This document shows positions 1 through 64,000 of a DNA stretch of 64,000 nucleotides, piece after piece. How positions within the stretch are numbered: position 1 is the stretch's first letter; the number at the start of each line of letters is the position of its first letter. Under the pieces are notes generated by a model that was not told the DNA's origin, did no database searches, and was given only the letters and a program-made list of their open reading frames with translations. Made by a program: the position numbers and the translations under genes. The stretch comes from Alphaproteobacteria bacterium (lineage in GTDB: Bacteria > Pseudomonadota > Alphaproteobacteria > Caulobacterales > Aquidulcibacteraceae), in NCBI GenBank assembly GCA_030430715.1, contig JAUIJZ010000006.1:1-64000 (forward strand), given 5' to 3'.

Positions 1-1195
1 CACCGGTTTGACGCCGATCGTGCCGATGCCTTGCACGTTGGAATGCCCGCGCAGCGGCAAGAGACCCGCGCCGGGACGTCCAATCATGCCGCGCAAAAGC
101 GCAAGATTGGCGATGTATTCGACATTGTCCGAGCCGTTGACGTGGTGCGTGACGCCCATGCCCCACGCGAACACGGCATCTTTCGCTTCGGCATAGAGCG
201 TTGCGATGCGCTCGATGGCCTCGCGCGAGAGGTCGGTGCGGGCTGTGATGTCGTCCCAGGATGTTGCGTCAATGTCGGCGCGGAAGGCGTCGAACCCGTC
301 GCAATGGGCGGCGATGAAGTCGGCATTTTCGGCGCCGAGCGCGAGCACGGCTTTAGCGATGCCTTTGATCAGGGCGACGTCCGAGCCGATGCGCGGCTGG
401 ATATAATCGCTGGCGACGAAATCGCCGCCCTTAAGCATGGATGCGGCGCTCTTGGGAAAAGCGAACTTCACCAGCCCGCTTTCGCGTGCGGGATTGACGA
501 TCACCACTTGGCCGCCGCGATCGCGGCACGCTTTCAGCTTGTGCATGAAGCGCGGGTGGTTGGAGGCGGGGTTGGCGCCAATGACGAAGATGAAGTCGCA
601 GCGATCAAGGTCTTCGAGTTCGACCGTCGATGTGCCTGTGCCGATGGTCGTGCCGAGGCCGACGCCGGTCGCCTGGTGACAATAATAGGAGCAATTATTG
701 ACGTTGTTGGCGCCGTACACGCGCGCCAGCAGCTGTAGGACGAAGCCAGCTTCATTCGAGGCGCGGCCGGAGGAATAGAAGAAGGTGCGCTTGGCGTCTG
801 TTTCAGCGAAGCGCTTGGCGGCGTGCGCGTATGCCCAATCCCAACTCACTTGCTCGAAGCGGTCTGAATCCTTTGCTTTGAAGATCGGGAAGGCGAGGCG
901 TCCGAGATGTTCGAGTTCGTGGCCGTCGAGTTCGCGCAAATCTTCCAGCTTGTGCTCGATGACTTCGAGTGGAATGCCGGGCTGAATATCCGTCGATTGC
1001 GCCTGGACTGATTTGTTGCAGACGGTCCTGTTCGTTGGTCATGCCGCCACGCTGGCCGCCCATGCTCAAACCGCACGCCTTGCAGGCATTTTTGGAAGTC
1101 AGCGCCTTGGCGGTATTCGCCAACCCGATGCGTTGCGCTGTGGCCAGCGCGTAAAGCACCTTTTTAGGGCCGCCGCCCACGATGGGTTTTGTCAT
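1..1195 (-). pseudogene. FdhF/YdeP-family molybdopterin oxidoreductase, N-terminal part, apparently frameshifted and truncated by the window edge
   Basis: Minus-strand start at 1195 gives MTKPIVGGGPKKVLYALATAQRIGLANTAKALTSKNACKACGLSMGGQRGGMTNEQ. The homologous continuation VCNKSVQAQSTDIQPGIP...FFYSSGRASNEAGFVLQLLARVYGANNVNNCSYYCHQATGVGLG...GANPASNHPRFMHK...GMGVTHHVNGSDNVEYIANLALLRG is in a different minus frame, running open from about 1023 to the window edge. Confidence 0.75.
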
Positions 1196-1237
1196 GTGAC
1201 TTTATAGCATCGGCCAGTGCGTGTTGGCCAAGGAGCG

Positions 1238-1489
1238 CTAGAGCGCTTCCGACGTCGCCACGATTGGACGGCTTTCACGCGTGCCTTTCATGCGCTTGTC
1301 AGGCGTCGTCGGATCGTTTGGCGAGATCTCGATATAGTCGGCATGCACGGCCAGGATTGTTCCCACGAATGGAAAATCGCCAAATCCGTCCGGCACCCGA
1401 TAGCTCACCGTATCGCCGACCTTGAACGTCGCCGGATCGAAATTGAACTCGAACGGGCAATCTTCGCCCGCGCCGCCAAGGCCTTGCAT
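1238..1489 (-). CDS. Small conserved hypothetical protein (MQGLGGAGEDCPFEFNFDPATFKVGDTVSYRVPDGF...)
   Basis: ORF with plausible internal ATG; compact globular composition; no family recognised. Confidence 0.5.
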   Translation of the reverse strand: MQGLGGAGEDCPFEFNFDPATFKVGDTVSYRVPDGFGDFPFVGTILAVHADYIEISPNDPTTPDKRMKGTRESRPIVATSEAL

Positions 1490-1602
1490 GGCTTTATCTC
1501 CTGATAGGAGCACTATAATAGACGGGCGGACCACCGGCTAGCGCCGTGACAAAAGACAGACACACGCGTGTCCCAACTGATCCGGAAACAAGGGGGGATT
1601 TC

Positions 1603-3153
1603 ATGAAGCTCAAGCATTGGGCGGTAGGCATTGGATGCGCGGCTTTGTTGGCCGGATGCAGCCAACCGGTCGAAGGGCCGACCATTGAGGTGGATGCAGG
1701 CGCGTTGCCGTTGGTGCGGACCGTCGACGAGCATTTCCAGTCCTACAATGTGGAAATGGTTGAGCTGATCGGGGGCCGTTTTTGGCGCCCCTATAGCAGC
1801 CTTGAGGCGGCTGGCGATGCGCCGATGTCGGACGTGACCGACGGGGCCGTCGGTTTGAGCGAAGATCTGTTCGAGCAGCGTGAGCCGATCGATCTCAACA
1901 ATCGACGCCTCCGCACGCTCGCGGCGGCGCTTGGCCCGGCCTACATCCGCGTCAGCGGCAGCTGGGCCAATACGGTCTATTTCCAGAATAACAACGATGC
2001 GCCGCTGACGGCGCCGCCTGAAGGCTATGCTGGCGTGCTTACGCGGCAGCAATGGCGCGACCTTTTCGATTTCGCGCGCGCCGTGGATGGCGAGGTGTTC
2101 ACATCGTTTGCGATCAACCAAGCCGTGCGTGACCGGCGCGGTGTGTGGACCCCGGTTCAAGCGCAACAATTGATGGATTACACCAACGAGATTGGCGGCG
2201 AGATTTTCGCCGCTCAGCTGTTCAACGAGCCGAACCTCTCGCAGCATGGCGGCGGGCCGCGCGAATATAGCGGCGCGGATTTCGCGCGCGACATTGCGGC
2301 GTTCCGCGCGTTCACGGCGACGGCCGCGCCGGACATGCTCATCGTCGGCCCCGGCGACAGCCCCGGCGTTCCGGCGGCGGCTGATTTCGTGAGTTCGGAG
2401 CCGCGCCCGGACTTCGATGTGTTCAATTATCATTTCTATCCTGGCGTCTCGCAGCGTTGCGCGCCGCCGACCAATGAGCAGGTCGGCACGCGGCGTGAGG
2501 AAGCGTTGGAGGAAAGCTATCTTGGACGCACGGATGCGGCTTTTGCCGCGCACGAGCCGCTGCGTGATGAATATGCGCCAGATGCGCAAATCTGGATCAC
2601 CGAAACAGGCGGCGCCGCATGCGGCGGGGCGCCTTGGCACGCAACCTTTGTCGATACCTTCCGCTATGTCGATCAGATGGGCCGGCTGGCCAAGCAGGGC
2701 GTGGATGTGATCTTCCACAACACCCTGGCGGCCAGCGATTATGCGCTGCTCGACGACCACACGTTCGCGCCGCGTCCGAGCTATTGGGCGGCGTTGTTGT
2801 GGCGCCGTCTGATGGACGAGCGCGTGCTCGACGCGGGCGAGGTGAACCCGGATCTGCGCGTTTATGCGCATTGCCTGCGCGATCAGCCGGGCGGCGTTTC
2901 GCTGGTGGCGATCAATACCAGTGATGAAGCCAGCGCTGTCAGCATTCCGACGGGTGGTGAGCTGTTTCTGCTCGATGCCCCTGAGCTGGAAAGCAAGGAG
3001 GCGCGCTTGAACGGATCGGCGCTTACGCTTGGCGCGGACGATAGTTTGCCTGAATTGAGCGGACGCCGCGTCGGCGCCGGCAATGTGACCATCGCACCGC
3101 ATAGCATTGGCTTTATCGCCATCGCTGGCGCCAACAACCCAGCCTGCAGCTAA
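1603..3153 (+). CDS. Glycoside hydrolase family 79 (heparanase-like) lipoprotein
   Basis: Lipoprotein signal MKLKHWAVGIGCAALLAGCSQ; clan GH-A-like acid/base motif AQLFNEPN and nucleophile motif IWITETGGAACGG. Confidence 0.65.
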   Translation: MKLKHWAVGIGCAALLAGCSQPVEGPTIEVDAGALPLVRTVDEHFQSYNVEMVELIGGRFWRPYSSLEAAGDAPMSDVTDGAVGLSEDLFEQREPIDLNNRRLRTLAAALGPAYIRVSGSWANTVYFQNNNDAPLTAPPEGYAGVLTRQQWRDLFDFARAVDGEVFTSFAINQAVRDRRGVWTPVQAQQLMDYTNEIGGEIFAAQLFNEPNLSQHGGGPREYSGADFARDIAAFRAFTATAAPDMLIVGPGDSPGVPAAADFVSSEPRPDFDVFNYHFYPGVSQRCAPPTNEQVGTRREEALEESYLGRTDAAFAAHEPLRDEYAPDAQIWITETGGAACGGAPWHATFVDTFRYVDQMGRLAKQGVDVIFHNTLAASDYALLDDHTFAPRPSYWAALLWRRLMDERVLDAGEVNPDLRVYAHCLRDQPGGVSLVAINTSDEASAVSIPTGGELFLLDAPELESKEARLNGSALTLGADDSLPELSGRRVGAGNVTIAPHSIGFIAIAGANNPACS

Positions 3154-3178
3154 CCGAAACTGCTTCAGGCAAAAAATT

Positions 3179-3211
3179 GCGCGGGCCGGGGAAACCGGTC
3201 CGCGCTTTTTT
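3179..3211 (+). terminator. Rho-independent terminator
   Basis: GCGCGGGCCGG-ggaaa-CCGGTCCGCGC followed by TTTTTT. Confidence 0.85.
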
Positions 3212-3254
3212 GTGCAGATAGAAGATGGGAAGCGCTAACGCGTTCCCGCCGTTC

Positions 3255-4913
3255 TTAGATCAATTCACGCCCAGCCTTGTCCGGATCATTTTGCACCTCA
3301 CACTCATCGTTGAGGATCATGGTGGGGCGATTTTGCACGTCGTAACGCGGCCATTGCGGCAGGCTTGCCGTGTTCGGATCGCCCGTTCGCATGAACGCGA
3401 GCAATGCGTCGGACATGCGGTTCGACAGCGCGCGTGGCCGCGGTCCGCCGCCGGAATGCGTGTACATCAGGTCGGTATTGTTGAACCAGAAACAGATGTC
3501 GGCGCAGTGCGTCGCGCGGATGCGTCCATCATAATGCGACGGGCAATAGCCGTACCAAGCGAGATAGATCGGCGCCGCTTGATTGGCCTTGGCGTCGGCG
3601 GTGCGGATGACGCCCTGACGGTTGCTTGACACCATGACGCAAATTTCGCCGGGCGACGCCTCGGGGAAAGCTTCGGCGAACGCGTTATAGACGGCGGGCG
3701 CGCGGTCTCCCAATCCCTCGCCACGCCCCATGCGGCCGCCTTGTGTGCGCAGTGACTCGATCGCTTCTTCAGGCGTGTAAGTCTCCATTGTCGGCACATA
3801 GAGCATCATGTTCCACTCGTGGAAGGTGGTGGAGAGCAGCATCGGAATGTCGTGCGCCGCTCCGTTCGGATCGGTGAAATAACCACCGGTCGGAATGTTC
3901 ACACCGTCCGCTACGGGAGAGAACCCGCCTTCCATGCCCTGTGCGGCCGCATTGGCGAGCGCGAGATATTCCTGCCAGGGCATTTCCTGCAGACGGTCGA
4001 TTTGCGTGCGGCGCAAACCGGCGCGCTGCAGGATGGCGGCGCCGATCGCCTGCGTACGTGATTGCTGTTGCGCATCCACTGATGAACCGCTCAGCGGAAC
4101 CACTTTGTGCAACATGCCGCGCGCTGCTGGCATGGCTGCGAGCGTGCAGACTTTCGCGCCGCCGCCCGATTGTCCCATGATGGTGACATTGCCCGGATCG
4201 CCGCCGAAATTGGCAATGTTGCGGTTCACCCAACGCAGCGCTTCGACCATGTCGAGCGCGCCGGCATTGCCGGAATGGCGATACTTCTCGCCGCCGACGC
4301 TGGAGAAATCGGAGAAGCCGAACGGGCCCAAACGGTGATTGACGGATACAAAGACGACATCGCCTTTGCGCGCGAAATTCTCGCCTTTATAGCCGTCTTG
4401 CTCGATGCCGTTGCCTGCAGACCAGCCGCCGCCATGAAACCAAACCAGTACAGGACGCTGACGCCCGTCGAGTGCTGGCGTCCACACGTTCACGCGTAGG
4501 CAGTCTTCGCTGACGTCATCGTAATTCCAATGATCGAGCCATGCATTGAAGGGGCGCGCATACTTCGCTTCCATTGGTTGCGGCGCTGAGTTTCCCCACC
4601 ACAAGGCATCGTAAACGCCCTCCCAGCGCGCGGGCGGTTGCGGGGGCATGAAGCGGTTTGCGCCTGCCGTGGATGCGCCGTAGGGAATGCCGCGAAACTC
4701 GTGGATGCCGCGAAGGATCATGCCGCGGACTTGACCGTATTCGGTATTGGCGATTGCGATATTGGCGCCGATCTGGATGGTCTCGCTATCGTCATTCAGC
4801 GCCGTTTGCGCCGTTGCTTGGCTGCCGGTCGCGCATGCGCCTAACGCCGGTGCAGAGAATCCTAGAGCTGCGATGCCGGCGCCTTTGAAGACGCCGCGGC
4901 GGTTCATGACCAT
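3255..4913 (-). CDS. Carboxylesterase type B family protein, putative Tat-exported
   Basis: NRRGVFKGAGIAALGFSAPALG twin-arginine-like leader; PVLVWFHGGGWSAGNG; nucleophile elbow GDPGNVTIMGQSGGG. Confidence 0.85.
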   Translation of the reverse strand: MVMNRRGVFKGAGIAALGFSAPALGACATGSQATAQTALNDDSETIQIGANIAIANTEYGQVRGMILRGIHEFRGIPYGASTAGANRFMPPQPPARWEGVYDALWWGNSAPQPMEAKYARPFNAWLDHWNYDDVSEDCLRVNVWTPALDGRQRPVLVWFHGGGWSAGNGIEQDGYKGENFARKGDVVFVSVNHRLGPFGFSDFSSVGGEKYRHSGNAGALDMVEALRWVNRNIANFGGDPGNVTIMGQSGGGAKVCTLAAMPAARGMLHKVVPLSGSSVDAQQQSRTQAIGAAILQRAGLRRTQIDRLQEMPWQEYLALANAAAQGMEGGFSPVADGVNIPTGGYFTDPNGAAHDIPMLLSTTFHEWNMMLYVPTMETYTPEEAIESLRTQGGRMGRGEGLGDRAPAVYNAFAEAFPEASPGEICVMVSSNRQGVIRTADAKANQAAPIYLAWYGYCPSHYDGRIRATHCADICFWFNNTDLMYTHSGGGPRPRALSNRMSDALLAFMRTGDPNTASLPQWPRYDVQNRPTMILNDECEVQNDPDKAGRELI

Positions 4914-5115
4914 GATTTCCCTCCCTGTAGTTTTATAAAATGCATTCTGAGCACTTGCTCGAATTCCTGCCTGGATGGATCGGTCCACGCAAGTTGAAAC
5001 TGAGCGCGTGTTGTCTTGCATATCTTGCGTTGCACTGATTTGACGGCGCGCTGCGGATTGCTAAACGTCGCGTCGCGTTTCTCTTGCGAGCGCAGTCTTA
5101 GAAAGTGGTGTGGGG

Positions 5116-5610
5116 ATGAAGAGAGTTCTTTTGGCGCTGGCCAGCGCGGTTGCGCTTATGGGATGTGCGGCGCAGGCGCAGGAAGCGCCGCAAGCGGCGG
5201 CGCCGGCGCAAGCGGCAGTCGCGCCTGCTGCTGGCGCGCGTGTGATGATGCTGCGTGTTTATGTTTCGGACGCGGCGCGCGCGGCTGAATTTTACGGTGA
5301 AGTGTTCGGCGCGGTCGGCAGCAACGCCATGGGCGGCAATGGCGGCGGCAATGTCCGCATCATGACTCTTCCCGGCGGACTGCCGGGCCTCATCCTGATT
5401 CAAAGCGAGCAGGAAGAGACGATGAACGGCAGCTGGGTGATGCAGGTGCCGGATTTGCAGGGCACGCTTGAGCGCGCCGCCGCGCATGGCGCGACCCTGA
5501 TGAATACGAACTTCGATGCGGAAGCGGGCGGCATGCCGTCGCGCTCCAGCCATTTCGTCGATCCGGACGGCAACATCATCGAAGTGCTGCAAATGGGCGG
5601 CGCCCGATAA
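5116..5610 (+). CDS. VOC-family (glyoxalase-like) protein with N-terminal signal/lipoprotein sequence
   Basis: MKRVLLALASAVALMGCAAQA leader; VSDAARAAEFYGEVFG...FVDPDGNIIEVLQ VOC motifs. Confidence 0.75.
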   Translation: MKRVLLALASAVALMGCAAQAQEAPQAAAPAQAAVAPAAGARVMMLRVYVSDAARAAEFYGEVFGAVGSNAMGGNGGGNVRIMTLPGGLPGLILIQSEQEETMNGSWVMQVPDLQGTLERAAAHGATLMNTNFDAEAGGMPSRSSHFVDPDGNIIEVLQMGGAR

Positions 5611-5663
5611 GGCGCTGATGGGCGCTGCTTGAAGCCAGGCTTCGGCAGCGCCTATATTGCCCG

Positions 5664-6047
5664 GGCCAGTCGGCTGGACGGCCGCGAGCGCAAGTCCCGA
5701 AAGGGCGCGTTCGAGGAAAGTCCGGGCTCCATGCGGATACGGCGGCGGGTAACGCCCGCCGAGAGTGATCTTAGGGATAGCGCCACAGAGAATAGTCTGC
5801 CGCGCTTCTTCGGAAGCAGGCGATGGTGAAACGGTGGAGTAAGAGCCCACCGCGCCGACCGTAAGGAAGGCGGCACGGCAAGCCCCGCCGGGAGCAAGAC
5901 CGAATAGGGATGCTTGGAGTCTCGAACTCCAGCCCGCCGCAGGGCCGCATCCGGGTAGGTCGCGAGAACCATGCGGCGACGCATGGTCCAGAGGAATGGT
6001 CGTCCTCTCGCAAGAGAGACAGAACCCGGCTTACAGGCCGACTGGCA
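5664..6047 (+). ncRNA. rnpB: RNase P RNA, bacterial type A
   Basis: Hallmarks GAGGAAAGTCCGGGCTCC, GGTGAAACGGTGGAGTAAGAGCCCACCG and ACAGAACCCGGCTTACAGGCCGACTGG; 5' GCCAGTCGGCTGG pairs with the 3' end. Confidence 0.93.
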
Positions 6048-6054
6048 TTTTATT

Positions 6055-6954
6055 TTATTCTGTCACGGTGGTTTCGCCGGATTGCCGCCGCGGTTTCGGG
6101 GCGAGCGTGCGCATGGCGTCGAGTAACGGGCTGAACTGAGCCGAAACCACGTTGCGCGGCGCTTTGTAATCAGGCCCAAGCCCGGTGGCGGGAAACTCAT
6201 CTTTCGCGGGCGCGTAATAGGTGCCGAACACGATATCCATGACCGGCAGGAAGTCGGCGAAATTTTTGTTGTAATGCTTCGGATCGGTCGAGTGATGGAT
6301 GCGGTGTACTTGCGGCGTGACGACAAGACGGTTCAGCCAGGCGAGGCGCAGCCGCGCGCCGGAATGGTAGAACATCGACAAGACCGAAGGCAGCAGGCCG
6401 GTAACGGCGCCGAGATTGCTGGCGCCTTGAACGTCAAGCTGCAGGACAAGACCAAAGGTGAAAGCCGGGAAGACCGCGCGCCACGCGCTTTGCAGGAAAT
6501 GATCGCGTGCCCAGGTTGATGTGTTCATGCGCTCGTCACTGTGATGCAGCTTGTGGAATTGCCACAGGAACGGGACTTTGTGTTCGATCCGGTGCGCCCA
6601 ATAGAACCAAAGATCGTGCAGTAAGAGCGTGCCGATAATGATCGCCGCGATTTCCAGCGCGCCGCCGACATAAGCGATGTCGTGTAGGCTCGCGAACGAA
6701 AAGCCGAGCGGCGTGAAACCCAGCTGTTCGCGCAGCGTCGCGCCGCCCGCGCCTGCGAGCGCGCCGAGTGGCGAGGCCAGAAACATCGTCGTCAGCGAGA
6801 TCAGGATGTTGAGCGCATAATCGCCGAAGCGCGGCCGCTGGCCGGCTGGGAGCACCTGTTCGAGGATGATGAACGGGACGAGTAGAACCTGCATCGCCAA
6901 GATGAAGGGCAGAATGTTCATGGTGCCCGCCCATGCGCTCCAAATCAGGTCCAT
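6055..6954 (-). CDS. Sterol desaturase / fatty acid hydroxylase family protein
   Basis: Histidine clusters HDLWFYWAHRIEHKVPFLWQFHKLHHSDERMN and HRIHHS; multiple TM segments. Confidence 0.88.
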   Translation of the reverse strand: MDLIWSAWAGTMNILPFILAMQVLLVPFIILEQVLPAGQRPRFGDYALNILISLTTMFLASPLGALAGAGGATLREQLGFTPLGFSFASLHDIAYVGGALEIAAIIIGTLLLHDLWFYWAHRIEHKVPFLWQFHKLHHSDERMNTSTWARDHFLQSAWRAVFPAFTFGLVLQLDVQGASNLGAVTGLLPSVLSMFYHSGARLRLAWLNRLVVTPQVHRIHHSTDPKHYNKNFADFLPVMDIVFGTYYAPAKDEFPATGLGPDYKAPRNVVSAQFSPLLDAMRTLAPKPRRQSGETTVTE

Positions 6955-7104
6955 CCGCCGTTTCCTCCCGTTATGCGTGCACCATGAAGGGGCTGAGCGA
7001 GCATGGGAAGGGCCGCGCCCTCTGACTGGCGCGGCATGGCGGCCATCGCCGGGCAGGCGGTCGTTAAACTCGACACGCCATGTTCCCGCGCGTATTCAGC
7101 GGGT

Positions 7105-7950
7105 ATGCAAGTGGGACAATCGGACGAGGATTTGGCGCGCGAGCCACTCACATATCGTGAGGACTTGTTCGCTGGTAAAACCGCCATTGTGTCCGGCGGC
7201 GGAAGCGGCATCGGCAAGGCCATTGCCTACCGCTTGGCGCGGCACGGGGCCAAGGTTGCGCTATGTGGGCGCAGCCCCGAGCGCTTGGAATCCGCCGCAG
7301 AGGGCTTGCGCAAGCTCGGCGTGGACGTGCTGACGCATCCCATGTCGATCCGCGACCCGGATGCAGTGGCCGCGTTCATGGATGAGGTTTTCGACCGCTT
7401 TGGCCGCGTGGACCTCTTGGTCAACAATGCTGGCGGGCAATTTCCCCAGGCCGCCATCGATTATAAGCCGAAGGGCTGGCACGCAGTCATCGAAACGAAC
7501 CTGACCGGGCCGTGGTACATGATGCAGGCGGCGGCCCGGAAATGGCGCGACGCCGACGCGCCGGGCAATATCGTCAATATCGTCGCCGCGTTTCATCGCG
7601 GCATGCCCGGCATCGCCCACACCTGCGCGGCCCGCGCGGGCGTGGTTCACCTTTCCAAGACGCTGGCGATCGAATGGGCGCCGCTCAGCATTCGCATCAA
7701 TTGCGTCGCGCCGGGCTTTATCGCCACCGAAGGGCTCGGCGTTTACGCCGAAGACGTGCGCGGGGCGATGGCGCAGACGAACCTGGTGAAGCGCCTCGGA
7801 ACGCCGACGGAAGTGGCGGATTCGGTCTGCTATCTCGCTTCGCCGGCGGGCAGTTTCATTACCGGCGAAGTGCTGTCCATCGATGGCGGCCAGCATATCT
7901 GGGGCGATGCCTGGGCCATCCCGCGTCCGGACTGGTTCGCTCAGGGCTAG
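7105..7950 (+). CDS. SDR family oxidoreductase (2,4-dienoyl-CoA reductase-like)
   Basis: VSGGGSGIGKAIA nucleotide-binding motif, NNAGG, GEVLSIDGGQ. Confidence 0.85.
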   Translation: MQVGQSDEDLAREPLTYREDLFAGKTAIVSGGGSGIGKAIAYRLARHGAKVALCGRSPERLESAAEGLRKLGVDVLTHPMSIRDPDAVAAFMDEVFDRFGRVDLLVNNAGGQFPQAAIDYKPKGWHAVIETNLTGPWYMMQAAARKWRDADAPGNIVNIVAAFHRGMPGIAHTCAARAGVVHLSKTLAIEWAPLSIRINCVAPGFIATEGLGVYAEDVRGAMAQTNLVKRLGTPTEVADSVCYLASPAGSFITGEVLSIDGGQHIWGDAWAIPRPDWFAQG

Positions 7951-8047
7951 CGGTATCCCGTCAGGGCGGCGGGCGTCGCCTAGATCTTCACACCATAAGC
8001 AGAGGTGAGGCCGGGCGCCGAAGCGTGAATCGTGGTGCAATGGGCGC

Positions 8048-9025
8048 ATGAGCCATGCCCCAGTCCTCCTCGCAGAAGCGATGGACGCGCTCGCCCTCAA
8101 GGCCGGGGGCGTCTATGTCGACGCCACCTTCGGAGGGGGCGGCTACAGCCGGGAAATGCTGGCGCGCGCCGATTGCAACGTCATCGCTTTTGACCGCGAT
8201 CCCGACGCGATCCCGCGCGGGGCCGAAATGACTGCGCAAGCGAAAGGTAAATTCACGCTTCATCAAGGCCGCTTTGGCGATCTGTCTCCAGACGAGGCCG
8301 TTGATGGCGTGGTGTTCGATCTCGGCGTCTCGTCCTTCCAACTCGACGAGGGCGCTCGCGGCTTCTCGTTTCAGGCTGACGCGGATTTGGACATGCGGAT
8401 GGAGAGAGAAGGCAACAGCGCCGCCGACGCCGTGAATGGGCTCAGCGAAGTCGCGCTGGCCGATCTCATTTACAATTATGGCGAGGACGATGAGAGCCGG
8501 CGCATCGCCCGCACCATCGTGCAGGCGCGTGCTGCCGGGCCGATCACGCGCACGCTGCAATTGGCTGACATCGTCGAGCGCGCCGTGGGCGGGCGCAAAG
8601 GCGCGCGCACGCATCCGGCGACCAAGACATTCCAAGCGCTGCGCATGCTGGTGAATGACGAATTAGGCGAGTTGGCGCGCGGCCTCTCTGCGGCGGAGGG
8701 CGCGTTGAAGCCGGGCGGGCGGCTCGCGGTGGTGTCGTTCCATTCGCTCGAAGATCGCATGGTCAAGCGCTTCATCGCCGAGCGGGCCGATGCACAAGGG
8801 CGTGGCTCGCGGCACACGCCAGACCTGCCGCCGGAGCGCGCGCCGAGTTTCGCGCTTGAGCGCAAACGCGCTACTGCGCCGAGTGACGAGGAGGTCGCAC
8901 GCAATCCACGCGCGCGTTCGGCCAGTTTGCGCTGGGCGGTGCGCACCGATGCGCCGGCCTGGGATGAACTCGAACCGCCGGCTCTTGCCACGCGCGCGGA
9001 GGCCGAATGGAAAAAGCTCAGCTAA
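8048..9025 (+). CDS. rsmH: 16S rRNA (cytosine(1402)-N(4))-methyltransferase
   Basis: MSHAPVLLAEAMDAL, DATFGGGGYSREML, FDLGVSSFQLD; first gene of dcw cluster. Confidence 0.97.
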   Translation: MSHAPVLLAEAMDALALKAGGVYVDATFGGGGYSREMLARADCNVIAFDRDPDAIPRGAEMTAQAKGKFTLHQGRFGDLSPDEAVDGVVFDLGVSSFQLDEGARGFSFQADADLDMRMEREGNSAADAVNGLSEVALADLIYNYGEDDESRRIARTIVQARAAGPITRTLQLADIVERAVGGRKGARTHPATKTFQALRMLVNDELGELARGLSAAEGALKPGGRLAVVSFHSLEDRMVKRFIAERADAQGRGSRHTPDLPPERAPSFALERKRATAPSDEEVARNPRARSASLRWAVRTDAPAWDELEPPALATRAEAEWKKLS

Positions 9026-9324
9026 GGCGCGGGCTGCACATCGCGGCTATCGTTGTGATCATCGTGTTGGCTGTCGGCTTGTACAAAGCCAAGACCGACG
9101 CGTCGAAAACGCATGCGCATGTACGCGCGCTGGAAACACAAATCTCCGAGACTGAAGCGTCGATGCGCGCGCTGCGCGCCGAGATCGCCACGTTGGAAAG
9201 TCCGGCGCGGATCGAGGCTTTGGCTGAGCGTTATCTCGAGGCCGATACCGGTTCTGAGAGCGCCGCCTTGCCCGAGAGCGCCATCGGCGCAAATTTACCC
9301 GCGCCGCGTGAGACGCGGCGTTGA
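9007..9324 (+). CDS. ftsL: Cell division protein FtsL-like
   Basis: Short single-TM coiled-coil protein between rsmH and ftsI, overlapping both. Confidence 0.8.
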   Translation: MEKAQLRRGLHIAAIVVIIVLAVGLYKAKTDASKTHAHVRALETQISETEASMRALRAEIATLESPARIEALAERYLEADTGSESAALPESAIGANLPAPRETRR

Positions 9325-10952
9325 AGCCGTTTCGCGGCAATGTGCTTGGGCGGCCGGCGTCATCGGACGCGCCTTTCGCGGAAGCTGCGCCGGCGCGCAA
9401 TCGTGTGCGCTTTCTCGCCATCGGTGTGTTCATTGTTTTGCTGTTGCTGGCGGGGCGCGCCGTGCAGCTCGCGTTTTCCGGCGATCCGCTGGCTGCGCCG
9501 CAGCGCGCCGTAACAGCTCCGCCTGCGCGCGCCGATATTGTCGATCGTAACGGCGTATTGCTGGTCACGACAGTGCGTGCGTTCGCGCTGACAGCCGAAC
9601 CCGCGCGTGTTTGGGATGCGGAAGCGGCGGCGACAGCGCTCACGCGTCTGTTTCCCGATATGGACCGTGCGGTGGCGATCCGGCGTTTGACGGACAGTTC
9701 GCGGCAGCTTGTGTATTTGCGCCGCGGGCTCACGCCTGGCCAACGCGAACAGGTTGAAGCGCTTGGCCTTCGCGGCATCGGTTTTACGGCTGAAGATCGC
9801 CGCACCTATCCCAGCGGGGCGCTGGCCGCGCATGTTCTTGGCTATTCCGGCGTGGATTTGCGCTCGCTGAGCGGCGTGGAATTGGGGCTCGACACCGCGA
9901 TCCGCGAAGCGGCGTCGGAAGGACGTCCGGTGCGGCTTTCTCTCGACGTGCGGGTTCAGCATGCGTTGGAAACGGAGCTGGCTTCGGCCGCGCGTAATGC
10001 GGGCGCTTCGGGCGCCGCCGCCATTCTGCTGGATGGGCGCACGGGCGAAACTTATGCCTTCGCGTCCTGGCCTGCTTACAACGCGAATGCCTTTCCCGAC
10101 GCGCCCGACGACAGCCGCCGCGACCGTGTCGCCGGCGTGGTGCGCGAACTTGGCTCGACCATGAAGCCGTTTACGGTGGCGATGGCATTGGAAGAAGGCG
10201 TCGCCAGAACCGGCGAAGTGTTCGACCTGTCGCGCCCGTTTGACGTCGATGGCAGCATCATCACCGATCACGAGCAGATCGCCGGGCGGGCGACGCTGCG
10301 CGAGATTTTGGCGCATTCCTCCAATATTGGCGCGGCAAGGCTGGCGCTGCGCGTGGGCGGGGCGCGTCAGCGTGCGGCGCTGGAGCGGCTGGGCCTCACG
10401 GCGCCGGCGCGGCTTGAATTGGCGTTCAACGAAGCGCCGATCGCGCCGCATGCGCGCAGCCGGCGCGATGTCGCGGGGCTGGGCTTCGGTTATGGCTTGG
10501 CGGCGACACCGGCGGCTCTAGCCGGCGCTTATACGGTGTTCGTGAATGAAGGCGCACGCGTGTCGCCGACGCTGATCGCGCGCGCGCCGGGGGCGCAAGT
10601 CGAGCAAACTCCAGTGTTCTCGCCGCAAACAACTGATCGCGTGTTGCACTATTTGCGCGCCGTGGTCACACAAGGCACGGGGCGCGCCGCCAATGTGCCA
10701 GGGCTTGCCATTGCTGGAAAAACAGGCACGGCGGAAATCTGGGATACGGCGCAAGGCTACGACCAAAGCCGCAATTTTTCCTCTTTCGCGGGCGTATTTC
10801 CGGCCAATGATCCGCGTTATGTGATCGTTGTGGCGCTCGATGGCGTGTCCGCCGGCAATGTGGGCGGCGCGGTGGCGGCGCCGGTAGTGGCGCGCACGCT
10901 GGAACGCGCGGCGCCGATGCTGGGTTTGCGCGTCAGCGCACCCGCGCAATAG
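9321..10952 (+). CDS. ftsI: Peptidoglycan D,D-transpeptidase FtsI (PBP3)
   Basis: N-terminal TM, ADIVDRNGVLL, active-site STMK (ELGSTMKPFT), SSN (AHSSNIG), KTG (AGKTGTAE). Confidence 0.96.
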   Translation: MKPFRGNVLGRPASSDAPFAEAAPARNRVRFLAIGVFIVLLLLAGRAVQLAFSGDPLAAPQRAVTAPPARADIVDRNGVLLVTTVRAFALTAEPARVWDAEAAATALTRLFPDMDRAVAIRRLTDSSRQLVYLRRGLTPGQREQVEALGLRGIGFTAEDRRTYPSGALAAHVLGYSGVDLRSLSGVELGLDTAIREAASEGRPVRLSLDVRVQHALETELASAARNAGASGAAAILLDGRTGETYAFASWPAYNANAFPDAPDDSRRDRVAGVVRELGSTMKPFTVAMALEEGVARTGEVFDLSRPFDVDGSIITDHEQIAGRATLREILAHSSNIGAARLALRVGGARQRAALERLGLTAPARLELAFNEAPIAPHARSRRDVAGLGFGYGLAATPAALAGAYTVFVNEGARVSPTLIARAPGAQVEQTPVFSPQTTDRVLHYLRAVVTQGTGRAANVPGLAIAGKTGTAEIWDTAQGYDQSRNFSSFAGVFPANDPRYVIVVALDGVSAGNVGGAVAAPVVARTLERAAPMLGLRVSAPAQ

Positions 10953-10960
10953 GAGCAGGA

Positions 10961-12400
10961 ATGAAGCTCGGCGATCTGTTCGAAGTTGGTGTTTCCGCCG
11001 CCGTGCGCGATGTGGAGATCACCGGCCTCACGGCGGATTCGCGTAAGGTTCGGCCCGGCTTCTTGTTTGCGGCGCTGCAGGGCGCAGCCGCGCATGGGCG
11101 CGATTTCATTCCCCAAGCGTTGGCCAATGGCGCCGCGGCGGTGCTTTCCGGAGACGGTGTACAAGATCCAGGCGTTGCGCATGTGATCGCCGAAGAACCG
11201 CGCCGCGCTTTTGCGTTGGCGGCGTCGCGCTTCTATCCGCAGCGGCCGACAATGCTTGTCGGCGTCACGGGCACGAATGGCAAAAGCTCTACGGTGGATT
11301 TCTTGCGCCAGATTTGGGCGAGCGCGGGCAAGCGCGCGGCCAGCCTGGGCACGCTCGGCGCGATCGGTCCGTCAGGCGTGATCGATCTTGGGCACACGAC
11401 GCCCGATCCCGCCGCGGTGCATGCAACGCTGAGCGCGCTGGCGGCGGATGGCGTCACGCATGCGGCGATGGAGACATCAAGCCATGGCCTTGAGCAACAC
11501 CGCGTCGATGGTGTGTCGTTCGATGCGGGCGCTTTCACCAACCTCACGCAAGATCATCTCGATTATCACCAGGACATGCAGGCCTATCGCGCGGCAAAGC
11601 TGAAGCTCTGGGCGCTGGTGAAGCAAGGCGGCGCCGCCGTGATCAATGCCGATGCGGAAGAAGGGGCGGCGTTTGAGAGTGGCGCGGCTGTGTGCAGGCT
11701 GAACGTATTGTTGTGCGGCTGGCGCGCGCCGCCTGACGCGGGGCTGAAAATTTCCGAAGTGCTTCCGCATCCGGCGTCGCAAACGCTCGATCTGATCTGG
11801 CGCGGCGAAGAGGTGAAAGTCGAACTGCCTCTGATCGGCGAGTTTCAGGCGATCAATGCTGTGACGGCGGCCGCGCTCGCTTTGACGCTTGGCGAAAAGC
11901 CTGAAGCGGTGTGGGCGGGCATGGCGGCGTTGAAGCCGGTGAAAGGGCGCATGGAGCATGTCGGCGCAAGCAAAATCGGCGCGCATGTGTTCGTCGATTA
12001 TGCGCATACGCCGGACGGATTGGACGTGCTGTTGCGCGCGGCGCGCCCGCACGCGCCAGGGCGCATTATCGCTGTGTTCGGCTGCGGCGGAGACCGTGAC
12101 ACGGATAAACGCGCGAAGATGGGCGCGGTTGCGGCGCGCCAAGCCGATGTGGCGATCGTGACCGATGACAATCCGCGTGGCGAAGACCCTGCTGCGATCC
12201 GCAAGCAAATCCTCGCCGGATGCCCGGATGCGATGGAGATTGGCGATCGCGCCGAAGCCATTCAAAAGGCCGTAGCGATGCTGAAAGCTGGCGATGCGTT
12301 GATGATTGCAGGTAAGGGCCACGAAACAGGCCAGATCATTAAAGGCGTTGTGCATCCCTTCTCGGATCAGGACGTGGCGAAAAAGGCGTTGGAGGCCTGA
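10961..12400 (+). CDS. murE: UDP-MurNAc-L-Ala-D-Glu:meso-DAP ligase
   Basis: VTGTNGKSSTVDFLRQ, DYAHTPDGLDVLL, TDDNPRGEDP (DNPR, mDAP specificity). Confidence 0.97.
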   Translation: MKLGDLFEVGVSAAVRDVEITGLTADSRKVRPGFLFAALQGAAAHGRDFIPQALANGAAAVLSGDGVQDPGVAHVIAEEPRRAFALAASRFYPQRPTMLVGVTGTNGKSSTVDFLRQIWASAGKRAASLGTLGAIGPSGVIDLGHTTPDPAAVHATLSALAADGVTHAAMETSSHGLEQHRVDGVSFDAGAFTNLTQDHLDYHQDMQAYRAAKLKLWALVKQGGAAVINADAEEGAAFESGAAVCRLNVLLCGWRAPPDAGLKISEVLPHPASQTLDLIWRGEEVKVELPLIGEFQAINAVTAAALALTLGEKPEAVWAGMAALKPVKGRMEHVGASKIGAHVFVDYAHTPDGLDVLLRAARPHAPGRIIAVFGCGGDRDTDKRAKMGAVAARQADVAIVTDDNPRGEDPAAIRKQILAGCPDAMEIGDRAEAIQKAVAMLKAGDALMIAGKGHETGQIIKGVVHPFSDQDVAKKALEA

Positions 12401-13792
12401 ATGACAGATGTCCTTTGGACCGCCGCCGAAGCCGCGCGCGCGACAGGCGGCAAATTGATCGGCGCCGATCATTGGCAGGCAGGCGGCGTGTCGATCGATA
12501 CCCGCACGCTTGAGCCGGGCGATTTGTTCGTGGCGCTAAAGGATGCCCGCGACGGGCATGATTTTCTCGCGCAGGCATTTGTCAGCGGCGCCGGCGCCGC
12601 TTTGATTTCGGATGAAAGCAAAGCGGATGGGTTTGGCCCGTGCCTCGTCGTTGGGGACGTGCTGGAGGGATTGCGCAAGCTGGGCGAAGCGGCGCGCGAT
12701 CGCAGTGCGGCCAAGCGCGTTGCGGTTACAGGGTCGGTCGGCAAAACCTCGACCAAGGAAGCGCTGGCCGTGTGCCTTGCCGCCAGCGGGCAAACGCATC
12801 GCTCGGTCAAGAGTTACAACAATCATTGGGGCGTGCCGCTAACGCTTTCGCGCATGCCGCGCGAAAGCCGGTTCGGCGTGTTCGAGATTGGCATGAACCA
12901 TCGCGGCGAAATCTTGCCGCTGACGCAGCTGGTGCGTCCGCATGCGGCTTTGGTGACGACCATCGCGCCCGCGCATGTGGAAAACCTTGGCTCGCTGGAG
13001 GCCGTCGCTGACGAGAAGGGCGACATTTATGCCGGGCTCGAGCCTAGCGGCGCCGCCATCGTGCCGAACGAAGCGCCGCATGCGGAGCGCTTGATTGCGG
13101 CGGCGGAGCGCAATGGCGCCACGCTGATCCGTTTCGGCCGCGATCCGGCGTGCGAAGCGCGGCTTATTTCGTTTGAGATGGGCGAGACCGGCTCCGTTGC
13201 GGAGGCGGAAATACTTGGCAGGTCCATTCGCTATCGCATCGGCGTCGAGGGCGCGCATTGGGCGCTCAATTCGGTAGCGGCGCTGGCGGCGGCGGATATT
13301 GTGGGCGCCGATCTGGAAGCCGCTGCGCATGCGCTGGAGCATTTGCGCGCCTTCGATGGTCGCGGTGTCGCAACGAAAATTGAAGCGCCGTTCGGCGCAT
13401 TCCTGCTTGTGGATGATTCCTATAACGCCAATCCCGCCTCGATGGCGGCGGCGTTCGCCACGCTTGGCGCGCGAAAGCCGGCAGGCGGCGGGCGGCGCAT
13501 CGCCGCCCTTGGGGATATGTTGGAACTCGGCCCGGACGAGCGCACCTACCATGCCGGGCTGGCCGAACCCATAGATGGCGCGGGCATTGATCTCGTTTTC
13601 GCGGCCGGTCCCCGTATGGCCGCGCTCATGGAGGCGCTTCCAGAGAGCCGCCGCGGCGGGTATGCCGAAACTGCCGACGCATTGATTCCCGTCATCGTCG
13701 GCGCCTTGCGAGCGGGTGATATCGTGCTCGTAAAAGGGTCAAACTCTTCGCGCATGAGCCGCGTGGCGGCTGCGTTGCAGCGTTTGGCCTGA
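12401..13792 (+). CDS. murF: UDP-MurNAc-tripeptide:D-Ala-D-Ala ligase
   Basis: VTGSVGKTSTKEAL, FEIGMNHRGEI, DDSYNANPASM. Confidence 0.97.
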   Translation: MTDVLWTAAEAARATGGKLIGADHWQAGGVSIDTRTLEPGDLFVALKDARDGHDFLAQAFVSGAGAALISDESKADGFGPCLVVGDVLEGLRKLGEAARDRSAAKRVAVTGSVGKTSTKEALAVCLAASGQTHRSVKSYNNHWGVPLTLSRMPRESRFGVFEIGMNHRGEILPLTQLVRPHAALVTTIAPAHVENLGSLEAVADEKGDIYAGLEPSGAAIVPNEAPHAERLIAAAERNGATLIRFGRDPACEARLISFEMGETGSVAEAEILGRSIRYRIGVEGAHWALNSVAALAAADIVGADLEAAAHALEHLRAFDGRGVATKIEAPFGAFLLVDDSYNANPASMAAAFATLGARKPAGGGRRIAALGDMLELGPDERTYHAGLAEPIDGAGIDLVFAAGPRMAALMEALPESRRGGYAETADALIPVIVGALRAGDIVLVKGSNSSRMSRVAAALQRLA

Positions 13793-13828
13793 ATGCATCG
13801 ATGAGGCTTTGGCCTTGAGGGAGGATTG

Positions 13829-14974
13829 ATGCTCGAGCTCTTGGGACAGTTCGAAGAGCAATCGCAGTTCTTCAACCTCTTCAATTACATCACGTTCCGC
13901 ACGGGCGGCGCGATGTTCACGGCGATGATCATCGCTTTTGTGATTGGCGCGCCGTTTATCAGCTGGTTGCGTAAGAAGCAGGGCAAGGGCCAACCGATCC
14001 GGACGGACGGTCCGGAAGGTCACCTGCTGACCAAGCGCGGCACGCCGACCATGGGCGGGTTCATCATATTGATCAGCGTCGGCGTTGCCTCGCTGCTCTG
14101 GTCCGACCTGCAAAATCCCTATGTGTGGGCGGTGCTGGTGGTCACGGTCGGTTTTGGCGCAATCGGCTTTGTCGATGATTTCTCCAAGGTAACGAAGCAG
14201 CATCATAGCGGTCTGTCCGCGAAACTACGCTTGCTGTTTGAGTTCACGATCGCGCTGGTGGCCGCCGTGGCGATGCTTGCGGCGGAGTGGGTCGCGACGA
14301 CGCCGGGCCAGGCGCACGACATCATGGGCTTCGTCAACGCCATCATGGCGGGCGATCCGCTCACGGCGGTGGCGTTGCCCTTCGTGCAGAATTGGGGCCT
14401 GCAATTATTCGCCTTCTACATCGTGTTCGCGATGATCGTGATTGTCGGCTTCGGCAACGCCGTGAACATCACGGACGGGCTCGACGGTCTGGCGATCGTG
14501 CCGGTGATGATCGCCGGCGGCACGTTCGGCGTGATCGCCTATCTTGTCGGCCGCAGCGACTATTCCGCTTATCTCGGCATCGCGCATGTTGCCGATGTCG
14601 GCGAATTGGCGACGCTGCTGGGCGCGCTGATGGGCGGCTCGCTCGGCTTCCTTTGGTATAATGCGCCGCCCGCGCGCGTGTTCATGGGCGATACCGGTTC
14701 ATTGGCGCTTGGCGGTTTGCTCGGCGCGGTGGCGGTGGCGACCAAGCATGAGATCGTGCTGGCCATTGTCGGCGGTTTGTTCGTGCTCGAAACGCTCTCG
14801 GTGATGCTGCAAGTGGCTGTGTATAAGCGCACCGGCAAGCGCGTCTTCCTGATGGCGCCGATCCATCACCATTTCGAGAAGCTGGGTTGGCAGGAACCGA
14901 CCATCGTCATCCGTTTCTGGATCATCGCCATGATTTTCGCGCTGGCGGGCCTGGCGACATTGAAGTTGCGTTAA
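13829..14974 (+). CDS. mraY: Phospho-N-acetylmuramoyl-pentapeptide transferase
   Basis: [40 protein letters not shown]. Confidence 0.98.
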
Positions 14975-15024
14975 CGCCGCGAAGCAGCGCAGGAAGGGCG
15001 TCGACTTAAGGGCACGCCAGGAAA

Positions 15025-16449
15025 ATGATTCCGATCTCGGAATTTAAAGGCCGCGACGTCGCAATATTCGGGCTCGCGCGCACCGGACTCGCCGCCGCCA
15101 AAGCGTTGGCGGCTGGTGGCGCGCGTGTGTGGGCGTGGGACGATTCCGACGTTTCGCGCGCCAATGCCGAAGCGCAGGGTGTTCCGGTGACGGACATCAA
15201 CAGCCGCGACTGGCGTTCGTTCGCGGCGCTGGTGTTGTCGCCCGGCGTGCCGCTGACCTTTCCCGAGCCGCATCGCGTCGTCACGCTCGCCGATGCTGTC
15301 GGCGTGCCGCTGATGGGCGATATCGAATTGTTTGCGCGCGCGGTGAATGCGCTGGCGCCGGCGCAGCGCCCTAAATTGATTGGCGTCACCGGCACGAACG
15401 GCAAGTCCACGACCTCGGCGCTGATCGCGCACATTTTGCGCGAGGCCGGCAAGGATGTGCGTCTCGGCGGCAATATCGGCGAAGCCGTGCTCGACCTGCC
15501 GCCGCTGCATGCCGGCGCGTATTACGTGATCGAGCTGAGCTCGTTTCAACTCGATCTTGTCTCGACGCTGCGCCTTGATGTGGCGGTGTGGCTCAACACA
15601 ACGCCCGATCATCTCGACCGTCACGGCGACATGAACGCCTATGTCGCCGCCAAGAAGCGCATCTTTCTCAATCAGGGCGCGGCCGATTGGGCGGTGATCG
15701 GCGTCGATGACGGCTATTGCGCTTCGGCGTGCACGGAGCTGACGCGCGCCGCCATGCAGCACATCGCGCCGATTTCCTCGGGCCAGGCGCTGGGGCGCGG
15801 CGTGAGCGCGCTCAACGGCGCCATTGTCGATGCGTTGTCCGGGCGCGCCGAGCGGGTTGCCGATCTTGGCGCCGCGCCTGCGCTTGCCGGGCGTCACAAT
15901 GCACAGAACGCCGCCGCCGCCTATGCCGCCACGCGTGCGCTTGGCATCGATCCGCGCGTGATCGCGCACGCCATGACGACGTTCCCTGGTTTGCCGCATC
16001 GGCTTGAGCGCGTCGCTTCCATCGAAGGCGTGCGCTTCGTCAACGATTCAAAAGCCACCAACGCCAACGCCGCCGCGCAAGCGCTCGCCGTTTATCCGCG
16101 CGTCTATTGGATTGGCGGCGGCGTCGCCAAGGAAGGCGGCATTGAAAACCTCTCGGCTTTCTTCCCGCGCATGGCGAAAGCGTATCTGATCGGCCAAGCG
16201 GCCGGCGAATTCTCCGATACATTGCGCGGCAAAGTTCCCGTCACCATGGCGGGCAATCTGGAAGCAGCAGTGAAGCTTGCCTTCGCCGATGCCCGCGCTT
16301 CGGGCGAACCGCATCCGGTTGTGTTGTTGTCGCCGGCCTGCGCCTCCTACGATCAGTTCCGTTCTTATGAAGAACGCGGCGACAATTTCCGCGCCTATGT
16401 TTCGGCCTTGGCGAAAGCGTCTTTGACGCGCAACGGAGATGCTGCGTGA
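15025..16449 (+). CDS. murD: UDP-MurNAc-L-Ala:D-Glu ligase
   Basis: VTGTNGKSTTSALIAHIL, FVNDSKATNANA. Confidence 0.97.
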   Translation: MIPISEFKGRDVAIFGLARTGLAAAKALAAGGARVWAWDDSDVSRANAEAQGVPVTDINSRDWRSFAALVLSPGVPLTFPEPHRVVTLADAVGVPLMGDIELFARAVNALAPAQRPKLIGVTGTNGKSTTSALIAHILREAGKDVRLGGNIGEAVLDLPPLHAGAYYVIELSSFQLDLVSTLRLDVAVWLNTTPDHLDRHGDMNAYVAAKKRIFLNQGAADWAVIGVDDGYCASACTELTRAAMQHIAPISSGQALGRGVSALNGAIVDALSGRAERVADLGAAPALAGRHNAQNAAAAYAATRALGIDPRVIAHAMTTFPGLPHRLERVASIEGVRFVNDSKATNANAAAQALAVYPRVYWIGGGVAKEGGIENLSAFFPRMAKAYLIGQAAGEFSDTLRGKVPVTMAGNLEAAVKLAFADARASGEPHPVVLLSPACASYDQFRSYEERGDNFRAYVSALAKASLTRNGDAA

Positions 16450-17603
16450 GCGCGGCCCTCCCTCTCGCGGGGAGATGGGCTGAACGGTTCGGCGCAGTGC
16501 TGGAGCGAGCGCGCACCTATGACAGACCGCTGATTTTTATCGGCGTGGCGCTGATCGCCGCCGGCATTCTGTTCTCCATGGCCGCGAGCCCTGCCGCTAC
16601 AGCGCGCATCCGCATTGAAGAGGCGTTTTATTTCGCCGCGCGTCAGGCGGCGTATGCGGGCGTTGGCATTGTCGTGGCGCTTGCGGCGGCGGCGCTCGAT
16701 CCGCGTCAATTGCGGCGAACGGCGACGATCATCGCCGCCATCGCGTTGCCCTTATGCGTCATTGCCTCCGTATTCGGGCCGGAAGTGAAAGGCGCGCATC
16801 GTTGGCTCGATTTCGGGCCGATCTCGCTGCAACCATCGGAGATTTTGAAGCCAGCCATTGTCGTCGTGTGGGCGTGGATGCTCGGCGAAAGCATGCGTGC
16901 GCCGCGCTTTCCCGGACGCGCCGTCGCGCTGGTTCTTTATGCGTTGTGCGCGGGCGTGCTGCTCAGTCAGCCCGACATTGGCCAGACGGCGTTGCTTGCG
17001 ATTGTGCTTGGGCCGATGCTCATTCTTTCCGGTCTTGCGCTGCGATGGGTGTTCGGCGGCGTCGCCTTCGCCGCAGTGGCGGCGGTTGGCCTTTATCAAT
17101 TGTTCCCACATGCGCGCGAACGCATCGACGCGTTCCTTGGCGACGGAGAGCCTGGGTATCAGGTTGGGCGCGCGCTCGACGCCATCGCGGCTGGCGGCGT
17201 GTTTGGGCGCGGGCCGGGCGAGGGTATTATCAAGCGTTCCTTGCCCGATGCGCATGCCGATTTCGTGTTTGCAGTGGCGGCGGAGGAGTTTGGCCTGATC
17301 GCCTCTCTTGGTCTCATTGCCCTGTTTGGCGCTTTGGCCTTTCGCGGCCTGTCGCGCGCCAGCCGGTTGAATGAGCCGTTCGAACAGCTTGCGGCGGCGG
17401 GGCTCGTAACACTTCTGATTGCGCAGGCCTCAATTCATATCGCGGTGAACTTGAGTTTGCTGCCCGCGAAGGGCATGACGCTTCCCTTTATATCCTTTGG
17501 GGGCTCATCGATGATCGGTTCGGCGCTGGCCTTCGGTTTTTGCCTATCTCTTCTCCGCGATCGTCCCGGCGCCTATGTCTATGCTGGACGCAGGCGCGAT
17601 TAA
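16446..17603 (+). CDS. ftsW: SEDS glycosyltransferase FtsW
   Basis: Polytopic; GAHRWLDFGPISLQPSEILKPA; LLPAKGMTLPFISFGGSS. Confidence 0.96.
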   Translation: MSAALPLAGRWAERFGAVLERARTYDRPLIFIGVALIAAGILFSMAASPAATARIRIEEAFYFAARQAAYAGVGIVVALAAAALDPRQLRRTATIIAAIALPLCVIASVFGPEVKGAHRWLDFGPISLQPSEILKPAIVVVWAWMLGESMRAPRFPGRAVALVLYALCAGVLLSQPDIGQTALLAIVLGPMLILSGLALRWVFGGVAFAAVAAVGLYQLFPHARERIDAFLGDGEPGYQVGRALDAIAAGGVFGRGPGEGIIKRSLPDAHADFVFAVAAEEFGLIASLGLIALFGALAFRGLSRASRLNEPFEQLAAAGLVTLLIAQASIHIAVNLSLLPAKGMTLPFISFGGSSMIGSALAFGFCLSLLRDRPGAYVYAGRRRD

Positions 17604-17607
17604 TGCG

Positions 17608-18699
17608 ATGACAAAAAAAATCGTCGTCATTGCTGCGGGCGGAACGGGTGGACATTTGTTCCCGGCTTCTGCCTTCGCGGAGGAAATGTTCCGCCGCGGC
17701 TGGCGTGTATTCTTGATGACGGATGCGCGCGGGCGCCGCTATGCGGAGGGCTTTCCCGCCGAGCGCATTGAAGATGTTCCCGCCGCTTCGCTTAGCGCAA
17801 ATCCGTTCACCGCGGTTCCGGCGTTGCTGAAGATTTCGCGCGGCATCAATGCCGCCAAGCGCCGCTTTAAGGAAATGCGTCCTGCGCTGGTGGCGGGTTT
17901 TGGCGGCTATCCCTCATTTCCGGCTTTGATGGCCGCGCGCGATCACAAGATCCCCATTTTAATCCACGAGCAAAATTCCGTGCTCGGGCGCGTCAATCGC
18001 GCCATGGCCGGCAATGCGGCGATTGTTGCGTGCGGCTTCGAGCGGCTTGATCGTTTGCCGGCGAAAGCGGCGGCGCATAAGCGTGTCGTCGGCAATCCAG
18101 TGCGTTTGCCAATTCTGGCTGCGCGTGAACGGCCGTATCCGGAAGCGCCGCCAGGCGGACGGCTCAATCTTTTGATCATCGGCGGCAGTCAGGGCGCGCG
18201 CTTGTTTGGCGAAGTGATCCCGGCTGCCATCGCCGATTTGCCCGATGATTTACGCGCGCGGCTCGATGTCGTGCATCAGGTGCGTGAAGAGCAAGTCGCG
18301 TCGGCGAAGCGAACGTATCAGCGCGCGAAAGTCAAAGCGCAGGTCGCGCCATTCTTCACCGATATGGGGCTGCGCCTTGGCACAGCTCATCTGGTGATCT
18401 CACGCGCGGGCGCTTCCAGCGTGACAGAATTGCAAGTGGCCGGGCGCCCGGCCATCCTGGTGCCGTTCGCCGCCGCAGCCGACGATCACCAGACGGCTAA
18501 TGCCGAGGGGCTCACCGGAGTGGGCGCTGCCGATCTGTTCGTCGAACAGGAATTTACTCCCGAGGCGTTGTCGGCTTGTCTCGCACGGCGGCTCGGCGAT
18601 CCGCACGGGCTTGCTGTGCGCGCCGCTGCAGCACGCGCTGCCGCTAAGCCGGAGGCCGCGAAGATGCTGGCCGATCTGGCCGAGGGCGTGGCCGAATAA
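17608..18699 (+). CDS. murG: UDP-GlcNAc transferase MurG
   Basis: AAGGTGGHLFPA; FGGYPSFPALMAA; GGSQGARLF; ISRAGASSVTEL. Confidence 0.97.
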   Translation: MTKKIVVIAAGGTGGHLFPASAFAEEMFRRGWRVFLMTDARGRRYAEGFPAERIEDVPAASLSANPFTAVPALLKISRGINAAKRRFKEMRPALVAGFGGYPSFPALMAARDHKIPILIHEQNSVLGRVNRAMAGNAAIVACGFERLDRLPAKAAAHKRVVGNPVRLPILAARERPYPEAPPGGRLNLLIIGGSQGARLFGEVIPAAIADLPDDLRARLDVVHQVREEQVASAKRTYQRAKVKAQVAPFFTDMGLRLGTAHLVISRAGASSVTELQVAGRPAILVPFAAAADDHQTANAEGLTGVGAADLFVEQEFTPEALSACLARRLGDPHGLAVRAAAARAAAKPEAAKMLADLAEGVAE

Positions 18700-18777
18700 T
18701 CGAGCCCACAATCGGGCTGGGGGCGCCTATCGGCGGCCATCTTGCCTTCTTATAGTGGCCGCTCCACTGGAGACTTC

Positions 18778-20187
18778 ATGATCCGCGCCATTCCGTTTGA
18801 TACAGGCCCAATCCATTTCGTCGGCGTTGGCGGTATTGGTATGTCGGGCATCGCCGCGGTGATGAAGACTTTCGGCTATGACGTCGCCGGTTCGGACGCG
18901 AAAGAGAGCGCCAACACGGAGCGGCTGCGTGCGCAGGGCGTGCACGTGATGATTGGCCACAAGGCCGAGAATGTCGCCAATGCCGGCGTGGTGGTGATTT
19001 CCTCGGCGATCAAAAGCGGCAATCCGGAAGTGGATGCGGCGCGCGCGCGCGGCGTGCCGATCGTGCGCCGCGCCGAGATGCTGGCCGAGATCATGCGCCT
19101 GAAATGGACCGTCGCGATCGGCGGCACGCACGGCAAGACGACAACCACCTCGATGGTGGCCGCCTTGCTCGATGCAGGTGGCAAAGACCCCACCGTCATC
19201 AATGGCGGCATCATCAACGCTTACGGCGCCAATACGCGCATGGGCGAAGGTGAGTGGATGGTGGTTGAGGCGGATGAAAGCGACGGCACGTTTACGCGTC
19301 TGCGCGCCAGCGCTGTTGTGGTCACCAACATGGACCCCGAGCATTTGGATCATTACGGCTCGGTTGAGGCGATGAACGACGCCTATCGTCAGTTCGTGGA
19401 AAACATTCCATTCTATGGCTTCGCCGTGATGTGCGTGGATCATCCCCAAGTCGCCGCGCTCGCCGCCAATGTGCGAGACCGGCGCGTCATCTCCTATGGT
19501 TTCGGCGAAGGCGCCGATGTTCGCGCGGTCAATGTGCGCCCGTCGCGCGAGGGCAATACGTTTGACGTCATCGCCCGCCGCAAGGGCGAAGGGCCGGGCG
19601 TGACGCTGCATGATCTGTTTCTGCCCGTCGCAGGACGGCACAATCTTCAGAATGCTGTCGCCGCGATTGCCGTTGCGCGCGAACTTGGCGTCAACGACGC
19701 CGGCATCCGCACGGGGCTGAAGAACTTTGCCGGCGTGAAGCGCCGCTTCACCACTGTCGGGCATTGGAACGATGTGCGCATCATTGACGATTACGGCCAC
19801 CATCCGGTCGAGATTTCCGCTGTGCTCGCCGCAGCACGCGAAATGACGTCGGGCCGGGTTATCGCGGTGGTGCAGCCGCACCGCTATTCGCGGGTGCGTG
19901 ATCTGATGGGCGAATTTGAAACCTGCTTCAGCAACGCGGACGTGCTGGCGGTCACCGACATATACTCCGCCGGCGAGGCGCCCATCGACGGCGTGAGCGC
20001 CGAAACCATCGTGGCGGGCGTGACCAAGAACGGACATGGCCAAGCGCGGCGGCTCGCCAGCCTGGAGGCGCTTGCTGATTTTGTGCGCGCCGAGGCGAAG
20101 CCGGGCGATATCGTCGTGTGTCTCGGCGCCGGCGACATCACCCATTTCGCCAATGCTCTGCCTTCCAAGCTCGCTGCGGCGGCGTGA
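18778..20187 (+). CDS. murC: UDP-MurNAc:L-Ala ligase
   Basis: [37 protein letters not shown]. Confidence 0.97.
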
Positions 20188-20243
20188 GTGCAATCTAGGC
20201 TTCCACTGGTGACCTTCCACGCCAACATGCGTATGGGGACCGC

Positions 20244-21986
20244 ATGAGTCCCGCGCTTCTCAGCACCTTCGTGCTCGCCGCGACCTTGGCGCTGTTTGCG
20301 TCCAACCGCGTGCGGCACGATCTCGTGGCGCTGCTCTCGCTGGCGGCATGCTTGCTGCTGGGACTGGTGACCCCGGAAGAAGCTTTCCTGGGTTTTGCCG
20401 ATCAGTCGGTGGTGGTCATCGTCGCCGTGCTGATCATTGGCCGCGCGGTCGAGCTCACGGGCGCCGCCGAAGCCGCGACCGACAGGCTGGCGTCGCTGAA
20501 GGCGCCGTTTCCGATCCAGCTTGGCATTCTGCTGGTGGCGGCGGCGGCGCTTTCGGCCTTCATGAACAATATCGCCGCGCTCGCCATCACCATGCCGGCC
20601 GTTATCGCGATTTGCCGGGCGCACGACCTGCCGCCGGGCGCGGGGCTCATGCCGCTGGCGTTCGCGACCATTCTCGGCGGCATGACGACGCTGATCGGCA
20701 CGCCCGCGAACCTGATCCTGTCTTCGGTGCGCAACGAAGAATTGGGCGCGCCGTTCGCCTTTTTCCAAATGACGCCGGTGGCGATCACGGTCGCTGCGGC
20801 GGGCGTGGCGTATATTTGCGTTTTGGGGTGGCGTTTGGCGCCGCGGCGCGATTCCGGCGCCGGCGCCGCCAAGGACGCTTATGCCGTCTTTGAGCTGGGC
20901 CCGCTTTCGCAGACGGAATTCGAAGACGACGCAGATGCGGAGCTGATTGAAAAACTGAAATCGGCCAAGCTTGCACCATTGGTTGTCCTGCGCGGCGACC
21001 GCGTGCTGGAGCTATCGCGCGCGCGTCCCTTGCAGCACCGCGACCGTTTGCTGGTCGGCGGCGCGGTCGATCCCTGGGAGGCGGCCAAAAAGACCGGCCT
21101 GCCGCTGCATGTGCAGCGCTCGTCGGCCAAGGACGCGGCGACCATCGTCACTGTGGTCGGCTATGGCTCGCCGCTGATCGGCCGTCCGGTCGACAGCATC
21201 AGGTGGGATACCAATGGCGATGTCAGCGTGCTCGCGGGCGGGCGCCGCGCCGCGAGCGTGCGTCAGCCGCTGTCACGTTTGCGCATCGAGGCAGGGGACC
21301 AATTATCGCTGCACGGTTCCGCTGAGCAGATCACGATCTATTCGCGCTATGCACGCTTGCTGGAAGTGGCGCGCCGCGCCAGCGCGCGCATCGAGATCCG
21401 CAGCACATTGATTGTGTTGTCGGTGTATGTGGCGGCGGTTGCGGCTTCTGTGTCGTTCGGCGTGCCGACGGCGTTCTCATTCGCCGCGGCGGCCGCGGCG
21501 ATCGCGGCTTTGCGCTTCTTGCCATCGAAAGAAATTTATTCGTCGGTCGATTGGTCGATAATCGTTCTCATCGGCGCGATGATCCCGGTGGGGCAAAGCT
21601 TCCAGACCAGCGGGGCGGCGGAATTTTTCGCGACGGCATTGGCCCAGGCGCTCGCGACCGCGCCGTTATTCTGGGCGGCGGCGGCGATGGTGACAGCCAC
21701 CATGTTGCTCTCGATCTTTCTCAACAATGTCGCCACCGCGATCATCATGGGGCAGATCGCGATCTCGGTAGCGCAGGCGCTCGGCGTTTCCGTCGACGCG
21801 CTTCTGATCGCAGTGCTGATCGGCGCGTCGTCCGACTTCCTCACCCCGATCGGTCACCAGAACAATCTTCTGGTGATGGGGCCGGGCAATTACCGGTTCA
21901 TCGATTATGGCCGAATGGGCGCGCCGCTCGCGCTGATCGTCATTTTCGTTTCGGCTAAGATGATCGAAATGGGCTTCGCCGGTTAA
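20244..21986 (+). CDS. SLC13/DASS-family permease with RCK_C (TrkA-C) domains
   Basis: Two hydrophobic halves flanking a cytosolic region (GDRVLELSRARPLQHRDRLLVGG; GRPVDSIRW...LRIEAGDQLSLHG); FMNNIAAL / FLNNVATAII repeats. Confidence 0.85.
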   Translation: MSPALLSTFVLAATLALFASNRVRHDLVALLSLAACLLLGLVTPEEAFLGFADQSVVVIVAVLIIGRAVELTGAAEAATDRLASLKAPFPIQLGILLVAAAALSAFMNNIAALAITMPAVIAICRAHDLPPGAGLMPLAFATILGGMTTLIGTPANLILSSVRNEELGAPFAFFQMTPVAITVAAAGVAYICVLGWRLAPRRDSGAGAAKDAYAVFELGPLSQTEFEDDADAELIEKLKSAKLAPLVVLRGDRVLELSRARPLQHRDRLLVGGAVDPWEAAKKTGLPLHVQRSSAKDAATIVTVVGYGSPLIGRPVDSIRWDTNGDVSVLAGGRRAASVRQPLSRLRIEAGDQLSLHGSAEQITIYSRYARLLEVARRASARIEIRSTLIVLSVYVAAVAASVSFGVPTAFSFAAAAAAIAALRFLPSKEIYSSVDWSIIVLIGAMIPVGQSFQTSGAAEFFATALAQALATAPLFWAAAAMVTATMLLSIFLNNVATAIIMGQIAISVAQALGVSVDALLIAVLIGASSDFLTPIGHQNNLLVMGPGNYRFIDYGRMGAPLALIVIFVSAKMIEMGFAG

Positions 21987-22058
21987 AGCGTCGTGCGTAA
22001 AATGCGACCTGCGTTTGGGTCATGCGGGATGTCGCATTTTACGAACTAAGACGCTTTA
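21984..22058. repeat. Long nested palindrome overlapping the SLC13 stop codon
   Basis: TAAAGCGTC-gtg-CGTAAAATGCGAC ... GTCGCATTTTACG-aactaa-GACGCTTTA (9-bp and 13-bp perfect inverted repeats). Confidence 0.9.
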
Positions 22059-22076
22059 GATTCATGAGCTTCTAAA

Positions 22077-22142
22077 GCAACTTTGGACTTTAAATTCGAT
22101 CCTCGCCGGCCACAAAAGTGAGCCGAATTTAAAGTCCGTTGC
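22077..22142. repeat. Second palindrome immediately downstream
   Basis: GCAACtttGGACTTTAAATTCG ... CGAATTTAAAGTCCGTTGC. Confidence 0.88.
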
Positions 22143-22189
22143 TATAGGCTGGAGTTGACCCTGGGGGCGACTCAGGGCGCCAGGGTAGT

Positions 22190-23050
22190 ATGCCCGACAC
22201 AGTTCACCGCGCCCCTAAGCCGCTCCGCTCCGCCATCATCTATGATTTCGACGGCACGCTTGCCCGCGGCAATTTGCAGGAACATTCCTTCATTCCCGAT
22301 CTGGGCATCGATCACGATGTTTTCTGGAAGGATGTGAAGCGGTTGTCGCGGACTTCGGACGCCGACGAGATCCTCGTTTACATGCAGCAAATGATCGAAC
22401 GCTCGCGCAAGCTGGGCAAGTCGGTCACGCGCGAGCGTTTGCGCGCGCACGGCGCCGAGCCATCATTCTTCGACGGCGTTGAAAGCTGGTTCGCGCGCAT
22501 CGATGCGTTCGCTTCCGACCAGGGTCTTGAACTCGATCATTACATCGTCTCGTCGTGCATCGAGGAGATGATCGAAGGCTGCTCGATTTATCCGCGCTTT
22601 GCGCGCGTGTTCGCTTCGCGCTTCATCTACAATGAAAAGGGTGAGGCGGTGTGGCCCGCGGTGGCGGTCAATTACACCAACAAGACGCAGTTTCTCTTTC
22701 GTATCAACAAAGGCATCGAAAATGTCTGGGATACGCAGGCGATCAATCGCTGGATGCGCCCGGAAGAGCGCCCGCTGCCGTTTGAGCGCATGATCTTCAT
22801 CGGCGACGGAGACACTGACATTCCATCGATGAAGATGGTGTCCGATCAGGGCGGCACTGCGGTCGCCGTGCTCGATCCGGACCGTTGGAACGATCCGCTT
22901 AAAGTGGAGCACATCCACTTGCTGATCGCAGAGGATCGCGTGAATTACGTGGCGCCGGCCGACTACCTTCCCGGTAGCCAGCTCGACGTCATCGTGAAAG
23001 GCGCGCTACAGCGCATCGCCTTGCGCGCGGGTTTGCCGGTCGCGCGTTGA
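22190..23050 (+). CDS. HAD superfamily hydrolase
   Basis: IIYDFDGTLARGN (motif I); MIFIGDGDTDIPSMKM (motif IV). Confidence 0.85.
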   Translation: MPDTVHRAPKPLRSAIIYDFDGTLARGNLQEHSFIPDLGIDHDVFWKDVKRLSRTSDADEILVYMQQMIERSRKLGKSVTRERLRAHGAEPSFFDGVESWFARIDAFASDQGLELDHYIVSSCIEEMIEGCSIYPRFARVFASRFIYNEKGEAVWPAVAVNYTNKTQFLFRINKGIENVWDTQAINRWMRPEERPLPFERMIFIGDGDTDIPSMKMVSDQGGTAVAVLDPDRWNDPLKVEHIHLLIAEDRVNYVAPADYLPGSQLDVIVKGALQRIALRAGLPVAR

Positions 23051-23054
23051 CGGC

Positions 23055-23423
23055 TTAGCTGCCGACCGCTTCCGGCGCCTCGGGCGCACGCGCGATAGAC
23101 TGGATTGGATACGTACGCGGCGGTTGTCCGCCGATGATTTCCACACCCAAGGCGTTGCCGGTGCAAATCCAGTTTGTGGTCGAGCGAATGGCGAGCTGCT
23201 GGCTCCAATCGAGATCGCGCGCGTTCCAAGTGGTGGTGAAAATGTAGTGACGCGATCCGACGCGGACATCGACGCTGTGGTCGTCAACGATGCCGTAGCC
23301 AAAAATGTCGTCGGCGCGGAAGCAATCCCTGTCGGCCGGGGCGGAAGCTGTTTGTTCGCCTTGCGAGGCGCAGGCGCCGAGCAACGCGAACGCGGCGGCG
23401 GCAATGAAATGTCTGATCATGAA
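23055..23423 (-). CDS. Hypothetical lipoprotein
   Basis: MIRHFIAAAAFALLGACASQGEQ lipobox leader. Confidence 0.6.
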   Translation of the reverse strand, partial: FMIRHFIAAAAFALLGACASQGEQTASAPADRDCFRADDIFGYGIVDDHSVDVRVGSRHYIFTTTWNARDLDWSQQLAIRSTTNWICTGNALGVEIIGGQPPRTYPIQSIARAPEAPEAVGS

Positions 23424-23522
23424 CGTTTCTCCCTGTTCTTCGACCATATGGCGCCCTCTCGGCGTTAGGCGAGATGCCGGATGCGTTGACGCCGCCGAAA
23501 AGGCCGGGTTACGCCATCAAGA

Positions 23523-24434
23523 ATGAGTGACATTGCCCTTCCGGACGTCCGTGGCCGCCTGCTACGAGGGGAAGCGCTCGCGCCCTATACATGGTTTCGC
23601 GTCGGCGGGCCGGCGGACGCCTTGTTTCTGCCGGCCGATGCCGACGACCTCGCGGACTTTCTCAAGGCATTGCCTGAAAGCGTGCCGATCCTGCCGCTTG
23701 GCGTCGGCTCCAATCTGATCGTGCGCGACGGCGGCTTGCCGGGCGTGGCGATCCGCTTGGCTGGGCGGGCCTGGGCGCAAGTCGGCCCGGAAGCGGACGG
23801 ACGATTGCGCGCCGGCGCTGGCGCGCTTGACGCCATGGTCGCCAAGGCAGCCGCGCAAGTCGGCATCGCCGGGCTTGAATTTTATGTAGGCGTGCCCGGC
23901 ACCATCGGCGGCGCGCTGACAATGAACGCCGGCTGCTATGGCAGGGAGACGAAAGACGTTTTGGTCGAGGCGGTGGCGTACAATCGGCGCGGCGAACGTG
24001 TGACGCTCAGCTTGGCCGATTTTGGCTACACCTATCGGCACAACGCGCTGGCTGAGCCTTACATTTTTACCGAGGCGGTGTTTCAGGGGGCGCCGGACGA
24101 GCCCGCTCAGATTCTGGCGCGCATGGAGGCGATCACCACGCAACGTGAGGGCAGTCAGCCGATCCGCGAAAAAACTGGCGGCTCGACATTCAAAAATCCG
24201 GTGCTGCCTTCAGGAGAAAAGCTCTCGGCCTGGCAGCTGGTGGACGAGGCGGGCATGCGCGGCGCGCGGCGCGGCGGCGCTCAGGTGAGCGAAAAGCACG
24301 CCAACTTTCTGATCAATGCCGGGCAAGCGAGTGCTGCCGACATCGAAGGTTTGGGCGAAGATGTGCGCGCCGCCGTGAAGGCCAAAAGCGGCGTCCAATT
24401 AGATTGGGAGATCAAGCGCGTTGGGCGCGCGTGA
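23523..24434 (+). CDS. murB: UDP-N-acetylenolpyruvoylglucosamine reductase
   Basis: [52 protein letters not shown]. Confidence 0.97.
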
Positions 24435-24569
24435 TCAGCCGATCATGCCGTCGATCCACGCCGTGAATGGCGTGCCGGCGACATAGAGCGCCCCCAAGGT
24501 CGCGATCGTGCAGAAGAGCAGCACGAGAATGCCTTCGATGCGTGTTGTGCGGACGCTGGTGCTTTCCAT
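24435..24569 (-). CDS. Putative 44-aa single-TM small protein (MESTSVRTTRIEGILVLLFCTIATLGALYVAGTPFTAWIDGMIG)
   Basis: Minus-strand ATG preceded by purine-rich GAGGGGAAG; ends tail-to-tail with murB; below the supplied ORF-track cutoff. Confidence 0.55.
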   Translation of the reverse strand: MESTSVRTTRIEGILVLLFCTIATLGALYVAGTPFTAWIDGMIG

Positions 24570-24589
24570 GATCTTCCCCTCAGTCCCGA

Positions 24590-25198
24590 TTACCCATCCC
24601 GTTCGGATTGCGTCTTGAACGTGTCGACGATTGCGCCGGCGCGCGCATGTGCGTTGCCCGCGAAGGCGTTCACGCGGGCCGCGAAATCGGAATCAACGAT
24701 GTAAAGCGCGCCTGCGACCATCAGGGCGAAACTGGCCGCGACCGCGATTCCGGTAAGGCGCGAGCCTCCGCTGGCCGGGGAGGCTGGCTCCGCTATGGCC
24801 GCCGCGTGGGTGGAAGTCGACAGCGTGTCCGCGCCCCTGGCTCTCCGGCCTTGCAGCAAGCGCCGCCAAGCAGTGCTTTGCGCGCGTCCACGCGGCAAGC
24901 GGATCGAAACTTTGCTGCAAAGACCCGGCGGCGGTTTGGCTCCGTCGAGGCGGACGCAGGCAAGTTTGCCCATGGCCCGGGCCATGCGGGCGATGACGCG
25001 CAAATTCGGCACGCGCGCCGCATCGTGCGACCAGAGCACGATCAGCTTGTGCGCCGCGTTGAGCCGCGCATTGCGCGCGCGCGGCGCCTCGGGAAGCGCA
25101 TCCACCGCATAACCGAGCGCCGCGAGCTGCGTGGCGATTTCCGCGGCGCGCTCTTCGGCGCTGGGTGCATGTGCAATGAGGACAAGTGGGGGAGACAT
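24590..25198 (-). CDS. TIR-like (degenerate) N-terminal domain plus C-terminal TM helix
   Basis: LVLIAHAPSAEERAAEIATQLAALGYAVDALPEAP...HKLIVLWSHDA resembles TIR beta-strand/helix pattern; TM LTGIAVAASFALMVAGALYIV. Confidence 0.5.
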   Translation of the reverse strand: MSPPLVLIAHAPSAEERAAEIATQLAALGYAVDALPEAPRARNARLNAAHKLIVLWSHDAARVPNLRVIARMARAMGKLACVRLDGAKPPPGLCSKVSIRLPRGRAQSTAWRRLLQGRRARGADTLSTSTHAAAIAEPASPASGGSRLTGIAVAASFALMVAGALYIVDSDFAARVNAFAGNAHARAGAIVDTFKTQSERDG

Positions 25199-25349
25199 CG
25201 CGGCTTTACTCGCGCGACATGAGGGGGCCGCCAAGCAGACGCGTGGGTGGAGTCTGCTTGCGCCGGTTCCGGCGCCCAAAATAAAGGCGCAGGCGCCTAA
25301 AACACGCGCTGCCAGCTTCTGAGTTGGGCAGAGGCGGCGCGCGGATAGG

Positions 25350-25378
25350 AAAAGGGCGACGCCTTACGGCGCCGCCCT
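25350..25378 (-). terminator. Rho-independent terminator of katG
   Basis: On minus strand AGGGCGGCGCC-gtaa-GGCGTCGCCCT followed by TTTTCC. Confidence 0.7.
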
Positions 25379-25401
25379 AATCCATTCAACTTTGCTTGGC
25401 C

Positions 25402-27573
<2,172 letters not shown>

Positions 27574-27902
27574 CTACGTCTTTCGCAGAGGATGAACGCA
27601 CGCGACGCTCATGGAGCGCTTGCGGTGATCCTTGCGAAATCGATGAGAGAAGATTCCGCATTGAGGTGCATAAATCCAATCAATTGATCGGCCTGTCAGT
27701 ATAGGGTTTGTCGATATAAGGGGTGGTTGTGGTTAAGCGGCGGCAACACGTATGATCGGAAATTTACCATAAAAATCAGCAACTAAAGTGCTCGCCCTCA
27801 TCATGCCTTAACCCAGGCGCGTTTCATTATGGCACTCCGGAATGAGCGCGCGAAAGCGCCTCTTCCGGGTTGGGTTTGGATCGGTTTTCGTTGGGGCGCG
27901 GC

Positions 27903-28817
27903 ATGGCGCGGGTAGCGGTGCTTTTGGGCGGGTTGAGCCCTGAAAGGCCTGTAAGCCTCAGTTCCGGGCAGGGATGCGCGGAGGCCGTACGCCGTCTCGG
28001 GCACGATGTCATCGAAATCGATCCCCAGAACCCCGGCTGGATCGCAGACTTGAAGGATGCGCGGCCGGACAAGGTTCTGAATGCGCTCCATGGCGAGTGG
28101 GGCGAGGACGGGCGTGTTCAGGGCGTGCTCGAATATTTGCAGCTGCCCTACACGCACTCGGGCGTGCTCGCGTCGGCGCTGGCGATGGATAAGAACCGCG
28201 CCAAGGCGGTTTTGAAGCAAGCCGGGCTGCCGATCGCCGATGGCCGGCTGATGGATCGCCGCGAAGCGGCCAGAGCGCATCCCATGCCCGTTCCTTATGT
28301 CGTGAAGCCGAACACGGGCGGCTCTTCGCTCGGCGTCTTTATTGTACGTGAGGGCGCCAATCGCCCGCCAGAACAATTGCTCGACCCCGACTGGAGCTAT
28401 GGCGAGGACGTCGTGGTTGAGGAATTCGTCGGCGGCAAGGAACTGACTGTCGCCGTCATGGATGGCCGCGGCGCTTTGGCGGTGACCGAAATCATTCCCG
28501 CCGGCGAGTGGTACGACTTCAACGCAAAATACGCCGCGGGCGGATCGCGTCACGAACTGCCCGCGCAAATCCCGGAAGATGTCGCCGCGCGCCTGATGAA
28601 GCTTGCTGAAGATGCGCATGCGGCGCTCGGCTGCCGGGGCGTCACCCGCACCGACTTCAAATACGACGCCGCGCGCAACAAGACCATCGTGATCGAAGTG
28701 AATACGCAACCGGGCATGACCCCGACCTCGCTAGCTCCGGAACAGGCGCAGCATGTCGGCATGACCTATGATGAATTGGTGGGGTGGATGCTGGAGGACG
28801 CGTCATGGCCGCGATGA
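27903..28817 (+). CDS. ddl: D-alanine--D-alanine ligase
   Basis: VAVLLGGLSPERPVSLSSG; KPNTGGSSLGV; VIEVNTQPGMTPTSL. Confidence 0.96.
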   Translation: MARVAVLLGGLSPERPVSLSSGQGCAEAVRRLGHDVIEIDPQNPGWIADLKDARPDKVLNALHGEWGEDGRVQGVLEYLQLPYTHSGVLASALAMDKNRAKAVLKQAGLPIADGRLMDRREAARAHPMPVPYVVKPNTGGSSLGVFIVREGANRPPEQLLDPDWSYGEDVVVEEFVGGKELTVAVMDGRGALAVTEIIPAGEWYDFNAKYAAGGSRHELPAQIPEDVAARLMKLAEDAHAALGCRGVTRTDFKYDAARNKTIVIEVNTQPGMTPTSLAPEQAQHVGMTYDELVGWMLEDASWPR

Positions 28818-29737
28818 GATCGCGCCGGGGCTCTCGGCAGAATCCTGAGGCGCCGCGTCGTACTCGCCGTAAAGCGCCGCCGCCGCCACCTATGAGCGTG
28901 CCGCGCCTTGCGCAAATCAAGCTGAATGGCGGCTTGCAGGGCGAGGATGTCAAAGTCTCCGGCAGAAGCTTGGCGATGGGCTTGGCCGCCATGGTGATGT
29001 TCACCGGCGTGGCCATTGCCGGCGCGACTTGGCTCGGCTCGTCTCTGTTCGATGTGCGCGAAGCGTTTGCGCGCGCCGCTGACGGCGCCGCCGCGAATAT
29101 GGGTTTTGCCGTTGGTGAAATCGAAGTCGCCGGGGTTGCGGGCGCGCGCGCCCAGGAAGTGCGTGCGATCGTCATTCCCGAAGGGCGCCGTTCGATCCTT
29201 GCCCTGGACCCGCAAGATGTGCGCGCGCGTGTTGAAAGTCTCGACTGGGTGGCTGATGCGCAAGTGCGCCGCTTGTGGCCGTCCAAGCTTCAAATTCAGG
29301 TGGAGCGCCGTCAGGCGTTTGCACGTTGGCAAGAAGACGGTGTGGTGTCCGTGATCGATTATAATGGCGAGCGGCTGTTGGCTGAACGCGCCGCCGATCA
29401 CATGAATTTGCCGCTCGTGGTTGGCGCGGGCGCAGGTCCCGCCGCCGAACCCTTGCTGATCGCGTTGGAAAATCTGCCGGAGTTGCGCAGCCGTTTGCAG
29501 GCTTTGGTGCGCGTTGGCGACCGGCGCTGGAATCTGGAATTGCAATCCGGCGCGCTGGTGGCTTTGCCGGAAGAGGGCGCGCCTGAGGCGTTGGCCGCGC
29601 TTGAGAACCTGCAGGCGCGTCACGCGCTTCTGGACCGCCCGCTGGCGCAGCTCGATTTGCGCGCGCCGGGCCGTTTGGCGGTGCGCATCCATCCTGACCT
29701 CGCGGGCGGTGCGCGTCCCATGCTGGGAGGCGCGTGA
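28805..29737 (+). CDS. ftsQ: Cell division protein FtsQ
   Basis: Basic N-terminus, one TM, POTRA/FtsQ-like LDWVADAQVRRLWPSKLQIQVERRQAFARWQ; between ddl and ftsA. Confidence 0.93.
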   Translation: MAAMRSRRGSRQNPEAPRRTRRKAPPPPPMSVPRLAQIKLNGGLQGEDVKVSGRSLAMGLAAMVMFTGVAIAGATWLGSSLFDVREAFARAADGAAANMGFAVGEIEVAGVAGARAQEVRAIVIPEGRRSILALDPQDVRARVESLDWVADAQVRRLWPSKLQIQVERRQAFARWQEDGVVSVIDYNGERLLAERAADHMNLPLVVGAGAGPAAEPLLIALENLPELRSRLQALVRVGDRRWNLELQSGALVALPEEGAPEALAALENLQARHALLDRPLAQLDLRAPGRLAVRIHPDLAGGARPMLGGA

Positions 29738-31074
29738 TGGGCGCTGCGCTGAAGCACGAATACGAAATTGCGCCGGATGAGCCGCGCGCGGCGGAAGAGC
29801 CGGTCACGCAGCCATTGGTGGCGGTACTTGATGTCGGCGTGTCGAAAACGGTGTGCCTCGCCACGCGGCGCGACCCTGTGCTCGACCTGCATCCTGAGCG
29901 TCCATTGCGCGTGCTCGGCGTCGGCCAGCAGACCGCACCCGCTTTCGCGAGCGGCAAGCCCGCCGATTTCGACGCGTGTGCGCGGGCGATCCAAGTGGCG
30001 CTGGACGAAGCGTCCGTCATGGCGGGGACGGCGGTTCGCCGCGTCATCGCCACCTATTCGGGCCCGGGCATGAATGCGCGCATTGTGCGCGGCGCTGCGC
30101 GTGTGCGCGGCAAGCAGATCGGCACGCGCGACATTGAAGCTGTGTTGCAATCGGCAATGCAGGCGATGCCGACGCCGCAACGCTCGTTTCTGCACGTCGA
30201 ACCGCTGCGCTATTTTATTGATGACGGCGAAGAGATCGCCGATCCGCTTGGCTTCGCCGGAACGATGTTGGCGGTCGAGGCGTGCGTTGTGACGGCGCCG
30301 ACCGAAGCCTTGAACGCACTGAAATCGTGCGTGCGCCAAGCGGGCGCCGAGGTGGACGAAATTATCGCCGCGCCAAAAGCGGCCGGCATGGCTGTGCTGA
30401 CGCCGGAAGAGCGCGCTGAGGGCGCGCTTGTGATTGACCTGGGCGCTGGATCGATTGGCATCGGCGTGTTTGGCGACGATCAATTGCTGCACGCTGAAAC
30501 CGTCGCCGCGGGCGGCGTGCGCCTGACGCGCGATCTGGCGATGAAACTGCAAACCACGTTCGCCGCCGCCGAGCGCGTGAAGCTCGCTTTTGGCGCGGTT
30601 GGCGATGCGTGCGACCGGCGTGAGGCCGTGCAGGCGCCGAAGCTCGGCATGGACGGGCGCCTGGAAGCGGCGACCACGCTGCGCGGCGTGATCGCCGATA
30701 CGCTGACGCCGCGTCTTTACGAGATGCTGTTGCTGGCGCGCGAGCGCCTGACCCGCGCCGGGTTTGTTGGCGAGGCGGCGCCGCTGCGCGCCGTCATTAC
30801 CGGCGGCGGGGCGCTCATTCCCGGCGTGCGGGACATGGCGGCCGAAGCGCTCGGCATGCCAGTGCGCGTGGGCCGTCCGCTTGAGCTGTGCGGTTTCGAT
30901 CATGGCGAAGCTGGGCCTGCTTACGCAGCCGCAGCGGGCATGTTGCGCTACCGCTTGGACACGCCTGCGCTCGATGAGGAAGACGATCGCTTCCAGCCAA
31001 GCTTGGCGGAGTTGGCCAGCAGCGTGCGCAATGGCGTCCATTCCATGTGGGCGTGGCTGCGCGAAAACTTCTAA
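29734..31074 (+). CDS. ftsA: Cell division protein FtsA
   Basis: VAVLDVGVSKTVCL; LVIDLGAGSIGIGVF; ITGGGALIPGV; C-terminal amphipathic helix VRNGVHSMWAWLRENF. Confidence 0.95.
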   Translation: MMGAALKHEYEIAPDEPRAAEEPVTQPLVAVLDVGVSKTVCLATRRDPVLDLHPERPLRVLGVGQQTAPAFASGKPADFDACARAIQVALDEASVMAGTAVRRVIATYSGPGMNARIVRGAARVRGKQIGTRDIEAVLQSAMQAMPTPQRSFLHVEPLRYFIDDGEEIADPLGFAGTMLAVEACVVTAPTEALNALKSCVRQAGAEVDEIIAAPKAAGMAVLTPEERAEGALVIDLGAGSIGIGVFGDDQLLHAETVAAGGVRLTRDLAMKLQTTFAAAERVKLAFGAVGDACDRREAVQAPKLGMDGRLEAATTLRGVIADTLTPRLYEMLLLARERLTRAGFVGEAAPLRAVITGGGALIPGVRDMAAEALGMPVRVGRPLELCGFDHGEAGPAYAAAAGMLRYRLDTPALDEEDDRFQPSLAELASSVRNGVHSMWAWLRENF

Positions 31075-31077
31075 GCG

Positions 31078-32409
31078 CTAACGCGCGAACATCTGCGCCG
31101 GCAGCGCGGCCACGATCGCCGCCGTCATCAGCGTCGCCATGAAGCCGGGCAGCAGCGCTTTCCACGCCAGTTCGAGAATTTCCGAGCGGCGCTCCGGCAT
31201 CAAAGTCGTCATGCCGCCTGTCATGATCCCAATCGAGGCGACATTGGCGAAGCCGCAAATCGCATAGGTCATGATCATGCGGCTGCGGTCGTCGATGGCG
31301 TCCGGACCCAGGGCGCCGAGTTCGATGAAGGCGATGAACTCGGTGAGGAAGAGTTTCGTCCCCAGCAGCGCGCCGCCCGCTTGCGCGTCATGCCAGGGCA
31401 GGCCGATGGCGTAGGCCACCGGCGCGAAGGCGTAGCCGAACAGGCGCTGCAGGGTCAGCGGCGCGCCGCCGACATCCGGCGCCAGCGTCAGCAGATTGTT
31501 GAGCAGGCCGACCAGCGCCACGAACACGATCAACGAAGCGGCGACATTCACCGCCACCATCACGCCGTTCTGCACCCCGCGCGTGAGCGCATCCATGGCG
31601 CCTTCATAGCGAAGATCCGGCGGCGCCACGGCGTCGCGTTCCCCTTTGACTTCAGGCACGATGATGCGGGCCAGCAAGACGCCCGCCGGCGCCGAGATCA
31701 CCGAGGCGGTCAGGACATGGCCGGCCGCGTCCGCGAGCACTGGCTGCAGGATGACCGAATAGGCCACCATCATCGAACCGGCGATGGTCGATAGTCCAAC
31801 CACCATCATCAAAAACAATTCCGCGCGCGTCAGCCGATCGAGGTAAGCGCGTATGACGATCGGCGTTTCGATCATGCCCATGAAGATATTGGCCGCGACC
31901 GCCAGCGCCGAATGTCCGCTCAGGCCCATGGTGCGCCGGAACACCACGCCGAAGGCTTGCGTGATCCGGCTCAGCACGCCCCAGTGCCACAGCAGCGCCG
32001 ACAAAGCTGAGATCAGCAGGACAAGAGGCAGCACGCGAAAGCCAAAAATGAAGGGGGCGGGCGCCTCGGCGGACTGGCTCACATAAGGCTGGGCCCCGCC
32101 GCCGAGATAGCCGAACACGAATTGCGAGCCCTGATCGGCGGCGTCCGCCAGACCAACGACCGCGGCATTGGCGGCGTTGAGCACGGCCTTCGAGCCGGGC
32201 AGTGCGAACATGAGCAGCACGATGCCGGCCTGCAGCGCCAAGGCGCCGGGCAGCAACATGACAGGAAAGCGACGCTTGTTCTCGGAAACCAGCCAGGCAA
32301 TCAGCACGATCGCCGCAACCGCAAGCAGGCTGCGCGCATTTTCCAAGGAATAGCTCAAATGCCGCCCCACCTTGCCGACGCGTAACGCTAGTGCGGCGAA
32401 CGCGCGCAT
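31078..32409 (-). CDS. nupC: Concentrative nucleoside transporter (NupC/CNT family)
   Basis: MGMIETPIVIRAYLDRLTRAELFLMMVVGLSTIAGSMMVAY; GTKLFLTEFIAF; MTYAICGFANVASIGI. Confidence 0.92.
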   Translation of the reverse strand: MRAFAALALRVGKVGRHLSYSLENARSLLAVAAIVLIAWLVSENKRRFPVMLLPGALALQAGIVLLMFALPGSKAVLNAANAAVVGLADAADQGSQFVFGYLGGGAQPYVSQSAEAPAPFIFGFRVLPLVLLISALSALLWHWGVLSRITQAFGVVFRRTMGLSGHSALAVAANIFMGMIETPIVIRAYLDRLTRAELFLMMVVGLSTIAGSMMVAYSVILQPVLADAAGHVLTASVISAPAGVLLARIIVPEVKGERDAVAPPDLRYEGAMDALTRGVQNGVMVAVNVAASLIVFVALVGLLNNLLTLAPDVGGAPLTLQRLFGYAFAPVAYAIGLPWHDAQAGGALLGTKLFLTEFIAFIELGALGPDAIDDRSRMIMTYAICGFANVASIGIMTGGMTTLMPERRSEILELAWKALLPGFMATLMTAAIVAALPAQMFAR

Positions 32410-32564
32410 TCAATCGCGGGCTTGTCTTACGGCAAGCGAGCGCGCGGGACGCGTAGCGGCGATGCAGCTTTTGCGGCGAAAGCACGGATTCTTGGCTGTT
32501 GGGAGCAAATAATCCCCAGGCCACCGCGCTTTAGCCGCAAATATGCCGCGACATTTGCCAAGAC

Positions 32565-32579
32565 TTAACGGGAGCTTAA
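32565..32579. promoter_or_regulatory. Candidate CtrA-binding site (TTAA-N7-TTAA)
   Basis: TTAA CGGGAGC TTAA, 73 bp upstream of the ftsZ ATG. Confidence 0.7.
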
Positions 32580-32651
32580 GCGGGGCCGCTAACGCTGCCG
32601 TGCGAGTGTAGACGAATCGTGCGAGTCGGATCGCAGCGGGAGCGATACTTC

Positions 32652-34004
32652 ATGAGCCAATACGGCGCGTCATTGCAGGAGTCGAAGCCACGGATCGTGG
32701 TGTTCGGCGTCGGCGGCGCGGGCGGCAATGCCGTCAACAACATGATCGACGCGCGTCTGCAGGGCGTGGAGTTTGTCGTCGCCAATACCGACGCGCAGGC
32801 GCTGACGCGCGCGCGCACGCCGAACCGCATCCAACTCGGCCAGTCCATCACCGAAGGCCTGGGCGCCGGCGCGCGCCCTGAAGTCGGCCAGGCGGCGGCG
32901 CAGGAAAGCCAGCCTGAGATCATCGAATTCCTCGAAGGCGCGCACATGGTGTTTGTCGCCGCCGGGATGGGCGGCGGCACCGGCACGGGCGCCGCGCCGG
33001 TCATTGCGCGCACGGCGCGCGAACGCGGCATCCTGACCATCGCCGTGGTGACGAAGCCGTTTCACTTCGAGGGCCAGCGCCGCATGCAATTGGCGGAAGC
33101 GGGCGTGCAGGAGCTGCGCAAGCACGTCGATACGCTGATCGTCATTCCAAACCAAAACCTGTTCCGTGTCGCCAATGAGCGCACCACGTTCGCCGAAGCA
33201 TTCCAGCTTGCTGATCAGGTGCTCTATTCCGGCGTGCGCGGCGTCACTGATCTCATGGTGATGCCGGGTCTGATCAATCTCGACTTCGCCGACGTGCGCA
33301 CCGTGATGGCCGAGATGGGCACCGCGATGATGGGCACGGGCGAGGGCGCCGGCGCCAATCGCGCGCTCGATGCCGCCCATGGCGCGATGGCCAATCCGCT
33401 GCTCGACATCGTGTCGATGCGCGGCGCCAAGGGCGTGCTCATCAACATCACCGGCGGCTTCGACATGACCCTCTACGAGGTCGATATCGCCGCCAACGAA
33501 ATCCGCGCCGAAGTTGACGCCAACGCCAACATCATTCTGGGCTCGACCTTCGACGAGAGTCTGGAAGGGCGCATGCGTGTTTCGGTCGTCGCCACCGGCA
33601 TCGACGATAACGACATTATCGCGCAGCAAACCGTGGTCGAGCCGGCGCGCCGCGCGGCTGAAGCGCCGATCCGCCGTCCGCCTGTCGCCGCGCGCGCGCC
33701 AGAGCCCGAGCCGATGCGCGAGGCGCCGCCTCCGCGCGGACGCTACGAAGAAGCGCGGCCGAGTTTTGCCAACGATGTGGAGCCTGAGCCCGAGCCGCGT
33801 CGCGGCGGCTTCTCGCTGTTCGGCTGGAAAAAGCCGGAGCCGCGCGAGGATGAGCCGTCTTCCTATCGCGAGGATTATGCGGACGACGATCTCCCGCCGC
33901 ATCCGCGCGCCGGCGCGCAGCAGGAAGAGCCTGCACGCGATGCATCTTTGGACGAAGAGCTGGAAATCCCGGCCTTCCTGCGCCGCCAGATGAATCCGCG
34001 CTAA
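32652..34004 (+). CDS. ftsZ: Cell division protein FtsZ
   Basis: [34 protein letters not shown]-terminal conserved peptide [10 protein letters not shown]. Confidence 0.98.
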
Positions 34005-34034
34005 ATTGAGGCGTTCGCCTCGGAGCGTTTATTC

Positions 34035-34853
34035 GTGCTGACCCGTCTCATTCCCCGCACGGATGAAGCTGTGCCTGTCATTGGCTGCGGCACCTATCGC
34101 GCGTTTGATGTCAGCGACGCGCGAAAAATTGCGCGTCTCGGCGATGTGATCGGCGCGCTGTTCGCGGGCGGCGGACGTGTGGTCGATAGTTCGCCCATGT
34201 ATGGCAAGGCGGAAAAAGTATCGGGCGCGCTTCTCGCCGGTGCGGCGCCATCGGCGCAGCCTTTCATCGCCACCAAGGTTTGGACGCACGGAAAGTCGGA
34301 AGGCATTCGGCAGATGGAGCAATCCATGGCCTATTTCCGTACGGAGTGCATCGACCTGATGCAGGTCCACAACCTCGTCGATATCGACGCGCATATGCGC
34401 ACGCTGATCGATTGGAAGGCGCGCAAACGCATCCGCTATATCGGCATAACGCATTACACCGCTGGCGCGCATCGCGCCGTTGAGCAGGCGATGCGGGACT
34501 ATCCAGTCGATTTCGTGCAGATCAATTACGCCCTCGATGATCGCGCCGCGGAGCAGAGGCTTTTGCCGCTCGCGCAGGAACTCGGCATTGGCGTGATCGT
34601 CAATTATCCGCTGGGCGGCGGCGATTTGATGCGTCGTGTGCGGGGGCGTCCGTTGCCGGAATTCGCCGCGCCGCTAGGCTTCAAGTCTTGGGCGCAGATT
34701 CTGCTGCACTTCATCGTCGCGCATGAAGCCGTGACATGCGCGATCCCGGGCACCGGCAATCCTGAGCACATGACCGATAATCTCATGGCCGGCGCGCTTC
34801 TCGGTGATCATCGCGCCGAAATTCTGTCCTGGTGGAACAAGGCCGGCCTCTAG
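34035..34853 (+). CDS. Aldo/keto reductase family protein
   Basis: GTG start; VIGCGTYRAFDV, RVVDSSPMYGKAE, FVQINYALDDRAAE. Confidence 0.85.
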   Translation: MLTRLIPRTDEAVPVIGCGTYRAFDVSDARKIARLGDVIGALFAGGGRVVDSSPMYGKAEKVSGALLAGAAPSAQPFIATKVWTHGKSEGIRQMEQSMAYFRTECIDLMQVHNLVDIDAHMRTLIDWKARKRIRYIGITHYTAGAHRAVEQAMRDYPVDFVQINYALDDRAAEQRLLPLAQELGIGVIVNYPLGGGDLMRRVRGRPLPEFAAPLGFKSWAQILLHFIVAHEAVTCAIPGTGNPEHMTDNLMAGALLGDHRAEILSWWNKAGL

Positions 34854-34912
34854 TTTGACGGCGGCATGGCGATTATACGCACACGACATGCCTGCAGAAT
34901 GAGGAGAGGCGC

Positions 34913-35365
34913 ATGCGTAGCATCCTGATTGTCTCGCTGTTGTTTGCCGCCGCGGCGTGCACGCCGCCCGCTGAAACGCCGCCCCCAGAGGCCGCGCCGG
35001 CTGTCGAAGCGCCAGCAGAGGCGCCCGTCGAAGCGGAAGCCGGGCCCTACACCAATGCATGGTCATCGGCTGAGTTTAGCACTTTCCATCATACGCTGCA
35101 GGCGCCCTCAGGCGGTGCGCATACTTTGACTTTGCAAGCCCAAACGGATTCGCCAGGCGGCGAGACGGTCGCTGTTTATCTCGCAGGGCCGTCAGGCGAG
35201 CCGCAAACGGGCTGGCGCATGTTCGTGATCGCGACAACGCGTGGCGAGACGGCGACGGAAAGCGTTGATTTCCCCGCCGACGGCGCCTTGCCTGTCGTTG
35301 TTGTGGTTGAGAACGCGTCGAACCGCACGTTCTCTGGAACTTACACACTCAGCGTCGCGGAATAG
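34913..35365 (+). CDS. Hypothetical lipoprotein with C-terminal beta-rich domain
   Basis: MRSILIVSLLFAAAACTPP lipobox; Pro/Ala/Glu-rich linker; beta-rich C-terminus. Confidence 0.65.
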   Translation: MRSILIVSLLFAAAACTPPAETPPPEAAPAVEAPAEAPVEAEAGPYTNAWSSAEFSTFHHTLQAPSGGAHTLTLQAQTDSPGGETVAVYLAGPSGEPQTGWRMFVIATTRGETATESVDFPADGALPVVVVVENASNRTFSGTYTLSVAE

Positions 35366-35370
35366 CGCGA

Positions 35371-36120
35371 TCAGGAAACCACGCGTCCGCCGTTCACGCC
35401 GATGGTCTGGCCGGTGACGTAGCTGGAATCTTCCGAGCACAGCCACGCGCACGCATTGGCGATGTCTTCGGGCACGCCGGTGCGGCGCATGGGAATGAAA
35501 TTCACGAATTGCTCGAGATTGAAGCGGTGGCGGTTCTCCTCGGACATGATCGTGCCCATCACCGAACCTGGCGGGATGTTGTTCACGGTGATGCCGAGCG
35601 GGCCGAGCGCCTGCGCCAGTGAGCGCGTCATCGACACCATCGCGCCCTTCGATGCGGAATAATGCACTTGCTCGACGCTGCCGCTCTGCGCGCTTGAGGA
35701 TGAGATGTTGACGATGCGGCCCCATTTGGCGGCCTTCATGTCGGGCAACACCACCTGCGTGACGATGAACGTGCCCTTGGCGTTGATCTCGAACATTTTG
35801 TCCCAGGCTTCGTCGGTGATTTCCTCGAACGGGACGAAAGTCGAAATGCCGGCATTGTTCACCACGATGGTGATCGGGCCGAACGCTTTGCGCAGCTTGT
35901 CGGCCGCGGCCTGAACTTCCGCGCGATTGGCGATGCTCGCTTTGAGCGCGATGGCTTTGCCGCCCGCTGCTTCGATTTCCTTGGCGACCTTCTCACAGCC
36001 GGCAAGGTCGAGATCGAGCACGCCGACCGCGATGCCCTCGCGCGCAAGGCGAAGTGCGCATGCCTTGCCGATCCCTGCCGCCGCGCCCGTCACCAATGCC
36101 GTTTTGCCCATCGTTTCCAT
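35371..36120 (-). CDS. SDR family oxidoreductase
   Basis: VTGAAAGIGKACALRLA; NNAGIS; YSASKGAM. Confidence 0.92.
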   Translation of the reverse strand: METMGKTALVTGAAAGIGKACALRLAREGIAVGVLDLDLAGCEKVAKEIEAAGGKAIALKASIANRAEVQAAADKLRKAFGPITIVVNNAGISTFVPFEEITDEAWDKMFEINAKGTFIVTQVVLPDMKAAKWGRIVNISSSSAQSGSVEQVHYSASKGAMVSMTRSLAQALGPLGITVNNIPPGSVMGTIMSEENRHRFNLEQFVNFIPMRRTGVPEDIANACAWLCSEDSSYVTGQTIGVNGGRVVS

Positions 36121-36217
36121 CCCTTGATGATTCAGCGGTTTGCTTCTGAACGGTCCCAGGCCCGTAAGAAAGGGGCGGAACGATCATGGTGTCCGCATGG
36201 AAGCGGGTTTGGCCGGT

Positions 36218-37930
36218 TTAGCCGCCCATGAGTTTGCGCCGGAGTGCGGCTTCCTTGGTTGTGAGCGCACCGGCCCGCGCCAGCGCGTCGAAATGGGAGA
36301 CAGCCGCCTCAAGATGAAGCTGCGCGTCGCGTTCGCGCAGACCAGCGAGGTGCGCATGAACGATGGCGTGAAACCGCAGCGCCTCAATTGAGTCCTCGGG
36401 GAAAAGACGCTCCGCCAGCTGCAATTCGCCTTCCCATGCGCCGCGCGCGGCGGTGTTGTCGCCATTGGCGTGCGCGACGAGGCCGAGCCGCTCCAGCGCG
36501 ATCGCGAGTCCGCGCACGGCGTCTTCATCTTCCGGATGCGCTTCCGTAAGCGCCAAGCGCAGCGCGACGCTCTCATTCAAGGCGAGCCGCGCCGAGGCTG
36601 GCGCATGCGCCGCCAGCGCCGCTTCGCCCGATTTAAGAAGCGCCGCCGCCAAGCCGCGTTGGGCTGAAGCGCTTCCGCTCTCTCCGGCCAAGGCCATGCG
36701 ACGGAATTCCACCGCGCGGGCAAACGCATCTTGCGCGGCTTCGTGTTGCTTGTTCATGCGCGCAACCTCGCCGATGCGGTCCCAGCAGGCGGCGGTTTCG
36801 CCAAACCAACGCGGCTTCGCATCCGGTTTGCGCGCTTGTGTTTCCGCGTGTTCGCGCGCCGCTTTTGCGCTCGAGAGCGCAGCCTCCAGCGCGCGGGTGC
36901 GCAGGGCGTGATCCGCTTCGTCGAGCAGGGTGTGCACGAGAAAGCGCACGGGGGTTTCCGATCCGTCCGCCGCCAATTGGCTGGCGATTGCGCGCGCCTG
37001 CGCAAGTGAATCCGCTGCGTCCTGCATATCGCCAAGCGCGGCCAGCAGCGCCGCGCGGATACGCCAGAGCCCAGCCAGCGCCCAAACTTCTTGAGGGTGC
37101 GCTGTGACGAGCTTCAAGCGCGCCTGCAGCGCCTTGTTCATGGCGGCGCGCGCTTCGTCCTTGGCGGCGCGCACATAATCAGCCTCCGCCGCCAGCGCCC
37201 AGGCGTCCGAGAGCACCGCGCGCCAATGCGGTTCGTCCGGCTCCGTGACCGCCAGCGCTTCGTAACGGCCAATGGCTTCGCGTAGCCGCCGCCGCGCGGA
37301 GGCGGCGCGTCCGTCATCGAGTTCGAGCGCGGCCAGGCGCATTTCTGCGTCGGCGATGTCGGCGGCGAGTTCAGGCGTTTCGCCAAGATGAGCGGCGCTC
37401 GCGCGCAGCAGCGCCAGAGCGCCTTCGGCGCCCGCCAGCGCGCGGTCGAAGGCTCTCTCGGCGGCGTCCAGTTCAGCTAACCGGCCGCGCGTGCGGGCAT
37501 ACCAGCGCGTGGCCTCCGGGTCGCCGCGATTGGCGGCTAGCAGGCGGTCGCCGATTTTCAGCGCTTCCTCATAATGGCGGCGCGCCTCGGCAGCGGCGTT
37601 CGCCATGCGGGCAATCTCACCGAGCGCGAAGGCAGCGCGTACTCGCGTCAGTTCGTCGTCGGTGCTGTTGAATACCGTTTCGGCTTCTTTCCAGGCCTCC
37701 GCCAGGTTCCCGGCCTCCGCCTGCAACCTGATCAGATCGAGGCGCGGGGCGGGGTCGTGGGGGGCGAGCTTGATCGCGAGCGCCAGCGCGCGCCGCGCCC
37801 GCGCCGGATCGGAAGTCTCCGCCAGCATGGCCGCCCGCCGGGCGGCCAGCGCGCCGTCTGGCCCGCCAGCTTCGGCGCGTGTGAGCAGGTCGCTGATCGC
37901 ATCTGGCTCTGGTGTCTGTTTTGACTGCAT
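36218..37930 (-). CDS. TPR-like repeat protein
   Basis: Long all-helical Ala-rich repeat protein with TPR-like A/Y spacing. Confidence 0.65.
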   Translation of the reverse strand: MQSKQTPEPDAISDLLTRAEAGGPDGALAARRAAMLAETSDPARARRALALAIKLAPHDPAPRLDLIRLQAEAGNLAEAWKEAETVFNSTDDELTRVRAAFALGEIARMANAAAEARRHYEEALKIGDRLLAANRGDPEATRWYARTRGRLAELDAAERAFDRALAGAEGALALLRASAAHLGETPELAADIADAEMRLAALELDDGRAASARRRLREAIGRYEALAVTEPDEPHWRAVLSDAWALAAEADYVRAAKDEARAAMNKALQARLKLVTAHPQEVWALAGLWRIRAALLAALGDMQDAADSLAQARAIASQLAADGSETPVRFLVHTLLDEADHALRTRALEAALSSAKAAREHAETQARKPDAKPRWFGETAACWDRIGEVARMNKQHEAAQDAFARAVEFRRMALAGESGSASAQRGLAAALLKSGEAALAAHAPASARLALNESVALRLALTEAHPEDEDAVRGLAIALERLGLVAHANGDNTAARGAWEGELQLAERLFPEDSIEALRFHAIVHAHLAGLRERDAQLHLEAAVSHFDALARAGALTTKEAALRRKLMGG

Positions 37931-38058
37931 TTTTTGTCGCCCTCGAAGGCAGACGTTAACGGTCACAAACCGTAACGCAACGTGTGTTGTGCGGGTGCGA
38001 AGTGCGCCTTTAGATGCAGCCTCGGGTCGGGGGGCCCGATCGTCCGGGGGGACAAAGG

Positions 38059-38991
38059 GTGACATCTTTGCGCCGTCAACAGACCATAGCAGGCCCGGCT
38101 GTGTGCGCCGGGGTCGGGGTTCACAGCGGAGCGCATGTGCGCGTCGTGCTGAGCCCCGCGCCAGCGAATACCGGCATCCTGTTCGTCCGCACGGACGTGA
38201 CGGACGGTGAGAACGTCATTCGCGCGCATGCCGATTCCGTAGCCGAAACCCGCAACGCCACCACCTTGCGCAATGCCGCTGGCGTGGAGATCTCCACGGT
38301 GGAGCATTTGATGTCCGCCTGCATGGGCCTGGGCGTCGACAATCTGATCGTTGAAGTGGATGGCTGCGAGCTGCCGATCCTCGACGGTTCATCCGCGCCT
38401 TTCGTTCAGGTGCTGCTCAACGCCGGCCTGCGCGCGTCGTCCGCGCCGCAGCGCGTGATCCGCATCCTGGAGCCGATTGAAGTCCGGATGGGCGCCAAAA
38501 GCGCCGCTTTGCTGCCCAGCGAAGGCTTTGACGGGCTGGACCTCGACGTCACCATCCGTTTCGCCGACGCCGCTATTGGCGTGCAGCGCCGCCGTGTTCT
38601 GCTGACCCCGGACACCTTCCTGAGCGAACTCGCCGATGCGCGCACGTTCGGCTTCCTCGCCGATGTGGAAGTGATGCGCGCGGCCGGCCTTGGCCGCGGC
38701 GCATCGATGGACAACACGCTGGTGGTCGATGCGGGCCGGGTCGTGAACCCCGAGGGGCTTCGTTTCGATGACGAATTCGTGCGCCACAAGCTGCTGGACG
38801 CGGTGGGGGACCTTTCGCTCGCGGGCGCGCCGATTTGTGGCCGCTTTGTGGCGGATCAGCCCGGCCATGCGCTCAATGCGAGCTTGGTGCGCGCGCTCCT
38901 GGACACGCCCGAGGCGTGGCGCTGGGAGATCGAGACGGGCGTGGAGCTGGAGCGCGCTCCGCTTCGGGCCATGGCCGCCGCCGCTGGCTGA
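38059..38991 (+). CDS. lpxC: UDP-3-O-acyl-N-acetylglucosamine deacetylase
   Basis: GVGVHSGAHVRVVL; STVEHLMSACMGLGVDN; ARTFGF; DEFVRHKLLDAVGDL; GTG start proposed. Confidence 0.96.
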   Translation: MTSLRRQQTIAGPAVCAGVGVHSGAHVRVVLSPAPANTGILFVRTDVTDGENVIRAHADSVAETRNATTLRNAAGVEISTVEHLMSACMGLGVDNLIVEVDGCELPILDGSSAPFVQVLLNAGLRASSAPQRVIRILEPIEVRMGAKSAALLPSEGFDGLDLDVTIRFADAAIGVQRRRVLLTPDTFLSELADARTFGFLADVEVMRAAGLGRGASMDNTLVVDAGRVVNPEGLRFDDEFVRHKLLDAVGDLSLAGAPICGRFVADQPGHALNASLVRALLDTPEAWRWEIETGVELERAPLRAMAAAAG

Positions 38992-39105
38992 AATCTGGTT
39001 CGTGTGACAGCCGCCAACGCTTTGCGGGGCGCGGTTCATCCTGTATCAGCGGAGCCGTGAGGGCTGCTTCGGCGATCCTCGTCCTGAGCGGGAAAAGGGT
39101 GCTCG

Positions 39106-39954
39106 ATGAACTCTGCCAAAATGCATCTTGCGCGTGCGTTGGCGCTGGCGGTGCTCGCCGGTGGGCTTGGCGCGTGCGGCGGCGGCCGTGCGGCCGAGGA
39201 AGCGCAATATGTCGAGGAGCCGGTGACGCTGCTCTACAATCGCGGCGCCGAGATGCTGGACCGCCGCCGCTGGAGCGACGCGCTGTCCGCGTTCGAGGAA
39301 GTTGAACGGCAGCACCCGTATTCGTCATGGGCGCGCCGCGCGATGCTGATGGAAGCCTACGCGCACTATCAGGCCAATCAGTACGATGACTCCATCGAAG
39401 ATGCGCAGCGCTTCATCTCTCTGCACCCAGGCAATGAGAGTGCGGCCTACGCCTATTATCTCGTTTCGATCTGCTATTTCGAACGCATCCTCGATGTCGG
39501 CCGCGACCAGGGCACGACCGAGCGCGCGCTGACGGCGCTGCAAGATGTCGTCCGCCGTTTCCCCGAGAGTTCGTATGCGCGTGACGCGCGTCTGAAGATG
39601 GACATGGTCTATGACCAATTGGCCGGCAAGGAGATGGAGGTCGGCCGCTTCTACCTGACGCGCGATCTGCACCTCGCCGCCATCAACCGCTTCCGCAATG
39701 TGATCGAGAACGAAAACTTCCAGCGCACGTCGCACGTGCCAGAAGCATTGCATCGTTTGGTCGAAGCCTATCTTTCCGTCGGCATGATTGACGAAGCCCA
39801 GCGCATGGCCGCTGTTCTCGGTCACAATTATCCGGGCAATCCCTGGTATCAGCGCACGTATGGGCTGATGACGCAGAGCGGTGTGCAACCGGTCAGCGAC
39901 GAGGAGGGCCGCCGCCGTGGCTGGTTCTCCAATACGATCGGGCGCATTTTCTAA
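39106..39954 (+). CDS. bamD: Outer membrane assembly lipoprotein BamD
   Basis: Lipobox ...LGACGG; TPR-like NRGAEMLDRRRWSDALSAFEEVERQHPYSSWARRAMLMEAYAHYQANQYDDSI. Confidence 0.92.
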   Translation: MNSAKMHLARALALAVLAGGLGACGGGRAAEEAQYVEEPVTLLYNRGAEMLDRRRWSDALSAFEEVERQHPYSSWARRAMLMEAYAHYQANQYDDSIEDAQRFISLHPGNESAAYAYYLVSICYFERILDVGRDQGTTERALTALQDVVRRFPESSYARDARLKMDMVYDQLAGKEMEVGRFYLTRDLHLAAINRFRNVIENENFQRTSHVPEALHRLVEAYLSVGMIDEAQRMAAVLGHNYPGNPWYQRTYGLMTQSGVQPVSDEEGRRRGWFSNTIGRIF

Positions 39955-42594
<2,640 letters not shown>

Positions 42595-42608
<14 letters not shown>

Positions 42609-42993
42609 AGGCGGCCCAATAGGCGATGCTCGCGGAAAGCCCGCTGGCGAATGTGCCCCAAGCAATGTCGATCAGCGTCACGCGCACATCCCACACTCTC
42701 AGCGTCGCTTGGTTCGATAGATCGTAAGTAGCGTAGGCGACGAAACCGAGCGCGGCGCCGGCCAGTGCGGCATACCCCAAGCTTTGCTTTTCAAGCGCCG
42801 GCGCAATCGCGAAAAACACCAGGCCGCTGACATAGATCAGATAAAAAGCAATCGCTGGAGCGAGCGACGGCGTGTCTCGCAGGATGTCTCCGATCAGCGG
42901 ACGATAGAAGCGCGGCGCAGCCTGGCTCAGCCAGATCGCATCGGCGATGGCGAACACGAGCGCAACAATGCCCCAAGCGATAACCCATTGCAT
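42595..42993 (-). CDS. DUF2177-family membrane protein
   Basis: AIADAIWLSQAAPRFYRPLIGDIL; YATYDLSNQATLRVW; four TMs. Confidence 0.85.
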
Positions 42994-43037
42994 GCTAGCT
43001 TTACGCGCAGCGAGCCAAACCGGTTCACCGTCCGCGC

Positions 43038-43340
43038 TTAATCGGCATCCTCTTCGGCCTTCATCAGATCCTTCTCGGTGAAGAGATAATCCTTCAATTC
43101 CTTGGCGAAGACAGGATTATTGCGCCGCAGCCATTCGATCAGCATGGCGGCGTGCTCAAATTCTTCCTTCATATTGTGCAGCAGGATCGCCTTCAGGCTT
43201 TTATCTTCGCAATCATCGGCGCGCTGGCGATACCAGTCGGCGGCTTCCAATTCCTCCATCAGCGACACGATGGCATGGTGCATTTTCAACGTGTCGGCGG
43301 AAAGCCGCTCACGCGGCGCATGCAATGTTTCGCTGCTCAT
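43038..43340 (-). CDS. Encapsulated-ferritin (EncFtn)-like protein
   Basis: MHHAIVSLMEELEAADWYRQRADDCEDKSLKAILLHNMKEEFEHAAMLIEWLRRNNPVFAKELKDYLFTE closely matches the EncFtn E-x6-WY / ExxH ferroxidase pattern. Confidence 0.9.
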   Translation of the reverse strand: MSSETLHAPRERLSADTLKMHHAIVSLMEELEAADWYRQRADDCEDKSLKAILLHNMKEEFEHAAMLIEWLRRNNPVFAKELKDYLFTEKDLMKAEEDAD

Positions 43341-43349
43341 ATCTCCCTC

Positions 43350-45173
43350 TCACAGTGGCGCGGTCGCGGCTTCCAGCCAAGCTTTCGCTTCGCCGTCCAG
43401 CTGCCCGCCAATCTTTTGCCTAACGCGTATGTGGTAGGAATTGATCCAGGACAATTCCGCCTTTGTGAGCATCGCTTTTAAAATCAGCGCGCGGTCGATG
43501 GGCGCAAGCGTCAGCGTTTCGAAGCCGAGCATGGGGCGTTCGCCGCCTTCAATGTCTTCGGCTGGACGCACCACTTGCAGGTTTTCGATGCGGATGCCGT
43601 AGGCGCCGGTTTTGTAATAGCCGGGTTCGTTGGAGACGATCATGCCCGGTTCGAGCGGTACGGCGCTCAGCGCTTTCGAGATGCGCTGCGGCCCTTCATG
43701 CACGCTGAGATACGCGCCCACACCGTGACCGGTGCCGTGATCGTAATCGAGCCCAGCCTCCCACAAGGACAGCCGCGCCAGTGCATCGAGTTGCGTGCCG
43801 GTCGTGCCCTTGGGAAAGCGCACGCGCGCCAGCGCGATATGACCCTTGAGCACACGCGTAAAGCGTTCGCGCATTTCCCGCGTCGGCCGGCCGATCGCAA
43901 TGGTGCGCGTGATGTCTGTGGTGCCGTCGAGATATTGCCCGCCGGAATCGATCAGAAACAGCGAACCGCGCGCCAGCTTGCGATTGGTTTTCTTGGTGAC
44001 GCGATAGTGCACGATGGCGCCGTTGGGGCCGGCGCCGGAAATGGAATCGAACGAAAGATCCTTCAGCGCGCCGGTGGCCTGGCGGAAGCTCTCAAGCTTC
44101 TGGCACGCTTCGATCTCTTGGGCCTTGCCGCTTTGCCCGTCCGTGGCGAGCCAATGCAGAAATTGTGATACCGCCGCGCCGTCACGTTTGTGCGCGGCGC
44201 GCGCGCCGTCGATCTCCGCTTCGTTTTTGCACGCGCGCGGCAGCATGACCGGATCTTGGCCGCGCACGATCTCCGCGCCCGCATCCGTCAATCGCTCAAA
44301 ATACCAGGCCGATGCGGTCGATGGATCGAGCTTGACGCGCTTGCCGGAAAGCGCGGCCAACGCCGCGGGCAGTTCCACGCTCGGGCGCAACGCAACTTCA
44401 TTGCCGAGCCATTGGCGCAGTTCGGGCGACGTTTTTTCCGGATCAAGGAAAAGATCGGCGGCGCCATTGGCGTGCAGGATCGCTTCGCCCAGCGGCAGCG
44501 GCGCGCGCGCCACATCGCCGCCGCGCACATTGAACAGCCACGCGAGCGACGGCGGCGAAGTGATCACCACCGCATCGGCGCCGTGCTTGGCAAGGTCTTC
44601 GCCCAGCCGTTTGCGTTTTGACGCGGCGTTCTCGCCGGTGAAATTCTCTGCGTGCGGTTCGACTTTCGCCGCGGGCAGGGGCGGGCGATCGTCCCACACA
44701 TCGTCGATGGGGTTTTCCGCCAACGCGACGAGTTCGGCGCCGGCCGCTTCCGCCGCGGCGCGCAAACGCTCAAGGCTATCTGGCGCATGCAGTTTGGGGT
44801 CGTAGCCGATCTTGCCGCCCTTGGGCGCGCGCTCACGCAAATAGGCCGCGACGCCGCCATCGACGAGGTCGCGATACTGAAACAGCGAACCGTCGACTTG
44901 CGCGCGCACTTGCAGCGTATAGCGCCCATCCACGAACACTGCCGCTTCGTTCGCCAGCACGACAGCTGCGCCTGCGGATCCTGTGAAACCGGTGGTCCAG
45001 GCCAGCCGGTCATAAGCGGCAGGCACATATTCATTCTGCCACTCATCCTCGTGCGGCACGATGAAGCCGTCGAGGCCCGCGGCCTTCAGCGCCTTGCGCA
45101 AACGCGGCAAGTGTCTCCGCCCGACAGCGGGGCCTCCTGGATCGTCATAGGTCTGGAACAATTTTCGCCCCAT
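43350..45173 (-). CDS. pepP: Xaa-Pro aminopeptidase (M24 family)
   Basis: FLIDSGGQYLDGTTDITRTI; DYDHGTGHGVGAYLSVHEGPQ; GMIVSNEPGYY. Confidence 0.94.
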   Translation of the reverse strand: MGRKLFQTYDDPGGPAVGRRHLPRLRKALKAAGLDGFIVPHEDEWQNEYVPAAYDRLAWTTGFTGSAGAAVVLANEAAVFVDGRYTLQVRAQVDGSLFQYRDLVDGGVAAYLRERAPKGGKIGYDPKLHAPDSLERLRAAAEAAGAELVALAENPIDDVWDDRPPLPAAKVEPHAENFTGENAASKRKRLGEDLAKHGADAVVITSPPSLAWLFNVRGGDVARAPLPLGEAILHANGAADLFLDPEKTSPELRQWLGNEVALRPSVELPAALAALSGKRVKLDPSTASAWYFERLTDAGAEIVRGQDPVMLPRACKNEAEIDGARAAHKRDGAAVSQFLHWLATDGQSGKAQEIEACQKLESFRQATGALKDLSFDSISGAGPNGAIVHYRVTKKTNRKLARGSLFLIDSGGQYLDGTTDITRTIAIGRPTREMRERFTRVLKGHIALARVRFPKGTTGTQLDALARLSLWEAGLDYDHGTGHGVGAYLSVHEGPQRISKALSAVPLEPGMIVSNEPGYYKTGAYGIRIENLQVVRPAEDIEGGERPMLGFETLTLAPIDRALILKAMLTKAELSWINSYHIRVRQKIGGQLDGEAKAWLEAATAPL

Positions 45174-45275
45174 GGGATAGGGTTCATGGCAGGTTCAGCA
45201 CTTAGAGATTAGTGAGTTCCGCTTCGCGGTTTAAGAGCCAAGGACGTGTTTTCCGGCGCAAGCCGGGGGAGAGGC

Positions 45276-45716
45276 ATGAACGTTAGGGCGATCATTGCGG
45301 CGGCGGCATTGGCTTTGGCGGCAACGCCGGCTCACGCACAGGTGCCCGATCCATTTGCGCGAGAACTGGCGTCGCAACTCGCCAGCGCCGACCGTCTCGT
45401 CGCGGAAGAAAATTATCAGCGCGCGGCGGGGCCGTTCTCCGGCGGATTGGCGCAAGGCGGCAGTCAGGTATTCAATGTCACCCTGCGCGCGGGTCAGGAT
45501 TATCGCATGCTCGGCGTGTGCGACGGGCGCTGTAGCGATGTCGATATGCGGGTGCTCGGGCCCAATGCGGGCGTGATCGCCGAGGATGCCGATCGCGGCA
45601 ATGTGCCCGTCGTGTCGATCCGTCCCGAACAAACCGGGCGCCACGAAATTGAAGTCGAGATGGCGCAATGCGGGGCGGCGCGCTGCTGGTTTGCCTTCAA
45701 CGTCTATGCGCGCTGA
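45276..45716 (+). CDS. Secreted protein with four-cysteine beta-rich (pre-peptidase-like) domain
   Basis: Signal MNVRAIIAAAALALAATPAHA; LGVCDGRCSDVDMRVL...VEMAQCGAARCWFAFNVYAR. Confidence 0.7.
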   Translation: MNVRAIIAAAALALAATPAHAQVPDPFARELASQLASADRLVAEENYQRAAGPFSGGLAQGGSQVFNVTLRAGQDYRMLGVCDGRCSDVDMRVLGPNAGVIAEDADRGNVPVVSIRPEQTGRHEIEVEMAQCGAARCWFAFNVYAR

Positions 45717-46558
45717 CGTTTGCGCCACACCAGCGTCATCCAGGCTTCCTTCGGAATCTGCCGCTCCAGGATCATGCCGCGATTGGCGTAAGCTTCGCGC
45801 ACGAGCGGCGCCTGGCTGCGCAGCAAACCCGAAAGAATGAGCGCGCCCCCCGGCGCGGTGGCGCGCACCAGTTTCGGCGCCAGCCGGATCAGCGGACGCA
45901 TCAAAATATTGGCGAACACGAGGTCGAATTGCTGTTGCGCGATATAGCGGGCGCCGTCGCCGGCGATGACGCGCACGCGATTGGCGACGTTGTTCTGCCG
46001 CGCATTGATTTCCGCGATCGCCGCCGCGCGCGGGTCGATCTCGATCGCCAGCGCTTGCGCGCCGCAGGTCGCCGCCGCGATGGCCAGCACGCCCGAGCCC
46101 GCGCCGACATCGAGCACGTTGCGCACGCGGCGCTGGCGCAGCTTGTTCTCCAGCGCCATCAGGCAGCCCCATGTGGTGCCGTGATGGCCCGTGCCGAACG
46201 CTTCGCTCGCCTCGATCCAGATGTGCTTGCGCCCGCCATGTTCTTTCTGCAGCGCATGCGCGCCGGCCACGACGAAGCGTCCCGCGCGCACGGCAGGCAA
46301 ACCATCGAGCGCCATCGCCACCCAATCGGCGGGCGCGACTTCCTTATGCGTGAGGTGCAGTTCCGGCGCCGCCGCGCCGACAATTGCTTGGGCGCTGGCG
46401 CCATCCTGCTCGGTCGGCACATAGATTTCGATGCGAAACTTGCCGGGATTTTCCTCAAACCAGCTCACCGCATCGGCGGGCGATGGGTCGTGACGGTCGA
46501 GTTCGTCAGCGGCGGCTTTGATGGCGTTGAGGGGGCCGAGGGCGGTGAGCAGGAGCAT
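45704..46558 (-). CDS. prmA: Ribosomal protein L11 methyltransferase
   Basis: EASEAFGTGHHGTTWGCLMALE; VLDVGAGSGVLAIAAA; VFANILMRPL. Confidence 0.93.
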   Translation of the reverse strand: MLLLTALGPLNAIKAAADELDRHDPSPADAVSWFEENPGKFRIEIYVPTEQDGASAQAIVGAAAPELHLTHKEVAPADWVAMALDGLPAVRAGRFVVAGAHALQKEHGGRKHIWIEASEAFGTGHHGTTWGCLMALENKLRQRRVRNVLDVGAGSGVLAIAAATCGAQALAIEIDPRAAAIAEINARQNNVANRVRVIAGDGARYIAQQQFDLVFANILMRPLIRLAPKLVRATAPGGALILSGLLRSQAPLVREAYANRGMILERQIPKEAWMTLVWRKRQRA

Positions 46559-46594
46559 GGGCGAGGGGCTTAACCGCCCGCTCGCCGAAAGTCA

Positions 46595-48982
46595 TCAGGC
46601 CGCGCTTGCGGGGCGCACAAAGCTATCGATCACGCGCTTTTCGCCGGCTTTGTCAAAGTCCACGGTGAGCTTGTTGCCTTCGACGCCGCGCACTTTGCCG
46701 TAGCCGAACTTGTCGTGAAAGATGCGGTCGCCGCGCGCATAATGGCTGTCGCCGTCGCCGCTGCGCGCGACGAGGCGCGCTTCGCCTTCGATCATCGGCG
46801 CCCGCCCGCGCGGGGCGCCGCCGCGTCCGAGATTTTCCTGCGCGCGCCGCCAGCCGGGCGATTGATAGCCGGAGCTGAACGGCTCGGCCGCCATTTCGCG
46901 CACGCCGGGCTGTGCGCCATAGCCGGTCTCGCTGACTGCATCGACATTGGCGGGCGGCAATTCATCGATGAAACGCGAGGGCAGCACATTCTGCCAGCGG
47001 CCATAGATTTGCCGGTTGGCGACGAAGGAAATGCGCGCGCTTTCGCGGGCGCGCGTAATGCCGACATAAGCAAGGCGGCGCTCTTCCTCCAAACCCTTCT
47101 CGCCATTCTCATCGACCGAGCGCTGCGAGGGAAAAACCTGCTCTTCCCAGCCGGGCAGAAACACCAGCGGAAATTCGAGGCCCTTGGCGGCGTGCAGCGT
47201 CGAGAGCTGCACATTCTCGCTGTCGCTTTCGCTTTCAATGTCGAGCACCAGCGCGACATGTTCGAGATAGGCTTCCAGCGTGTCGTACTGGCTCATCGCC
47301 TGCACGAGTTCTTTCAGGTTTTCGAGCCGGGTCTGCGCTTGCGGCGACTTATCGTTGCGCAGCATGTCGGTGTAGCCGCTCTCATCGAGCACGATCTCGG
47401 CCAGTTCGACATGGCTTATCGTGCGCGATTGTTCGCGCCAGCGATCCAGATCATTCAGAAACGCGCGCAGCGCCGTGCGCGCTTTCAATGGCAGATCGTC
47501 GGTCGCGATCAGTTCGCGCGCCGCCACCGTGAGCGAGCGGAAACGCGTCGCGCCGCCGGGCGCTTCTTCCTGTTCGGTGACGACTTCGCCCGTGTCCTGA
47601 TCGAATAGCGGGCCGTTATCGGTGATGAAGCGCACCGGCGGCTTGCCCGCATGAGCGTGCAGCTTCTGCACCGTGCTTTCGCCGACGCCGCGCTTGGGCT
47701 GATTGACGATGCGCTCGAACGCGAGGTCGTCATCTTCGGAACGAATGAGCCGCAAATAGGCGTGCACGTCGCGCACTTCCGCGCGTTCGAAAAAGCGCGG
47801 CCCGCCAATGACCTTGTACGGGATGCGCAGCATCAGGAAGCGTTCTTCAAACGCCCGCATCTGCCAGGCCGCGCGCACTAGAACCGCGCAATCGGCGAAG
47901 GAGCGGTTTGATCCGCGCCATTGCTCGATGTCGTCGGCGATCAGCCGCGCTTCGGCTTCGCCGTCCCACACGCCGCGCACTTTCACGCGATTGCCGAGCT
48001 CATCGTCGGTGAAGAGCGTCTTGCCCAAACGGCCGCGATTATTGGCGATGAGATGCGATGCGGCGGCGAGGATGTGCCCCGTCGAGCGATAATTGCGCTC
48101 CAGCCGCACTACCACCGCGCCGGGAAAGTCGTGCTCGAAACGCAGGATGTTATCGACCTCGGCGCCGCGCCAGCCATAGATGGATTGATCGTCATCGCCG
48201 ACCACGCACAAATTCTTGCGCGCCTGCGCCAACAGACGCAGCCACAAATATTGGGCGACGTTTGTGTCCTGGTATTCGTCAACCATCAAATGGCTGAGCT
48301 TGCGATGATAGGTTTCCAGCACGTCCGGATGGCGCTGGAAAATGTCGATCATGTGCATCAGCAGATCGCCGAAATCGCACGCATTCAATATCTTCAGCCG
48401 CGCCTGATAGAGCGCATAGAGTTTCACGCCCGCGCCATCGGCGAAATGAAACGCTTCGTTTTTCGGCACGCGCTCGGGCGTCAGCGCGCGGTTCTTCCAG
48501 CTATCGAGCAGTCCTGCCAATTGGCGCGCCGGCCAGCGCTTGTCGTCGATGCCTTCGGCCTCGATGATCTGTTTCAGCAGACGGATTTGATCGTCGGTAT
48601 CGAGGATGGTGAAATTGTTCTTCAGCCCGACCAGTTCGGCATGCGTGCGCAGCATGCGCGCGCTGATCGAGTGAAACGTGCCGAGCCAGGGCAGACCGCC
48701 GCCGCCTGGCCCGAGCAAATGCTCCACGCGCTCGCGCATTTCGCGCGCGGCCTTGTTCGTGAACGTCACCGCCAGCACGCCCCACGGCTTGGTGCGTCCG
48801 GATTGAAGGAGATGCGCCAGCCGCGTCGTCAGCACGCGCGTCTTGCCGGTGCCGGCGCCGGCCAGCACCAGCACAGGGCCGTCCAGCGCTTCGACCGCGG
48901 CGCGCTGTTCCGGGTTCAGCGCCGTGAGATATGACGGCGCCGCCATGGCCCGCTGCGAGATAGGGAGGAGTTCTTCGCTCAT
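46595..48982 (-). CDS. uvrD: UvrD/PcrA-type superfamily 1 DNA helicase
   Basis: LNPEQRAAVEALDGPVLVLAGAGTGKTRVLTTR; VDEYQDTN; VVGDDDQSIYGWRGA; TLHAAKGLEFPLVFLPGWEE. Confidence 0.97.
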   Translation of the reverse strand: MSEELLPISQRAMAAPSYLTALNPEQRAAVEALDGPVLVLAGAGTGKTRVLTTRLAHLLQSGRTKPWGVLAVTFTNKAAREMRERVEHLLGPGGGGLPWLGTFHSISARMLRTHAELVGLKNNFTILDTDDQIRLLKQIIEAEGIDDKRWPARQLAGLLDSWKNRALTPERVPKNEAFHFADGAGVKLYALYQARLKILNACDFGDLLMHMIDIFQRHPDVLETYHRKLSHLMVDEYQDTNVAQYLWLRLLAQARKNLCVVGDDDQSIYGWRGAEVDNILRFEHDFPGAVVVRLERNYRSTGHILAAASHLIANNRGRLGKTLFTDDELGNRVKVRGVWDGEAEARLIADDIEQWRGSNRSFADCAVLVRAAWQMRAFEERFLMLRIPYKVIGGPRFFERAEVRDVHAYLRLIRSEDDDLAFERIVNQPKRGVGESTVQKLHAHAGKPPVRFITDNGPLFDQDTGEVVTEQEEAPGGATRFRSLTVAARELIATDDLPLKARTALRAFLNDLDRWREQSRTISHVELAEIVLDESGYTDMLRNDKSPQAQTRLENLKELVQAMSQYDTLEAYLEHVALVLDIESESDSENVQLSTLHAAKGLEFPLVFLPGWEEQVFPSQRSVDENGEKGLEEERRLAYVGITRARESARISFVANRQIYGRWQNVLPSRFIDELPPANVDAVSETGYGAQPGVREMAAEPFSSGYQSPGWRRAQENLGRGGAPRGRAPMIEGEARLVARSGDGDSHYARGDRIFHDKFGYGKVRGVEGNKLTVDFDKAGEKRVIDSFVRPASAA

Positions 48983-49091
48983 GATTCGGATGGTAGCGGC
49001 ATTACAATAGCACGAAGCGGGAACATGGGCAGGGCCAGCCGCAGCGCAACCCCGCATTGGAACTGGCCGCACCGGCGAGGGTTGTGGCCGC

Positions 49092-49550
49092 ATGCGAAGC
49101 ACATGGATCATCATCGGCCTGCTGGCCAGTCTTGCGGCCTGCAATCAGCCCGGAAACGAAACAACAAATGGCGCCGTACCGGAGCACGCCGCCGAACATT
49201 CCGCCGAAGCGCCAATAGATCCGCCGATTGGCGGTTTGCCCCAAGCTGTGCCGGCGGCGCCGCCGCGCTTTGTCGGGCTATGGGCGGTCAATCAGAGCTT
49301 ATGCGGCGAGCCGGCCTGGCGTTTCGAGGCCGATGAGGTCTCCACGCGCGGCGAAGTGCATTGCGACTTCGATCGCGCGCTGCCTGTTCCCACCGGCTAC
49401 AGCATTGCCGCGACCTGCACGGCGGAAGCGCCGCCCGCGCCCTACCAGATGGAGTTTGCCATCTCGGAGTCCGGCGATGCGATGACAATTGCGGGCGGCC
49501 CGTGGGCGCACGCCAATCTCGTCCGCTGCGGCCCGCTTGCGGGCGACTGA
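49092..49550 (+). CDS. Hypothetical lipoprotein
   Basis: MRSTWIIIGLLASLAACNQP lipobox; C-terminal cysteine-containing beta-rich domain. Confidence 0.65.
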   Translation: MRSTWIIIGLLASLAACNQPGNETTNGAVPEHAAEHSAEAPIDPPIGGLPQAVPAAPPRFVGLWAVNQSLCGEPAWRFEADEVSTRGEVHCDFDRALPVPTGYSIAATCTAEAPPAPYQMEFAISESGDAMTIAGGPWAHANLVRCGPLAGD

Positions 49551-49604
49551 TGCGGCTAAGCCTGTTACCCTAGCGATCCGAGTCGCAATGCGGGGAAAGG
49601 GAGC

Positions 49605-50519
49605 ATGGCGGACGTTTTTCTCTCCTATGCGAGGGAGGATCGCGCGATGGCGGAGAGGGTCGCTCGCGGCCTCGACGCGATGGGGCTGGACACCTTCTGG
49701 GACACCGAAATTCCGCCGGGCAAAACCTGGGCGGATTATATCGAGGGCAAGCTGTCGGCGTGCCGCGTCGTCATTGTGCTGTGGAGCGAGCATTCCACTA
49801 AGTCGCAATGGGTGCGTGAAGAAGCGCGCATGGGCCGCGATCACGCAAAACTGATCCCGGCAATGATCGACAATGCGCCGGCGCCGTTCGGTTTCGGCGA
49901 GGTGCAGGCGGCTGATCTGTCCAGTTGGAATGGCAACACCAACGATCCGCGCTGGACGCGCTTCGCCAGTGCTGTCGGGCAAGCGGCGGGGGTGGACATT
50001 TCAAGCGCCCGGCGTCCCGCGCCGCAGCCGCAATTTTTCGCTGCGTCCGCGCACACAGGTTCAGGCTCTGGCGAAAAGCTCTCGCCCATCGGCTATGTGC
50101 GCAAATGTTTGCGCCTCTACGCCAACGGCAAGGGGCGCGCGCGCCGCTCCGAATATTGGTGGTGGGTGTTGGCTTCGAGCGTCGCGCTTTTCGTGGCCGC
50201 GTTCATCGATTCTGTGCTGTTCGGCGTCAATCCGTACACGAACGAGCCAGACACACAGCTCTTTAGCGGCGTGCTTGGCCTTGGTCTGATCGCGCCCACT
50301 ATCAGCGTGATGAGCCGCCGGTTTCACGATGTCGGCTTGAGCGGCTGGCTGGTTGCCGCCGTCTTCGGCGCCTACATCCTGGGCGGCGGCGTCGCCCTGG
50401 AAGCGGAAGAATTGGGCGCGCTGATTGTGATCCTCACCGCTGTCGCGGCGATCATTGTGACGGTTTTGCCGTCAAAACCCGGCTCCAATCAGTATGGTCC
50501 TAATCCAAAGGGGCTCTAA
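49605..50519 (+). CDS. TIR domain fused to DUF805 membrane domain
   Basis: MADVFLSYAREDRAMAERVARGLDAMGLDTFWDTEIPPGKTWADYIEGKLSACRVVIVLWSEHSTKSQWVREEARMGRD; C-terminal YVRKCLRLYANGKGRARRSEYWWWVLASSVALF...MSRRFHDVGLSGW (DUF805). Confidence 0.88.
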   Translation: MADVFLSYAREDRAMAERVARGLDAMGLDTFWDTEIPPGKTWADYIEGKLSACRVVIVLWSEHSTKSQWVREEARMGRDHAKLIPAMIDNAPAPFGFGEVQAADLSSWNGNTNDPRWTRFASAVGQAAGVDISSARRPAPQPQFFAASAHTGSGSGEKLSPIGYVRKCLRLYANGKGRARRSEYWWWVLASSVALFVAAFIDSVLFGVNPYTNEPDTQLFSGVLGLGLIAPTISVMSRRFHDVGLSGWLVAAVFGAYILGGGVALEAEELGALIVILTAVAAIIVTVLPSKPGSNQYGPNPKGL

Positions 50520-50590
50520 GCGCCTCAGCTGCGCGGAAGCCGTTTGATCCCGCGCCGCCGCCTGCTAGATCAGGCGGGCAGGAGGGGGCG

Positions 50591-51634
50591 ATGGCGGACA
50601 TTTTTCTGTCTTATGCGCGGGAAGACCGGGTGCGCGCCGAGCAAATGGCGCAAGCGCTGGAAAGCGCTGGTCTGGATGTGTTCTGGGACAATGAGATCCC
50701 GCCCGGCAGAACCTGGGCCGATTACATCGAGCAGAAGCTCTCGCAGTGCAAAGCGCTGATCGTTTTGTGGAGCGAGGAATCGGTCAAATCACAATGGGTG
50801 CGCGAAGAGGCGCGCATGGGGCGCGACAAGGGCGTGCTGATCCCCGTCATGATCGACGCTGTGCCGGCGCCGTTCGGTTTCGGCGAGTTGCAGGCTGCTG
50901 ACCTCTCCAGTTGGAATGGCGAGCAGGATCACGCCGGCTGGCGCCGCTTTGTCGATGCGGTGCGCCATTTTGCGAATACGACGCCTGAGCCGGCGGCGCG
51001 TTCATCCATGGGCTCAGCGCCGCCGCGCGCTCAACCGGCTGTAGCGCTTCCCGAGAAGAAGAAGGGCGTTCCGGTTTGGGCGTGGGTTGCCGGCGGCGTT
51101 GTCGCGACCATCGTGGTGCTGGGCATTATCGGGGCAGTGGTTGAAGACGGCCCCGATGTTCCTCCGGTGGAGCATGTCGAAACGGTCCCCGAGAATCCGA
51201 TACAGGCAGCGGCCAATCCCGCCGCCGCGGCAGGGCCGGGCGGCGCGCCCGGCGGCCAGAATTACGGGCAGCAATTGCAGGAGCGGTTAGCGCGGGCGCA
51301 GCAAGTGATGAGCCAGCAGGGCTTCCAGCAGATTGTGCAGCCGCATCAAGGCCAGCTTCCACAAGGCCAGCACGTGAACGTGCCGCTCACCCTCAATGCG
51401 GGCGGCGAATATCGCATCATTGGCGTTTGCGACAATGATTGCGGCAATCTCGATCTTATTCTCTACGACCAGAACAACACTCTGATCTCGCGCGACACTA
51501 TGGAAGATGCGTTTCCAATCGTGGCGGTCACGCCGCAATGGACGGGCGCCTTCACCGTTCAGGCGATGATGAGCCATTGCGCCGTTCAGCCGTGTTATTA
51601 CGCGCTCGCGCTTTATGGGCGCGCCACGCAATAG
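50591..51634 (+). CDS. TIR domain - TM helix - extracytoplasmic four-cysteine domain protein
   Basis: MADIFLSYAREDRVRAEQMAQALESAGLDVFWDNEIPPGRTWADYIEQKLSQCKALIVLWSEESVKSQWVREEARMGRD; TM VPVWAWVAGGVVATIVVLGIIGAVV; GVCDNDCGNLDLILYD...MMSHCAVQPCYYALALYGR. Confidence 0.85.
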   Translation: MADIFLSYAREDRVRAEQMAQALESAGLDVFWDNEIPPGRTWADYIEQKLSQCKALIVLWSEESVKSQWVREEARMGRDKGVLIPVMIDAVPAPFGFGELQAADLSSWNGEQDHAGWRRFVDAVRHFANTTPEPAARSSMGSAPPRAQPAVALPEKKKGVPVWAWVAGGVVATIVVLGIIGAVVEDGPDVPPVEHVETVPENPIQAAANPAAAAGPGGAPGGQNYGQQLQERLARAQQVMSQQGFQQIVQPHQGQLPQGQHVNVPLTLNAGGEYRIIGVCDNDCGNLDLILYDQNNTLISRDTMEDAFPIVAVTPQWTGAFTVQAMMSHCAVQPCYYALALYGRATQ

Positions 51635-51691
51635 ATCACGATCAGGTGGCGTTGGCCGGGTAGGTTGGCCGGGGCGCGTTAGCGCGGCGCG

Positions 51692-51934
51692 CTAAATGCG
51701 GTTTTCGAGCACAAATACGCGCACGGCCGAGGCCAGTGACGCCTCAGGCGTTTCCTTGGCGCGCGTTTCGTCGATTGACGCGATCAGCACCGGCAAGGTC
51801 ATCGTGCGCGCGCGCGCGATCCGTTCCAGCGCAGCCCAGAATTCCGGCTCCAACGCCAGCGAGGTCCGGTGTCCGGCAATTCGCATGGAGCGCTTTTTCA
51901 AAGCGCCTTTAGCTATCGTTACGCTTGTGTCCAT
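51692..51934 (-). CDS. Ribbon-helix-helix domain protein (RHH_4-like)
   Basis: MRIAGHRTSLALEPEFWAALERIARARTMTLPVLIASID. Confidence 0.88.
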   Translation of the reverse strand: MDTSVTIAKGALKKRSMRIAGHRTSLALEPEFWAALERIARARTMTLPVLIASIDETRAKETPEASLASAVRVFVLENRI

Positions 51935-52088
51935 TGAGCTTCCTGCCCTCGGCTTCTGATTGGGCTTTCGCCAATTTTCGCTCTGCCTTCGTTCGTCCAA
52001 ATTCCACGCGGCGGGCTTGAGCCTCGCTCTCCGCGGCAGCGCGCGCTTTGGCTTTTCGCGCGCGTTTGAGATTGACGATCTCGGTCAT
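51909..52088 (-). CDS. DUF4169 family protein
   Basis: MTEIVNLKRARKAKARAAAESEAQARRVEFGRTKAERKLAKA; adjacent to fumC and RHH gene. Confidence 0.88.
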   Translation of the reverse strand: MTEIVNLKRARKAKARAAAESEAQARRVEFGRTKAERKLAKAQSEAEGRKLNGHKRNDS

Positions 52089-52234
52089 TACCACGTGATG
52101 TAGGCTGCTACCGACGCCCGGCCAACCGCATTGGCCGAGAAAAAACCGCGAGTTTGGTTAAAGTTCCGGCACATTCTGCCTTGCGCGCGTCTCATCAAGC
52201 AAAAGTGTGAAGCGCGCGCAAAGTTCCGTCTTGG

Positions 52235-53620
52235 TTAGCTTGGGCTAATCATCTTTTCCGCGCGCACGATGGCGTCGAAATCATCGCCGGGAATGCCGTC
52301 CTTTACGGCCTCTTCGCGCAGCGTTGTGTTGTTCTTATGCGCGGTTTTGGCGATTTTGGCGGCGCGGTCATAGCCGTATTTGGGCGCGAGCGCGGTCACC
52401 AGCATCAAAGAGCGTTCAAGATTGGCTTTGATATTGTCTTCGCGCGCTTCAATGCCGGCGACGCAATTGTCTGCGAAGCTTACGGCGGCGTCGCCCAATA
52501 GGCGCGCCGATTGCCAGAAATTGTAAGCCATCACCGGGTTGAACACGTTGAGCTCGAAGTGTCCGCTCGCTCCGGCGAAGGTGATCGACGCATGATTGCC
52601 GAACACATGCGCGCAAACCATCGTCAAAGCTTCGCACTGTGTCGGGTTTACTTTGCCCGGCATGATCGAAGAACCCGGCTCATTTTCCGGCAGCATCAAT
52701 TCGCCAAGGCCCGAACGCGGGCCGCTGCCAAGGAAACGGATGTCGTTGGCGATTTTAAACAGAGCCGCGGCCGCCGTGTTGATGGCGCCGTGCGCGAACA
52801 CCATCGCATCGTGCGCGGCGAGCGCCTCGAACTTGTTAGGCGCGGTGACGAAGGGAAGCCCGGTGATGCCGGCGATTTTTTCCGCGACCTTCTCGGCGAA
52901 CCCGATCGGCGCGTTGAGCCCGGTGCCGACTGCGGTTCCGCCCTGGGCCAATTCATACAGCCCATAGAGCGACTCTTTGAGCCGGTGATTGGCGTTCGAA
53001 ACCTGCTGCACGTAGCCTGAAAATTCCTGGCCCAGCGTCAGCGGCGTCGCATCCTGCGTGTGCGTGCGCCCGATCTTGATGATGTGCTCGAACTTTTCCT
53101 GCTTCTTTTTCAGTTCCGCTTCGAGATGCGCCAACGCCGGCATCAAATGCCGCGCCACCATTTCCGCCGACATGATGTGCATCGCGGTCGGGAAGGTGTC
53201 GTTTGAGCTCTGGCTCATATTGCAATGATCGTTCGGGTGGACCGGCTTTTTGGAGCCCATCTCGCCGCCGAGCATTTCAATGGCCCGGTTCGAGATCACC
53301 TCATTGGAATTCATATTCGACTGGGTGCCGGAGCCGGTCTGCCAGACGCTCAGCGGGAAATGCGCGTCGAGCTTGCCCTCGATCACTTCCTGAGCGGCTT
53401 TGACGATCGCTTCGCCGATTTTCGGGTCGAGCCGGCCCAGATCCATATTGGCCTCGGCGGCGGCGCGCTTGACGGCGCCGAGCGCGCCGATGATCTCGCG
53501 CGGCATCTTCTCCACGCCGATCTTGAAATTACCGATGGAGCGCTGCGATTGTGCGCCCCAATAGGCCTCGCTAGGCACCTCAATCGGTCCAAAGGTATCT
53601 GTCTCGGTGCGGGTGCTCAT
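52235..53620 (-). CDS. fumC: Class II fumarate hydratase
   Basis: [60 protein letters not shown]. Confidence 0.98.
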
Positions 53621-53666
53621 GGGATAGCGGCCTCGGGCAAAATCTGGCTGTGTCCCAGAAGGGGAT

Positions 53667-54824
53667 ATGGGGATGACGCAGGACGATCAAGCCGGGCATT
53701 GGCGGCGTAAGCTGCGAAACATGCGCACATTTCCCGCCCTGCGCCGCCAAGCGCCGGATGCGGAGGCGCTGGCGCGGCTCAGCGATGGCGAATGCGCCGC
53801 CGCTGTGGAAAATCCAGATCACAGCGAGGCCGGCCGGGCCGCCGCCGCCCAGGCGCTCAGCGCGCGCGGCCTGACGGTTGAGCGTTGGCGGCTGGCCGTG
53901 CCCGGTTTCATCAATGCCGAAGACCTCACTCAAAAAGGCGCGCGGCTTTTCTTCGGCGCCGGGCGCGCGGTGCGCAAATGGAGCGGCTTGGCCATCTTCG
54001 CTGTGCTGATCGGCATTTTCGCCGCCGTGGCCTGGTTCGACAGCCGCGGCGCCTATTTCGAGCTGTCCGACGATGCGGCTGGCATGTTGGGCCTCGCCAT
54101 GATCGCGCTGCTGCTCACCTGGTTTGCCGCGAGCGCATTGCGGCGCAAGCCGGCGCGTATTCTTCTCCTGCGCAAGTTCAACGTGCGCGCGGTGTCAACG
54201 CCGCTTGAGCGCATGATGGCGCAAGAGCTGCGCCCGTATGGACATGTCGCCTCGCTGTCGGACAAACACATCCGCCGCGATAATTTCGGCTGGGTGTCGA
54301 TAGCGTTGTTGTCGATCTCCAATCCGCTTGCGGCGGCGTGGTTTGTGATCGGGTTGCCGATCCGCTTTATCTTTCGTCTGTTCGATCGTTCGGCGATGGG
54401 CCCCGCCGTGGTGCTGAATGCGCGCGATTATCGCAATTTGGCGCGGCGTCTGCGCGACCGCATCGGCCTCAACATCCAGGTGGCGATGACGAAGAAGGAA
54501 GCGTTTCTGGTGCGCACCTCGGATGCGTGGTGGCAATTGGTGATCCGGCTGTTCATGGATTCAAGCGACGCCATCGTCGTCGATCTGAGTCAGGTCGCCG
54601 CCGGCACCGAATGGGAGCTGGACGTGATCCGCGACGAGCAGAGCCAGGCGCGCTGCGTCTTCGTCGCCATCTGGGGGCAGGCCGAGACGGCGGAAGCCGC
54701 GCTGCGCGCGCGCGGCTTCGACAATCCGTGCTTCTTTTACGCGCCCGATGGCGAGATGCAGCGGCGCGGTGATTTCCGTGCAGCGCTTTTGCGCGCCATG
54801 CGCGCCGCGCACGGTCTGGCATGA
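53667..54824 (+). CDS. Membrane protein with C-terminal cytosolic domain of unknown function (TIR/SLOG-like fold possible)
   Basis: Two TMs near the middle; [31 protein letters not shown]...[25 protein letters not shown]. Confidence 0.7.
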
Positions 54825-55204
54825 GCGTGCGTCCGGGGCAGGATTGGGCCGGGCGCGGCAAAGTGCGCGCCCGTGCGATTGCCGGCGGCGTCGAAATCGC
54901 CGTCGAGGGCGTCACCACGCAGGCGCGCTATTACAAACCGCTGGTTTACGAGTTTTTCCGCAAGGAATTCCCCACGCGCCCGCGCTGGGGTGATTTCGAG
55001 GTCGAGATCAGGCTGGAATATCTGGGCGAAGTTCCGGCGCTGGATCTCGACAATCTCGCCAAGGCGCTGCTCGACGCCACAAAAGGACACATCTTTTTTG
55101 ATGACAGCCAGGTGGCGCGTTTGCTTTGTGAGCGCGTCAGCGGCGAGCGCGACCGGATTTTACTGAAGGCGGTGCGCCGCGACGCGGGGGATGATCAGCC
55201 TTAA
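54821..55204 (+). CDS. RusA-family crossover junction endodeoxyribonuclease-like protein
   Basis: PALDLDNLAKALLDATKGHIFFDDSQVARL matches RusA acidic motif D-x-DN-x-x-K-x-x-x-D ... DD-x-QV. Confidence 0.85.
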   Translation: MSVRPGQDWAGRGKVRARAIAGGVEIAVEGVTTQARYYKPLVYEFFRKEFPTRPRWGDFEVEIRLEYLGEVPALDLDNLAKALLDATKGHIFFDDSQVARLLCERVSGERDRILLKAVRRDAGDDQP

Positions 55205-55290
55205 TCTTGTCCTCAGCCTACGTTCAGGCTGGTTGGGCAAAATGAGCTCAAATGAACAGCGCCCAGAGGGGCCAAGAGGGGACAGCATAC

Positions 55291-55749
55291 ATGCGCGCAC
55301 GACAACTTTTCGCCACGATCCTGGCCGCCGCCGCCATTGGCGTTTCGGGCATGGCGTTCGCGCAGGCTGCCCGCACGCCCGCCGAGACGGTCGATTACCG
55401 TCATGAGCAATTCCGCCGCGTCGGCGCCACCTTCAAGGCGCTGAACGATGGCATGCGCGGCTCGCCGGACATGGCCGCGATCCGCTCCAATGCGGCGACG
55501 CTCTCGCAATTGGCGCAGGATCTGCCGAATTGGTTCCCGGCTGGAACGGCGGCGCCGGTTGGCGATCAAAATCGCGCCGAGGCTGCGATTTGGTCAGACG
55601 CCGCAGCGTGGAACGAGCAGGTCGCTCAATTCCAAACCGCGACGCGCAATCTTGCCGCCGCCCGCGACATCGCCGCCGTGCGCGGGACCATTCGCGGTGT
55701 CGGCGCCCGCTGCACCTCCTGCCACCGCGCCTTCCGCACGCCGGACTAA
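55291..55749 (+). CDS. Cytochrome c'-like protein
   Basis: Signal peptide; C-terminal haem motif RCTSCHRAF; all-helical spacing. Confidence 0.87.
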   Translation: MRARQLFATILAAAAIGVSGMAFAQAARTPAETVDYRHEQFRRVGATFKALNDGMRGSPDMAAIRSNAATLSQLAQDLPNWFPAGTAAPVGDQNRAEAAIWSDAAAWNEQVAQFQTATRNLAAARDIAAVRGTIRGVGARCTSCHRAFRTPD

Positions 55750-55779
55750 GCGGCGCAGGCAATTCCGGATCAGTACAAG

Positions 55780-55812
55780 TCTCCTCTCGCGCAAGCGGGA
55801 GGAGATTTTTTG
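55780..55812 (+). terminator. Rho-independent terminator
   Basis: TCTCCTCTCGC-gcaa-GCGGGAGGAGA then TTTTTT. Confidence 0.87.
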
Positions 55813-55851
55813 TTGGGGGAAGCGTCCGCTTTTCGCCGAAGGCGGCCGTAG

Positions 55852-56301
55852 TCAGACAGCCGCCCTCGTGCTCAGAAACTCCAAATACCGGGGCGGCTCC
55901 GCATCAAAGATTTCGCGGCCGCCGCCCATGTAAGCGCGGATTAGCTCGTCAGCCGCCGCGTCTTCTTCGCCCGCATCGAATAGCACTTGTCCGAGACGCA
56001 GATGAAGAAAGGGATTTCCGAGCCCGTCTGGGCACGTCATCGCGTACTCAAGCGCTTCCCGTGCAGACGTCTTAAAACCAGCGAGAAAACAGGCGTCGCC
56101 AATGGCCGCGAGTATCCAGGTGGATGCCTGCCATTCATTCTTCGGCTCTGGGATTAGCTTCCAGCCCTCGTTGTAGGCAGCAATAGCAGCTTTGAATTGA
56201 TGCGCTTCGGCGCACCGGTCGCCCTCCGCGCAATGCTTGGAAATCGAAGCGTGAAGCTCAGTTGGAAGCTCTCGAAGCCCGTCGATCATTACTGAACTCA
56301 C
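55852..56301 (-). CDS. Hypothetical TPR-like protein
   Basis: ALEYAMTCPDGLGNPFLHLRLGQVLFDAGEEDAAADELIRAYMGGGREIF. Confidence 0.7.
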   Translation of the reverse strand: MSSVMIDGLRELPTELHASISKHCAEGDRCAEAHQFKAAIAAYNEGWKLIPEPKNEWQASTWILAAIGDACFLAGFKTSAREALEYAMTCPDGLGNPFLHLRLGQVLFDAGEEDAAADELIRAYMGGGREIFDAEPPRYLEFLSTRAAV

Positions 56302-56354
56302 TGCGATTTCATGGTTCGACCGTCAATGACTGGATTGGGCCCAATAGCCGACTC

Positions 56355-56471
56355 TTCGTCATTCCGGTCGCGCGCATTCGCGCGCGGGCCGAAACCCAGG
56401 GGCAAAGGCACGGCGCTCCCTCGCTTCCTGGCTTCCGGTCTCATCGCTGCGCGATGCCCCGGAATGACGAA
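56355..56471. repeat. Intergenic palindromic repeat with TTCGTCATTCCGG ends
   Basis: TTCGTCATTCCGG ... CCGGAATGACGAA, 13-bp perfect terminal inverted repeat. Confidence 0.85.
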
Positions 56472-56572
56472 TTCTATCCCGCGCGCGAACACGTCAAACG
56501 CCAGCAAAACCAAGCGCCCGCGCCAAATCTATCCGCCCCTTCCAACAGCGCGCGTAAGCTTGCGCGCACATC

Positions 56573-57055
56573 ATGCGATCCACGCCCGCCCCCATTATCA
56601 GCCAACACAAGCTCGCCCGGCTCACAGCCTGGATGCGGCTGTGGCTGATTTGGTTTTCTGGCGTGTTCGCGGAAATGTGGGGCAGGGGCGAAGGCGCGCA
56701 TGCGCGCGCGTTTGATAGCCCGGCGCGTTATGCCGCCCATCTCGTTATCCTGCATGTGTTTGCGCGGCTGAAACTGAAGCCGCGCTGCGCGCATCGGCAC
56801 GGGCGTTTGAAATATGCCAGCTTGCGCGCCGTCGCGGGCTCGGCCTTGCGCAGCGCCATGCGCGGTCGCAGCGGCGCCGCGCGTCTGTTCGCCATCTTCG
56901 CCGTGCTGCGCGACATCGATGCGCATGTAGCGCGCCTCGCGCGCCGCTTGCGCAATGGCCTGACGCGTATGCGCGTGATCCTGCCGCGCGCCGAAACCGC
57001 GCCCGCGCCATGCGCGCCGGCGCTTTCGCGCGTCGCTTGCGCCGATACGTCCTAG
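56573..57055 (+). CDS. Hypothetical protein
   Basis: ORF of plausible composition (LAWMRLWLIWFSGVFAEMWG...); no family recognised. Confidence 0.4.
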   Translation: MRSTPAPIISQHKLARLTAWMRLWLIWFSGVFAEMWGRGEGAHARAFDSPARYAAHLVILHVFARLKLKPRCAHRHGRLKYASLRAVAGSALRSAMRGRSGAARLFAIFAVLRDIDAHVARLARRLRNGLTRMRVILPRAETAPAPCAPALSRVACADTS

Positions 57056-57147
57056 AACGCGCCTCAGCTTGATCTCGATCGCGCACGACAACGCCAACAG
57101 CGCGCAGCTTTTGGCGCCGCTCGGCGTGCGTCAAATCCTAAGCAGGC

Positions 57148-57639
57148 TTATTTCTTGCGGAACGCGTCGAGGCTGACGACGGATGCATCCATCTCTTTCG
57201 CCGACGGCGGCGCTTCGGGCGCGCTTTCGCGCGGCGCCGGATGGCCGGCATCGTCGCCCGACGCCATGCGCGCTTCGTCCTGATGATGTTCGAATTGCAG
57301 GCCGAACTTCACGCTCGGATCGAAGAAGCGCGTGATCGCATTGAAGGGGATCGTGATCGGATGCGGCTGGCCCGAGAATTTCAGGATGACGCGGAAGCGA
57401 TCGGCGTAAACGTCGAGATCCCAGAATTGGTGTTCCAGCACGATCGTCATCTCATCGGGATAACGCGCGCGCAGATGTTCCGGGATGACGACGCCGACGC
57501 CATGTGTGCGGAACGTGATGTAGAAATGATGTTTGCCCGGCAATCCGCGGGGGCTCGCAGCCTCCTGCAGAGCCGCACGCACGACGCTGCGCAGCGCGTC
57601 TTGCATCAGCTCATCATATCCAATCATGTCGTCCGCCAC
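57148..57639 (-). CDS. sspB: ClpXP adaptor SspB (alphaproteobacterial type)
   Basis: MIGYDELMQDALRSVVRAAL...HHFYITFRTHGVGVVIPEHLRARYPDEMTIVLEHQFWDLDVYADRFRVILKFSGQPHPITIPFNAITRFFDPSV; GTG start proposed. Confidence 0.92.
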   Translation of the reverse strand: MADDMIGYDELMQDALRSVVRAALQEAASPRGLPGKHHFYITFRTHGVGVVIPEHLRARYPDEMTIVLEHQFWDLDVYADRFRVILKFSGQPHPITIPFNAITRFFDPSVKFGLQFEHHQDEARMASGDDAGHPAPRESAPEAPPSAKEMDASVVSLDAFRKK

Positions 57640-57995
57640 GGCAGCCCCCTCATTGGCTAGAAGCAACCCTTACTAGCTCATTTCGGGCAGTCAATTGCTG
57701 ATCCACAAAGCGCGAAATCTAACGCGTTTCCAATCTTGAAATGGCGAAACATCAGAAGCGCTTGAAAGTTCGCGCGGCACGCGCAAGCGCATATGCAATG
57801 TGTGACGAGTTCGCGTTGAGCGCGAGAGGCGCGCATGCGCTCATCTTTGCAAACATCTGCACAGCAAGGAGAATTTTTCGCGCGGCGGCATCCTGTGCGG
57901 ACGCTCGCGATTGAGTGCTCGGAACGCGGCTCACTAGCGCGGCTGTGAGTAACTCAAACTGGCGCGTGAGAGATAAATCTCCAGCGACGTTTCGT

Positions 57996-58102
57996 TTGGG
58001 GGATAAATCCCCGGCTTCTGTTGCCGGGCCCAAATTTTGGAATATTGGCGCCCGGCCTTGCGCAGCGCTTGGGGGATAAATCCCCGGCTTCTGTTGCCGG
58101 GC
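57996..58102. repeat. Direct repeat of a 34-bp double-hairpin unit (57996-58029 and 58069-58102)
   Basis: TTGGGGGATAAATCCCCGGCTTCTGTTGCCGGGC occurs twice identically, 73-bp period; a diverged partial unit GAGAGATAAATCTCC at 57968-57982. Confidence 0.92.
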
Positions 58103-58104
58103 GC

Positions 58105-58405
58105 CGGGGGGCCCCGCCTTAGGATGCTACTCGTAAGGACTTAAGATCGGAAAACTCCGCGCTGCTTACGCAGCGAGGGCGAATTCCTCAGCGTTGTTGT
58201 CATTGGCAACTATGCTGTTTGGCCTGTAACGGGACCACCCGAGCAAAAGCCTCAGCCTTCAACGTCCGTCGATCCTATTTCGGCCCCAGACTTCCCCAAT
58301 GAGGAAAAACTGGTGGAGCCGCCGGGCATCGCACCCGGGTCCGATCCGCCTATCTCTGCGCGTTTATTGCCATAGTCCGGGCAAGCCCGAACGAGTCGGA
58401 ATATA
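58105..58405 (-). ncRNA. ssrA: Two-piece (circularly permuted) tmRNA; approximate ends
   Basis: Acceptor piece ending GGCTCCACCA at 58311; coding piece starting GGGGCC at 58287 (pairs with GGCTCC); tag at 58166-58207 decodes ANDNNAEEFALAA*. Confidence 0.93.
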
Positions 58406-58461
58406 GGCGGCGGCAGGGCGGGTGCAAAGGGCGCCCGAGTCGGCCCATATTAGGGGGTATT

Positions 58462-59310
58462 ATGAGCGCGCAGCCTGTTCCCTCGTCCGATTTCAGCGGC
58501 CCGCCCAGCGCCGCCGACGCCGCCTATCTCGGCCTGCTGGCCGATGTGCTGGAAAACGGCGTCGATCGCGGCGACCGCACCGGCACCGGCACGCGCGGTG
58601 TGTTCGGCCGGCAGATGCGCTTCGATCTCGGCGCGGGCTTTCCCCTGCTGACCACCAAGAAGCTGCACCTCAAAAGCATCATCCTCGAACTGCTTTGGTT
58701 TCTGCGTGGCGATTCCAACGTGCGCTGGCTGCAGGAGCAGGGGGTCACGATCTGGGACGAATGGGCCGATGAGAACGGCGATCTCGGCCCGGTCTATGGC
58801 AAGCAATGGCGCTCGTGGGAGGCGAAGGACGGCCGCGTGATCGATCAGATCGCCAATGTGGTGCAATCGCTCAAGACCAATCCGAATTCGCGCCGCCATA
58901 TCGTCAGCGCCTGGAACCCGGCCGAAGTGGATCAGATGGCGCTGCCGCCGTGCCACTGCCTGTTCCAGTTCTTCGTCGCCGACGGCAACCTGAGCTGTCA
59001 GCTCTATCAGCGCAGCGCGGATATTTTTCTCGGGGTGCCCTTCAATATCGCCTCATATGCGCTGCTGACGCAGATGATGGCGCAGGCGACCGGCCTCGCG
59101 CCCGGCGAATTCGTACACACGTTCGGCGACGCGCACCTCTATCACAACCATTTCGAGCAGGCGCGCACGCAGCTTTCACGCGAAGCCTATGCCGCGCCGC
59201 ACATGCTACTGAACCCAGCGCGGAAAGATATCTTTGCGTTCGAGTATTCGGATTTCAAACTCGAGGGCTATCAGGCGCATCCGAGCATCAAGGCCCCGAT
59301 CGCGGTGTGA
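58462..59310 (+). CDS. thyA: Thymidylate synthase
   Basis: [54 protein letters not shown]. Confidence 0.98.
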
Positions 59311-59379
59311 GCCTCGCCATCGCTTGAGGGCGCGGCCCATCCGGTCTAGGCCGTTACAAACACTAAAGAGGGGTGCGCC

Positions 59380-60396
59380 ATGAAGTCACGACGCTTAGGC
59401 AAAAGCGCCATTGCGGTTTCCGAAATCTGCATGGGGACGATGACGTTCGGCAATCAGGCCGACGAAAAGACCGCCGCGCGCGTCTGCGACATGAGCCTCG
59501 ATGCGGGGATCAATTTTTTCGACACGGCGGAGAATTATCCGGTTCCGCCAAAAGAAGAATATGCCGGTCGCACCGAGGAATTCTTCGGCCGTTGGCTGAA
59601 AACCAAGCGCCGTGATGAAGTGATCCTGGCGACGAAGGTCAGCGGGCCGAGCCACGGCTGGCTCCGAAGCAGCCAGCGCGCCGGCATGACGGCGCTGGAT
59701 CGCCACAACATCACGCGCGCCGTCGAGGCCAGCCTCAAGCGTCTGCAAACCGATTATATCGATCTCTACCAAACGCACTGGCCCGATCACGGCACGGCCT
59801 ATGACGAAACCATGGAGGCGCTCGACGACCTCGTGCGCGACGGCAAAGTGCGCGTGATCGGCTGTTCGAACGAAACCACTTGGGGGCTGATGAAAAGCAT
59901 CGAAGCGTCGTCGCGCCTCGGCGTCGCGCGCTATCAGACCATCCAGAATAATTTCAGCATGAACAATCGCCGCTTCGAGGATGAACTCGCCGCGGCGTGC
60001 CGGCAGGAGGGCGTGAGCCTGTTGCCGTATTCGCCGATTGGCGGTGGCGTGCTCTCGGGGAAATACCAAAACGGCGCGCGGCCCGAGGGCGCACGTTTCG
60101 CCAATTATCTCAATATTGGCGGGCGGCAGGCGGCGATGGCCTCGCGCTATGTCAACGAAAAGAGCCTGGCCTCGACGGAGGCGTTCATGGGCGTCGCCGC
60201 CGAAGCCGGCATCGACGTGGTCACGCTCGCGGTGGCGTGGTCGAAGCAGCATGATTTTGTCGCTTCCACGATTGTGGGTGTGACGAGCACCGAGCAGCTG
60301 GCGCCGATCTTCGCGGCGGCTGATTTGGTGTTGTCCGACGAGGTGATGCAGGCGGTGGACAAGGTCACGAAAGACATCTTGTACCCGATGGGCTGA
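59380..60396 (+). CDS. Aldo/keto reductase
   Basis: ISEICMGTMTFGNQ-type motif; DAGINFFDTAENYP; DYIDLYQTHWPD; IGCSNET. Confidence 0.93.
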   Translation: MKSRRLGKSAIAVSEICMGTMTFGNQADEKTAARVCDMSLDAGINFFDTAENYPVPPKEEYAGRTEEFFGRWLKTKRRDEVILATKVSGPSHGWLRSSQRAGMTALDRHNITRAVEASLKRLQTDYIDLYQTHWPDHGTAYDETMEALDDLVRDGKVRVIGCSNETTWGLMKSIEASSRLGVARYQTIQNNFSMNNRRFEDELAAACRQEGVSLLPYSPIGGGVLSGKYQNGARPEGARFANYLNIGGRQAAMASRYVNEKSLASTEAFMGVAAEAGIDVVTLAVAWSKQHDFVASTIVGVTSTEQLAPIFAAADLVLSDEVMQAVDKVTKDILYPMG

Positions 60397-60408
60397 GGCG
60401 CTGGAGCT

Positions 60409-60915
60409 ATGGCCGCTAAACTTACTCTCGTCGTCGCGGTCGCGAAAAACGGAATCATCGGCCGCGAAGGCGGGCTGCCGTGGCGGTTGTCGTCCGACAT
60501 GAAGCGTTTCAAAGCGGCGACGATGGGCAAACCCGTATTGATGGGCCGCAATACCTGGGACAGCCTGCCGAAAAAACCGCTGCCCGGCCGGCAAAATCTC
60601 GTGCTCACGCGCGATGCGAATTTCAAAGCCGAAGGTGCGTGGCTCTATACCGATCTTGCCGCCATGCTTGCGGCCGCCCGCGCTATGGCGGAAAGCGCCG
60701 GCGTTGAGGAAGCCTGCGTCATCGGCGGCGCCCAGCTTTACGAAGCGACGCTGCCTCTTGCCGACCGCATTATGTTGACGGAAGTGAACCTCGCGCCGGA
60801 AGGCGATGCGCGCTTGAACCTCGACCTTTCAGGCTGGCGCGAAGTTTCCCGCGAAGCCGTCGCGCGCGGCGACAAGGATGATGCCGATTTTGTCGTGCGC
60901 GTGTTGGAGCGCTGA
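60409..60915 (+). CDS. folA: Dihydrofolate reductase
   Basis: LVVAVAKNGIIGREGGLPWRLSSDMKRFK; GRNTWDSLP; VIGGAQLYEATL. Confidence 0.97.
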   Translation: MAAKLTLVVAVAKNGIIGREGGLPWRLSSDMKRFKAATMGKPVLMGRNTWDSLPKKPLPGRQNLVLTRDANFKAEGAWLYTDLAAMLAAARAMAESAGVEEACVIGGAQLYEATLPLADRIMLTEVNLAPEGDARLNLDLSGWREVSREAVARGDKDDADFVVRVLER

Positions 60916-60921
60916 GGCGGC

Positions 60922-61536
60922 ATGATCGTTGTGCATCATCTAGAGCAATCGCGGTCACTGCGCATCCTCTGGCTGCTGGAGGAACTCGGTCTCGATTATG
61001 AAGTGAGGCACTACAAGCGCGATCCGGTCACCTATTTGGCGCCGCCAGAACTCAAACACATTCACTCGCTCGGCAAGTCGCCCATGATCGAACTCGATGG
61101 ACGGCCCATGTTGGAGAGCGGCGCCATCGTTGAATTGCTCTGCGAGCGCGAGGGGGGCGGCAAGCTCGCCTTGGCGCCCAACGCGGCCGAGCGGCGCGAT
61201 TATCTCTATTGGCTGCATTTCGCCGAAAGCTCGGTGATGCCATCCGTCATCATGCTCTATTTCATGAAGCGCGTGGGCGAGGCGGGCGCGAAGCAATTGC
61301 CGATGGTGATGGCGCAGCTTGATCTCTTGCTAGGTCACGCCGACCAGGCGCTGGAGGGGCGCGATCATTTTGTTGCCGGGCGCCTCACCGGCGCGGACAT
61401 CCAGATGAGCGCCGCCTCCGATGCCGCCATCAGTTTTGGCCTGGGCGAAAAATACCCGAACCTGACCCGCGTCCGCGCGCTTCTGCGGGAACGGCCTGCA
61501 TTCAAGCGCGCGCTGGAACGCGGCGGCGGCTCATAG
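60922..61536 (+). CDS. Glutathione S-transferase family protein
   Basis: SRSLRILWLLEELGLDYEVRHYKR; GKSPMIELDGRPMLESGAIVELLCER. Confidence 0.92.
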   Translation: MIVVHHLEQSRSLRILWLLEELGLDYEVRHYKRDPVTYLAPPELKHIHSLGKSPMIELDGRPMLESGAIVELLCEREGGGKLALAPNAAERRDYLYWLHFAESSVMPSVIMLYFMKRVGEAGAKQLPMVMAQLDLLLGHADQALEGRDHFVAGRLTGADIQMSAASDAAISFGLGEKYPNLTRVRALLRERPAFKRALERGGGS

Positions 61537-61594
61537 TTCTGGACAGACGCGCCGACGCGCATTGAAGTGCGCGCGCTCGATAAAGGTGCTCAGC

Positions 61595-63007
61595 ATGCGC
61601 GCTCGTGATTGTAAGATTGTCGCCACGATGGGGCCGGCCAGTGATCCGCCGGAGCGATTGGCTATGCTGATCGAAGCCGGGGTTGATTGTTTCCGCCTCA
61701 ATTTCAGTCATGGCGGGCGCGAAGATCATGCCCGCCGTCTGGCCGCGATCCGCGCCGCCGAACAGCAGGCGGGCGCCACGGTCGGCGTGTTCGCCGATCT
61801 GCAAGGGCCGAAAATCCGCGTCGGCATGTTCGCGGACGGTCAGATCCAGCTCAAATATAATGATGTTGTGACGCTGGAAGCGTCGGATGAGCCCGGCGAG
61901 CCTGGCCTCATTCGCTTGCCGCACCCCGAACTCGTGCATGCGCTGGAAGAGGGCGACATTCTCAAGCTCGATGACGGCAAGATGCAGCTCACCGTGATCG
62001 AGCACGGACGCACACAATTGAAGGCGCGCGTGGATTTCGGGGGCGCGCTGAAAAACCAGAAGGGCGTGAATGTGCCGACGCGGCGCATTCCGATTTCAGC
62101 GCTGACCGATAAGGACCGCGAAGATTTGAGCTACGCGCTCGATCTTGGCGTTGATTATATCGCCTTGTCTTTCGTGCAGCAGGCTGATGATGTGCGTGAG
62201 GCGCGCGCGCTGATCGGCGATCGCGCCGGGATCATTTCCAAGATCGAAAAGCCCTCGGCGCTGACGCAATTGGAAGAGATTGTCGAAGCATCGGACGCGG
62301 TGATGGTGGCGCGCGGCGATCTCGGCGTGGAGCTTCCGCCCGAACAGGTGCCGATCGCGCAGCGGCGCATCATCGCTACGGCGCGCGCCGCGGGGCGGCC
62401 CGTGATCGTCGCCACGCACATGCTGGAAAGCATGGTCGATGCGCCGACGCCGACACGGGCGGAAGCCTCCGATGTCGCCGGCGCGGTGTATCAGGGCGCC
62501 GATGCGGTGATGCTGTCGGCCGAGAGCGCGGTGGGCCGCCATCCGCAATCGGCTGTGGCGATCATGGACCGCATCATCCGCGCTGTTGAGAACGACAACG
62601 AATACTGGGCTTCGCTCTCGCGAGAGATGACGCCGCCGCAGGATACGACTGCCGACGCCATCGCGCTTTCGGCGCGTCACATCGCTGATGTCATCGGCTG
62701 CGCCACGGTTGTCGCCTATACTTCAACCGGCTCCAGCGCCATCCGTGTGGCGCGCGAACGGCCGCGTTGCGGCGTTGTCGGTCTTACGCCGTTCGTCGAA
62801 ACCGCGCGCAAACTCGCGCTGGTTTGGGGCGTGCGCGCGCAAGTCACCGAAGATGTGCACAATGTCGAGGAAATGGTCGAGAAAGCCGATGCGGCGGTGC
62901 GCGCGATGGGCGCCGCCGATGTCGGCGACCGCATCGCGGTGATCGCCGGCGTGCCGTTCGGCCGCGCGGGCAAGACCAACATGATCCGCGTGCTGCGGCT
63001 GGAATAA
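61595..63007 (+). CDS. pyk: Pyruvate kinase
   Basis: KIVATMGPASDPPERLAMLIEAGVDCFRLNFSHG; MVARGDLGVELP; ATHMLESMVDAPTPTRAEASDVA. Confidence 0.97.
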   Translation: MRARDCKIVATMGPASDPPERLAMLIEAGVDCFRLNFSHGGREDHARRLAAIRAAEQQAGATVGVFADLQGPKIRVGMFADGQIQLKYNDVVTLEASDEPGEPGLIRLPHPELVHALEEGDILKLDDGKMQLTVIEHGRTQLKARVDFGGALKNQKGVNVPTRRIPISALTDKDREDLSYALDLGVDYIALSFVQQADDVREARALIGDRAGIISKIEKPSALTQLEEIVEASDAVMVARGDLGVELPPEQVPIAQRRIIATARAAGRPVIVATHMLESMVDAPTPTRAEASDVAGAVYQGADAVMLSAESAVGRHPQSAVAIMDRIIRAVENDNEYWASLSREMTPPQDTTADAIALSARHIADVIGCATVVAYTSTGSSAIRVARERPRCGVVGLTPFVETARKLALVWGVRAQVTEDVHNVEEMVEKADAAVRAMGAADVGDRIAVIAGVPFGRAGKTNMIRVLRLE

Positions 63008-63011
63008 GTTT

Positions 63012-64000
63012 TTAGCGGATCGCGATTTTTGGCGCGGGTTTGTTGAGCCGCGCCACATTGCCGAGCGCGCTTTGCGCAATCTCGCGGAAACGTTGCGCGA
63101 CTGGGTGATCGGGGTTTGCCGCGACCAGCGGCGCGCCGGCATCGGCGCTTTCGCGCAAGCGCACATCAATCGGGATTTCGCCAAGGAACGGCGCGCCGGC
63201 TTGCTCGGCGGTGCGGCGGGCGCCGCCTTCGCCGAATATGTATGCGCGCGATCCGTCCGGTGTTTCGAAATACGCCATGTTCTCGATCACCCCAAGAATG
63301 GGCGCGTGGGTCTTGTCGAACATGGCGATGCCGCGCCGCACGTCGGCGAGCGCCATTTCCTGGGGCGTCGAAACGATCACGGCGCCCGCGAGCGGCGTGC
63401 GCTGCACGAGCGTGAGTTGTACGTCGCCCGTGCCCGGCGGCAGATCGAGCAGCAGCACATCGAGCTCGCCCCAGGCGACATCCTCCAGCATTTGCCTCAC
63501 GGCGCTGGTGGCCATCGCGCCGCGCCAGATCATCGCTTGCTCGGCATTGACGAGATAGCCAATCGACATGGTCTTGAGGCCGTGCGCTTCGATCGGGCTG
63601 ATGGTTTTGTCGGGATTGGCTTGCGGTTTGCGCCCGTGCACGCCGAGCAGCGTTGGCGCCGACGGCCCGTATACATCGAGATCGAGCAGACCCGTCTTCA
63701 TCCCCAATGAGGCGAGCGCGCAGGCGAGATTGACGGCGACGGTTGATTTGCCGACGCCGCCTTTGGCGCTGGCGACGGCGATGACGTGCTTCACACGTGA
63801 CAGACCGTTGGCGCGTCGTGCCGCCTTGGGTTCGTGTGCGGTGAGAACCGCCGCTACAGATGTGACGCCGGAGATGGAACGCGCCGCCGCCTCGGCCTCG
63901 GCACGCACTGCGACATATCGTTCAGCCGCGTCGGAAGGCGCTTCAATCGTGAACGAAACCTTGCCGTCTTCGCGCACTTCGAGGCCGGAAACGCGGCCAG
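63012..64000 (-). CDS. Mrp/ApbC-family iron-sulfur carrier P-loop ATPase (5' end beyond window)
   Basis: VASAKGGVGKSTVAVNLA deviant Walker A; GRVSGLEVREDGKVSFTIE reads in frame to the right window edge. Confidence 0.93.
   Translation of the reverse strand, partial: GRVSGLEVREDGKVSFTIEAPSDAAERYVAVRAEAEAAARSISGVTSVAAVLTAHEPKAARRANGLSRVKHVIAVASAKGGVGKSTVAVNLACALASLGMKTGLLDLDVYGPSAPTLLGVHGRKPQANPDKTISPIEAHGLKTMSIGYLVNAEQAMIWRGAMATSAVRQMLEDVAWGELDVLLLDLPPGTGDVQLTLVQRTPLAGAVIVSTPQEMALADVRRGIAMFDKTHAPILGVIENMAYFETPDGSRAYIFGEGGARRTAEQAGAPFLGEIPIDVRLRESADAGAPLVAANPDHPVAQRFREIAQSALGNVARLNKPAPKIAIR

Follow-up and report, generated by a model that had tools for sequence, protein, structure and literature searches.

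Of the bacterial TIR domains studied by experiment, most belong to virulence factors or to soluble enzymes of defence. The NADase TIRs PdTIR, TcpB/BtpA, AbTIR and SARM1 share their fold and the column of the WxxxE glutamate with the two predicted inner-membrane proteins described here, which we call TIR805 and TIRPPC, but their partner domains differ from those of the pair. Thoeris, made up of a ThsB TIR and ThsA, shows weak ThsB_TIR/ThcB4 similarity to the pair's TIRs, but the pair is membrane anchored, sits at a core chromosomal locus and has no ThsA-type gene next door. Animal Toll-like and IL-1 receptors have in common with TIRPPC an exported recognition domain, one TM segment and a cytosolic TIR. 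In TIRPPC, however, the chain order is reversed, with the TIR at the N terminus, there is no LRR or Ig domain, and the TIR is a bacterial TIR_2 with an intact WxxxE, making the likeness an analogy of layout only. Alphaproteobacterial TIR_2 multi-domain proteins (SUMF1, MORN, WD40, TPR-like) have N-terminal TIRs of about 35-48% identity, often followed by a membrane helix as in TIRPPC, but they carry other C-terminal domains and form no fixed syntenic pair. The TIR_2 heads of other proteins of the class belong to TIR-SUMF1, TIR-TM-SUMF1, TIR-TM-MORN and TIR-WD40 proteins and to TIRs with many TM segments. Membrane TIR fusions are a kind already known by domain content, though uncharacterised, and the pair is a variant of that kind. 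A literature search, mostly of non-subscription papers, found nothing on TIR proteins with DUF805 or on membrane-tethered bacterial TIRs.

The pair lies in the window, by which we mean the whole stretch of 64,000 nucleotides that was analysed. TIR805 (49605..50519, forward strand, 304 aa) consists of a TIR_2 domain at aa 4-108, a Pro/Ala linker and a four-TM DUF805 domain at aa 172-299. TIRPPC (50591..51634, forward strand, 347 aa) has TIR_2 at aa 4-118 and a TM helix at aa about 163-184, then a low-confidence linker and a predicted exported part, a helix and a four-cysteine jelly roll, at aa 223-345. Both proteins are members of TIR_2 (PF13676) by score, with 82.1 and 91.4 bits against a curated cut-off of 28 (E=6e-23 for TIR805, E=8e-26 for TIRPPC). 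TIR805 also belongs to DUF805 (PF05656; 84.1 bits, cut-off 25.7, E=1.2e-23), with its four predicted TM segments inside that domain, while Pfam recognised nothing in TIRPPC after TIR_2. The fusion to a TIR is what sets TIR805 apart from DUF805 at large; no other genome among 386 sampled from the class had a full-length TIR-DUF805 protein, in a comparison that scored the best 5 candidates per genome and could miss divergent cases. A preliminary description of this DNA had reported the two open reading frames, and we found the coordinates, the quoted motifs, the fusion to a multi-TM DUF805 domain and the single TM helix with an export-side four-cysteine domain all to be as it gave them. It had gone too far in calling the two TIRs near-identical: they match at 66-70% of protein positions and at 287 of 397 aligned columns of coding DNA, and judged by sequence they are clear paralogues that fall short of near-identity.

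The preliminary description had also called for AlphaFold models of both proteins, and these contain the TIR fold, with SARM1 among the Foldseek matches. The model of TIRPPC, made with 27 orthologues, has a confident TIR, a helix at 163-181, a disordered linker and then a helix and a beta jelly roll at 223-345; the mean pLDDT is 81, with folded domains at about 90-97, and the pTM is 0.43, so the orientation of the domains is undefined. TIR805 is modelled as a TIR and a helical bundle (pLDDT 83), and among the Foldseek matches listed for it there were TIRs only and none for DUF805. The TIR of TIRPPC matches Hydra TRR-2, AbTir, TcpB, SARM1 and PdTIR. Its C-terminal part matches the C-terminal domains of the subtilases Tk-SP and KP-43, the collagen-binding domain of the collagenase ColH and the GOLD domains of p24 (9ues, E=3e-7; 3afg, E=8e-7; 1wmd, 3jqw, 7rrm and 5azw).

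The predicted exported domain is encoded at 51257..51631 on the forward strand (aa 223-347), and its four cysteines (Cys280, Cys284, Cys330 and Cys335) are invariant across 27 orthologues. It had no significant match to Pfam PPC (PF04151), and a sequence-only PDB profile search gave just E=0.6-0.8 to Tk-SP. Because the Pfam cut-off was missed and the PDB profile match was weak, we name the domain PPC/GOLD-like by its fold; as modelled, it is a PPC/GOLD-type jelly roll outside Pfam PPC membership. Tk-SP, KP-43, ColH and p24 share the fold, and the TIRPPC domain is distinguished from them by a score below the PPC cut-off, four invariant cysteines and fusion to a TM segment and a TIR. The preliminary description had left this domain unnamed, and the fold match now assigns a structural class to a four-cysteine exported domain that occurs chiefly in Caulobacterales.

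A stand-alone relative of the domain, PPCsolo (45276..45716, forward strand), lies 5 kb upstream of TIRPPC, between PepP and PrmA, and was missing from the preliminary description. It is predicted to be secreted, having a signal-peptide-like N terminus (AHA-Q), and hhalign relates it to the exported domain of TIRPPC with a probability of 100% (E=2e-43). Its match to Pfam PPC is weak (E=0.0016, 19.7 bits) and below the cut-off of 25.9, which leaves it outside that family. Its four cysteines are kept in every one of 13 orthologues. Two genomes of genus g23 (G161 and G209) have the PPCsolo gene, and a search with the exported domain found no TIRPPC-like fusion in them, for which reason we think that the stand-alone form is likely older than the fusion. 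G016 presents the reverse case, with TIRPPC present and PPCsolo absent at its usual place. We had considered PPCsolo as an obligate partner of TIRPPC, and these three genomes weaken that idea. The other members of the four-cysteine family stand alone and are predicted to be secreted proteins or lipoproteins. Among the Caulobacterales genomes sampled, 59 of 298 have the family; a class-wide sample had it in 2 of 386 genomes, both of the same order, and plasmids of Deinococcus and Stanieria carry occasional copies. On the Stanieria plasmid (L145:3848-4306), the stand-alone protein adjoins DUF1822, and a caspase-family gene follows a few genes downstream.

There is a second TIR-TM-four-cysteine protein in G111, a genome from another Caulobacterales family (f3), which also encodes a stand-alone lipoprotein-like four-cysteine protein. 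Its TIR is not a member of the pair's clade (98/97) and sits near TIR-SUMF1 types (92/89); the sequences suggest that the architecture was assembled there independently. Since a TIR has been joined to this exported domain a second time, we take the G111 protein to suggest a functional link between the two.

We believe that the pair probably serves in signalling at the cell envelope. TIRPPC is predicted, from sequence and model only, to have a Toll-like layout of cytosolic TIR, a single TM segment and a periplasmic sensor-like domain. The preliminary description had called the layout receptor-like, and this agrees with the AlphaFold domains and with the charges at the predicted TM segment (166-184), which is preceded by three K/R residues and followed by none. 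The reading that we favour, while giving it somewhat less than an even chance, is that TIR805 and TIRPPC form a core receptor of the envelope whose catalytic TIRs are clustered by events in the periplasm. The periplasmic PPC/GOLD-like domain would bind an envelope ligand or a partner, which might be the secreted PPCsolo or a jelly-roll protein like it. This would cluster the single-pass TIRPPC, so that cytosolic TIRs could meet each other and the TIR of the membrane neighbour TIR805, which may be a multi-pass scaffold or co-receptor sharing the TIR interface. The clustered TIRs would then cleave NAD+, and the output would be a cyclic-ADPR-type signal or local NAD+ loss. For a plant TIR, induced proximity is enough for activation in planta (PMC7414095).

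We are more hesitant about a broader form of the envelope-receptor reading, which we regard as possible and put forward tentatively as a whole: that the pair is a core, syntenic two-protein membrane TIR receptor outside defence islands and a bacterial counterpart of Toll-type receptors, with TIR805 as an obligate or facultative partner, and that a PPC/GOLD-like domain, kin to a secreted protein encoded nearby, controls the cytosolic TIR enzymes. If the pair does signal from the envelope, TIR chemistry would there be put to housekeeping use in transmembrane signalling, by a device of Toll-like layout, and the pair would be a compact system for finding out how an outside domain switches a TIR. 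The pair also offers a first functional context for DUF805.

The two genes are side by side in 25 of 29 same-genus relatives, a count in which G015 and G017 have pieces truncated at contig ends. Beyond the genus, at least two further genera of the family have the genes side by side as well (G036 in g8 and G117 in g22). In the 24 genomes measured, the genes are on the same strand with gaps of 27-86 bp. The preliminary description had named conserved pairing as a test of its proposal, and the pairing extends well past this genome. An RHH gene follows TIRPPC in all 20 neighbourhoods examined in those genera, and as far as the contigs reach the genes keep the order PepP-PPCsolo-PrmA-UvrD-(lipoprotein)-TIR805-TIRPPC-RHH-FumC, except for single-gene losses and, in a few cases, TIR-MORN insertions. 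The outer neighbours are LpxC, BamD/YfiO, LigA, thymidylate synthase and pyruvate kinase, and the sister records that bear names are Hyphomonadaceae/Caulobacterales MAGs. The lipoprotein-like gene just upstream of TIR805 (lipo152, 49092..49550, forward strand) is present in many, not all, relatives and is a possible operon member, inessential to the pair. A promoter and terminator scan gave results at or below chance and no operon evidence.

There are cases of loss as well. Within the genus, G011 has kept TIR805 and lost TIRPPC, G014 lacks both genes in a locus that is otherwise intact, and nothing matching the pair turned up in G028, which is 57% complete. In genus g22, G098 and G166 keep TIRPPC and lack TIR805 at the locus. 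In G013, TIR805 is missing and a single gene (L033:1501-2538, reverse strand) has a TIR805-type TIR (97/88) on the membrane and exported part of TIRPPC. The gene has the look of a deletion that ran from one tandem TIR copy to the other, although in a draft MAG it could be an assembly error. It suggests that either TIR may stand in for the other. The pair is ancient for the family and vertically inherited, yet it is dispensable, because it has been lost wholly or partly in G014, G011, G098 and G166.

The main functional rival of the envelope receptor is anti-phage abortive infection, in which the exported domain, or envelope damage at phage entry, triggers the TIRs, leading to NAD+ depletion or a killing signal. 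The TIR family is used in Thoeris, CBASS, SPARTA and other systems, the pair's TIRs have weak TIR-only matches to ThsB, ThcB4 and SAVED-TIR models, and this genome encodes many TIR proteins (ten TIR_2 matches); the losses in some lineages would also fit a costly suicide system. Against this, the loci examined are at a fixed site among housekeeping genes (LpxC, BamD, LigA, PrmA, UvrD, FumC) with no known defence partner nearby. In nucleotide comparisons of close pairs, omega lies at 0.01-0.12 in the TIRs, 0.02-0.12 in the exported domain and 0.05-0.22 in DUF805, and is higher in the linkers. Purifying selection on the folded domains is strong, and the exported domain evolves slowly, with no sign in these comparisons of the fast change of an arms race. 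The phage records searched had no match to the pair, and plasmid records gave single-domain matches only and none at full length. No ThsA-type effector is beside the pair, where the neighbours are PepP, PPCsolo, PrmA, UvrD, the lipoprotein, RHH and FumC; a search for the ThsA-type SLOG (STALD) domain had no match in 33 genomes and was silent in the control genomes too. On its neighbour genes we rejected the locus as a defence island, and the pair does not qualify as a mobile defence gene. UvrD matches to GajB models were also set aside, as helicase-family cross-matches of a full-length UvrD/PcrA. Because of the stable housekeeping site, the lack of defence neighbours and of phage or full-length plasmid matches, and the slow evolution, we consider anti-phage action weakened and now unlikely. 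The defence module of the preliminary description thus stands as a possibility, less likely than it implied given the site, the lack of a defence partner and the silence of the phage records.

Another reading, to which we give about the same low probability as anti-phage action, is that of a non-enzymatic membrane scaffold, in which the TIRs hold both proteins, and perhaps other TIR proteins, in an envelope complex. TIR domains often serve as assembly modules (PMC7075850). The residue in question is Glu73 at the WxxxE position, the predicted catalytic glutamate, whose codons are at 49821..49823 in TIR805 and 50807..50809 in TIRPPC (both forward strand). In a profile of both TIRs, residue 73 aligns with the last matched residue of the PdTIR, AbTIR and RUN1 TIRs, so that both sequences have the WxxxE glutamate in the alpha-C region that is expected of an NAD+-cleaving TIR. 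It is present in all 70 close and all 29 divergent TIRs compared (99 in total), and the placement proposed in the preliminary description is borne out by this column. Under the scaffold reading the glutamate would be kept for fold or interface, and this has some backing in the close set: E72, A74 and R75 are invariant there too, and a few close orthologues have Ser or Tyr in place of W69 and still keep E73. In the divergent set, however, residue 72 is D, A, E, N, T or S, residue 69 is W or F and R71 varies, while E73 persists in 29 of 29, as expected of a catalytic residue. NAD+ catalysis by the two TIRs is plausible from the sequences. An intact glutamate is no proof of it, because many TIR domains act as scaffolds.

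We think it quite improbable that the pair is instead a sensor and an effector that spares NAD+, with TIRPPC sensing and TIR-TIR contact switching a DUF805 protein that acts on the membrane through a channel, permeability or lipid effect. The constant pairing of an exported-sensor TIR with a multi-pass TIR would fit such a device, as would the invariant motifs of DUF805 in TIR805 (GRARR, RRxHD, GW and NxxGPxPK in a 27-row alignment). However, neither channel nor enzyme activity is known for DUF805, on which the papers searched say almost nothing, and each protein can persist when the other is gone (TIRPPC in G098 and G166, TIR805 in G011). Neutral tandem duplication with accidental C-terminal fusions could account for the tandem TIR copies, the lineage-specific losses and the chimera, but it is disfavoured to the point of being very hard to credit, given low omega in all folded domains, retention across the genus and a second TIR-TM-four-cysteine assembly elsewhere; the low omega, the invariant cysteines and the genus-wide synteny argue that the pair is not due to chance.

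Further TIR proteins are encoded on other contigs of this genome (C57, C109, C84 and C51; L002, L004, L006 and L008). They include a TIR-TM-TPR-like protein, a TIR-TM-TM-TIR double-TIR protein, a TPR-TIR protein and a TIR-like domain joined to a ParA-type ATPase, and the first of these has TIR counterparts across the genus. In some species the PepP-FumC interval contains TIR-MORN proteins (L054, L056, L057 and L044), mostly with a membrane helix, as if the region collects TIR genes. Downstream of FumC, at 53667-54824 on the forward strand and in about 13 of 20 relatives' loci, is a gene for a protein of 385 aa, which has TM helices and matches no Pfam or NCBIfam model; its C-terminal 'ILLLRKFN...' stretch resembles a TIR/deoxyribosyltransferase-type Rossmannoid domain. 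At the other end of the region, an EncFtn-like (encapsulated ferritin-like) gene lies beside PepP (43041-43340, reverse strand).
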